NCBI GenBank assembly: GCA_020719385.1 | Contig: DYQK01000025.1 | Location: 1-35,462, forward strand | DNA length: 35,462 bases | Direction of reading: 5' to 3' | Source: Rikenella microfusus | Lineage (GTDB): Bacteria; Bacteroidota; Bacteroidia; Bacteroidales; DYQK01 | Part shown: one piece after another, positions 1-35,462 of the stretch | Numbering within the stretch: position 1 is the first letter of the stretch | How the letters are laid out: every line of letters starts with the position of its first letter | Made by a program: the position numbers and the translations under genes | The notes under the pieces: generated by a model | What the model saw: only the letters and a program-made list of their open reading frames with translations | Told to the model about the DNA's origin: nothing | Database searches by the model: none

Positions 1-8
1 CTAAGAAG

Positions 9-31
9 CCCCTTTGTCAACAGCAAAGGGG
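9..31. repeat. Hairpin, copy 1 of a dispersed inverted repeat
   Basis: CCCCTTTG (9-16) pairs with CAAAGGGG (24-31) around a 7-nt loop. Read on the minus strand, this hairpin and its flanks (TTACCCC before it, CTT-TTA after it) nearly match the hairpin at 16231-16264, so both are copies of one element in opposite orientation. It may end transcription of whatever lies left of the window, but the plus-strand side has no T-run. The following bases contain a short tandem TTCACAA repeat (35-48). Confidence 0.6.
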
Positions 32-76
32 TAATTCACAATTCACAATAACCATCTTTTCAAACAGAAAAATAAT

Positions 77-84
77 TATCTTTG
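77..84 (+). promoter_or_regulatory. Bacteroidota -7 box TATCTTTG for the queG operon
   Basis: TATCTTTG is an exact match to TAnnTTTG and lies 25 bp upstream of the queG ATG. No clear TTTG -33 box is visible at the expected distance. Confidence 0.55.
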
Positions 85-109
85 CATTCTAAAATATTTT
101 CACAAACAA

Positions 110-1042
110 ATGTACGAAAATTTATCTGAAAAAATAAAAATCGAAGCAAAAAATCTTGGTTTTTCTGCTTGCGGAATCACAAAACCTGCGTTTTTGGAAA
201 ACGAAAAAATTTTTCTCGAAAATTGGTTGCAGAAAAAAATGAACGCCGAGATGTTTTATATGGAAAATCATTTCGAAAAAAGAATAAATCCGTCTTTGTT
301 GGTCGAAAATGTGAAGTCAATAATTGTCGTTTTGTGGAATTATTTTATTGAAAATCAACAACTTAACGCAGAAATTCCTAAAATCTCAAAATACGCAATA
401 TTCCCTGATTATCACATTTTTTTGAAAAAAAAACTCTCACTTTTGGCAGAAAAGATTGAGAAATTAACGGAAAAAAATATTTCGTATCGTTGTTTTGTAG
501 ATTCTGCCCCGATTCTTGAGCGAAGTCTTGCCCTGCGAAGTGGGTTGGGTTTTATTGGGAAAAATACGAATTTTATCGCAAAAAATTTGGGTTCTTACGT
601 TTTTATTGCAGAAATTTTTATAGATTTGCCTCTTGATTTTGATTCTGAGATTGAGAATAAAAATGTTTGCGGAAAATGTTTGCGTTGCGTGAATATTTGC
701 CCGACAAAAGCAATTCTTGAACCGTATGTTTTGGACGCAAACCGTTGTCTCGCGTATTGGACCATTGAAGCGAAAAGCCCGATTCCACAAGAGATTTCAA
801 CAATTTTGAAACGAGAAAACATTTTATTTGGATGCGATTTGTGTCAAGAAGTTTGCCCGTATAACTCTAAACTTTCGCAACAAAAACATTCAGAATTTTC
901 TCCCAATTTTTTTCTTTTCGAGATGGAAAAACAGGAATGGAAAAATCTTTCGCAAGAATCTTTTAACAAAATTTTTAAAAATTCTCCAATTAAACGGGCA
1001 ACATTTCAGAAAATTCAAGAAATTTTACAAATTTTAACATAA
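110..1042 (+). CDS. queG: Epoxyqueuosine reductase QueG
   Basis: 310-residue cytoplasmic iron-sulfur and cobalamin enzyme that reduces epoxyqueuosine to queuosine at the wobble base of GUN-decoding tRNAs. The two [4Fe-4S] clusters are visible as CGKCLRCVNICP (C187, C190, C193, C197) and C223 plus CDLCQEVCP (C242, C245, C249). VDSAPILER (D131) matches the family's catalytic-acid region. The length is at the short end of the family; the C-terminal HEAT-like part found in longer members is reduced. The ATG is the first start after a perfect -7 box. It is first in an operon: rsmA follows after 6 nt. The cysteine pattern and full-length match make the assignment secure. Confidence 0.95.
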   Translation: MYENLSEKIKIEAKNLGFSACGITKPAFLENEKIFLENWLQKKMNAEMFYMENHFEKRINPSLLVENVKSIIVVLWNYFIENQQLNAEIPKISKYAIFPDYHIFLKKKLSLLAEKIEKLTEKNISYRCFVDSAPILERSLALRSGLGFIGKNTNFIAKNLGSYVFIAEIFIDLPLDFDSEIENKNVCGKCLRCVNICPTKAILEPYVLDANRCLAYWTIEAKSPIPQEISTILKRENILFGCDLCQEVCPYNSKLSQQKHSEFSPNFFLFEMEKQEWKNLSQESFNKIFKNSPIKRATFQKIQEILQILT

Positions 1043-1048
1043 ATTTTT

Positions 1049-1822
1049 ATGCTAAAAGCAAAAAAACGTTTGGGACAACATTTTTTAATTGATAAAAATA
1101 TTTGTCGCAAAATTGCATCAGAGATTCGTACAGAAAACTTTGATTATCAACTTGTTGAGTGTTTAGAAATTGGTGCTGGACAAGGAATTTTAACAGAATT
1201 TTTATTCGAAAATAAAAATTTGGATGTCAAAACTTTCGAAATTGATGCGGAATGTATTCCTGTTTTGCAAAACCGTTTTCCTGATAAAAAAGAGAAAATT
1301 TTATTTCTCGATTTTTTAACGTATAACATTGAAAATCAACACATTAAACCGTTTATTTTAGTCGGAAATTTGCCGTATAACATTTCGAGTCAGATATTTT
1401 TTAAAGTTTTGGAACATAAAAATATGGTGCAAGAATGCGTTTTTATGATTCAAAAAGAGGTTGCACAAAGAATTGCGGCACCGGCGGGCAATAAAATTTA
1501 TGGAATATTAAGTGTTTTTTTGCAAACTTTTTACAATATTGAGTATCTTTTTTCGGTTTCGCCGAATGTTTTTTTGCCTCCGCCAGCGGTGCAGTCTGCG
1601 GTAATTCGGCTGACGAGAAATGAAACAAAAACTCTGAAATGCGAGGAAAAAAAGTTTTTCTTTGTCGTGAAAACAGCGTTTAATCAACGAAGAAAAATGC
1701 TTCGCAATTCGTTAAAATCAATTTTAAACGAAAATGTTGATGAGAAATATTTATCTTTGCGTCCTGAAAATTTAACTTTTTCTGATTTTATAGACCTAAC
1801 TTGCCAAATTTTTGAAAAATAA
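1049..1822 (+). CDS. rsmA: 16S rRNA (adenine1518-N6/adenine1519-N6)-dimethyltransferase RsmA (KsgA)
   Basis: 257-residue SAM-dependent methyltransferase that dimethylates two adjacent adenines in the 3' terminal hairpin of 16S rRNA during 30S maturation. Visible motifs: KRLGQHFL near the N-terminus (6-13); SAM motif I EIGAGQG (40-46); the acidic end of motif II FEID (63-66); and the catalytic NLPY motif (107-110) followed by NISSQIFF. The C-terminal helical domain includes FNQRRKMLRNSL, a signature of the family. Length is normal. It starts 6 nt after queG, and its TAA is directly followed by the ATG of the lipid A deacylase-like gene, so the three genes are very probably cotranscribed. Confidence 0.96.
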   Translation: MLKAKKRLGQHFLIDKNICRKIASEIRTENFDYQLVECLEIGAGQGILTEFLFENKNLDVKTFEIDAECIPVLQNRFPDKKEKILFLDFLTYNIENQHIKPFILVGNLPYNISSQIFFKVLEHKNMVQECVFMIQKEVAQRIAAPAGNKIYGILSVFLQTFYNIEYLFSVSPNVFLPPPAVQSAVIRLTRNETKTLKCEEKKFFFVVKTAFNQRRKMLRNSLKSILNENVDEKYLSLRPENLTFSDFIDLTCQIFEK

Positions 1823-2908
1823 ATGAGAATTTTTATTTTTTTTATTTTGTGTTTTGAAAAAATTTTCGCTCAAAATGTTGAAAATCAACAATATAAATAT
1901 CAAATGGCGGCAAATTATTCTTTCGCAACAATTTTTGCTCATCATCCTGCGATAGAATATTTGATAAAAAATCGTTGTCAAAAAATTGATATTTCGCTTG
2001 GTTGGAAAACTTTTGGGGAAAAATCTTGGCAGCATTTATATAATTTGCCGATTTGGGGCGTTGGAATCAGTGCGGCAGATTTTGGAAATCCCGAAATATT
2101 GGGAAAAGGTTTTGCGAATTATCTTTTCTTAGACATTCCGATTCTCAAAAATCAACGTTTTGAAATTTCTTATCGCACTTCTGCAGGCATTTCGTATGTT
2201 ACAAAAATTTTTGATAAAAAAAATAATTTTTTCAATATTGCCATCGGGACAAATACGAATGTTTATTTTGACCTTGCGTTTTTGTTTAAATTCTTGATAA
2301 ACAAGCAATTACAATTTTATTCAGGTTTTTCTCTCACGCATTATTCCAATGGAAGAGCGAAAACGCCGAATCAAGGAATTAATTTAGTTTCGTTTTTGGG
2401 AGGAATAAATTTTGATTTTGCAAAAACTTCTGCGAATACTTTTGAGAAAAATTTCTCTCAAAAAAGTTATGGTTTCTCAATATTTTTGGCAGGCGGACTT
2501 AAACATCATAATTTTTTAGATGAAAATAGATATTTTGTTGCTTCTTGCGTTTTTGATGCGTATAAAATTCTCAATGCGAAGCGGCAAATCGGTGCAGGAA
2601 TCGATATTTTTTACGATGGAGCAATAAAAGACGAATATTCGCAAGATTCGGTTTTTATCTCTGATGCGAGGAACTTGATTTGTGCAGGTTTTCATCTCTC
2701 TCACGAGTTAATTATTCATAAATTTTATTTCTCTGTTCAGCCGGGTTTTTATTTTTACTCGAAAAAAAAAGAAGACAAATATTTTTATCAAAGAATCGGG
2801 CTAAAATATCGATTTTCTGAACATTTCTTCTCCAATATTTCTCTGAAATTTTATTTGTTCAAAGCAGATTTTATTGAGTGGGGCATTGGTTATTGTTTTG
2901 AAAAATAA
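1823..2908 (+). CDS. PagL-like lipid A deacylase / acyloxyacyl hydrolase family outer membrane protein
   Basis: 361 residues beginning with a signal peptide (MRIFIFFILCFEKIFAQ), then alternating beta-strand segments typical of an outer-membrane barrel. The HYSNG motif (H173, S175) followed by PNQGIN matches the active-site region of the PagL/acyloxyacyl hydrolase family (Pfam PF09411), which removes a 3-O-linked acyl chain from lipid A. In Pseudomonas PagL the triad is His-Ser-Glu with Glu about 12 residues after Ser; here that position is Asn187. I recall Asn at this place in other Bacteroidota members, but cannot check it. The ATG touches the rsmA stop codon, so translation may be coupled. 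The family call is good; the substrate is inferred. Confidence 0.72.
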   Translation: MRIFIFFILCFEKIFAQNVENQQYKYQMAANYSFATIFAHHPAIEYLIKNRCQKIDISLGWKTFGEKSWQHLYNLPIWGVGISAADFGNPEILGKGFANYLFLDIPILKNQRFEISYRTSAGISYVTKIFDKKNNFFNIAIGTNTNVYFDLAFLFKFLINKQLQFYSGFSLTHYSNGRAKTPNQGINLVSFLGGINFDFAKTSANTFEKNFSQKSYGFSIFLAGGLKHHNFLDENRYFVASCVFDAYKILNAKRQIGAGIDIFYDGAIKDEYSQDSVFISDARNLICAGFHLSHELIIHKFYFSVQPGFYFYSKKKEDKYFYQRIGLKYRFSEHFFSNISLKFYLFKADFIEWGIGYCFEK

Positions 2909-2913
2909 GAAAA

Positions 2914-2937
2914 CCACCGTTCCTTGCGAAACGGTGG
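2914..2937 (-). terminator. Intrinsic terminator between convergent genes
   Basis: CCACCGTT (2914-2921) pairs with AACGGTGG (2930-2937) around an 8-nt loop. On the minus strand the stem is followed by a T-rich tract (GGTTTTCTTATTTTT), so it mainly ends the minus-strand PLP-enzyme gene, and may also end the queG operon. Confidence 0.7.
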
Positions 2938-2973
2938 AAAAACAAACAATTATGAAAACGAAAAAATGCCAAA

Positions 2974-4179
2974 TTATTTGATGACTTTTAATTCTTTGAG
3001 AGTTTCCTCTATAAGTTGCCAAGTACGTTCAATATCGTTGTCTAAACCAACAGAAAATCGCACTAAACCTGAAGAAAGTCCCATTTCTATTTGGCTTTCA
3101 AGAGGCACTTCTGAAGAAGTACTGCTTCCCGAATTGCTGAACAACGTTTTGAAGTAACCCAAACTTACTGCCAAATAACCAACACCGCGTTTTTGCATTC
3201 CTTCCATAGCAGCAGCGGCTAAGTCTTTGGTTTTCAAGTCAATAGCAATCATTCCGCCGAAGCCGAAGGAAGGATTCATTATTTCCTTCATCTTCTGATG
3301 TCCCTTGTCATCTTCGAGACCTGGATAAACTATTCTTATTCCTGTTTCTTTAAATTTCTTTGCTAAAAACATCGCATTACTGCTGTGTTGTCGCAAACGA
3401 ATGTGAAGAGTGTGTAAATTTTTCAAAATATTTGCTGAACGCAACGGGTCAAGAACGGGACCAAGAAGCATACAAGTGCCTGTGTTTACATTCGAAAGTG
3501 CGTTGATAAAATCGGCTGAAGCGGCTATTGCTCCAGCAACGCAGTCGTTCTTACCGTTGATAAATTTTGTCATGCTATAAACCACAACGTCTGCTCCGAG
3601 TTTGTACGGAGAAACTATCATCGGGGTAAAAGTGTTGTCAACAACTAATTTGAGATTATTTTCCTTTGAAATTTTTGCTAAACTTGGAATATCGGAAATA
3701 TCTAACAACGGATTTGTAACCGTTTCGGTGTAAATCATTTTCGTATTAGGACGAATAGCAGATTTTACCTCTTCCAAATTAGTAATATCAACGAATGTTA
3801 CCTCAATTTTGAATTTGGGGAGATAATTTTTCAAAAAAGCGAAAGTTCCGCCATAAACGGTGCGGCTGGAGACAATATGGTCGCCAGAGTTGCAAATTTC
3901 AAGCATCACTGACGTAATTGCTCCCATTCCTGAACCTGTCACCCAACCCATTTCTGTGCCTTCCATTGCGGCTATTGCGTCAGCGAGGTAACGATTCATC
4001 GGATTCCAATGACGAGAGTAGAGAAAACAACCTTCTTGCGTACCCTCGAAAGTGTCAACCATTGTTTGTGCGCCCAAAAAAGTAAACGTTGACGAATCGG
4101 TTATTGAAGGGTTAACATCACCGTATTCGCCGAATTGTTTTAAATCCTGTATTGCTGTTGCGGGATCGAATTTTGCCAT
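2974..4179 (-). CDS. Cys/Met metabolism PLP-dependent enzyme (methionine gamma-lyase / cystathionine lyase-synthase family)
   Basis: 401-residue cytoplasmic enzyme of the trans-sulfuration family. Visible: YSRHWNP (54-60), the phosphate-binding YSR motif; GSGMGAI (92-98); D181 in VVDNTF, which contacts the pyridine nitrogen of PLP; and Schiff-base K205 in SMTKFINGKND. Family members cleave or form C-S bonds in methionine, cystathionine or activated homoserine. The segment TVYGGTF has Gly111 where Pseudomonas methionine gamma-lyase has its characteristic Cys116, so the exact reaction cannot be assigned from sequence. Bacteroidota orthologues are often labelled methionine gamma-lyase. It is monocistronic, with its own promoter (4237-4267) and terminator. 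Confidence 0.88.
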   Translation of the reverse strand: MAKFDPATAIQDLKQFGEYGDVNPSITDSSTFTFLGAQTMVDTFEGTQEGCFLYSRHWNPMNRYLADAIAAMEGTEMGWVTGSGMGAITSVMLEICNSGDHIVSSRTVYGGTFAFLKNYLPKFKIEVTFVDITNLEEVKSAIRPNTKMIYTETVTNPLLDISDIPSLAKISKENNLKLVVDNTFTPMIVSPYKLGADVVVYSMTKFINGKNDCVAGAIAASADFINALSNVNTGTCMLLGPVLDPLRSANILKNLHTLHIRLRQHSSNAMFLAKKFKETGIRIVYPGLEDDKGHQKMKEIMNPSFGFGGMIAIDLKTKDLAAAAMEGMQKRGVGYLAVSLGYFKTLFSNSGSSTSSEVPLESQIEMGLSSGLVRFSVGLDNDIERTWQLIEETLKELKVIK

Positions 4180-4236
4180 AGTAAAAAAATTAAGAGAAAA
4201 TTAAACAAAACTTCTAAATTTCGATTTCTCGAAATG

Positions 4237-4267
4237 CAAAAATAAAAATTTTTTTAAAAAAAACAAA
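4237..4267 (-). promoter_or_regulatory. Promoter of the PLP-enzyme gene
   Basis: On the minus strand TTTG (4267-4264), 19 nt, then TATTTTTG (4244-4237). This fits the Bacteroidota consensus TTTG-N19-TAnnTTTG. The -7 box lies 57 bp before the ATG. Confidence 0.65.
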
Positions 4268-4291
4268 AATTTTCTCAAAAAAAATACAAAA

Positions 4292-4324
4292 AAAGTTATT
4301 GAAAAAATGAATTTCAATAACTTT
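4292..4324 (-). terminator. Intrinsic terminator of tRNA-Ala
   Basis: A perfect 13-bp stem, AAAGTTATTGAAA (4292-4304) with TTTCAATAACTTT (4312-4324), and a 7-nt loop. A T-rich tract follows on the minus strand. It lies just downstream of the tRNA 3' end. Confidence 0.85.
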
Positions 4325-4331
4325 CTCTTTG

Positions 4332-4405
4332 TGGAGATTAGGGGAATCGAACCCCTGACCTTTAGACTGCCAGTCTAACGCTCTAGCCAACTGAGCTAAA
4401 TCCCC
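4332..4405 (-). tRNA. tRNA-Ala (anticodon GGC)
   Basis: Full cloverleaf read on the minus strand. The acceptor arm GGGGATT pairs with AATCTCC, with a G3:U70 wobble pair, the main identity element for alanyl-tRNA synthetase. The D-arm is GCTC/GAGC, the anticodon arm TTAGA-CTGGCAG-TCTAA (anticodon GGC), and the T-arm AGGGG-TTCGATT-CCCCT. The discriminator base is A and CCA is not encoded. It decodes GCC/GCU. It has its own downstream terminator and sits between two unrelated minus-strand genes. No integrase or direct repeat suggests insertion at this tRNA. Confidence 0.96.
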
Positions 4406-4495
4406 AAAATTCTAAACTTTTTTCACGCTGCAAATGTAAATAAAAATGTTCAATAAACAAAATTTTTCTCAAAAAAAAATTAAAAAATTTATAAA

Positions 4496-4527
4496 AAAGT
4501 TTCACACCGAAAAAGATGTGAAACTTT
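4496..4527 (-). terminator. Intrinsic terminator of the amidotransferase-like lipoprotein gene
   Basis: An 11-bp stem, AAAGTTTCACA (4496-4506) with TGTGAAACTTT (4517-4527), and a 10-nt loop, 9 nt after the stop codon. On the minus strand the stem runs into TTTTTTAT. Confidence 0.88.
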
Positions 4528-4535
4528 CGTTAAAA

Positions 4536-6029
4536 TTATTGTTGATTTGCGAGCCAAATGGTTGCGTTCATAATTAAAAGTCGATGACTTCCGTTTGCTT
4601 CAGCGAAATATCCGTTGTAAAGTGAATCGCCTGTGTCGCCTGTGCCGTCATCTGCAACAGAACTATCTCCGATGACAACAACTTTGCCGCTTCCAAATTG
4701 ACAATACGCTGCCATTACGTTTGTATTTCCAAAACTGCTTCCCGATTTGTAAATTATTCCTTTGACTGTCGAGTTGGCTGTTGAGTTTAAGGTTAAACTT
4801 GTGCCGTTTGAAAATTGCATTGCGGTAACATTTCCCATTGTACCTCTCAATAATGGGTCGGAGGGCAAATTGGGAATGTTAGTCGTTGTTTGCGAGAAAT
4901 TTGCGTAGTCAAAAGTGAACCCAAAAGGGTTAGTTTTAACCGAATTATTTGTCATTAAGTCGTTCCAAATGTGCGGCGAATCCCAACCGTCATTATTTCT
5001 GTCCGAGATATCGTGGTCAGCAATCATAAATAAACCGCCTCCATTTTGAACAAATTGCAAAATAGCAGTTTTTTCAGCAGAAGTGAACACAATATTTGGT
5101 TCGCAGATGACATACACTTTATAATTTGATAAATCTTGCGGATTGCTTGAATTTCCGTAAGTTATTGAAACATTATAAGGTAAAGTTTCCACGGTATAAC
5201 CTTTTTTCACGCAGTCAATAGCCCAACCTGACAAGGCACCTTTCCAATAATTTTCCGATGTTGTTGCGGTAATATTGCTTTGAGCATTTGTCGGAATTCG
5301 TTGTGCGTTTGCTTCACTTCCTGAACCTGCCACAGGATTTCCGTTGCTGTAACCCAGATTAAAAACATCTGCATCAATGACCCAATCTGCGTTTCCTGCG
5401 GATTCTGCTTTGCGAGCATCAAAAAGAATTTTTACACCTGTCGGAGCAGGAGGAGTTGTTCCATAATCCGAGATAGAAATGTCATCAAAATTGATTCTTG
5501 CTGAACCGCCGCTGATTTTTCGAATTTCGAAACGAACGTCTCCTGACTGATTAACCGTAAAACTTTGTGAGGTTAATGTTGTTGTGCTGGTTGTAATTGT
5601 GTTTCCGACTTTTGTCCAAGTCGAGCCGTTGTTGGTTGAGAGATATAATTCCCAAGTGCTGCTTGCATCGGAGCCGTATTTTGCGTGGTTGATGGAAAAA
5701 GTTCCTGCTCCGTTGGTTTTGTTGAATAACATTGTTAATTTGCCCGTGTTTTGTACGCGTGCGGCTTGAGTTCCGTTTTTGCGGTCGGATGTTGAACTGC
5801 CCAAAAGTGCGTCATTGAAGGTCCAAGTGCCAGAACTCAGTGTTACGTTTGCAGTGGCATAACTTGTTTTTGTTCCGTTGTCTAAGTTTTCAGACATTGT
5901 GGATTTCGAAACTTTGGTGCCGCTGTTGTTTAATGGCTGAATCTCATTATTTTCTTTTTGACAAGAAAACGAAAACAACATTGCTAAGAGAATGATAGCA
6001 ACGGTAAAAAGGTTTTTTGTTTTAATCAT
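4536..6029 (-). CDS. Lipoprotein with beta-sandwich domain and C-terminal glutamine-amidotransferase-like domain
   Basis: 497 residues. The start at 6029 was chosen because it gives a clean lipoprotein signal (lipobox FSFSC, Cys23) and lies 53 bp after a perfect -7 box; the frame stays open 31 codons further upstream. Residues ~45-175 form a Ser/Thr-rich beta-sandwich (WELYLSTNNGSTWTKVG ... INFDDISISDY), a domain often seen in secreted Bacteroidota nucleases and adhesins. Residues ~185-497 look like a flavodoxin/GATase-type alpha/beta domain: KILFDARK, then YKVYVICEP, GGGLFMIADHD (switch region) and VVVIGDSSVADDGTGD near the end. I see no clear Cys-His amidotransferase pair, so it is more likely a binding or hydrolase relative. 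Probably surface- or periplasm-facing; function unknown. Confidence 0.72.
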   Translation of the reverse strand: MIKTKNLFTVAIILLAMLFSFSCQKENNEIQPLNNSGTKVSKSTMSENLDNGTKTSYATANVTLSSGTWTFNDALLGSSTSDRKNGTQAARVQNTGKLTMLFNKTNGAGTFSINHAKYGSDASSTWELYLSTNNGSTWTKVGNTITTSTTTLTSQSFTVNQSGDVRFEIRKISGGSARINFDDISISDYGTTPPAPTGVKILFDARKAESAGNADWVIDADVFNLGYSNGNPVAGSGSEANAQRIPTNAQSNITATTSENYWKGALSGWAIDCVKKGYTVETLPYNVSITYGNSSNPQDLSNYKVYVICEPNIVFTSAEKTAILQFVQNGGGLFMIADHDISDRNNDGWDSPHIWNDLMTNNSVKTNPFGFTFDYANFSQTTTNIPNLPSDPLLRGTMGNVTAMQFSNGTSLTLNSTANSTVKGIIYKSGSSFGNTNVMAAYCQFGSGKVVVIGDSSVADDGTGDTGDSLYNGYFAEANGSHRLLIMNATIWLANQQ

Positions 6030-6081
6030 TTGCTTGATTTTTAACAAGTTAGAAACTAAAAATTTTTTTGTGAAGGGAGAA

Positions 6082-6089
6082 CAAAGATA
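6082..6089 (-). promoter_or_regulatory. -7 box TATCTTTG for the amidotransferase-like lipoprotein gene
   Basis: An exact TAnnTTTG on the minus strand, 53 bp upstream of the chosen ATG at 6029. It lies inside the upstream extension of the open frame, which supports the downstream start. No good -33 TTTG is seen. Confidence 0.55.
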
Positions 6090-6164
6090 TAACAATTTTT
6101 GTGAAAAAAGATTAATTTTCAAAAAAATTTTCGCAAAAAAAATAAAAATTTTCTTTGAAAAAAC

Positions 6165-6195
6165 TTTGTAATTTGAAGTAATATATTTACCTTTG
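6165..6195 (+). promoter_or_regulatory. Promoter of the small cytoplasmic protein gene
   Basis: TTTG (6165-6168), 19 nt, TACCTTTG (6188-6195). A full match to the Bacteroidota consensus. The expected transcription start is near 6202. Confidence 0.7.
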
Positions 6196-6244
6196 TGGCA
6201 GATTAAATGTCTCCTGTTTAGAAATAAATTTTGTGGAAGAATTT

Positions 6245-6643
6245 ATGTTTAAATATGCCTCAGAACATAGCAAATTAGCTGTTTTGTGTCCTCCGAAAGA
6301 TTATAAGTGTTCAAATATTATTGCTTATAGGTGGATTTTTGAAAAAGATGATATCAGAAATTTTCAGACGCAGTATGAAAAATTCACGTTTAAAGTTGGT
6401 GATTTAGTAATTTGGGAAAAAGGGTTAAAACATAAAAAAGTTCCTGATTATGGAGTTCCTGCTGTTGTTCTAAAAGTATTAGAAACACCGATTATTGATG
6501 AAGAATCACCCATATCCAGTCCTTATTACAAGGAAGAATTGGATATATTACTTGGAATAATGGATGAAGAAGGAGATTTTATTTGTTTCTATTACGACAG
6601 TAAAAGATTTAAAAGTTTTCAACAGACGACAGAAAATGTTTAA
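6245..6643 (+). CDS. Small cytoplasmic protein of unknown function
   Basis: 132 residues from ATG 6245; GTG 6233 in the same frame would add four residues. No signal peptide or membrane segment. The central part (FTFKVGDLVIWEKGLK, then YGVPAVVLKVLE) reads like a small SH3/KOW-type beta-barrel. The C-terminal part (LDILLGIMDEEGDFICFYYD, then SKRF) is acidic with a strong beta-hairpin pattern. The arrangement 'entry strand, GDLV, PAVVLKVL, LG-x-MDEEGDF' looks like a conserved family, but I cannot name it. Own promoter (6165-6195) and terminator (6658-6691), so monocistronic. It lies upstream of the OmpA-like gene; any functional link is a guess. Confidence 0.75.
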   Translation: MFKYASEHSKLAVLCPPKDYKCSNIIAYRWIFEKDDIRNFQTQYEKFTFKVGDLVIWEKGLKHKKVPDYGVPAVVLKVLETPIIDEESPISSPYYKEELDILLGIMDEEGDFICFYYDSKRFKSFQQTTENV

Positions 6644-6657
6644 ACTGCCACAGATTT

Positions 6658-6696
6658 AAAAGTTTTTTTCGATAAAACGAGAAAAACTTTTTTAAT
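6658..6696 (+). terminator. Intrinsic terminator
   Basis: AAAAGTTTTT (6658-6667) pairs with AAAAACTTTT (6682-6691) around a 14-nt loop, followed by TTTAATTTTC. It ends the small cytoplasmic protein gene 15 nt after its stop codon. Confidence 0.7.
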
Positions 6697-6719
6697 TTTC
6701 ATAAAAAATAAAAATTTTC

Positions 6720-6750
6720 TTTGAAAATTTTTCAATATTTCTTTTCTTTG
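6720..6750 (+). promoter_or_regulatory. Promoter of the OmpA-like gene
   Basis: TTTG (6720-6723), 19 nt, then TTTCTTTG (6743-6750). This is the Bacteroidota arrangement with one deviation (T for A) in the -7 box. The -7 box is 36 bp before the ATG at 6787. Confidence 0.5.
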
Positions 6751-6786
6751 TAACGTTTTATTAACGAACCCTAATTGAAAAATTTT

Positions 6787-9192
6787 ATGAACTCGCAAAA
6801 GTTTAAATTTCGATTTTTTCTAATTTTCATTGGAATCTTATTAGGAAAAAATTTATTTGCTCAAACGCAATTCGACTCAACATACAAATTTCCCAACAGC
6901 GACGGCAGATTTACCTTAGGCGTGGAAGGAAAAAGAATTATGTATGGCTATCCTTTTCCGTATTCCACCTCGCACTTCGTTTTAAATGTTGATGGAAAAT
7001 TTGCAAGCAATTATTCAGGTTTTTTGTATGATTTTGGAAATTTTACTCTCAAACCCGAAAAACCAACAGGAATACGAAAATTTTTTCAAAAATTTAATTT
7101 TTTTCAAAAAAAAGTTAAACCACAAATAAAATCGAAAAAAGGTGTTGCTTATCTCACCGACACGCTTAAAGTTTCTTTCGGAAACGAATATACGTTGCAT
7201 TCACAAATTACTTATCTCCATAAAAATCTCAAAATCACTCAAAAACTCACGCCTGTCAATGAATTTCTTGAGGAAATCACAGACCCACAAGGAAGAGCGA
7301 AATATTACAGAGTAGAATATCTCGTTGAGAATACTTCAAAAAAGAAGGTAAAACTCGGTTTGTTAGTCCTTTTTGACTTAATGATTCACGACAACGATGC
7401 TTGCCGCGTCGATGCTTTTGACTCCGAAGACATCGATTATACCAAAGGGCAAAGCAAACGTTTGCGAAATCGAGGAATGCAGGTGCATTTTGAACAAAAA
7501 AATATTCCTAAACGGTTGTTAGTCTACCGAGAAGTGAACGAATTGACAAAAGATTTAACAGGAGATTTTTTCTTAAATAAAAGTGGAGCAACGCCGCCGA
7601 ATCATCTCTATATTGGTCCATGGCCGCTTTATCACGCAACGCTTTGGGAATTGGGCGAAGTCGGTGAAGTGCGGGCAAGATATGACGATTCAGGAGTAAT
7701 CTTGCGTTGGGATATAAAAGATATTTTGCCCAATGAAACGCTTCGATATGCAGTTTATTATGGAATTTTTGGAAAAGGAAGTCTCGAACTTGTGCCTGCA
7801 GGAACGCCTTTCACGGGACACGACAGCACAGGAAGACGAATTGTGCAAGATTTCCCCACTTTCACAGCAAACAAATATTTGATAACTGAAGGAGATAGTG
7901 TTCAACTCGAATGGCAAACGCAAAATCCGTTAAATGCAGATGTAAAAATTTCTTGTCTCCCGACAAATCAACCCAATAATGGCAAAATTTGGGTGAAACC
8001 GCAAAAAACTACTTCTTATCAAATGTCAATGTACATTAATGATAAAAAAATTAATATTATTCCGATAGAAATTCGCGTTTTGCCGAAGATTGAAAAACCG
8101 AAACCGCCTGTTTATGTTAAACCGAAATATGATTTTCAAAATGACGGAAGATTTACTCTTGGCAACAAGGAAACGAAAAAACGAATGCTTTTTGGTTATC
8201 CGCTTGCCTATGCTGGAAGTCATTTTGTGTTGAATGTTGATAAAAATTTTGCCTCAAACTCGCCGAATGTCTGTCTTATTAATAAAAATGTGAAATATTT
8301 GTCGGGAGAAGCAGGAAAAATTAGAGATAGTTTAACGATTTATGATGAGGTAGGTTTCGAGAAATTCGCAAATTTGCAGTTAAAACAAAAAATTGTTTCG
8401 GTGAATCAACAATTTTTGCCTGTCAATTCGGGTGAAGGTGAATATTTTCGTCTTGATTATGTGTTTATAAATCCGACTAATGACACCATTCGCAATGTAA
8501 ATTTTTCGTTATTTCTCGATGCGTGTGCAGGAAACAAAGATGACTGCGTTATAAAAGCAGATAAAACGAATATTTCTCTCAATACTTCTCTTGCGGGCAA
8601 AAAAATTCCTTCAGAGATTTTGTTTTCTGAAAATACAGAAAAACCTGTTCAAATTTTGACAAAACAAAATTCGCCTGACGAGGTAATTGTCGGACATTCT
8701 GCGTATTTGTCGAATGTTAGCGATAACATTTCTCTCAAAGCAAAAAATTATGTTGATGACAGCGGGCTATTTTTTCTATGGAAAAATCGAAATGTTGCCC
8801 CGCGAGACAGTTTGACTGCAACAATTTTTATCGGCACAGGTGCAGGAAAAATAGATTTTTTATACAACAATTTGAAGCGGAAAAAGTCAATGACAGTTTA
8901 TTTTGAATCCTCGCGTGAAATGGCTTCGAATTATAATCCTGCGGTGAAAGATTTTTTTCGCGGTTTAAAACCTGAAGCAATTTTACTCGAAGGTTACACA
9001 GACGGAGACGGCAACGAATCGCAAAATTATCAACTGTCAAAAGAGAGAGCCGAGTCGGTGAAGAAATTTATTTTGTCACTTGGTTTCAAAGAGGAAATTA
9101 TTTTAGTAAAAAATTACGGCGAATTTTTCAAAAACCACGACAAAGATGCCGAGCATCAACGCAAAGTTGTAATAACTATTTTGGGGAAGTAA
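6787..9192 (+). CDS. Secreted OmpA-family protein with a duplicated N-terminal domain
   Basis: 801 residues. ATG 6787 gives a clean signal peptide ending LLGKNLFAQ; a TTG four codons upstream is not needed. The N-terminal region is internally duplicated: DGRFTLG ... RIMYGYP ... SHFVLNVD ... FASN at ~39-80 recurs as DGRFTLG ... RMLFGYP ... SHFVLNVD ... FASN at ~453-495, and both copies go on to YLVENTS/YVFINPT-like and DDSG-hL-hhW segments. Between them (~365-440) lies an Ig-like linker ending in KTTSYQMSM. The C-terminal OmpA domain (~700-801) carries GYTDGDGNESQNYQLSKERA; D739 and R754 keep the 15-residue spacing of the Asp/Arg pair that binds diaminopimelate in OmpA. Likely a periplasmic or outer-membrane protein tethered to peptidoglycan; what the duplicated domain binds is unknown. 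Confidence 0.82.
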   Translation: MNSQKFKFRFFLIFIGILLGKNLFAQTQFDSTYKFPNSDGRFTLGVEGKRIMYGYPFPYSTSHFVLNVDGKFASNYSGFLYDFGNFTLKPEKPTGIRKFFQKFNFFQKKVKPQIKSKKGVAYLTDTLKVSFGNEYTLHSQITYLHKNLKITQKLTPVNEFLEEITDPQGRAKYYRVEYLVENTSKKKVKLGLLVLFDLMIHDNDACRVDAFDSEDIDYTKGQSKRLRNRGMQVHFEQKNIPKRLLVYREVNELTKDLTGDFFLNKSGATPPNHLYIGPWPLYHATLWELGEVGEVRARYDDSGVILRWDIKDILPNETLRYAVYYGIFGKGSLELVPAGTPFTGHDSTGRRIVQDFPTFTANKYLITEGDSVQLEWQTQNPLNADVKISCLPTNQPNNGKIWVKPQKTTSYQMSMYINDKKINIIPIEIRVLPKIEKPKPPVYVKPKYDFQNDGRFTLGNKETKKRMLFGYPLAYAGSHFVLNVDKNFASNSPNVCLINKNVKYLSGEAGKIRDSLTIYDEVGFEKFANLQLKQKIVSVNQQFLPVNSGEGEYFRLDYVFINPTNDTIRNVNFSLFLDACAGNKDDCVIKADKTNISLNTSLAGKKIPSEILFSENTEKPVQILTKQNSPDEVIVGHSAYLSNVSDNISLKAKNYVDDSGLFFLWKNRNVAPRDSLTATIFIGTGAGKIDFLYNNLKRKKSMTVYFESSREMASNYNPAVKDFFRGLKPEAILLEGYTDGDGNESQNYQLSKERAESVKKFILSLGFKEEIILVKNYGEFFKNHDKDAEHQRKVVITILGK

Positions 9193-9214
9193 AATTTTTT
9201 TCGAAAAAATTGTA

Positions 9215-9222
9215 TACATTTG
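9215..9222 (+). promoter_or_regulatory. -7 box TACATTTG
   Basis: An exact TAnnTTTG, 36 bp before ATG 9259. Its own TTG creates an in-frame false start at 9220 for the gene below. The -33 box is not evident. Confidence 0.5.
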
Positions 9223-9258
9223 CAAAAACTTTTTATAAATAATTTTTTTTATAAATTT

Positions 9259-10872
9259 ATGTTAATTTTAAAAGCAGAAATTAGAGATGTTGATTATTTA
9301 TTTCGCAGAGGCGGTCATATGGAAAGTCGTCCCGATGAAATGTACACTTCTCTTCGCAAAACTCTCGATTTGTATAAACAAATTTTCGGTGAAAACGGTC
9401 ATTTGTTCACAGAACCAATAAATATTCCGCCGCAAAATCTTTCTGGTTGCGTTTCGTATTGGCATTCTCATCATCCGAGTCTCAGGGGAATGGGTACGGT
9501 TGACGACAAGCCGCTTTCAGATACGCTTCGAGTCGGAAATGATGGGAAAATTCGGATTCAAACGTTGCCAAATATTTCTGATTCGTTTCAAAAAGCAATT
9601 GCCGAGGATTGTTTAGTGAACGAGGTGAATGTTTTGAGTGCGTTTCTCAAACGCATTCCGAATCTTTATAATGACGTTTTTTTGAAATGTTTGCAAGTTC
9701 CTTCGCTTGATTACGTCTTTGCGATTCCATTCAATGATGACACTTATTTTATGGTTTTGACTTTTTGGTCATTTATTCCTGATGACCCAAGAAAACCAGG
9801 CGATTTAGTGATAAAATTAGCAAATTCGCCGTTAATAGCGATGCCTTTCGAGATAGTTTACGAAGATGCCGATGTTGCTGTGCATCATCCGATAAGTTTT
9901 TATCAAATAGGAAAGTCTGTTGAGACAAAATATTCCGACAATAACGGGAAAATTGTTTTGCCGCAAGTGCGAGTGGGTGGTTATGTGCGAACTATTGCGG
10001 AATATTGCGTTGCGGCAGAAGTAATTACGCAAAATTCGCCTCACAAAGCCGATTCTTTGCTTCGACATCGCAAAACAACACTCAATAATGATGTTCCCGT
10101 TGTTGAAAATGAGTTTATTTGTCAACCCAATACGTTGTATCGCATCAAAGTTAAACGAATTTTTGCCGATATGAAGTTTAAATTGGTTTATAAAAATTGC
10201 GGCAAAGCAGCGAAGCGTGTTCCTCTTTCTGTTGAAGCTGCGATAAAAGATTCTTCTCTCAAAGAACATTCATTTACTTCAGACGACAACGGCGAAATTC
10301 TCATTAAAAATGTAAGAATTTCAGAAGTTGTGAAAATTTTGAAAAGCAATGACTGCGAAGAGCAAATTTTTTCGTTCAATAAAACTCAAAATGAGTATGT
10401 TATTGAAGTTGAAAAACCTGTACATACGCAAATCGGCGAACCACCGCGAGAAAATTGTCGAGTATTTTTTACAGGATTAGTCGTTGGCGATGAATTTGAC
10501 TCTGTAGGTGTTAGTGAGGCTTACGTTATTGATGAATGCAGCGAATATGTCGGTGCAGGCGAATATCCTGACAATACGGTTGCTTTTCCCAATGCAGTTG
10601 CACATACTTTTGACGGAATTGCCATTGACAAAAAAACGAGAGTGATTATTTATAGCGAGAAAAATTTTCAAGGAACAGTTTTGCTTGACAAAGTTGGTCC
10701 CGCAATTATCAATAATGGTTTGTGGAAAAACGATGTGAGATATATGAATGTGAACACAAAAACGTTCAAAGAACCTTTGCAAACAAATTTTCCGCAATCA
10801 GTGCGGGAATGGAGCGAGGGAAATATGCAAGAATGGTCTTACGGTTCTCTCAAAATCACTTGCGAGGAATAA
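9259..10872 (+). CDS. Conserved-looking multidomain protein of unknown function
   Basis: 537 residues from ATG 9259; the in-frame TTG at 9220 lies inside the -7 box and is rejected. There is no signal peptide, so it is probably cytoplasmic or exported by another route. Residues 1-200 are unrecognised and include WHSHHPSLRGMGTVDD and FAIPFNDDTYFMVLTFWSF. Two segments, YSDNNGKIVLPQVRVGGYV (from 225) and FTSDDNGEILIKNVRI (from 339), have the D-x-x-G-x-I-x-L-x-x-V rhythm of transthyretin-like/carboxypeptidase-regulatory beta-sandwiches. Near the C-terminus YSEKNFQG (465-472) fits the Y-x6-G start of a beta/gamma-crystallin Greek key, followed by WSYGSLKITC. Own promoter and terminator. No family named; domain suggestions are pattern-based. 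Confidence 0.65.
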   Translation: MLILKAEIRDVDYLFRRGGHMESRPDEMYTSLRKTLDLYKQIFGENGHLFTEPINIPPQNLSGCVSYWHSHHPSLRGMGTVDDKPLSDTLRVGNDGKIRIQTLPNISDSFQKAIAEDCLVNEVNVLSAFLKRIPNLYNDVFLKCLQVPSLDYVFAIPFNDDTYFMVLTFWSFIPDDPRKPGDLVIKLANSPLIAMPFEIVYEDADVAVHHPISFYQIGKSVETKYSDNNGKIVLPQVRVGGYVRTIAEYCVAAEVITQNSPHKADSLLRHRKTTLNNDVPVVENEFICQPNTLYRIKVKRIFADMKFKLVYKNCGKAAKRVPLSVEAAIKDSSLKEHSFTSDDNGEILIKNVRISEVVKILKSNDCEEQIFSFNKTQNEYVIEVEKPVHTQIGEPPRENCRVFFTGLVVGDEFDSVGVSEAYVIDECSEYVGAGEYPDNTVAFPNAVAHTFDGIAIDKKTRVIIYSEKNFQGTVLLDKVGPAIINNGLWKNDVRYMNVNTKTFKEPLQTNFPQSVREWSEGNMQEWSYGSLKITCEE

Positions 10873-10890
10873 TTTTTTACACAAAACAAA

Positions 10891-10930
10891 AACCTTGATA
10901 GCGTTAAAATGCTGTCAAGGTTAAAATTTT
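10891..10930 (+). terminator. Intrinsic terminator
   Basis: AACCTTGATAGC (10891-10902) pairs with GCTGTCAAGGTT (10911-10922), a 12-bp stem with one T·G pair and an 8-nt loop, followed by AAAATTTTT. It lies 18 nt after the stop codon. Confidence 0.8.
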
Positions 10931-10963
10931 TCTCAAAAATTTTCTTTTTCTCAAAAATTTATT

Positions 10964-10971
10964 TAATTTTG
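10964..10971 (+). promoter_or_regulatory. -7 box TAATTTTG for the SpoIIE-receiver gene
   Basis: An exact TAnnTTTG, 51 bp before ATG 11023. No convincing -33 TTTG. Cotranscription with recX is likely from the 5-nt gap between the genes. Confidence 0.45.
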
Positions 10972-11022
10972 CAAAAAATATTTTATAAAATGAGTTTTCT
11001 TTGTTAAAAAATATTAAAATCT

Positions 11023-12639
11023 ATGGAACATTTTAACAATTTGATAGAATTAATTCTTGTCGAAAATAATAAATTGCAGGCAGAATACATTTCGAGTATT
11101 TTCGATTCGAAATATTATCGGATTAAACAATTTTTCGATGGAGAAGAGGCATATAAATTTCTTTTGCAAAATACTTCTCTCGATGTTGTTGTTTTGCTAA
11201 GTTATCATTTGAAATCAATGAACGGAATCGAAATGATGCAGAATCTGCGAAATATGGGCAAAGAATTTGCGTTTATTTTTTTCACCGCAGACAAAACCGT
11301 CGAAACCGCCATCGAAGCAATGAAATCTGGTGCTTTAGATTTTTTACCCAAAACAGCGAAATTGCCCGAATTATTGCCCTCTGTGGTCAATAAAGTTTAC
11401 AGGTTACAGCAAGACAGACTCGCAAGAGAAAGAATGAAACGCGAATTAGAACGAAGCGAGGCACATTTAAAAATTATTCTCAAATCGCTGCAAGACAGCA
11501 TAAAATACGCACAAAGAATTCAAGACGCAATTTTCACCCCAAAAGAATTTATAAAATATCTTTTCCCCGAACATTTTATTTTGTATAAACCCAAAAATGT
11601 CGTTGGAGGTGATTTTTATTGGGCAACTCAACGAAAAGACAAAATATTTTTCGCCGCCGCAGACTGCACAGGTCACGGAGTGCCGGGCGGTTTCATGACA
11701 ATGTTAGGAATTACGTTGCTAAACGAGATAGTTTTGTACAACGAAAACGATTCTGCCGCTTCGATTCTCAAAAAATTGAGCGAAGCAGTAATAAAATCTT
11801 TGCGACAAACAGGAAAAATCGGTGAGGCAAAAGATGGAATGGACATTTCTTTTTGTATTTTAGACACAAAAAGTCATAAATTATCTTTCGCAGGAGCGCA
11901 TAATTCTTTGTATGTATTTAGAAATCAACAACTTACAATTCTCAAAGCAGATAAAATTCCTATTGGTTATTATCGAATTATTGATGCAGAATTTACGAAT
12001 CACACAATTTTTTTGGAAAATAACGATGTTTTGTATCTTTTCTCTGATGGTTATGCCGACCAATTCGGCGGTTTAGAAAATCGAAAATTCCTGACCACGC
12101 GTTTTCAGGAACTTTTACGCGAGATTCATCTTTTACCTTTCGAAGAACAAGAAAAAATTTTGTTAAATCATTTTTTGCAGTGGAAAAGAAATTATGAACA
12201 ATTAGATGACATTTTAGTTTGGGGAATAAAAATTCTTTTCTCCGAACATTCGCACTCGCAAAATGTCTCAAATTTAGAAAATAAAATCATTTTGATTGCC
12301 GAGGACGAAGAGGAAAATTTTATTTTGTTTCAAGAAATTTTGTCTTTTTATAATGTTGAGGTTTTGCACGCAAAAAACGGCAAAGAAGCAGTGGAATATT
12401 GTCGCAAAAACTCACGTATCGACTTGATTTTGACAGACATAAGAATGCCAATTATGAACGGTTACGAGGCAACACAGGAAATTAAACAACTTCGCCCTGA
12501 AATTCCTATCATTATTCAAACTGCGTACACAATGGCGGGCGAGAAGGAGAAATGTTTTAAAGCAGGTTGCAACGATTATATCACAAAACCAATTAACGCA
12601 GAAGAACTTATTAATTTGATTTCCAAATACTTACAATAA
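11023..12639 (+). CDS. Response regulator: degenerate receiver, SpoIIE/PP2C phosphatase, intact receiver
   Basis: 538-residue cytoplasmic signalling protein. Residues ~8-125 have the receiver fold, but the phosphoacceptor position is Ser60 (VVVLLSYHLKSMNG) and the acidic pair is E14-N15; T88 and K110 are kept. A helical linker (~128-165) leads to a SpoIIE/RsbU-type PP2C phosphatase (~175-405) with metal-binding acids in VGGDFYW (D197), ADCTGHGVPGG (D214), DGMD (281-284), FSDGYAD (D342) and DD395-396. The C-terminal receiver (~422-538) is canonical: E427/D428, D472 in LTDIRMP, K522. Such phosphatases usually dephosphorylate anti-sigma-factor antagonists. The arrangement suggests control by phosphorylation of the C-terminal receiver, with the N-terminal one perhaps a structural or dimerisation module. 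Confidence 0.9.
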   Translation: MEHFNNLIELILVENNKLQAEYISSIFDSKYYRIKQFFDGEEAYKFLLQNTSLDVVVLLSYHLKSMNGIEMMQNLRNMGKEFAFIFFTADKTVETAIEAMKSGALDFLPKTAKLPELLPSVVNKVYRLQQDRLARERMKRELERSEAHLKIILKSLQDSIKYAQRIQDAIFTPKEFIKYLFPEHFILYKPKNVVGGDFYWATQRKDKIFFAAADCTGHGVPGGFMTMLGITLLNEIVLYNENDSAASILKKLSEAVIKSLRQTGKIGEAKDGMDISFCILDTKSHKLSFAGAHNSLYVFRNQQLTILKADKIPIGYYRIIDAEFTNHTIFLENNDVLYLFSDGYADQFGGLENRKFLTTRFQELLREIHLLPFEEQEKILLNHFLQWKRNYEQLDDILVWGIKILFSEHSHSQNVSNLENKIILIAEDEEENFILFQEILSFYNVEVLHAKNGKEAVEYCRKNSRIDLILTDIRMPIMNGYEATQEIKQLRPEIPIIIQTAYTMAGEKEKCFKAGCNDYITKPINAEELINLISKYLQ

Positions 12640-12644
12640 ATTTT

Positions 12645-13115
12645 ATGGAAAAAAAACTTGAGATAATTCTTGCAAAAATGCAAAAAATTTGTGCGAAAAA
12701 CGAACATTATACCTTCGAGATTCAGAAAAAATTGTCAAATTTTGAGATAAATTCCGATGAAATTTCTGAAATTATTGAAGTTTTGACAAAAGAAAAATTT
12801 CTCGACGACCAACGCTTCGCCAACGCTTTTGCCATTGACAAGTTAAAATTTAATTATTGGGGCAAAAAAAAGATTGCTTTTGAGTTAAAAATGAAAAAAA
12901 TCGACAATTTTTTCATACAAAACGCACTCAACTCGCTTGACGAGGAGAAATATTGCGAGGTTTTAGAAAACGAACTTCGCAAAAAATTGAAAAGTTTAAA
13001 AACTTCAAATTTGAGAGAAATAAAAATGAAATTATTTAGTTTTGCTCAAACGCGCGGCTTCGAAAGCGATATTATCTCGAAAGTTTTGGGAAAAATCTTT
13101 GCCAAAAACGAATAA
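12645..13115 (+). CDS. recX: Regulatory protein RecX
   Basis: 156 residues, within the usual RecX size range. It is alpha-helical with the three-helix repeats of the family, including KEKFLDDQRFANAFAIDK (about 50-67) and the WGKKKIAFELKMKKI segment (about 72-86). RecX binds RecA filaments and modulates recombination and the SOS response in the cytoplasm. The ATG is 5 nt after the stop of the phosphatase gene, so the two may share a transcript. RecA is not in the window. Its last 84 bp, coding for about 27 residues, overlap the 3' end of the convergent O-antigen-ligase-like gene, both frames being open. Confidence 0.9.
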   Translation: MEKKLEIILAKMQKICAKNEHYTFEIQKKLSNFEINSDEISEIIEVLTKEKFLDDQRFANAFAIDKLKFNYWGKKKIAFELKMKKIDNFFIQNALNSLDEEKYCEVLENELRKKLKSLKTSNLREIKMKLFSFAQTRGFESDIISKVLGKIFAKNE

Positions 13116-14648
13116 CGCATAAAAATAGGCAAAAAATGTTGCTCCTGCTTGTGTTTCGAGAGTGTCCTCGTTTAAAAATGACAAAAAAGTTACCAAAATA
13201 ATTAACTTTACAAAAAAATCTCGATATTTTTTTTCGTTGAAAATCGGAAATAAAATCGAAAAAACGCAAAACAGAAAACCAAAAATTCCAAAAGAGACAA
13301 AAAACGTAACTAATTGATTATGTGTGCGTAACTGCCATTTTTTCTCCAAAGAAGTTTTCATTTTTGCGTATTGTTTCTCAAATTCGTCCTGCACATCGCC
13401 CGTGCCTGTCCCAAAGAAAAAATGTTCAGCGATAATATTGAACGCAACTCTGAGATATTCAAAGCGTTGCGTAAAAGAATGACCGTTGAGATTTCCCGTG
13501 CGTTTTGCCTCGTCAAATTCCCAAATTAATTCATAAATTCTAGACGAAATGTTGTATTTTTTTTCATAAATTACATTCGCAAGACCATTTTCAATATTTT
13601 CTATATCCTTGATAGTCAAAGAATTAACACTTTCTGCGTCTTTTCGCAAATTTTTCGAAGTTAAATATCGAATCAAAGTAAAACGAATCTCTTGCCCGTG
13701 TTTATCTTTGCCGTCATACAAAAATTTACTGCGTTTATTCCATTCCTCTCGCAATTCCGTTTCACAGAAATAAATCCACACAAAATGCCCATTTTCAATT
13801 TGCAAATTTGAAGTTTCGTGAGAGTAAACATTTCCTTTTTTTGAAAATTTTTCCAAATTTTCAATTTTATCAACGTTATAAAAATTTTTCACCTGAAAAA
13901 TGAGATAAAAAAGAATTAAAAACGGAATAAAAATAGTTGAAAAAATAATTATTCTCTTGAAAATCAAAGAGTTAATTTGTTTCAAAAAAATCAAGAGAAA
14001 TATTTGAGAAAGAATAAAAAACACAATTATTCCTGTTATAGAATTTAAAATGAACAAAAAAAGCGTCAACCATAAAATTGCGAAAATCATTGTAACTCTT
14101 TGAAAACGTGAGAGATACGTATTTTTATTTAGAAAAAAATAAATCAGGGAAAAAATCGCAATATTTATCAAGAGCGAAAATCGAATGTGAGAGATAAACA
14201 AAGACAAAGAGCGGCTGTCGGTGTGCGGAATGAAAAAATTGTAAAAAAGTCCGATAAATGTTGCTGTAACAACGGAGGCGGCAAAGAAAAATAAAATAAT
14301 TTGTAATTGTTTAATATTCAACGGTTTAGATGTTCCAATGATAAGCGGCAAGACAAAAATCGGCAGTTTAATTTTTATATCGTGAAAAGCGTAGGAAAAA
14401 TTTTCTGTCGGAATCAAAAAAACAAAGTGAACGAGAAATAATCCAAGAAATATGGTTAAATCGGTTTTATTTCTCAACATCGCAAATTTTTCGTTAAAAT
14501 TTCGTTCCAACAGCCAGTTTCCCAGCAAGATAAATTGCGAGATACTTACTCCAATCGGGGCAACAGGCAAACTTATTCCTAAAAGAATCAGCGAGATGAA
14601 ATAAATTTCTCGATGCGGAATTTTTTGAAGGTACAAAAAAATGTTCAT
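13032..14648 (-). CDS. O-antigen ligase-like polytopic membrane protein
   Basis: 538 residues with about ten or more hydrophobic segments: a cluster in the first ~255 residues, a large hydrophilic, probably periplasmic, loop (~255-440), then RTHNQLVTFFVSFGIFGFLF (from 441) and two or three final membrane helices. A His-Asn pair just before a membrane helix with a following G-x-x-G is the usual look of the WaaL/Wzy-type O-antigen ligase family (Pfam Wzy_C), which join or polymerise lipid-linked glycans at the outer face of the inner membrane. No glycan genes are adjacent. A minus-strand -7 box lies 17 bp upstream. Its 3' end overlaps recX. The family call is good; substrate unknown. Confidence 0.8.
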   Translation of the reverse strand: MNIFLYLQKIPHREIYFISLILLGISLPVAPIGVSISQFILLGNWLLERNFNEKFAMLRNKTDLTIFLGLFLVHFVFLIPTENFSYAFHDIKIKLPIFVLPLIIGTSKPLNIKQLQIILFFFAASVVTATFIGLFYNFFIPHTDSRSLSLFISHIRFSLLINIAIFSLIYFFLNKNTYLSRFQRVTMIFAILWLTLFLFILNSITGIIVFFILSQIFLLIFLKQINSLIFKRIIIFSTIFIPFLILFYLIFQVKNFYNVDKIENLEKFSKKGNVYSHETSNLQIENGHFVWIYFCETELREEWNKRSKFLYDGKDKHGQEIRFTLIRYLTSKNLRKDAESVNSLTIKDIENIENGLANVIYEKKYNISSRIYELIWEFDEAKRTGNLNGHSFTQRFEYLRVAFNIIAEHFFFGTGTGDVQDEFEKQYAKMKTSLEKKWQLRTHNQLVTFFVSFGIFGFLFCVFSILFPIFNEKKYRDFFVKLIILVTFLSFLNEDTLETQAGATFFAYFYALFVFGKDFSQNFRDNIAFEAARLSKTK

Positions 14649-14664
14649 AAAATAAATTTTGAGG

Positions 14665-14672
14665 CAAAAATA
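14665..14672 (-). promoter_or_regulatory. -7 box TATTTTTG for the O-antigen ligase-like gene
   Basis: An exact TAnnTTTG on the minus strand, 17 bp before ATG 14648. It is divergent from the plus-strand promoter at 14693-14722. No -33 box is seen. Confidence 0.45.
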
Positions 14673-14692
14673 AGAAAATTCTGTTTAAAAAA

Positions 14693-14722
14693 TTTGTTTT
14701 TCGAAAATTTTTTGTAACTTTG
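14693..14722 (+). promoter_or_regulatory. Promoter of the small secreted protein gene
   Basis: TTTG (14693-14696), 18 nt, TAACTTTG (14715-14722). A full consensus match. The leader to ATG 14801 is about 75 nt. Confidence 0.65.
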
Positions 14723-14800
14723 TAACAAATTATATAAATTTTCAGTTTGAAAAAATTGGCACATAATTTGATGAGAAATTTTTATCTAAAAATTACAGTT

Positions 14801-15241
14801 ATGAAAAAAATATTTTTACTGATTTTTCTGAGTGGTTTTTATTTTTCGATTTTTGCCCAAATTTCGACATTAAAACCAACTCATGTTGCGTGGAATGCAA
14901 ATAAAACGTTGTTTTCGGTCAAAGAAGCGGCTTTGCAAGGCGTTCAAATTGCCGATTCTATCTCTTTGATAATTTATATCGATGCGAAATTGATAAAACC
15001 TGACGAAAATTTGTCTTTCGATTTTAATTGGTATCGCTACGGCGGGACGAGAAAATATTTAATGGACTCGTACAAACTCGATTGTACCAAAAATAATCTC
15101 AAAGATAATTCTTATATTCTTTCTGCTACAAAGAAAAATTTGCAAAAAGGTCTATGGGAAGTGGAAATTATCAATAAAACCGACAATATGAACGTGGAAT
15201 TCGGCGGAATAACGAAATTTCAAATTCTTATCAAAGAATAA
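14801..15241 (+). CDS. Small secreted protein of unknown function
   Basis: 146 residues. ATG 14801 was chosen because MKKIFLLIFLSGFYFSIFAQ is a textbook signal peptide; upstream in-frame TTG and ATG (14771) would place a hydrophilic tail before it. The mature part is about 126 residues and predicted mostly beta. It includes SFDFNWYRYGGTRKYLMDSY and ends KFQILIKE, consistent with one Ig-like or other beta-sandwich domain of the periplasm or cell surface. I do not recognise a family. It has its own promoter and a strong terminator, so it is monocistronic. Confidence 0.72.
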   Translation: MKKIFLLIFLSGFYFSIFAQISTLKPTHVAWNANKTLFSVKEAALQGVQIADSISLIIYIDAKLIKPDENLSFDFNWYRYGGTRKYLMDSYKLDCTKNNLKDNSYILSATKKNLQKGLWEVEIINKTDNMNVEFGGITKFQILIKE

Positions 15242-15249
15242 AATCTGAA

Positions 15250-15286
15250 AAATTGTTCAATTTTGTAAATTGAGCAATTTTTTTTT
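15250..15286 (+). terminator. Strong intrinsic terminator
   Basis: A 14-bp stem (15250-15263 with 15267-15280, one T·G pair) and a 3-nt loop TGT, running straight into a T-run. It starts 8 nt after the stop codon. Confidence 0.92.
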
Positions 15287-15315
15287 GTGAAATTTTAAAA
15301 AAATATTTATCTTTG
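15284..15315 (+). promoter_or_regulatory. Promoter of the YwqG-family gene
   Basis: TTTG (15284-15287), 20 nt, TATCTTTG (15308-15315). A full consensus match that overlaps the T-run of the preceding terminator. The TTG inside the -7 box is a false in-frame start (15313). Confidence 0.68.
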
Positions 15316-15336
15316 CAGCGAAAAATAAAATTTTTT

Positions 15337-16200
15337 ATGGAAAAACTTAATCTTCCGCCTGAATTTGAAATTTATCGAAGTTTTTTTGAAAAATCGATAT
15401 TAAATTTTGTGAGTATTGAAGCAATTTTGTCTAAAACGACAACACTTTGGGACAGCAAATTGGGTGGTTATCCTTATTTGCCGCAAAATTTTGACTTCCC
15501 AAAAGATTCTAAGGGCAAAAATATAGTTCTCTTGGCTCAAATTAACTTTGAAGAAGTGCCTGAATTGGAATATTACCCCAAAAAAGGAATTTTGCAGTTT
15601 TATATTTCAGGAAGTACTGATTTTTTATACGGTGCAAATTTTGATAATCCGACTTTGCAAAAAAATTTTCGTGTAATTTACTTTGCAGAAATCGAAAAAG
15701 ATGAAACAAAATTGCAAACTGATTTTTCATTTCTCGGAAATTCCGACCAATATTACGAGGAAACGCCATTTGAATTTGCTAATTTGAAAAATGGTACCGC
15801 TTTGAAACTCAATTTCTCACTCGCACAAGAACCCGCAGAGATAAATGATTATCGTTTTGATAAGATTTTGGGAGAAAATACTGATTTTCGAGATGTTTTA
15901 AGTGAAAAATTCGGTGAAAAATATTATGACTTGCTTGATACTTATATAGATTCGTACTCAAGTGCAGGACATAAAATCGGTGGTTATGCCGATTTTACGC
16001 AAGAAGATCCGCGTTCTTATCTGAAAGATGAGGAAAACGAAACTTTTGACAAGGAAAAAGAATGGTTGTTGCTTTTGCAAATCGATTCTGACGAAAATAT
16101 TATGTGGGGAGACGTTGGAATTTGTAATTTTTTCATCAGAAAAAATGATTTGTTGAGTCTAAACTTCGAAAATGTCTGGTATAATTGGGATTGTCATTAA
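15337..16200 (+). CDS. YwqG family protein (DUF1963)
   Basis: 287 residues from ATG 15337. The family pattern is clear along its length: WDSKLGGYPYLPQNFDFP near residues 40-60, LLAQINFEEVPE with PKKGILQFYI, then HKIGGYADFTQEDPR and the C-terminal LLLLQIDSDENIMWGDVG followed by NFFI. YwqG proteins are cytoplasmic, widespread and of unknown biochemical role; no enzyme activity is established as far as I know. The gene stands alone, between a strong terminator and the hairpin at 16235-16262. The family assignment is secure from these motifs; the function is not. Confidence 0.9.
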   Translation: MEKLNLPPEFEIYRSFFEKSILNFVSIEAILSKTTTLWDSKLGGYPYLPQNFDFPKDSKGKNIVLLAQINFEEVPELEYYPKKGILQFYISGSTDFLYGANFDNPTLQKNFRVIYFAEIEKDETKLQTDFSFLGNSDQYYEETPFEFANLKNGTALKLNFSLAQEPAEINDYRFDKILGENTDFRDVLSEKFGEKYYDLLDTYIDSYSSAGHKIGGYADFTQEDPRSYLKDEENETFDKEKEWLLLLQIDSDENIMWGDVGICNFFIRKNDLLSLNFENVWYNWDCH

Positions 16201-16230
16201 ACAAATTTTCACTTGTTACCTAAATGTAAA

Positions 16231-16264
16231 TTACCCCCTTTGCTGAAGACAAAGGGGCTTTTTA
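16231..16264 (+). terminator. Intrinsic terminator; copy 2 of a dispersed inverted repeat
   Basis: CCCCTTTG (16235-16242) pairs with CAAAGGGG (16250-16257) around a 7-nt loop, then CTTTTTATC. It can end the YwqG-family transcript. With flanks TTACCC and CTT-TTA it matches the minus-strand reading of the hairpin at 9-31, differing mainly in the loop and by one extra C. Confidence 0.75.
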
Positions 16265-16426
16265 TCGTTGTGCCAAGAATTTTTCTTGGTTCTTTGAGAG
16301 TATGCTACTTAGGTTTCTTGCGAAACGGTCATCCACAATGCAATTTTTCTCAGAAAATTTTCAAAAAAGCAAAAAATTGTTCACGTTTTTCTGTTGAAAA
16401 TAATTTGGAAAAAAGATGTCTGTTTT
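16265..16426. other. Gene-free spacer with a second hairpin
   Basis: No credible gene. It contains a short hairpin, CCAAGAA (16273-16279) with TTCTTGG (16283-16289), and the near-palindrome GTTTCTTGCGAAAC around 16312-16325. A similar string is found in the loop region of the terminator at 2914-2937. An open frame here (16213-16461) has no promoter or signal and is antisense to the TonB receptor at its end. Confidence 0.5.
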
Positions 16427-18511
16427 TTACTCAAGATTTTCGATGTTTAACACTAAACTGACAATAAAAAATCGGTGTGCTTGCGGCATAATAGAAGTTT
16501 GCCATCCTTGACTGCCAAACCATTCGCCGTTTTCCCAACGTCCTTCGGTGTTTCCTGCGTCTGCGGTGCCGATTCCGGGGTGAAAATATTTTTTGTCAAA
16601 AATATTTTGCACTTTAAACATTATGTCAAGTTTTTTCGAGATTAATCCCAAATAACCGATATTTCCATCGCAGACAAAATACGAATCAATTTTGCGAACA
16701 GGGTTTAAATCAATGGTTTCTCGTTCACCAATAAAGCGCGAGCGAAGGTTTAACATTACATTTTTTGTGAAATAAACCGTTGTTCCGCAATAAATTTTAT
16801 GATTCGACAAATCACCAATGATTCCTTTTTTTATTTTTTGACCTGTTAAATTATCAAATTTTTGTTCTTCTGCGAGCAAATACGTGGAAAAATATGTCCA
16901 AATTTGCCATTTACTCACAAAATCAACAGGTAACGAAAAGTTTAAATGTGCATCAATTCCGACAACATTGCGTTCACCCAAATTTTTTGCCGTATTTACC
17001 ACATTGACAATAGTTTTTTCATTATTCGCATAATACGCACTTACCCAAGACGAGAAATTTTTCGAGGAATAATTGATGTTTAACTCGAAAGTTTGCGATT
17101 TTTCAGGTTCAAGATTGTGTGAAGCACCTAATTTTGTCCAAGCAGAATACAAAGTTCGCGGCGTAGGAATCTGATATGCTTGTCCGTAGAGAATTTTCGT
17201 TACGATTTTTCCGAATCTTGCAACATAACCGCCTCGAAAAGTTGTATTTGTCCCGTATTCAGAGTTGTTGTCGATGCGAAAACCTGCGTTTAAAATGTGA
17301 TTTTCGTTGATAAAATATTTTCCCTGCACATAAGTTCCATAATCTTTCCACATAAAAACATTCGAAACTGACAAAATGTCATTAGAATTAACAGGATAAA
17401 AGTCAGGAGAATCGATATTTGTGTTTTGAGGCGTATGTGTTGTTCCATAATATCCTCTTTGTTTCGTTAAATGTCGTTGTTCAAATTTGATTCCTGCGGT
17501 GAAAAGCAACATTTCTGAAAACTTAAAATCAAAATCTTGCGTAAACAAAAACGAAGAATTGTAAAGCGGCCACAAACTATAATCGACCAGTCGAATCGTA
17601 TGATTCGGCAAAACCGTTTCACCATCAATAACTTTCGAAATTGTGTCGTTATTTTTCACTTCGTACCCTTCAATCCAATCCGCTTTTTCCCAAATTTCAT
17701 TATGAAAACGAAAAAACGTTCGAGAATTGATATTTTTGTGAAGTTGAAAATCTTGTTTTAACCAAATGCTGTAAAAATTTCTGTCAAAAGGCGTGAGAGT
17801 AACTCTGTCGGCAGGAATACTTGTTCCCCAACAAGCAGACATATTAAAAAGTTGAAACCCAAATTCGGTTTTATTGTACCCGATTCGAAGGTCAACGGTG
17901 AAATTTCGCTGCGGCGATTTTATTTTTCCATCAGGAAACAAAGATTTCGCAATATCGCCCCACAAAAGTGTGTCGGTGTAAAGTTTTGAACTTGTGCAAT
18001 GCGAATCATCATAATTGACGATGTCGGTTAAATCGCCGCTTTCGAAACGTGTCGCAAGACGAGTAAAAAACTTTCCTTTCTGAATATTTATAGAATAATC
18101 GCCGATAAAATATCCGTCAGTATTTCCTGAAGTGGTTGAATACAAAGAGATTCCGTTTTTATTTTGCGAACTTTTTGTGATAATATTAATCACGCCCATA
18201 AAAGCATTTGCTCCATAAACTGACGAAACTGGTCCGTAAACAATTTCCACTTTGTTGATGTAACTCAATGGAATTGAAGTAATGACAGGAATATTGTTGT
18301 AATACAATTCATTTTGCGTCATTCCGTCAATCATAAAAAGATACGGCTGGCTGAACGTAGTTCGATAACCTCGCCAATAATTTGCGACTTTAAATTCGCA
18401 GTACAAACGCGAGATGTCCATTCCGGGCAAATCATTGAGGATTTCTGAAAAATCGTTATAACCGCGTTCCTGAAAATCTTTTTGCGTCAAAACAATAACG
18501 GTTGCAGGCAC
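16427..18511 (-). CDS. TonB-dependent receptor, plug and barrel (downstream part of a frameshifted gene)
   Basis: About 694 residues, open from GTG 18511. It begins exactly at the plug domain: VPATVIVLTQKDFQERGY, then LPGMDISR, GYRTTFSQPYLFMIDGM, and VEIVYGPVSSVYGANAFMGV, all signatures of TonB-dependent receptors. The rest is the 22-strand-type barrel with many alternating beta segments. The missing N-terminal piece lies in another frame just upstream (18487-18882), one base out of register; restoring one T in the run at 18517-18519 joins them into a normal ~818-residue receptor. Such receptors import siderophores, vitamin B12 or glycans using TonB energy; no neighbouring gene indicates the substrate. 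Either a broken gene or a sequence error. Confidence 0.88.
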   Translation of the reverse strand: MPATVIVLTQKDFQERGYNDFSEILNDLPGMDISRLYCEFKVANYWRGYRTTFSQPYLFMIDGMTQNELYYNNIPVITSIPLSYINKVEIVYGPVSSVYGANAFMGVINIITKSSQNKNGISLYSTTSGNTDGYFIGDYSINIQKGKFFTRLATRFESGDLTDIVNYDDSHCTSSKLYTDTLLWGDIAKSLFPDGKIKSPQRNFTVDLRIGYNKTEFGFQLFNMSACWGTSIPADRVTLTPFDRNFYSIWLKQDFQLHKNINSRTFFRFHNEIWEKADWIEGYEVKNNDTISKVIDGETVLPNHTIRLVDYSLWPLYNSSFLFTQDFDFKFSEMLLFTAGIKFEQRHLTKQRGYYGTTHTPQNTNIDSPDFYPVNSNDILSVSNVFMWKDYGTYVQGKYFINENHILNAGFRIDNNSEYGTNTTFRGGYVARFGKIVTKILYGQAYQIPTPRTLYSAWTKLGASHNLEPEKSQTFELNINYSSKNFSSWVSAYYANNEKTIVNVVNTAKNLGERNVVGIDAHLNFSLPVDFVSKWQIWTYFSTYLLAEEQKFDNLTGQKIKKGIIGDLSNHKIYCGTTVYFTKNVMLNLRSRFIGERETIDLNPVRKIDSYFVCDGNIGYLGLISKKLDIMFKVQNIFDKKYFHPGIGTADAGNTEGRWENGEWFGSQGWQTSIMPQAHRFFIVSLVLNIENLE

Positions 18512-18882
18512 ATCCGAAAGTTTTCCCGAACATTGGTCGCCGAAATGACTTCGATTTGAGCCAATTCCTCAAGACTTAACTCGAAAATATCTTTAACATC
18601 ATAAATCGAAGTTAACGTAATATTCACTACATCACCTGAAACTTCAACTTCCTGCACTCGAAACTCTTTTTTCGAAAACTCAAGCGTCTTTTTTCCTTCA
18701 GGAATTGCGATGGAATATTTACCTTCAGAATTCGTAAATGTCTCGTTGTTTGAAAATTTCACAGAAACTCTCACATCAACAACAGGATTTCCCGATTTAT
18801 CAGAAATTGTACCTGTAACATTTTTTTGTGCAAAAACAAAATTCGCAGAAAAAATTAATAGAAAAAGTAAGAAATTTTTCAT
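18487..18882 (-). CDS. TonB-dependent receptor, N-terminal part (upstream part of a frameshifted gene)
   Basis: 131 residues. A signal peptide (MKNFLLFLLIFSANFVFAQ) is followed by a carboxypeptidase-regulatory-like domain (~20-92: VTGTISDKSGNPVVDVRV ... TNSEGKYSIAIPEG), the usual N-terminal module of Bacteroidota TonB receptors. It reads on into LEELAQIEVISATNVRENF, the lead-in to the plug domain, and then leaves frame: the last ~10 residues (MCLQPLLF) are nonsense. The natural continuation SDVPATV is found in the next frame. The start is supported by a perfect promoter (18914-18943). On its own this product would be a truncated secreted fragment. Confidence 0.85.
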   Translation of the reverse strand: MKNFLLFLLIFSANFVFAQKNVTGTISDKSGNPVVDVRVSVKFSNNETFTNSEGKYSIAIPEGKKTLEFSKKEFRVQEVEVSGDVVNITLTSIYDVKDIFELSLEELAQIEVISATNVRENFRMCLQPLLF

Positions 18883-18913
18883 TTTTGTCTTTATTTTAAG
18901 TTTAAACTTCGTA

Positions 18914-18943
18914 CAAAGATAAAAACTTTTTCTCCTTTTGCAA
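18914..18943 (-). promoter_or_regulatory. Promoter of the TonB-dependent receptor gene
   Basis: On the minus strand TTG (18943-18941), 19 nt, TATCTTTG (18921-18914). It is 31 bp before the ATG at 18882. Confidence 0.68.
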
Positions 18944-19027
18944 GAAAAAACTCACTGAAGTTGCAAAATTTAGGGTTGAAGTTGCAAAAAACGAAGTTGA
19001 AATTGTTTTGTAAAACACAAATTTTTT

Positions 19028-19999
19028 TCACTTATTTCGCGAAACGGTGTAATTTACCAATTCTATCAACGATTCTTTCGCAGAATTATCTGAAAATTTT
19101 TTCAAAATATCCAGCGATTCTTGTTTATAAAAATTCATTTTCTCGACAGAATATTCCAAACCACCTTTAAAATGCACAAAATCAATAACTTCCTTAATTT
19201 TTCGTCTGTCTTTGTTATGATGTTTAACGATGTCTAAGATTTTTTTCTTTTCAGAATACGTAGAATTTTTTAAACTAAAAATCAAGGGTAAAGTCAATTT
19301 TTTCTCTTGAATATCGTTTGCTGCAGGTTTTCCTGTCAAATTATTAGGTTGATAATCAAAAATATCGTCTTTTATTTGAAACGCAATACCGACATTTTCT
19401 CCGAATTTTTTTAATAAATTTATCTTTTCAACATCAGCACCTGCCGAGAGAGCGCCGCCGGCGGTGCAAGACGCAATTAAAACGGCTGTTTTTTTGCGAA
19501 TTATCTCGAAATAAATCTCTTCGGTAACGTTTAAACGTCTTGCTTTCTCAATTTGTATCAACTCGCCTTCAGCCATTTCGCGTACTGCTTCGGAAAAAAT
19601 TTTCAACAACTCCAATTCGTTTTGCGAAACGGCTAACAATAAACCTTTCGAGAGAAAGAAATCGCCGACTAAGACAGAAATTTTCGATTTCCAAAGTGCA
19701 TTTATAGAGAAAAGTCCTCTTCTTTGATAAGATTCGTCGACAACGTCATCGTGAATCAAAGTTGCGGTGTGCAACAACTCTATCAATGAAGCGGCAGTAT
19801 AAGTTGATTCGGTGATTTTTCCGACCATTGCGGCGGTGAGAAAAACAAATATTGGGCGAATTTGTTTGCCTTTTTGTCGAAAAATATAATTTGTAATCAC
19901 ATCCAAGAGCGGCACAGAACTTTTGGCAGATTGCCGAAAATGTGTCTCAAAACGCTTCAAATGCTCGGCAATAGGAGACTGAATTTTTTCTATTGACAT
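19028..19999 (-). CDS. Long-chain polyprenyl diphosphate synthase
   Basis: 323-residue cytoplasmic trans-prenyltransferase that condenses isopentenyl diphosphate units onto an allylic primer. Both aspartate-rich motifs are present: DDVVD (84-88) and DDIFD (211-215); GKQIRP (44-49) binds IPP. The fifth residue before the first motif is Ala79 rather than an aromatic residue, which in this family allows long products, consistent with an octaprenyl- or heptaprenyl-type synthase (IspB-like) supplying the menaquinone side chain. The exact chain length cannot be read from sequence. Its ATG lies 9 nt after the stop of the radical SAM gene, so the two form an operon transcribed from 21039-21072. Confidence 0.9.
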   Translation of the reverse strand: MSIEKIQSPIAEHLKRFETHFRQSAKSSVPLLDVITNYIFRQKGKQIRPIFVFLTAAMVGKITESTYTAASLIELLHTATLIHDDVVDESYQRRGLFSINALWKSKISVLVGDFFLSKGLLLAVSQNELELLKIFSEAVREMAEGELIQIEKARRLNVTEEIYFEIIRKKTAVLIASCTAGGALSAGADVEKINLLKKFGENVGIAFQIKDDIFDYQPNNLTGKPAANDIQEKKLTLPLIFSLKNSTYSEKKKILDIVKHHNKDRRKIKEVIDFVHFKGGLEYSVEKMNFYKQESLDILKKFSDNSAKESLIELVNYTVSRNK

Positions 20000-20008
20000 C
20001 GTTTTCGT

Positions 20009-21013
20009 TTAATATTCAACAATTTTATTTCCACAAAATTGACAATTTCCCTGAACAGTAATTCCTGACAAATACGTGGAATAACCCTCGCGTGAAATAG
20101 CAATTTTCCCACATTTGTCGCAAGTTGTGTCGTTGCCTTTGTTCAACAAAGTATTTCCTAAGTAAACAAATTTTAAATATTTCGAAGCAATTTCGTATAA
20201 TTTTAACAAAGTTGGAATCGGCGTTTCAGGAATATTCATTTTATAACGCGGGAAATATCGAGAAATATGCAAAACCGTTTTATTGCCCAACTCTGCAGAA
20301 ATCCATTGAGACATTTCCTCAAAAACTTTTTCGTCATCGTTTAAAGTCGGAATAATTAAACAAGTTATTTCGAGATGTTTTTTACTTTTTCGTATAGTTT
20401 TCAATGTATTTTTTACATTTTCGAGTTTCGAAAACGTAATTTGTTTGTAAAAATCATCCGAGAAAGACTTCAAATCGATGTTAAACGCATCGCAAACTTC
20501 CAACATCTCAAGCAACGGTTTTTCATTGATATATCCATTTGAGACAACAACATTTTTCAAATTCTTGGTTTTTGCCATTTTGGCAGTGTCAAGCACAAAT
20601 TCAAAATTCACGGTTGGCTCGTTGTACGTATACGCAATACCGATGTTATCGCTTCTTTTTGTGGCAAGTTCAACAATTTCTTTGACCGAATGATGATATA
20701 AATTTTCATATTCCAGCGCAGAACGCTGCGATATTTCGCTATTTTGACAAAATAAACATTTCAAATTGCAACCAACACTTCCGATGGAAAAAATTTTTTT
20801 CCCCGAATGAAAATGATACAATGGTTTTTTCTCGACAGGGTCGAAATGTGCGGCAGAAATCTTCCCGTATGTTTCTGCGTACAAAATTCCATTTTCGTTT
20901 TTTCGAATCTTGCAAATTCCATATTTGTTCGGCGAAATAAAACAAACATTCGGACATAAGTCGCAGCGAATGGTTTTATTTTCTAAAGTTTGATAAAAAA
21001 GTGCTTCGTGCAT
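20009..21013 (-). CDS. amrS: AmmeMemoRadiSam system radical SAM enzyme
   Basis: 334 residues. The radical SAM cluster motif is GCNLKCLFCQ (C82, C86, C89). An N-terminal cysteine set CDLCPNVC (C17, C20, C24) plus C34 and a C-terminal CDKC/CQFC pair (C298, C301, C324, C327) look like metal-binding ribbons. This layout, with the start RCDLCPNVCFI and the segment YTYNEPTVNFEF, is that of the radical SAM member of the AmmeMemoRadiSam set, whose usual partners are a Memo-like dioxygenase-fold protein and an AMMECR1-like protein. Neither partner is in the window. It has homology to pyruvate formate-lyase activating enzymes, but the extra cysteines argue against that label. First gene of an operon with the polyprenyl synthase. 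Confidence 0.88.
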   Translation of the reverse strand: MHEALFYQTLENKTIRCDLCPNVCFISPNKYGICKIRKNENGILYAETYGKISAAHFDPVEKKPLYHFHSGKKIFSIGSVGCNLKCLFCQNSEISQRSALEYENLYHHSVKEIVELATKRSDNIGIAYTYNEPTVNFEFVLDTAKMAKTKNLKNVVVSNGYINEKPLLEMLEVCDAFNIDLKSFSDDFYKQITFSKLENVKNTLKTIRKSKKHLEITCLIIPTLNDDEKVFEEMSQWISAELGNKTVLHISRYFPRYKMNIPETPIPTLLKLYEIASKYLKFVYLGNTLLNKGNDTTCDKCGKIAISREGYSTYLSGITVQGNCQFCGNKIVEY

Positions 21014-21038
21014 AAAAAATTTTTTTCGAAAATCTTTG

Positions 21039-21072
21039 CAAAATTAACAAAAAATTTCTATTTTTTATCAAA
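21039..21072 (-). promoter_or_regulatory. Promoter of the amrS-polyprenyl synthase operon
   Basis: On the minus strand TTTG (21072-21069), 22 nt, TAATTTTG (21046-21039). The -7 box matches; the spacer is at the long end. It is 25 bp before ATG 21013. Confidence 0.5.
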
Positions 21073-21157
21073 ATTAAAAAATTTTATCCAAATTTTGAAA
21101 ATTTTATTTTTTTGCACGTTTTTTGTTTTGAGAAAAGAAATTAAAAAATTTTTTTTT

Positions 21158-21559
21158 ATGAAAATTTATGAGAGTCTTTATATGAAATTAAATTATTTCG
21201 CTTCGGAATCGTTGTTAAATTTGCAATGGAACTCGCAATTTATCGGACTTTCTGACGAGATTTATAAAAAAGAATTGTTGGAATGTTTGTTTTGGTGTAA
21301 AAAATTGAGACCGAAGAAAATTTTTATTGATTTTTCGAGATTTAACGAAATACCTTCTTGGGAGATTCGTGAATGGGCATTAGATTTATTTTTCCCGACA
21401 ATTTTGCGGTTGAGTACGAAGAAAGTTGCGATTTGTGTTAAATATTCCGAGTTGCAAAATTTTGACATTCGACAAACATTTTCCAATGAAAATTCACTTT
21501 CTCTGCAAACGCGTTATTTTCATAATGAAACGCAGGCGGCGTATTGGTTAGGCAGGTAA
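21158..21559 (+). CDS. STAS/SEC14-like domain protein
   Basis: 133 residues from ATG 21158; the frame is open 56 codons further upstream, but that stretch is extremely Lys/Phe-rich, overlaps the amrS promoter on the other strand and looks non-coding. The order of segments (LNLQWNSQFIGLSDEIYKKE, then LRPKKIFIDFSRFN, PSWEIREWALDLFFP, STKKVAICV, and the end LQTRYFHNETQAAYWL) matches the small single-domain STAS/SEC14-like proteins common in Bacteroidota. These have an alpha/beta fold related to anti-sigma factor antagonists, but no phosphorylatable Ser is obvious here. Cytoplasmic; role unknown. It has its own terminator; no consensus promoter is seen. Confidence 0.72.
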   Translation: MKIYESLYMKLNYFASESLLNLQWNSQFIGLSDEIYKKELLECLFWCKKLRPKKIFIDFSRFNEIPSWEIREWALDLFFPTILRLSTKKVAICVKYSELQNFDIRQTFSNENSLSLQTRYFHNETQAAYWLGR

Positions 21560-21565
21560 AAACAA

Positions 21566-21597
21566 AAAACTTTGTTCGCAAGAACGAAGTTTTTTTA
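21566..21597. terminator. Bidirectional intrinsic terminator
   Basis: A 12-bp stem (21566-21577 with 21582-21593, one G·T pair) and a GCAA tetraloop, with T-runs on both strands. It lies between the convergent STAS-like and papain-like protease genes. Confidence 0.85.
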
Positions 21598-21647
21598 TAA
21601 AAAATGAGGGTGGAAAAACGTTTGTTGTCTGTGCTTCAGTTAGACGG

Positions 21648-22487
21648 TTAGTTTAAGATGTAAGCTTCTTGCCAAACCTTAGTAACTAAATTATAAGAGA
21701 TCCAGCCAAAACCACTGGTAGCCCAGCTTGTGCCCCATGAGTTCATTACTTTGAATGCTTGCTTTGCGTCATCATAACCAACAACGCAATAGCAATGTCC
21801 GCCCATGCTTTTGCCTTTTACGGTAGTTTGAATTTGGTTGTTGCCCAAATACATAAAACTGCTATAAACAGGTCCTGCTACGACTACAGCTTTTCCGTTT
21901 GCTAATTGGGTTTTGATTGCAGTTGCTGTGAGAGAAACTCGTGTGTAACTTGCAATTTTGTTTGCTGCTGCTTCTTGTTGTTGTTGAGCGTTAGGCATTG
22001 TGCTGCATCCGTTTGTGCTGCTGTATGGCATTGTTGCCCATGTGCAAGCACCTTGATTTTTCAATAAATCTAACGCATAAGTAACATAAGAACCGCCGTC
22101 GCAACTTCCGATTTTAATTTGGTTGTAAACGTACTCTGGAGAAAAAATGTTGGTGTTATAACTGTAAGAAGTTCCACCTTTGAGAACGCTGCGAGCAGCG
22201 TATGTTGTTCCCCATGCTGTACAAGAACCTTCGCTTCCTTGGTCTCCAATAGGAGGACAATTTAACGAAAAGGAAGTTGGCAATGCTTTTAAAGTTACTG
22301 TTTCTGCCAAAGGAATACTTTCATATTCAGCGGTTGGCAACATTTTGCAACCCATATTATAAACAGCTTGACTGGAGGTTGGCTCATTGACGAGTGTACC
22401 GTTGTCATTTTTTTCGCAAGAATTGAACAAGGTTATTACTAAACCAAGAATTACGAGCGAAGATAAGAAACCGAGAACTTTTTTCAT
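21648..22487 (-). CDS. Papain-like (C1 family) cysteine protease lipoprotein
   Basis: 279 residues. The lipoprotein signal ends LFNSC (Cys24), so it is probably anchored on the outside of a membrane. The C1 peptidase catalytic set is complete: oxyanion Q83 and nucleophile C89 in GDQGSEGSCTAW, H231 in GGHCYCVVGYDD, and N249 in VMNSWGTSWATSGFGWISY. Length after the signal (~255) fits a catalytic domain with only a short N-terminal region (~25-70), so there is little space for an inhibitory propeptide. Likely degrades external protein or peptide. It has a strong promoter with a ~110-nt leader and shares a bidirectional terminator. Confident family call; substrate unknown. Confidence 0.92.
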   Translation of the reverse strand: MKKVLGFLSSLVILGLVITLFNSCEKNDNGTLVNEPTSSQAVYNMGCKMLPTAEYESIPLAETVTLKALPTSFSLNCPPIGDQGSEGSCTAWGTTYAARSVLKGGTSYSYNTNIFSPEYVYNQIKIGSCDGGSYVTYALDLLKNQGACTWATMPYSSTNGCSTMPNAQQQQEAAANKIASYTRVSLTATAIKTQLANGKAVVVAGPVYSSFMYLGNNQIQTTVKGKSMGGHCYCVVGYDDAKQAFKVMNSWGTSWATSGFGWISYNLVTKVWQEAYILN

Positions 22488-22600
22488 TCGAAAATGTTTG
22501 TGAGGTTAATGTTTGAAAATTGATTCTTTACAAATTAATTGTGAAAAAAGTCTGCTCAAAACACTAAGGCAACACAATTTTATTCCATCCTTCATCGTTG

Positions 22601-22632
22601 CAAATATAAATAAACTTTTCCTGTTTTCCAAA
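22601..22632 (-). promoter_or_regulatory. Promoter of the papain-like protease gene
   Basis: On the minus strand TTTG (22632-22629), 20 nt, TATATTTG (22608-22601). A full consensus match. It implies a ~110-nt untranslated leader before ATG 22487 with no obvious structure. Confidence 0.65.
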
Positions 22633-22696
22633 TTTTTTCTCAATTATTTTCATTTTTTCTCAATATTTTTTTTAAAAACATAATTCGTTAAAAATC

Positions 22697-22739
22697 AAAA
22701 GTTTAGAATTAAAAAATAAAATTTTAACTCTAAACTTTT
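22697..22739 (-). terminator. Intrinsic terminator of the flotillin-like operon
   Basis: AAAAGTTTAGA (22697-22707) pairs with TCTAAACTTTT (22729-22739). After one mismatch the stem continues with TTAAAA/TTTTAA around a 7-nt loop. It lies 23 nt after the stop of the downstream flotillin gene; on the minus strand it runs into GATTTTTAACG. Confidence 0.75.
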
Positions 22740-22762
22740 CTTAATTTTTGTTAAATATTCTT

Positions 22763-24157
22763 TTAATGATGAGCAGAATCGTCTTTGTGTTGGTTTAATT
22801 CTTTGTTTTGTTGCCCCAAATTTTTTCCTAACGCTTCTCTCATTTTTGTATCTGCCTCGGTGTTTACCATTTGATGATATTCGTGAATCGAAAGTTTGCC
22901 GTCTAAGAATGCTGCTGCGATGGCTTTTTGCACTTCTCTTTCTGCTTTTATAAACTCTGCTTTTGCCATTTCGGCTTCGGCTTTTGCTCGTTCGCGTTTC
23001 AATTCGGCGTGAATATCTTTTCCGATAACAATATCTGAAACATCAATGGAAAGAATTCTAAAACCTGACCCCTCGTCAAGATTGCGTTTCTCTACTCTGT
23101 CGGCGAGTTCATACGGACTTTCCAAAACTTGATAATGAGTGTTTGTTAAACCAATTTCTGTGATAATTCCTTCGTTTACTTTTGCAGAAACCGTATCATA
23201 ACTCAAACCGCCAATGATACTTCGCAGCTGTGCGCGCAAAGTAAGTTTTACCTTCATTGTTAGCTGAATTCCGTCTCTTGCATAACCTGAAACGCCGCCG
23301 GTTTCGACAACTTTTGCGTCAATACAAGAGTTAACTGATTTTGTTACGTCATAACCTGCGAGGTCAATGGCGGCAATATCTTTGAATGTGATTTCTTCGA
23401 GATTCGCTTTTTTCGCAGCAATGTATGCCTTGAGGGCTTCTTCGAAATGTCCGCCTGAGGCATAATGTTCGCGTAATTCGTCCAATGAAATGTCAAATTC
23501 GGAGTTCTGAGCGGCAATTTTTGCTTTGATTAAACGTTCAACATCTAATTTTGCAAGATGATAACTGCACAAAGATTGAAAATCGGTGATAATTTTCGCA
23601 TTCTTCGCCATAACTAAGGTGCTTGCCACTTTATCAACATCAACATTCGCAAGAGATTGCTTCGCAATTTGGTCTAATGTTACATCAATTCCAGCATTTT
23701 TCACAACAATTAAGTCATTTACAACTTTGTCCACATCAACGCCTGCCAAATGATATTTTCCCAAATCAGAAATATCAAGTTCTATGCCTGCGTTTTTTGC
23801 TTTGATGACTAATTTTGTCACTAATGTTCTTGGAATGCCTTTCCATCGTAGAAAAATTAATTTTATCCACGAGATTCGTATTCCCGACAACCAAGCGGAA
23901 TACCACAATCGAAGCGGCACCATAATAGTAAAGAACAAAACTGTTCCGCCGCCGAAGATTATCGCAGCGAGAATGACCAAGATGGTTTGCCAAATCGGTA
24001 AACCGCTGCTTTCGGTTGTTTGTTGCTGATTTTGTACTTCTTCGACACGATTATCAACGTTAGTTGCCTTCTCGTCATCGAAAGTGATGCTGCAATTTGA
24101 TAACGAAAAGAAAATAAAAAGTGCGAAGAGTACAAATAAAATATATTTTAGTTTCAT
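22763..24157 (-). CDS. FloA-like flotillin (SPFH) with five helical repeats
   Basis: 464 residues, against ~330 in Bacillus FloA. It starts with a signal-like segment ending SLSNC (possible lipobox, Cys22), then a strong membrane segment (~56-80). Residues 119-280 hold five ~32-residue repeats built on K-NAGI-x-h-(T/S)-hDpL-x-x-(H/S)-x-LA-x-hDVDKVV-x-x-LI-x-A. Canonical FloA has about two such units here. The SPFH-type domain follows (~281-400: VETGGVSGYARDGIQLTMKV, GFRILSIDVSDIVIGKDI), then a charged Ala/Glu/Lys coiled coil and a short tail with EADTKMREALG, a FloA hallmark. Flotillins oligomerise on the inner membrane in functional microdomains. It starts 1 nt after the stop of the larger paralogue. 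Confidence 0.88.
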   Translation of the reverse strand: MKLKYILFVLFALFIFFSLSNCSITFDDEKATNVDNRVEEVQNQQQTTESSGLPIWQTILVILAAIIFGGGTVLFFTIMVPLRLWYSAWLSGIRISWIKLIFLRWKGIPRTLVTKLVIKAKNAGIELDISDLGKYHLAGVDVDKVVNDLIVVKNAGIDVTLDQIAKQSLANVDVDKVASTLVMAKNAKIITDFQSLCSYHLAKLDVERLIKAKIAAQNSEFDISLDELREHYASGGHFEEALKAYIAAKKANLEEITFKDIAAIDLAGYDVTKSVNSCIDAKVVETGGVSGYARDGIQLTMKVKLTLRAQLRSIIGGLSYDTVSAKVNEGIITEIGLTNTHYQVLESPYELADRVEKRNLDEGSGFRILSIDVSDIVIGKDIHAELKRERAKAEAEMAKAEFIKAEREVQKAIAAAFLDGKLSIHEYHQMVNTEADTKMREALGKNLGQQNKELNQHKDDSAHH

Positions 24158-24158
24158 T

Positions 24159-26036
24159 TTAATGATTTTTTTCTTCTGTTTTGTAAATGTTACTTTTGTG
24201 ATATTCGTTCAAATTCGAAAGTGTGCCTTTGGTAAAACCCTCTGCCATTGCTTTTTGTATTGACGCCTCGGCTTCAATAATCTCTGCTTCTGCTTTAGTT
24301 TTCATTCGCTCAGCTTCTGCTTTTGAAAGAACTTCCTCAATCTTAGCGGTGCGTGCATCAGCAATTTCAATATCAGGAATATTGACATCTAAGATTTCAT
24401 AAAAACTGTTGTTGTTCAACTCTCGTTGTTTTGCGTTAAATTGTTTAACTTCCTCTTCCATCGAAAAACGGTCTTTCTGACTATTTAACGGCATTTCTGT
24501 CTGACCGAGAAGTTTTTTTAACACATTTTTTGCAATTTTTTCGAGATTTTTCAACACATCACCATAACCCTCGCATCTCTCTATTTCAGAAATAAGTGCC
24601 TCGTTGGTACGTTCAGCAAGAACATCCTCGCGCGTACCCTTCGAATATTGCTCGATTTTCTCGCGAACCGTAACGTGAATTTTGGGAATAATCCCGATTC
24701 CATCTTTCGAGACAACAACAATTTTCCTCGACAACTCTATAACTCGTTGATTTAAACTTCGATTCACAAAATCCTCTGGTTTTTGCTCCGTTTTAATGAT
24801 GTGTGCCGCAAGTCCGAAAGGAAGTTTTAAACCCTGACTTTTTGCCAATTCCATTAAACCTAACACTCGAAGACCGTCTCCGCCGTTGAGAAAATGATTG
24901 TCCAAATCGTCAATACTCACTCCAAAATCTTTGTTGATATTCAACGACTTACGTGCTTTTGTGTATTTTTCAGGGTTGACATTTGCCAAACACAACGATT
25001 TTAACTCCATCAAAGTTATCCCCAAATTCATTTTTTTCGAAACAATTAAGGCTTCAATAATTTGATAAGGCTCGTCTGAATTCCTAAAATGCTCCAAAAG
25101 TTCCGACAATTTAACTTCAATTCCTGCTATTTTAGCCCGAATCAAATGAGAAACTAATTTTTCAACATCTTTTCCTGCAATATAATGCTGAATTAACTCG
25201 TTTTGTGGAATTCCTAAACCTGCTTTTTCCGAATTTAACAACGCATTGACAATTTTTTCAATGTCTAAATCGGGATATTTATACACTCGCAAAACGTCCT
25301 GCGAGATAGGAACACCTGCATTTTTCGCATTCGACATAACATTGATAAACTTCTCAACATCAGACTTATCTGCGTATAAATCAATGAGTTGCGAACCTGT
25401 TACGTGTAAAGTATTGGGTTTTGTTTTTGTTACTTCATCTTTCTTTTCGAGAAGCCCGATAATTTGAGTACGCTCAACAACGTCAAGTACTTTTTTCATT
25501 TCAGAAACATCCAAACCGCAGTTAAGAAGTTTCATTGGGTCAATTTCATAAGACTTCGCCCTTTGCATCGTTGCGGCTAAACCTGATATGTCTTTTCCAG
25601 ATTCCAATTGTGCCATCAAAATAATGTTACCTGCTTTTACGCTCGATTCTTTCAAAATTACCCATACACTTACGAAATCGACAGGATTTACAAAAGCAGA
25701 AACATCAATAAACTCAGCAATTGAACATTTTAAATCATTTCGTTGTGCAATAAAATATGCAGTCCCAATAGGCAAAACCGAACCACCTTTTTCAGCAAAA
25801 GAAATTAACTTTTTTAATTCTAATTCAGGAATAACAATTCCTTCTTCTTGTGCTTTTTCAAGAACTTTTTCCAAATCTTTTGCGTGAGACCCCGTGTTGA
25901 TGCGATACGCAGTTGAAAAGGGAACACCAAGTTTTTGAGAATTCTCATACACTTTTTTGGGAGAATGCTTCGAGTAAAGCAACAAAATTACTCCGACAGC
26001 CAAAAATAATAAAACAGAAACGACAACTATTTCCAT
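24159..26036 (-). CDS. Divergent FloA-like flotillin with long helical-repeat array
   Basis: 625 residues. One N-terminal membrane segment (~3-21). Residues ~30-430 can be parsed into roughly eleven or twelve ~32-residue units of the same kind as in the partner gene; the clearest are NAGVPISQDVLRVYKY..., KAGLGIPQNELIQHYIAG... and IAGIEVKLSELLEHF..., each ending in a DVEKLV-type helix. Then a divergent SPFH-like domain (~435-570: VVVSKDGIGIIPKIHVTVRE ... YEILDVNIPDIEIADARTAK) with an insert around 505-545, and an Ala/Glu/Lys coiled coil. The C-terminal tail resembles that of FloA (SIQKAMAEGFTKGTLSNLNEY). It is first in a two-gene operon. Probably partners with the shorter paralogue at the inner membrane; inferred, not shown. 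Confidence 0.8.
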   Translation of the reverse strand: MEIVVVSVLLFLAVGVILLLYSKHSPKKVYENSQKLGVPFSTAYRINTGSHAKDLEKVLEKAQEEGIVIPELELKKLISFAEKGGSVLPIGTAYFIAQRNDLKCSIAEFIDVSAFVNPVDFVSVWVILKESSVKAGNIILMAQLESGKDISGLAATMQRAKSYEIDPMKLLNCGLDVSEMKKVLDVVERTQIIGLLEKKDEVTKTKPNTLHVTGSQLIDLYADKSDVEKFINVMSNAKNAGVPISQDVLRVYKYPDLDIEKIVNALLNSEKAGLGIPQNELIQHYIAGKDVEKLVSHLIRAKIAGIEVKLSELLEHFRNSDEPYQIIEALIVSKKMNLGITLMELKSLCLANVNPEKYTKARKSLNINKDFGVSIDDLDNHFLNGGDGLRVLGLMELAKSQGLKLPFGLAAHIIKTEQKPEDFVNRSLNQRVIELSRKIVVVSKDGIGIIPKIHVTVREKIEQYSKGTREDVLAERTNEALISEIERCEGYGDVLKNLEKIAKNVLKKLLGQTEMPLNSQKDRFSMEEEVKQFNAKQRELNNNSFYEILDVNIPDIEIADARTAKIEEVLSKAEAERMKTKAEAEIIEAEASIQKAMAEGFTKGTLSNLNEYHKSNIYKTEEKNH

Positions 26037-26089
26037 AACAATTTTTTTAAACGAATGTTAAAATTTATATAAAATTTAAAATCAAGCGG

Positions 26090-26097
26090 CAAATTTA
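26090..26097 (-). promoter_or_regulatory. -7 box TAAATTTG for the flotillin-like operon
   Basis: An exact TAnnTTTG on the minus strand, 53 bp before ATG 26036. No clear -33 box. Confidence 0.45.
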
Positions 26098-26201
26098 TAC
26101 ATTTTATCTTAATAAAAAAATGTAAACTTGTCTTTTTTTGCAAATTTTTCAGAAAAATGTGAAAATTTTTTCAGAAAAACGTAAAATTTAGATTTTTTTT
26201 T

Positions 26202-26209
26202 TAATTTTG
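26202..26209 (+). promoter_or_regulatory. -7 box TAATTTTG for the epimerase gene
   Basis: An exact TAnnTTTG, 29 bp before ATG 26239. The -33 region is T-rich but has no TTTG at the right distance. Confidence 0.5.
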
Positions 26210-26238
26210 CCTCAAAATTTTCATAAAAACATTTTTAT

Positions 26239-26640
26239 ATGACTCCAACTCACATTGAACACATCGGAATTGCTGTAAAAAATTTAGACGAGAGTATTCG
26301 TTATTACGAGAATATTCTGGGTTTAAAATGTTACTCCATCGAGGAAGTTGCTGACCAAAAAGTACGAACAGCGTTTTTTATGGTCGGGCAAACGAAAATC
26401 GAATTGCTTGAATCTACCGACCCTGAGGGACCAATAGGAAAATTTATCGAGAAAAAAGGCGAGGGAATACATCATATTGCGTTTGCAATGTCTGACGTAG
26501 CCGCTGCTTTGAAAGATGCCGAGAGCAACGGCGTTCAACTAATTGACAAAGCACCTCGCAAAGGAGCAGAGGGTTTACAAATTGGTTTTCTCCACCCAAA
26601 ATCGACTTTCGGCGTTTTGACCGAATTTTGCAGCAAATAA
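26239..26640 (+). CDS. mce: Methylmalonyl-CoA epimerase
   Basis: 133 residues, the normal size for this glyoxalase/VOC-fold metalloenzyme. It interconverts (R)- and (S)-methylmalonyl-CoA in the cytoplasm, linking methylmalonyl-CoA mutase to propionate formation or breakdown. Visible: HIEHIGIAVKNLDESIRYYE at the start (H8 a likely metal ligand), KIELLESTDPEGPIGKFIEK, GEGIHHIAF (H78/H79) and the end FGVLTEF (E129 a likely metal ligand and catalytic residue). Mutase and carboxylase genes are not next to it. It has its own -7 box and a strong terminator. The call is secure. Confidence 0.95.
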   Translation: MTPTHIEHIGIAVKNLDESIRYYENILGLKCYSIEEVADQKVRTAFFMVGQTKIELLESTDPEGPIGKFIEKKGEGIHHIAFAMSDVAAALKDAESNGVQLIDKAPRKGAEGLQIGFLHPKSTFGVLTEFCSK

Positions 26641-26654
26641 ATAACAAAATTCCA

Positions 26655-26690
26655 AACGAATGTCATTTTTTGAGAGAAATGACATTCGTT
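26655..26690. terminator. Bidirectional intrinsic terminator
   Basis: A perfect 14-bp stem, AACGAATGTCATTT (26655-26668) with AAATGACATTCGTT (26677-26690), and an 8-nt loop. It lies between the convergent epimerase and membrane-protein genes, with T-rich bases on either strand. Confidence 0.85.
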
Positions 26691-26738
26691 TTCTCAAAAT
26701 ATTTAATCTCTAACCCACGACTAAAGTTGCGGAAAACG

Positions 26739-27248
26739 TTACAATAAATTTTGAGTTTTCAAATCTAAGATTCGCTTCATTAAATCTGACTTAATTGCTG
26801 TCTCGACTGAGGCAAAAATCTGTTTCTCGTCTTCAACATTTAAACGTTTTGGTGAGTTATTATCTTTTTTTTTAAACATTGCTTCGGTTAATTGCGGCAA
26901 ACCTGTCAAAAATCGAGTTTGATAATTCATCTCAACACTTGAATATATCGATGCGTTAATACAAGAGATTAACCCTTCGATGTGCGGCTTGAGAACAGTT
27001 AAAACTTCTTGAGAAATACTTTTCTCTTGAAAATCGAGATTATCATTTTTCAAAATGTCGTAAGTAATTCGTTTTTGCACAAAATTTTCGTACAAAATAT
27101 CCATTTCAGCGATAATTTTTGCTGCTTTTTCTCCCCAGCCTTTCGTTCCATGATATGCAAAAATCAAAACTATAACGGTGAGGAAAAATAAAATTCCGAC
27201 AATAATTATCCACGTTGGTAGAAAAGGTGCTGATTCCATAAAATTCAT
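26739..27248 (-). CDS. Single-pass membrane protein of unknown function
   Basis: 169 residues with one hydrophobic helix (about 12-32: TWIIIVGILFFLTVIVLIFAY) and a charged helical remainder (~35-169), probably cytoplasmic. No known motif is recognised. The ATG overlaps the stop of the upstream PKD lipoprotein gene (ATGA overlap, 27245-27248), so translation is probably coupled and the two products may act together; a second in-frame ATG lies three codons later. The C-terminal part (LNVEDEKQIFASVETAIKSD) is amphipathic. Ends before a bidirectional terminator. Confidence 0.72.
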   Translation of the reverse strand: MNFMESAPFLPTWIIIVGILFFLTVIVLIFAYHGTKGWGEKAAKIIAEMDILYENFVQKRITYDILKNDNLDFQEKSISQEVLTVLKPHIEGLISCINASIYSSVEMNYQTRFLTGLPQLTEAMFKKKDNNSPKRLNVEDEKQIFASVETAIKSDLMKRILDLKTQNLL

Positions 27249-28216
27249 TTTGCATTTGATTTATATTCGAAAAAAATGGTGGCAGAAAAACCCCTTTGCG
27301 AATCGTTTTTCGTAATAGATTCGGGATAATGCTTGTCTCTCAACTCGCTGACAGAGAATTGAAATTCCCAAATTGGTTCGAAACGAGAATCTAAATCATA
27401 AATTTCGAAGCTCAAAATGCCTTGCGAGAAATCGCCGTTAAAGAAAAATAATTCTCTATCAAAAATAAACGAAGTGGGAAATTCTTTTACATCTTTAATA
27501 ACTTCGCTTTCACCCTCGTGATGACCGTCAAAATGTACTTCGCTGTACAAATTTTTGTGCAAAAACTCTTGCGTGAGAGAAACTTTCATACTTTTGACAA
27601 TAATTTCTGTCGGTGCGGCGTGAACTTCGATGGGAATCGAATATTTCGCAGTGTCTCCTGAACAAATTGCGTTTAAAATTACGTTAAAAATTCCTGCTTT
27701 TGTGAATTTATGTGTTGGAGAAAATTCTTTTACTCCACTTCCGTCTCCGAAATTCCAAAAATAATCCGAAGCACGTTCAGTTTTGTTGATAAATTTGACT
27801 TCAGCAGGAACGTAATAATTGTTTTCTGCAAATTGTACCTGAAATTTTGGGTTTATCGGCAAATTATTTCGCAAATCGATGATTAAACTTTTTCTGTCTT
27901 GTGCATTTTTGTACGAGGCAGTAAGCACAACGGTATAAAGTCCGTTTTTTGCGAAGCTGTGTAATGCGTCTTTTTCGTTGGAAATTGATGTTGTGTCGCC
28001 GAAGTTCCAAGAATATTTTACATTACTCTCGCTTGTGTTTTGTGTTTCGATTTTTGCCCGAAATGTCGTGATAAATGGCGGTTTACAACTGCTTTTTATT
28101 GTATCAAAACTGACAGAGAGAATTTTCACTTTGGGGTCACACAAATCGCAACCAATCATAATTGTTCCAAGCAAAAAAACGGTGATAAGAATTGTAAAAA
28201 TTTTTATTTTTGACAT
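27245..28216 (-). CDS. Lipoprotein with two PKD domains
   Basis: 323 residues from ATG 28216, chosen because it begins a lipoprotein signal (MSKIKIFTILITVFLL, lipobox MIGC); the frame is open 15 codons upstream. Two PKD repeats are evident: KYSWNFGDTTS ... HSFAKNGLYTVVLTA (~60-105) and DYFWNFGDGSG ... HKFTKAGIFNVILNA (~145-190). PKD modules are extracellular beta-sandwiches used as spacers or for binding glycans or proteins. The C-terminal ~120 residues form a further beta-rich domain (ILSFEIYDLDSRFEPIWEFQ) without a name. It is followed, with a 4-nt overlap, by the membrane protein gene. No consensus promoter found; a near match with a 3-nt spacer (TAAACTTTG) is at 28259-28267. Confidence 0.8.
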   Translation of the reverse strand: MSKIKIFTILITVFLLGTIMIGCDLCDPKVKILSVSFDTIKSSCKPPFITTFRAKIETQNTSESNVKYSWNFGDTTSISNEKDALHSFAKNGLYTVVLTASYKNAQDRKSLIIDLRNNLPINPKFQVQFAENNYYVPAEVKFINKTERASDYFWNFGDGSGVKEFSPTHKFTKAGIFNVILNAICSGDTAKYSIPIEVHAAPTEIIVKSMKVSLTQEFLHKNLYSEVHFDGHHEGESEVIKDVKEFPTSFIFDRELFFFNGDFSQGILSFEIYDLDSRFEPIWEFQFSVSELRDKHYPESITKNDSQRGFSATIFFEYKSNAK

Positions 28217-28310
28217 AATTTTGTGATTTTTTTGTGAAAAAAATTTAATTTTTTGCGACAAAGTTTATATTTTTTTTTGAGAAAACAAAATTTTTATAAA
28301 AATTCTATAT

Positions 28311-28492
28311 TTTTTTTGAGAAATTTTATGGAAAAAGAAAAAAATTGAGTCATAAAAGTGTATGATGTTGATTTTTTTATTTTCGTTGTCTCGAAAAAAT
28401 TTTTACATTTTTTTGAGAAATTTTATGGAAAAAGAAAAAAATTGAGTCATAAAAGTGTATGATATTGATTTTTTTATTTTCGTTGTCTCGAA
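28311..28492. repeat. Tandem direct repeat, 85 bp x 2 (97-bp period)
   Basis: 28311-28395 and 28408-28492 are identical over 85 bp except one base (G at 28366, A at 28463), separated by 12 bp. Each copy includes ATTGAGTCATAAAAGTGTAT and ends CGTTGTCTCGAA. They lie in a 390-bp gene-free stretch between the divergent PKD-lipoprotein and CHAP genes. No open frame or hairpin explains them. Confidence 0.92.
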
Positions 28493-28508
28493 TTTTTTTT
28501 TTGAGAAT

Positions 28509-28643
28509 AAAATTATTGTTTGTTGTAAAAGACAAAAACTGTCAATAATTTAAACTTAAATTTTTTTGCTTTATTGCAGTTGTAAGGCGTTTTAATTCAA
28601 GGCATTATGAAGAATGTACAATGTTTCTCGCAAAAATTGTTTG
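28509..28643 (+). repeat. 135-bp leader cassette, copy A (upstream region plus first 12 codons of the CHAP gene)
   Basis: Matches 29286-29420 at a constant offset of 777 bp with about five mismatches. It covers ~98 bp before the ATG and the start of the signal peptide. It contains an inverted repeat ATTATTG (28512-28518)/CAATAAT (28543-28549) with an inner GACA-N5-TGTC (28531-28543), identical in both copies and a candidate operator or RNA hairpin. No exact TAnnTTTG is present; the nearest is TA followed by a long T-run and G (TTTTTTTG at 28561-28568). Confidence 0.9.
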
Positions 28644-29113
28644 TAATGTTGATGGCAATGATTTTTGCTATCAGTGCAGCAAAAGCACAAGCAGACGAAA
28701 AAGAAGTTGATGAAAAAGGCAATTGTCAATGTGTTGCGTATGTAAAAAAACGTTACACGATTGTTGGTGGAGTCGGAGCAAATGGCGGAGCGAAGGATTA
28801 TGGCCCCATATTAACCAATTCTACGAATGGTTTTCAAGTAGTTGCCGAACCACAAAACAAAGATATTGCTGTAATGCAACCTTGTTTTCCTGGTTCGCAC
28901 AAAGTTTATGGACATATTGCTTTAGTTGGAAAAGTTACAAAAAACAGCAACGGCACCATTACGGTTGTACTTTACGGAGCAAATCAAGGAGGAAATATGT
29001 ATTCTGAATGTGGATGTTCGAATGTTTCCTCGTGGAAGATTACCGTTAACAACAGCAATAAAAATTGCATAAAGTTTTATAGAAATTTGTCGAAATATCA
29101 TTCATGCGATTAA
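28607..29113 (+). CDS. Secreted CHAP-domain (cysteine amidase/peptidase) protein
   Basis: 168 residues. Signal peptide MKNVQCFSQKLFVMLMAMIF to AKAQ. The mature part fits a small CHAP domain: CQCVAYVKKR (C42 the likely nucleophile, matching the C-T-x-Y-V pattern), and VYGHIALVGKV (H103) followed by ITVVLYGANQGGN. CHAP enzymes cut peptidoglycan amide or cross-bridge bonds. Seven further cysteines in the mature chain (C40, C93 and five between residues ~125 and 167) suggest disulfides. The first 12 codons and ~98 bp upstream are near-identical to those of the T9SS cargo gene at 29384. There is no T9SS sorting domain, so it may remain in the periplasm. Family call likely but not certain. Confidence 0.78.
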   Translation: MKNVQCFSQKLFVMLMAMIFAISAAKAQADEKEVDEKGNCQCVAYVKKRYTIVGGVGANGGAKDYGPILTNSTNGFQVVAEPQNKDIAVMQPCFPGSHKVYGHIALVGKVTKNSNGTITVVLYGANQGGNMYSECGCSNVSSWKITVNNSNKNCIKFYRNLSKYHSCD

Positions 29114-29117
29114 AAAG

Positions 29118-29220
29118 TGAAATTTTTTTCGAAAAAAAATCAAAATTTTTATGGAATTTTTCTTTTTTCGAGTCTTATAATTGAGAAATGAAATTTTTTC
29201 GAAAAAAAATCAAAATTTTT
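29118..29220. repeat. 33-bp direct repeat pair containing a palindrome
   Basis: 29118-29150 and 29189-29220 share TGAAAT, a T-run, CG, an A-run, TCAAAATTTTT, differing by one T. Each contains the palindrome TTTTTTCGAAAAAA. They follow the CHAP gene and precede leader copy B; they might act as weak terminators. No gene in the 29114-29383 gap. Confidence 0.75.
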
Positions 29221-29285
29221 TTGCAAAAATGTATTTTGTATTGAAAATTTTATTTTCTTTGTACCGCAATTTTTTTGAAAGAATC

Positions 29286-29420
29286 AAAATTATTGTTTGT
29301 TGTAAAAGACAAAAACTGTCAATAATTTAAACTTAAATTTTTTTGCTTTATTGCAGTTATAGAGCGTTTTAATTCAAGGCATTATGAAGGATATACAATG
29401 TTTCTCGCAAAAATTGTTTG
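29286..29420 (+). repeat. 135-bp leader cassette, copy B (upstream region plus first 12 codons of the T9SS cargo gene)
   Basis: The second copy of the cassette at 28509-28643. The inverted repeat ATTATTG/CAATAAT is at 29289-29295 and 29320-29326. Differences are clustered around GTTATAGAG (copy A GTTGTAAGG) and codons 3-4. Identity stops abruptly inside the signal peptide. Confidence 0.9.
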
Positions 29421-32140
29421 CGATGGTCGCAGTGTTCTTTTTCTTTTTTACTCAAATAGGCGTGAAAGCCCAGCCTATTGACACTGCGTTAACAGTTTTT
29501 AGTACTCCTGACAAATTGTGGAGTTGGCGTACTCCATCTCCTTTTGGTGGAAAATTTAATTCGGTTGAGTTTATTGGTTCGGCTGCGACTAATCCGATAG
29601 CTGTTGCTGGTGGAGATTTTGGGATTGTTGCAAAGGCAAATATTTCGGTGGTTTCTGAAAAGTTAAAATGGAATCAATCAAATGTACCTGGGGATTTTAC
29701 AGAATCAACGAAAAGTATAAAATTTTACACTGATAATCAAAATGGTTTTTTGATTTCAAGAAGATTTTTACTCAAAACCGTAAATGCAGGTACAGATTGG
29801 GTTGTTGACAATTCATTGCCAGGATATGGTGGATATTTATTTTATCAACTCAAAATGGTAAACGACACGATGTTTTTGTTTGGCAAAAGCAGAACAGATT
29901 TAAGCAATGTTTTGTTTTTTCGTGCAATAAATGGTAGTTGGACTCTTGATACTGATGGCGTACCATCAAGCAATATTGTCATTTATATGGATTATCCATA
30001 TTTTTGGACCCCTAATGGGGAAATTTACAAAAATCAAACATTAATTTTGACTGTTCCGGGCGTGTTAGATGTGGCAGCGTACGGAGAGAATGATTTTTTA
30101 TTTTTGTACAGCAGTGATGGAATAGGAATAAAACTTTGTAAAAATCATCCTTCCAACGACATTGGTGCAACAGCAACTACTTACAATGGAATTATTGCTA
30201 CGCAGGATGAGTTTAAAAATTTGAAGTATGCAAAAATTCGAGTTGTTGATACAAGTGAAGTTTATGTGTTCAATGTTGCTTTGCATAAATTTTCTAAACA
30301 ATTGACGGAATATACTTGTGTTACAAAAACTATTGCCCCAGAAGTATCTGTTGTTGAAAAACCCATAATTGTTGATTTTTCGAAACGTGGGCGTTACCGA
30401 GTTTGTGTGACAAATACTCCTTACATTTATGCTTCAAATTCCGAGTATTTCACTCCCACAAAACCACAATCTGATATTATCATAAAACATGCTCGCTGTG
30501 TTTATAGCACAGATGCGAATACATTTTATGTAATACAGTCAAATAATCCTGGAATAGCTGCAAAAACAGTAATCTATAAATCAATAGACAAAGGTAAAAA
30601 TTGGAATGTTTTAACCACTATGTCTATTAAATTAGATAGTGTTGAGAAGTTTTTTGTGTTACCTGATAATTCCACTGCTTATGTTTTGGCATATGATTTG
30701 GGAACAAAACGTAGACAGATGTATTGGCACTCCTTGGTTTCGAAAATAACCACTTCAGTTGCCCTTAATGGTGAGGTTGTTGATTTCTATTTCATAGATA
30801 ACGAAAAAGGTTGGGTATTAACTGAAGGAGCAGTGGATTCAACCTATGAGTTATCAACAACTAATTTGGCAAATCGAAGAGACTCTTGCCCTATTTTTAT
30901 AAGAATTTTTGAATTTAAAAATAATGACTACACAAAAAAGAAAAATTTGAATTGTCTTTGGTTCACTTCAGAAAGTCTTGGTTTTGTAGGTGGAGGCGTG
31001 AACGGGGGACAGGCTGTATTAGCAGCAACATTTGATGGGGGAAATACATTTACCAATGAGGGTATAGTAATATCAGGAGGTTCTGAATTGAAAGGAATCC
31101 AATTTATTGGACAACAAAAAGGTTTTGTAACATCAATGAAAGGCTCTTTTTCTCGCACACGTGATGGAGGTGGACGAACGGATAGTTGGATTGGACCAAT
31201 TCAACTCAAATATGAAAATGGCGATTTAGTTACTCAACCTGTTTACAATTTTCAATTTTGGAGTGATATAGAAGGCTATACCGTTTTGATAGAAGGATTT
31301 TTAACAACACCAGAAGGTGGTTTAGTCATTCAAGATGATGGAACAAATTACTTTGCAACAATGAAATTAAAAAAATCACCTCTCGGTTTTAATTTGGGTT
31401 ATTACCAAAAGACTCCTTCAATGCTTGTTACTGATGCAGGATTTTCTACGTTCCTTTACTCTCGCGGATTATATACATTTACTTCGTACGGTTTTTACAA
31501 TGAAATTGAGAATTCAGGTTCTGTCGCGGTCAATAATGGAGGCACAGGAAATTCTATTTTAGAATTACCACAAACTTCCGATACATCAGGGTATTATACC
31601 GTAAATACTTCTGCTTTAACGAATGATTTAATGGTTTATGCTCCTGACGGTTTTATTATCTCGAAAGACAGAAATACTTGGTCAGATTCTTTGTTATATG
31701 ATCATCCAACGGAAGTTGGTGCTGGACATAATACTTTAACAGTGTATGTGAAGTATGGTGTTGCAACAAGAAAGACCTTATCCTCACAAAATGCAGACAT
31801 TCCTAATACTATTCGAGGACATTTGGTGTTTAGCAGCAAAGGCACAGTAACAACAGTTGGATATTTAAAAGCAAAATACACTGATAAAGTTCCTTCTGTT
31901 TCGCAATTATCTCTTTCAGTTTCGCCAAACCCAAGTGCAGGAATGTTTTTTATTGATTCTGAAAATCTCGTAAATGCAAGTCTTTCTGTAAAAGATATCT
32001 CTGGAAAAGTTGTGTATTCTGAGAAAAATGTCAACGGAACAAGTACTAACTTGAATTTATCTCACTTGTCATCGGGAATGTATTTCCTCGAAATACGCTC
32101 TGCAAAGGGCATTTCGATTAAAAAAATTGTTAAACAATAA
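29384..32140 (+). CDS. Secreted beta-propeller-like protein with type IX secretion sorting domain
   Basis: 918 residues. Signal peptide MKDIQCFSQKLFAMVAVFFF to KAQ, whose start is shared with the CHAP gene. The body (~30-760) has repeated WW-poor, Asp/Gly-rich blades of the BNR/Ycf48 type: IDKGKNWNVLT, ESLGFVGGGVNGGQAV with TFDGGNTFTNEG, and FIGQQKGFVTSMKGSFSRTRDGG. The last ~80 residues are a T9SS type A sorting domain: LSLSVSPNPSAGMFFID, SLSVKDISGKVVYSEK, LNLSHLSSGMYFLEIRSAKG, KKIVKQ. The product is expected on or outside the cell surface after removal of this domain. Ligand unknown. Ends in a strong terminator. Confidence 0.88.
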   Translation: MKDIQCFSQKLFAMVAVFFFFFTQIGVKAQPIDTALTVFSTPDKLWSWRTPSPFGGKFNSVEFIGSAATNPIAVAGGDFGIVAKANISVVSEKLKWNQSNVPGDFTESTKSIKFYTDNQNGFLISRRFLLKTVNAGTDWVVDNSLPGYGGYLFYQLKMVNDTMFLFGKSRTDLSNVLFFRAINGSWTLDTDGVPSSNIVIYMDYPYFWTPNGEIYKNQTLILTVPGVLDVAAYGENDFLFLYSSDGIGIKLCKNHPSNDIGATATTYNGIIATQDEFKNLKYAKIRVVDTSEVYVFNVALHKFSKQLTEYTCVTKTIAPEVSVVEKPIIVDFSKRGRYRVCVTNTPYIYASNSEYFTPTKPQSDIIIKHARCVYSTDANTFYVIQSNNPGIAAKTVIYKSIDKGKNWNVLTTMSIKLDSVEKFFVLPDNSTAYVLAYDLGTKRRQMYWHSLVSKITTSVALNGEVVDFYFIDNEKGWVLTEGAVDSTYELSTTNLANRRDSCPIFIRIFEFKNNDYTKKKNLNCLWFTSESLGFVGGGVNGGQAVLAATFDGGNTFTNEGIVISGGSELKGIQFIGQQKGFVTSMKGSFSRTRDGGGRTDSWIGPIQLKYENGDLVTQPVYNFQFWSDIEGYTVLIEGFLTTPEGGLVIQDDGTNYFATMKLKKSPLGFNLGYYQKTPSMLVTDAGFSTFLYSRGLYTFTSYGFYNEIENSGSVAVNNGGTGNSILELPQTSDTSGYYTVNTSALTNDLMVYAPDGFIISKDRNTWSDSLLYDHPTEVGAGHNTLTVYVKYGVATRKTLSSQNADIPNTIRGHLVFSSKGTVTTVGYLKAKYTDKVPSVSQLSLSVSPNPSAGMFFIDSENLVNASLSVKDISGKVVYSEKNVNGTSTNLNLSHLSSGMYFLEIRSAKGISIKKIVKQ

Positions 32141-32150
32141 ACTTTAACGC

Positions 32151-32190
32151 AAAAAATACCTTTTTTTAATTAAAAAGGTATTTTTTTTTT
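32151..32190 (+). terminator. Strong intrinsic terminator
   Basis: A perfect 15-bp AT-rich stem (32151-32165 with 32172-32186), 6-nt loop and a T-run to 32190. It begins 10 nt after the stop codon. Confidence 0.92.
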
Positions 32191-32218
32191 GTTTATATAA
32201 AAAAAGTATTTATCTTTG
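32188..32218 (+). promoter_or_regulatory. Promoter of the outer-membrane barrel/lipoprotein pair
   Basis: TTTG (32188-32191), 19 nt, TATCTTTG (32211-32218). A full consensus match. The TTG of the -7 box is an in-frame false start (32216). Confidence 0.7.
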
Positions 32219-32242
32219 CAGCACTTTTTAATTATTATTGTT

Positions 32243-32929
32243 ATGAAACGAAAAGTATTTGTATTCCTTATTTTTTTGAACATTTTTACAAAATCTGTTT
32301 TTTCGCAGGATGTAAATTCAAATTTTGTGTTATTCGGTACTCTTGGATATGGAAAAGGAACTACGCAATTACATATTGGTTTTCCGTGCTTGGTGTACAT
32401 TAGTTTCGCAAACGGTTTTCATTCACCTTTTAAAGGTATACAGGAAAAATATTACATAGAAAATAACAGAATGAATGTTATAGAGGATTCTGCAATGTGG
32501 CAATATAAAAATGAAAAAAGTTTTTATAACACTTCATTTATGTTAGGACTAACATACGCTCGCAATATAAACAGCGATTTTGATTTGGGCGGTTATTTAG
32601 GATTCGGAGCGAATCAGTATTTGTACACCTATATGTACGAAACAGGCAAAAAAGAAACCGAAGAAATCTGCGACAGAGACCTTTCTTATAAAGGAGCAGG
32701 AATAGAAATTGGTTTAACTACAAGAATCTCTAAACAAGCGATTTTCAAAAAAGGATCAAATTTCAGATTTTTTCTGCGAGCAGGAATATCAGGAATGCTT
32801 AATGATGCTTCTTATGGAAAAGGATTCTGTTTTTTTAAAAAACCAATCTTTTCTATTGGCGGAATCGTTTTATTGTATACCCAATCGCCAAACCTAAAAA
32901 ATTGGAATACGATTTTTAATTCAAAATAA
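32243..32929 (+). CDS. Outer-membrane beta-barrel-like protein of unknown function
   Basis: 228 residues from ATG 32243; the frame extends to a TTG inside the -7 box, which is rejected. Signal peptide MKRKVFVFLIFLNIFTKSVF-SQ. The mature chain is rich in alternating aromatic/Gly strands (LFGTLGYGKGTTQLHIGFP, SFMLGLTYARNI, DFDLGGYLGFGANQYLY, GAGIEIGLTTRIS, FRFFLRAGISGML, FSIGGIVLLYTQ), enough for an 8-10 strand barrel. No catalytic motif seen. A lipoprotein gene follows after 6 nt, so the pair is an operon and may form one envelope complex. Confidence 0.75.
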   Translation: MKRKVFVFLIFLNIFTKSVFSQDVNSNFVLFGTLGYGKGTTQLHIGFPCLVYISFANGFHSPFKGIQEKYYIENNRMNVIEDSAMWQYKNEKSFYNTSFMLGLTYARNINSDFDLGGYLGFGANQYLYTYMYETGKKETEEICDRDLSYKGAGIEIGLTTRISKQAIFKKGSNFRFFLRAGISGMLNDASYGKGFCFFKKPIFSIGGIVLLYTQSPNLKNWNTIFNSK

Positions 32930-32935
32930 CTTCGT

Positions 32936-33655
32936 ATGAAAAAAATATTTTCACCTCTTTCAACAACATTAACATTAATGTTTGTTTTATCAAGTTGTTT
33001 GTTTGATATTCCTGAACCCTCTGTCGGAGACGATGGAACAACAAAAGAAAGAAAAGCATGCTTTTGGACCAACTCTGACGAAGCACTCTCAAATAAAATA
33101 TCCGTCATCTTGTATAAAAAACAAGACGGACAGGATAAAGTTGATACTTTATTTCTTAGTTCTGCGTGTATTGGTTATATACCCGCTTCTAATGACGAAA
33201 GAACAAAAAGCATCATTGCAAATTTTGGCGAGGTTTTTTATTATGTCGCGATGAATGAAGATGGATATAAATGGGGTAACAAAGCAAAAAAAAATGTTCT
33301 TAAATTTGACTTTGAGAAATATTATTGCAAAAAAATATTATTTTCTCGAGAAAATGCAAATAAAGGCAAACTCTTCTTTTGGACAACAACTTGTGCAGGA
33401 GATGCTCCCGAAGTAAAATATATTTCCATAGAAATTGATGGGAAAAGAGACACTTTACGTAATTGTTTTGGCAACAGTGCACAACCTGATTGTGGAGATG
33501 AACATACTTTTACTGTCGAATTAGCCCCAGGAACTTATAATTGCCAAATGAACACCGCAAAAAATATGCCTTGGAGCGGCAAAATAAAGGTTGAATCAGA
33601 TGTTTGTAAATCAGTTAGAGTTCGTTTTGGCGAAAATGGGTTAGAAATATATTAA
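32936..33655 (+). CDS. Lipoprotein of unknown function
   Basis: 239 residues. Lipoprotein signal with lipobox LSSC (Cys21). The mature part is beta-rich and has nine more cysteines, including ACFW, SSACIG, YYCKK, TTCAGD, NCFG, PDCGD, YNCQM and DVCKS, so disulfides are likely in the periplasm or on the surface. The region FTVELAPGTYNCQMN (about 190-205) reads like the last strands of a prealbumin- or Ig-like sandwich. No family recognised. Second gene of the operon with the barrel protein; ends in an intrinsic terminator. Confidence 0.75.
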   Translation: MKKIFSPLSTTLTLMFVLSSCLFDIPEPSVGDDGTTKERKACFWTNSDEALSNKISVILYKKQDGQDKVDTLFLSSACIGYIPASNDERTKSIIANFGEVFYYVAMNEDGYKWGNKAKKNVLKFDFEKYYCKKILFSRENANKGKLFFWTTTCAGDAPEVKYISIEIDGKRDTLRNCFGNSAQPDCGDEHTFTVELAPGTYNCQMNTAKNMPWSGKIKVESDVCKSVRVRFGENGLEIY

Positions 33656-33680
33656 ATTCCCCTTTTCTAAAATTAAAAAA

Positions 33681-33715
33681 TTCTCAAAATGTTGAATTTT
33701 GAGAACTTTTTTTTT
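33681..33715 (+). terminator. Intrinsic terminator
   Basis: TTCTCAAAAT (33681-33690) pairs with ATTTTGAGAA (33696-33705) around a 5-nt loop, then C and nine T. It ends the barrel/lipoprotein operon. Confidence 0.9.
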
Positions 33716-33777
33716 ATTATCTCGAAAAAAATTATCATTTTTGTAAAATATTTCTTTGTGAAAAAAATAAAAAACTT

Positions 33778-34959
33778 ATGTCTCAGATTTTTGAAAATGC
33801 AAACTTGTGGCTCGAAACTTATCAGTCAATCTCAGCCACAGAGAAATACGATTTTATCGAAAAAACGTTAAAACAATCGCTTACTACTGAATTTTTATTT
33901 CAGTTAAAAAGTACGATTATTCCTAAATTACTCGATTACAAAGATGATTTAGAAGAAAATAAACAATTCGAAAAAATTTTTGAGTTAATTGATTTGATTC
34001 ATCAAAATCACTCAACATTTTACGAGGATTATTTTTATTATCTCGACCAATTTGCCGTCGAACATTCGTTGTTTTCTGACAAAAACGAAAAATTGCCGCA
34101 ATTATTGGAACATTTTTTGGAATTCCCCGAAAAAGACCCAAGAATTTTCCTCTCAATTTTTACTTATTTGATTTTTTACCAAAAATACGAAATCGCCGCA
34201 CTCTTGGCTGAAAAATCTTACGAATCTTTGAACGACCTGAACAAAGTCCGTTATCGAATGGGCGACAAAGTTGCAATATTCTTGGCATACGATTTGCTGC
34301 AAAAATATTTCGAAAAATTTCTTGTTACAAAACAATTTAACGCAAACGCTTATTTTAACGCAATTTCGAAATATGACATCGGCAATGAAAAAAAATATAT
34401 TGCCGAATATGTGCGTTTATTTGTCGAAAATCGATGGGAAGTAAAAAATTTCAAGGCAGATTTTTATAGTTACAAGGAATATTATCTCAATTTGCTTGCA
34501 GGACATTTTTTGCAGACGCAATTTTTACAAAATCAGATGAATTTTGCCATCTCGTTTTTTATTTGGGACAATATCTCGTATTATTGGGAGCGAAAAGCAG
34601 GAAATCACGAGCAACATTCGGAGAAATATTTTGCCATCGACCATCGAAAATTCCATCAATTTTTAAGTAATTTGACTTCCGATTATTTTCCGCATTATGA
34701 AGTGAACAGTTTTGCGTTGCTTTGGGGCGTAGTTTATTTGTATGAATTTTTGTTCTCTGTCGAATTGATAAGTTACGCAACCTATTTTAATGCGTTGGAA
34801 AGTTTCGAATTGCTCAAAAAAGATGCGATAAGTCGTTATAAATCAACGCTTTGGAAATTTGATTTTGTTCACCGATGGACAAAACCTTCTTCTATCTCGC
34901 AAGAAAAATTTGATAATGAGAAACAACTTTTTCGCAATAGTTTTTCGTCGAATCTCTAA
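33778..34959 (+). CDS. Helical cytoplasmic protein of unknown function
   Basis: 393 residues, no signal peptide or clear membrane segment, almost entirely predicted alpha-helical, with aromatic-rich helices (FYEDYFYYLDQFAVEH, YLIFYQKYEIAALLAEKSYE, KEYYLNLLAGHFLQTQFLQ). The helix-pair rhythm in the first half could be a TPR/HEAT-like solenoid, but no clean TPR consensus is visible. I do not recognise a family. The start follows TTTCTTTG (33751-33758), a degenerate -7 box. The next gene begins 12 nt after its stop, so they are likely cotranscribed. Confidence 0.72.
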   Translation: MSQIFENANLWLETYQSISATEKYDFIEKTLKQSLTTEFLFQLKSTIIPKLLDYKDDLEENKQFEKIFELIDLIHQNHSTFYEDYFYYLDQFAVEHSLFSDKNEKLPQLLEHFLEFPEKDPRIFLSIFTYLIFYQKYEIAALLAEKSYESLNDLNKVRYRMGDKVAIFLAYDLLQKYFEKFLVTKQFNANAYFNAISKYDIGNEKKYIAEYVRLFVENRWEVKNFKADFYSYKEYYLNLLAGHFLQTQFLQNQMNFAISFFIWDNISYYWERKAGNHEQHSEKYFAIDHRKFHQFLSNLTSDYFPHYEVNSFALLWGVVYLYEFLFSVELISYATYFNALESFELLKKDAISRYKSTLWKFDFVHRWTKPSSISQEKFDNEKQLFRNSFSSNL

Positions 34960-34971
34960 AAATTTTTTCTT

Positions 34972-35409
34972 ATGAAAACTATTTTGGCAATTTTTTTGTT
35001 AATTTTTGGAAATGGAAAAACATTTTTCTCGGAACATTTTCAAGAGTCAAAACATTTTTCTGTTCAATTAGTCGGGACTGAATATTACTCCGAAGGCGAG
35101 TGTGCCTCTCAAAATAATAATTCAGTAACAGTGCGAATTTTGTTTAAAACAGATTACGAGGAAATTACAAAATTAACCATTGTGCATCAGTGGGGCAACA
35201 ATATTACGTTCACCGTTCCTGTGAAACACACGGATTATTGGGGCAATATTGTCTATACTTTTTGTGCAAATAAAACAGCAATTTATCGTTACAGCACAGT
35301 TTTTGTCAATGAAAGCGGTGAGAAAAGTAACGTTATTTCGTTTAAAATTGACCCACAAAATGCGTATATCAGCGATGGAAAACCTCCAAAATTGTTAAAT
35401 GTTTATTAA
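34972..35409 (+). CDS. Small secreted protein of unknown function
   Basis: 145 residues with an N-terminal signal segment (MKTILAIFLLIFGNGKTFFS). The mature part looks like one Ig/fibronectin-like beta-sandwich: NSVTVRILFKTDYEEITKLT, NNITFTVPVK, GNIVYTFCANKTAIYRYSTV, KSNVISFKI. Two cysteines (in GECAS and TFCAN) could form a disulfide. No family recognised. Second gene of a two-gene unit with the helical protein upstream; followed by a strong terminator. Confidence 0.72.
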   Translation: MKTILAIFLLIFGNGKTFFSEHFQESKHFSVQLVGTEYYSEGECASQNNNSVTVRILFKTDYEEITKLTIVHQWGNNITFTVPVKHTDYWGNIVYTFCANKTAIYRYSTVFVNESGEKSNVISFKIDPQNAYISDGKPPKLLNVY

Positions 35410-35417
35410 AAATTTCG

Positions 35418-35449
35418 AAAAACGAGCATTTTTTAATGTTCGTTTTTTT
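35418..35449 (+). terminator. Intrinsic terminator
   Basis: AAAAACGAGCATT (35418-35430) pairs with AATGTTCGTTTTT (35435-35447), a 13-bp stem with one G·T pair and a TTTT loop, running into a T-run. It starts 9 nt after the last stop codon of the window. Confidence 0.9.
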
Positions 35450-35462
35450 ATTTTCTCAAAAA

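Follow-up and report, generated by a model that had tools for sequence, protein, structure and literature searches.

Two FloA-like genes in tandem

Two FloA-like genes lie in tandem on the minus strand of the window, i.e., the whole 35,462-nt stretch of DNA that was analyzed, with a stop-to-start gap of 1 nt between the long and the short gene (Table 1). The preliminary description of this DNA had presented them as paired paralogs of the FloA family, and both encoded proteins indeed scored above the Pfam FloA cut-off (PF12127; 284.6 bits for the short and 130.2 bits for the long protein, with a cut-off of 34).

Table 1. Features of the FloA-like gene pair (window coordinates; aa, amino acids; TM, transmembrane)
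Feature	Position	Strand	Basis or remark
Long FloA-like gene, 625 aa	24159..26036	-	ORF, Pfam, AlphaFold2
Long: N-terminal TM helix, residues 2-23	25968..26033	-	AlphaFold2
Long: ~12 predicted helix hairpins, residues 40-428	24753..25919	-	AlphaFold2; five units recognizable by sequence
Long: divergent SPFH-type domain, residues 431-561	24354..24746	-	AlphaFold2, Foldseek
Long: C-terminal coil, residues 562-602	24231..24353	-	AlphaFold2
Short FloA-like gene, 464 aa	22763..24157	-	Lipoprotein signal, linker, TM, 5 units, SPFH-type domain, coil, tail ending in His
Short: signal peptide, residues 1-21, then lipobox Cys22 (LSN|C)	24095..24157	-	Sequence pattern
Short: acidic disordered linker, residues 22-54, predicted periplasmic	23996..24094	-	pLDDT 35-42, net charge -5
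Short: TM helix, residues 55-79, then basic segment	23921..23995	-	AlphaFold2, charge pattern
Short: 5 tandem ~32-aa helix-hairpin units, residues 127-282	23312..23779	-	Unit HMM, AlphaFold2
Short: SPFH-type domain, residues 282-381	23015..23314	-	Foldseek
Short: coiled-coil helix, ~25 aa below canonical FloA length	22904..23014	-	AlphaFold2, coil measurement
AT-rich inverted repeat 3' of short gene, terminator-like	22697..22739	-	18-nt arms, 94% complementary, 7-nt loop

Of the single promoter and single terminator first proposed for the pair, the latter found a counterpart in the terminator-like AT-rich hairpin that follows the short gene. A promoter was not demonstrated upstream of the pair, where the sole match to the Bacteroidota-type -7 motif (26097-26090) belongs to a motif with ~53 chance occurrences expected in the window. 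Scans for Sigma-70 promoters and GC-rich terminators were uninformative in this AT-rich DNA. Downstream of the pair lies a gene for a cysteine protease of the papain family that carries a lipoprotein-like signal (21648-22487, minus strand), and the window further encodes a PKD-domain protein (27245-28261, minus strand), a secreted CHAP-domain protein (28607-29113, plus strand) and a protein of 918 aa bearing a Por secretion tail of the type IX secretion system (29384-32140, plus strand). Analysis with PADLOC gave no link to defence. A third FloA-like protein of 631 aa without a TM helix, i.e., soluble, is encoded elsewhere in the same genome (L039:6174-8069, minus strand, contig C108) and groups loosely with the long type. 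This soluble paralog was absent from the preliminary description, as were the lipoprotein signal, the SPOR partner and the ~25-aa coil deletion reported below.

AlphaFold2 models built with alignments of relatives reached mean pLDDT values of 83.7 for the short and 81.9 for the long protein, each single chain being predicted as a helical array followed by an SPFH-type domain and a coil. The short model comprised a signal helix (residues 2-20), a disordered stretch (22-52), a TM helix (55-79) and a coil (382-418), with a leading half-unit, itself a helix pair, preceding the five regular helix pairs of the array. In the long model, helix pairs recurred ~32 aa apart. An HMM of the 32-aa unit, made from short-type repeats, detected five tandem units in the short protein, scoring 30-45 bits apiece, and likewise five in the long protein (residues 216-387), with at most one unit in each of 500 shuffled controls per protein. 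The five units initially counted in the short protein were thereby recovered, while the eleven or twelve counted in the long one correspond to the ~12 hairpins of its model and to the five units found by sequence. For the first ~175 residues of the long protein, the repeat nature derives from predicted structure and homologs, not from its own sequence; a long homolog at locus L067 contained 10 detectable units. Foldseek matched the short protein best to stomatin, HflK/C, prohibitin, QmcA and flotillin, and the long protein to the same SPFH proteins as well as to TAL-effector superhelices, in keeping with the solenoid that had been suggested for the arrays. Sequence searches of the PDB gave nothing significant.

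Divergence from canonical FloA

Neither protein reached the NCBIfam FloA equivalog cut-off of 393 bits (288.2 bits for the short and 128.9 bits for the long protein). Canonical FloA, represented by 85 sequences, is 318-357 aa long and contains one strong unit plus one degenerate unit, and most of 60 diverse genomes of the order encode one canonical FloA of 321-350 aa. The pair differs from canonical FloA in both length and unit number. The coil, measured from the SPFH domain to the C-terminal motif, spans 34 aa in five-unit short proteins and 38 aa in the long proteins measured, compared with 59 aa in 72 of the 73 canonical sequences measured. The pair is a member of the FloA superfamily but falls outside canonical FloA in these tests. 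A C-terminal histidine (HH, GH or NH) is frequent in pair members: the last three residues included one in 23 of 58 expanded proteins, compared with 1/85 canonical FloA proteins and 39/612 other ORFs.

In a tree of SPFH domains, canonical FloA from Bacteroidota, Bacillota and Thermus formed one clade (support 98), the short proteins a clade of their own (support 96) and the long proteins a third. The exception was the long protein of genome G056, the placement of which, like that of the third paralog of G000, is unsure because of very long branches. The long type was far more divergent than the short. Lipoprotein-type short proteins with only two units branched outside the five-unit short proteins (support 99). 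These two-unit proteins occur without NfeD, yet their coil is near full length (55 aa), so that a shorter coil is not a simple correlate of NfeD loss; the idea that the coil deletion directly marks this loss is weakened accordingly.

A predicted lipoprotein leader on the short protein

A lipoprotein signal was recognized by sequence pattern in 30 of 34 expanded short proteins, with the cysteine almost always at positions 18-27 of the likely start. It is followed by a linker of 36-68 aa that is acidic (net charge -4 to -24), then by the TM helix and a basic segment, an order from which an N-out/C-in topology is predicted. This charge pattern predicts that the SPFH domain is cytoplasmic, and the short protein of the window is apparently lipid-anchored at Cys22. 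Long proteins and canonical FloA start directly at the TM helix in nearly all cases, although a few long proteins possess a cleavable-type signal.

Distribution and co-inheritance of the pair

The expanded five-unit short protein was present in 17/294 Bacteroidales genomes from ten families, and in a 396-genome sample of the phylum it was found only in the window's own genome. Approximately 29 expanded loci were identified among named genomes, nearly all of them Bacteroidales metagenome-assembled genomes (MAGs) from rumen, sediment and sulfidic caves; all pair-bearing genomes seen were MAGs, in which contig breaks hide some of the neighbors. One pair (L078) occurs in a MAG titled Chlorobiota and is close to the forms of Bacteroidales family f100, reflecting either a mislabelled bin or transfer. 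The open-access literature searched yielded no description of repeat-expanded or lipoprotein-type FloA.

A long-type FloA accompanies the short protein in at least 16 of the 17 genomes; in G064, a short protein was present and no long one was found. In at least eight families, the two genes are neighbors and the long gene comes first; in G036, G044, G146, G163 and G228, they are unlinked, on separate contigs. Mirror trees of short and long proteins were correlated (r=0.83, p=2e-4, n=18 genomes), as were those of short and SPOR proteins (r=0.80, n=9), shared descent contributing to both correlations. Five units were present in 20 of 21 short proteins examined, the remaining one having about six. 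Across species, units at equivalent positions were 55% identical, compared with 30% for different units within one protein, indicating an old array with fixed positions rather than a recent expansion. Long-type proteins vary in array length (488-794 aa in total). Directly upstream of one long-short pair, two extra FloA-repeat proteins of 360 and 332 aa are encoded (L071:3322-4404 and 4513-5511).

Loss of NfeD and linkage to SPOR proteins

According to the preliminary description, no NfeD-type protease, the usual partner of other SPFH proteins, lies beside the pair. This point proved stronger than first claimed, since NfeD (PF01957) was absent not only from the flanks but from the whole 98%-complete genome; the term protease did not hold, the NfeD of Bacteroidales floA operons being short (~155 aa) and not protease-fused. 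Among 20 genomes with expanded forms, five retain canonical FloA and 15 lack it, and 13 of the latter are without NfeD genome-wide. The two expanded-only genomes with NfeD above the cut-off (G055 and G296) belong to one family. By comparison, NfeD was present in 14/14 canonical-FloA genomes examined (Fisher p=1.8e-6, the true significance being lower because the genomes are related). At least eight families show this pattern of NfeD loss.

An exported, periplasmic protein of 640-910 aa with C-terminal SPOR domains is encoded immediately upstream of the pair or of a single member. SPOR domains bind denuded peptidoglycan. These upstream proteins are homologous across families. All pair-bearing genomes tested contained a member, in most cases next to a FloA gene; in the window's genome, it is encoded apart from the pair, on contig C35. 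Related exported TPR/SPOR proteins precede clpS-nfeD-floA in several canonical Bacteroidales loci. The order exported TPR/PD40/SPOR protein, clpS, nfeD, floA recurs in many canonical operons of Bacteroidales (L048, L052, L053, L097, L100, L111 and L131) and links ClpS to flotillin, ClpS being confirmed by Pfam in the first three loci and the others having a ~95-aa gene, a putative clpS, at that position. One locus (L054) has the gene order SPOR-NfeD-FloA-long-short and looks like a preserved evolutionary intermediate.

Discussion

Considering the paralogy, anatomy, pairing, lipobox, SPOR linkage and NfeD co-loss documented by sequence or model, we favor, with moderate confidence, the view that the two proteins form an NfeD-independent, probably heteromeric inner-membrane flotillin scaffold that derives from FloA and is coupled to the wall via SPOR. 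In this scenario, the gene for the ancestral Bacteroidales FloA would have shared an operon with those for ClpS, NfeD and an exported protein of the TPR/SPOR type. Following duplication of FloA in the pair-bearing lineage, the short copy would have acquired a lipoprotein leader, grown by three helical units and had its coil trimmed by ~25 aa, while in the long copy the same helical subdomain (PHB subdomain 1) would have been enlarged to ~12 hairpins, with NfeD usually lost thereafter. The short protein would be lipidated outside at Cys22 and continue through the acidic periplasmic linker and the TM helix to a cytoplasmic solenoid, SPFH-type domain and coil, and the long protein would share this topology minus the lipid anchor. 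Multimers may form through the SPFH-type domains and coils, as in other SPFH rings or clamps. Hetero-assembly of the two is plausible, given their separate clades, co-occurrence, tandem genes and mirror trees.

In Staphylococcus aureus FloA, PHB subdomain 1 consists of six helices, varies over the phylogenetic tree and binds the microdomain lipid staphyloxanthin; NfeD contacts the beginning of the coil and joins FloA dimers into multimers (PMC11222466). The enlarged subdomain of the pair may similarly bind membrane lipid or clients and, together with the second subunit, might substitute for NfeD as the link between dimers. In the pair, the subdomain is enlarged, the coil shortened and NfeD absent. 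The most economical reading is a two-subunit scaffold without need for NfeD that would be held by a lipid at the periplasmic face and linked in function to the SPOR protein. It had been suggested that the array sets the reach or spacing of such a scaffold; as the same helical subdomain binds a microdomain lipid in S. aureus, lipid recognition is at least as likely. Finally, the pair genes often adjoin that of a cell-wall-binding protein, suggesting a scaffold that was not only re-engineered but tied to the envelope, and binding of the SPOR protein to peptidoglycan would couple the platform to the wall.

Alternatively, the two proteins may be subfunctionalized paralogs that form separate homomers with different lipids or clients and are simply co-transcribed, the array being a docking surface rather than a spacer. 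The five genomes with unlinked genes and the greater divergence of the long protein would fit this, as would the genomes that retain canonical FloA, which indicate that several FloA types can coexist; a docking role is in line with the lipid binding described above and with the unfolded clients held by S. aureus FloA (PMC11222466). However, separate homomers do not readily account for near-obligate co-occurrence within such a sparse distribution, for a tandem order kept across families or for the C-terminal histidines common to both proteins, and we regard this alternative as possible but doubtful. An extended version of the scaffold model, which we consider unlikely, is a three-part trans-envelope machine in which the periplasmic SPOR protein would read denuded peptidoglycan, the lipoprotein-type short protein transmit the signal across the inner membrane and the long solenoid build an unusually large cytoplasmic cage or lattice. 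If so, the state of the cell wall would position a flotillin microdomain without NfeD.

Neutral drift, with an ordinary FloA whose helical subdomain became larger while its function stayed unchanged, would agree with the reported variability of PHB subdomain 1 (PMC11222466) and with the variable arrays of long proteins. It is nevertheless improbable in view of the near-constant unit number and position-specific conservation of short proteins in ten families, and of the new lipoprotein leader, fixed coil deletion and NfeD loss that accompany the enlargement. A TALE-like superhelix that tethers DNA or RNA to the membrane, prompted by the best Foldseek matches of the long protein (TAL effectors dHax3 and BurrH, E about 2e-4), was rejected as highly improbable, since both repeat regions carry a net negative charge (-5 and -4), TM-scores were low (0.13-0.21), there was no TALE sequence similarity and in S. 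aureus the repeats of FloA lie near the membrane and bind lipid.

The closest known system is FloA/YqfA of Bacillus subtilis and S. aureus (PF12127, UPF0365, "SPFH5"), with which the pair shares an N-terminal TM helix, helical subdomain, SPFH (PHB) domain, coil and low-complexity tail. The pair differs in the number of helical units (5 or ~12, compared with about 2) and in having a coil of 34-38 rather than 59 aa, two subunits, a lipoprotein leader on the short one, no NfeD and scores below the NCBIfam equivalog cut-off. HflK/HflC and PHB1/PHB2 likewise comprise two SPFH paralogs, and the pair resembles the HflK/HflC type in being co-inherited and without NfeD. An FtsH partner and a periplasmic SPFH domain mark that type; the present pair, however, derives from FloA and not from stomatin/prohibitin and has helical arrays and a predicted cytoplasmic SPFH part. 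HflK/HflC has been proposed to originate from NfeD loss and SPFH duplication (PMC2636767), and by analogy the pair is seemingly a parallel event within FloA. The mammalian Flotillin1/Flotillin2 cage is a two-subunit SPFH scaffold, as we infer for the pair, with lipid-assisted membrane anchoring (PMC11260169), but its anchoring is by cytoplasmic acylation rather than by a putative periplasmic lipoprotein cysteine plus TM helix, and the pair is without its long alternating coiled-coil wall. SPFH-NfeD operons (QmcA-YbbJ, FloA-NfeD) have the SPFH fold and the ancestral Bacteroidales locus in common with the pair, the partners of which are instead a second FloA and a SPOR protein in a genome without NfeD.

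Work on bacterial flotillins rests on the FloA-NfeD pair. In the lineage described here, NfeD is gone and FloA is doubled, with the lipid-recognition helices expanded two- to four-fold and one copy bearing a lipoprotein leader. The lineage is a natural experiment on the roles of NfeD and of the helical subdomain. The SPOR linkage, which recurs next to canonical floA operons of Bacteroidales, suggests a testable tie between flotillins and peptidoglycan that fits the finding that flotillins affect wall synthesis in B. subtilis (PMC7360373). Taken together, the data indicate that some uncultured gut and sediment Bacteroidales have replaced a single FloA and NfeD with two enlarged FloA-like proteins.
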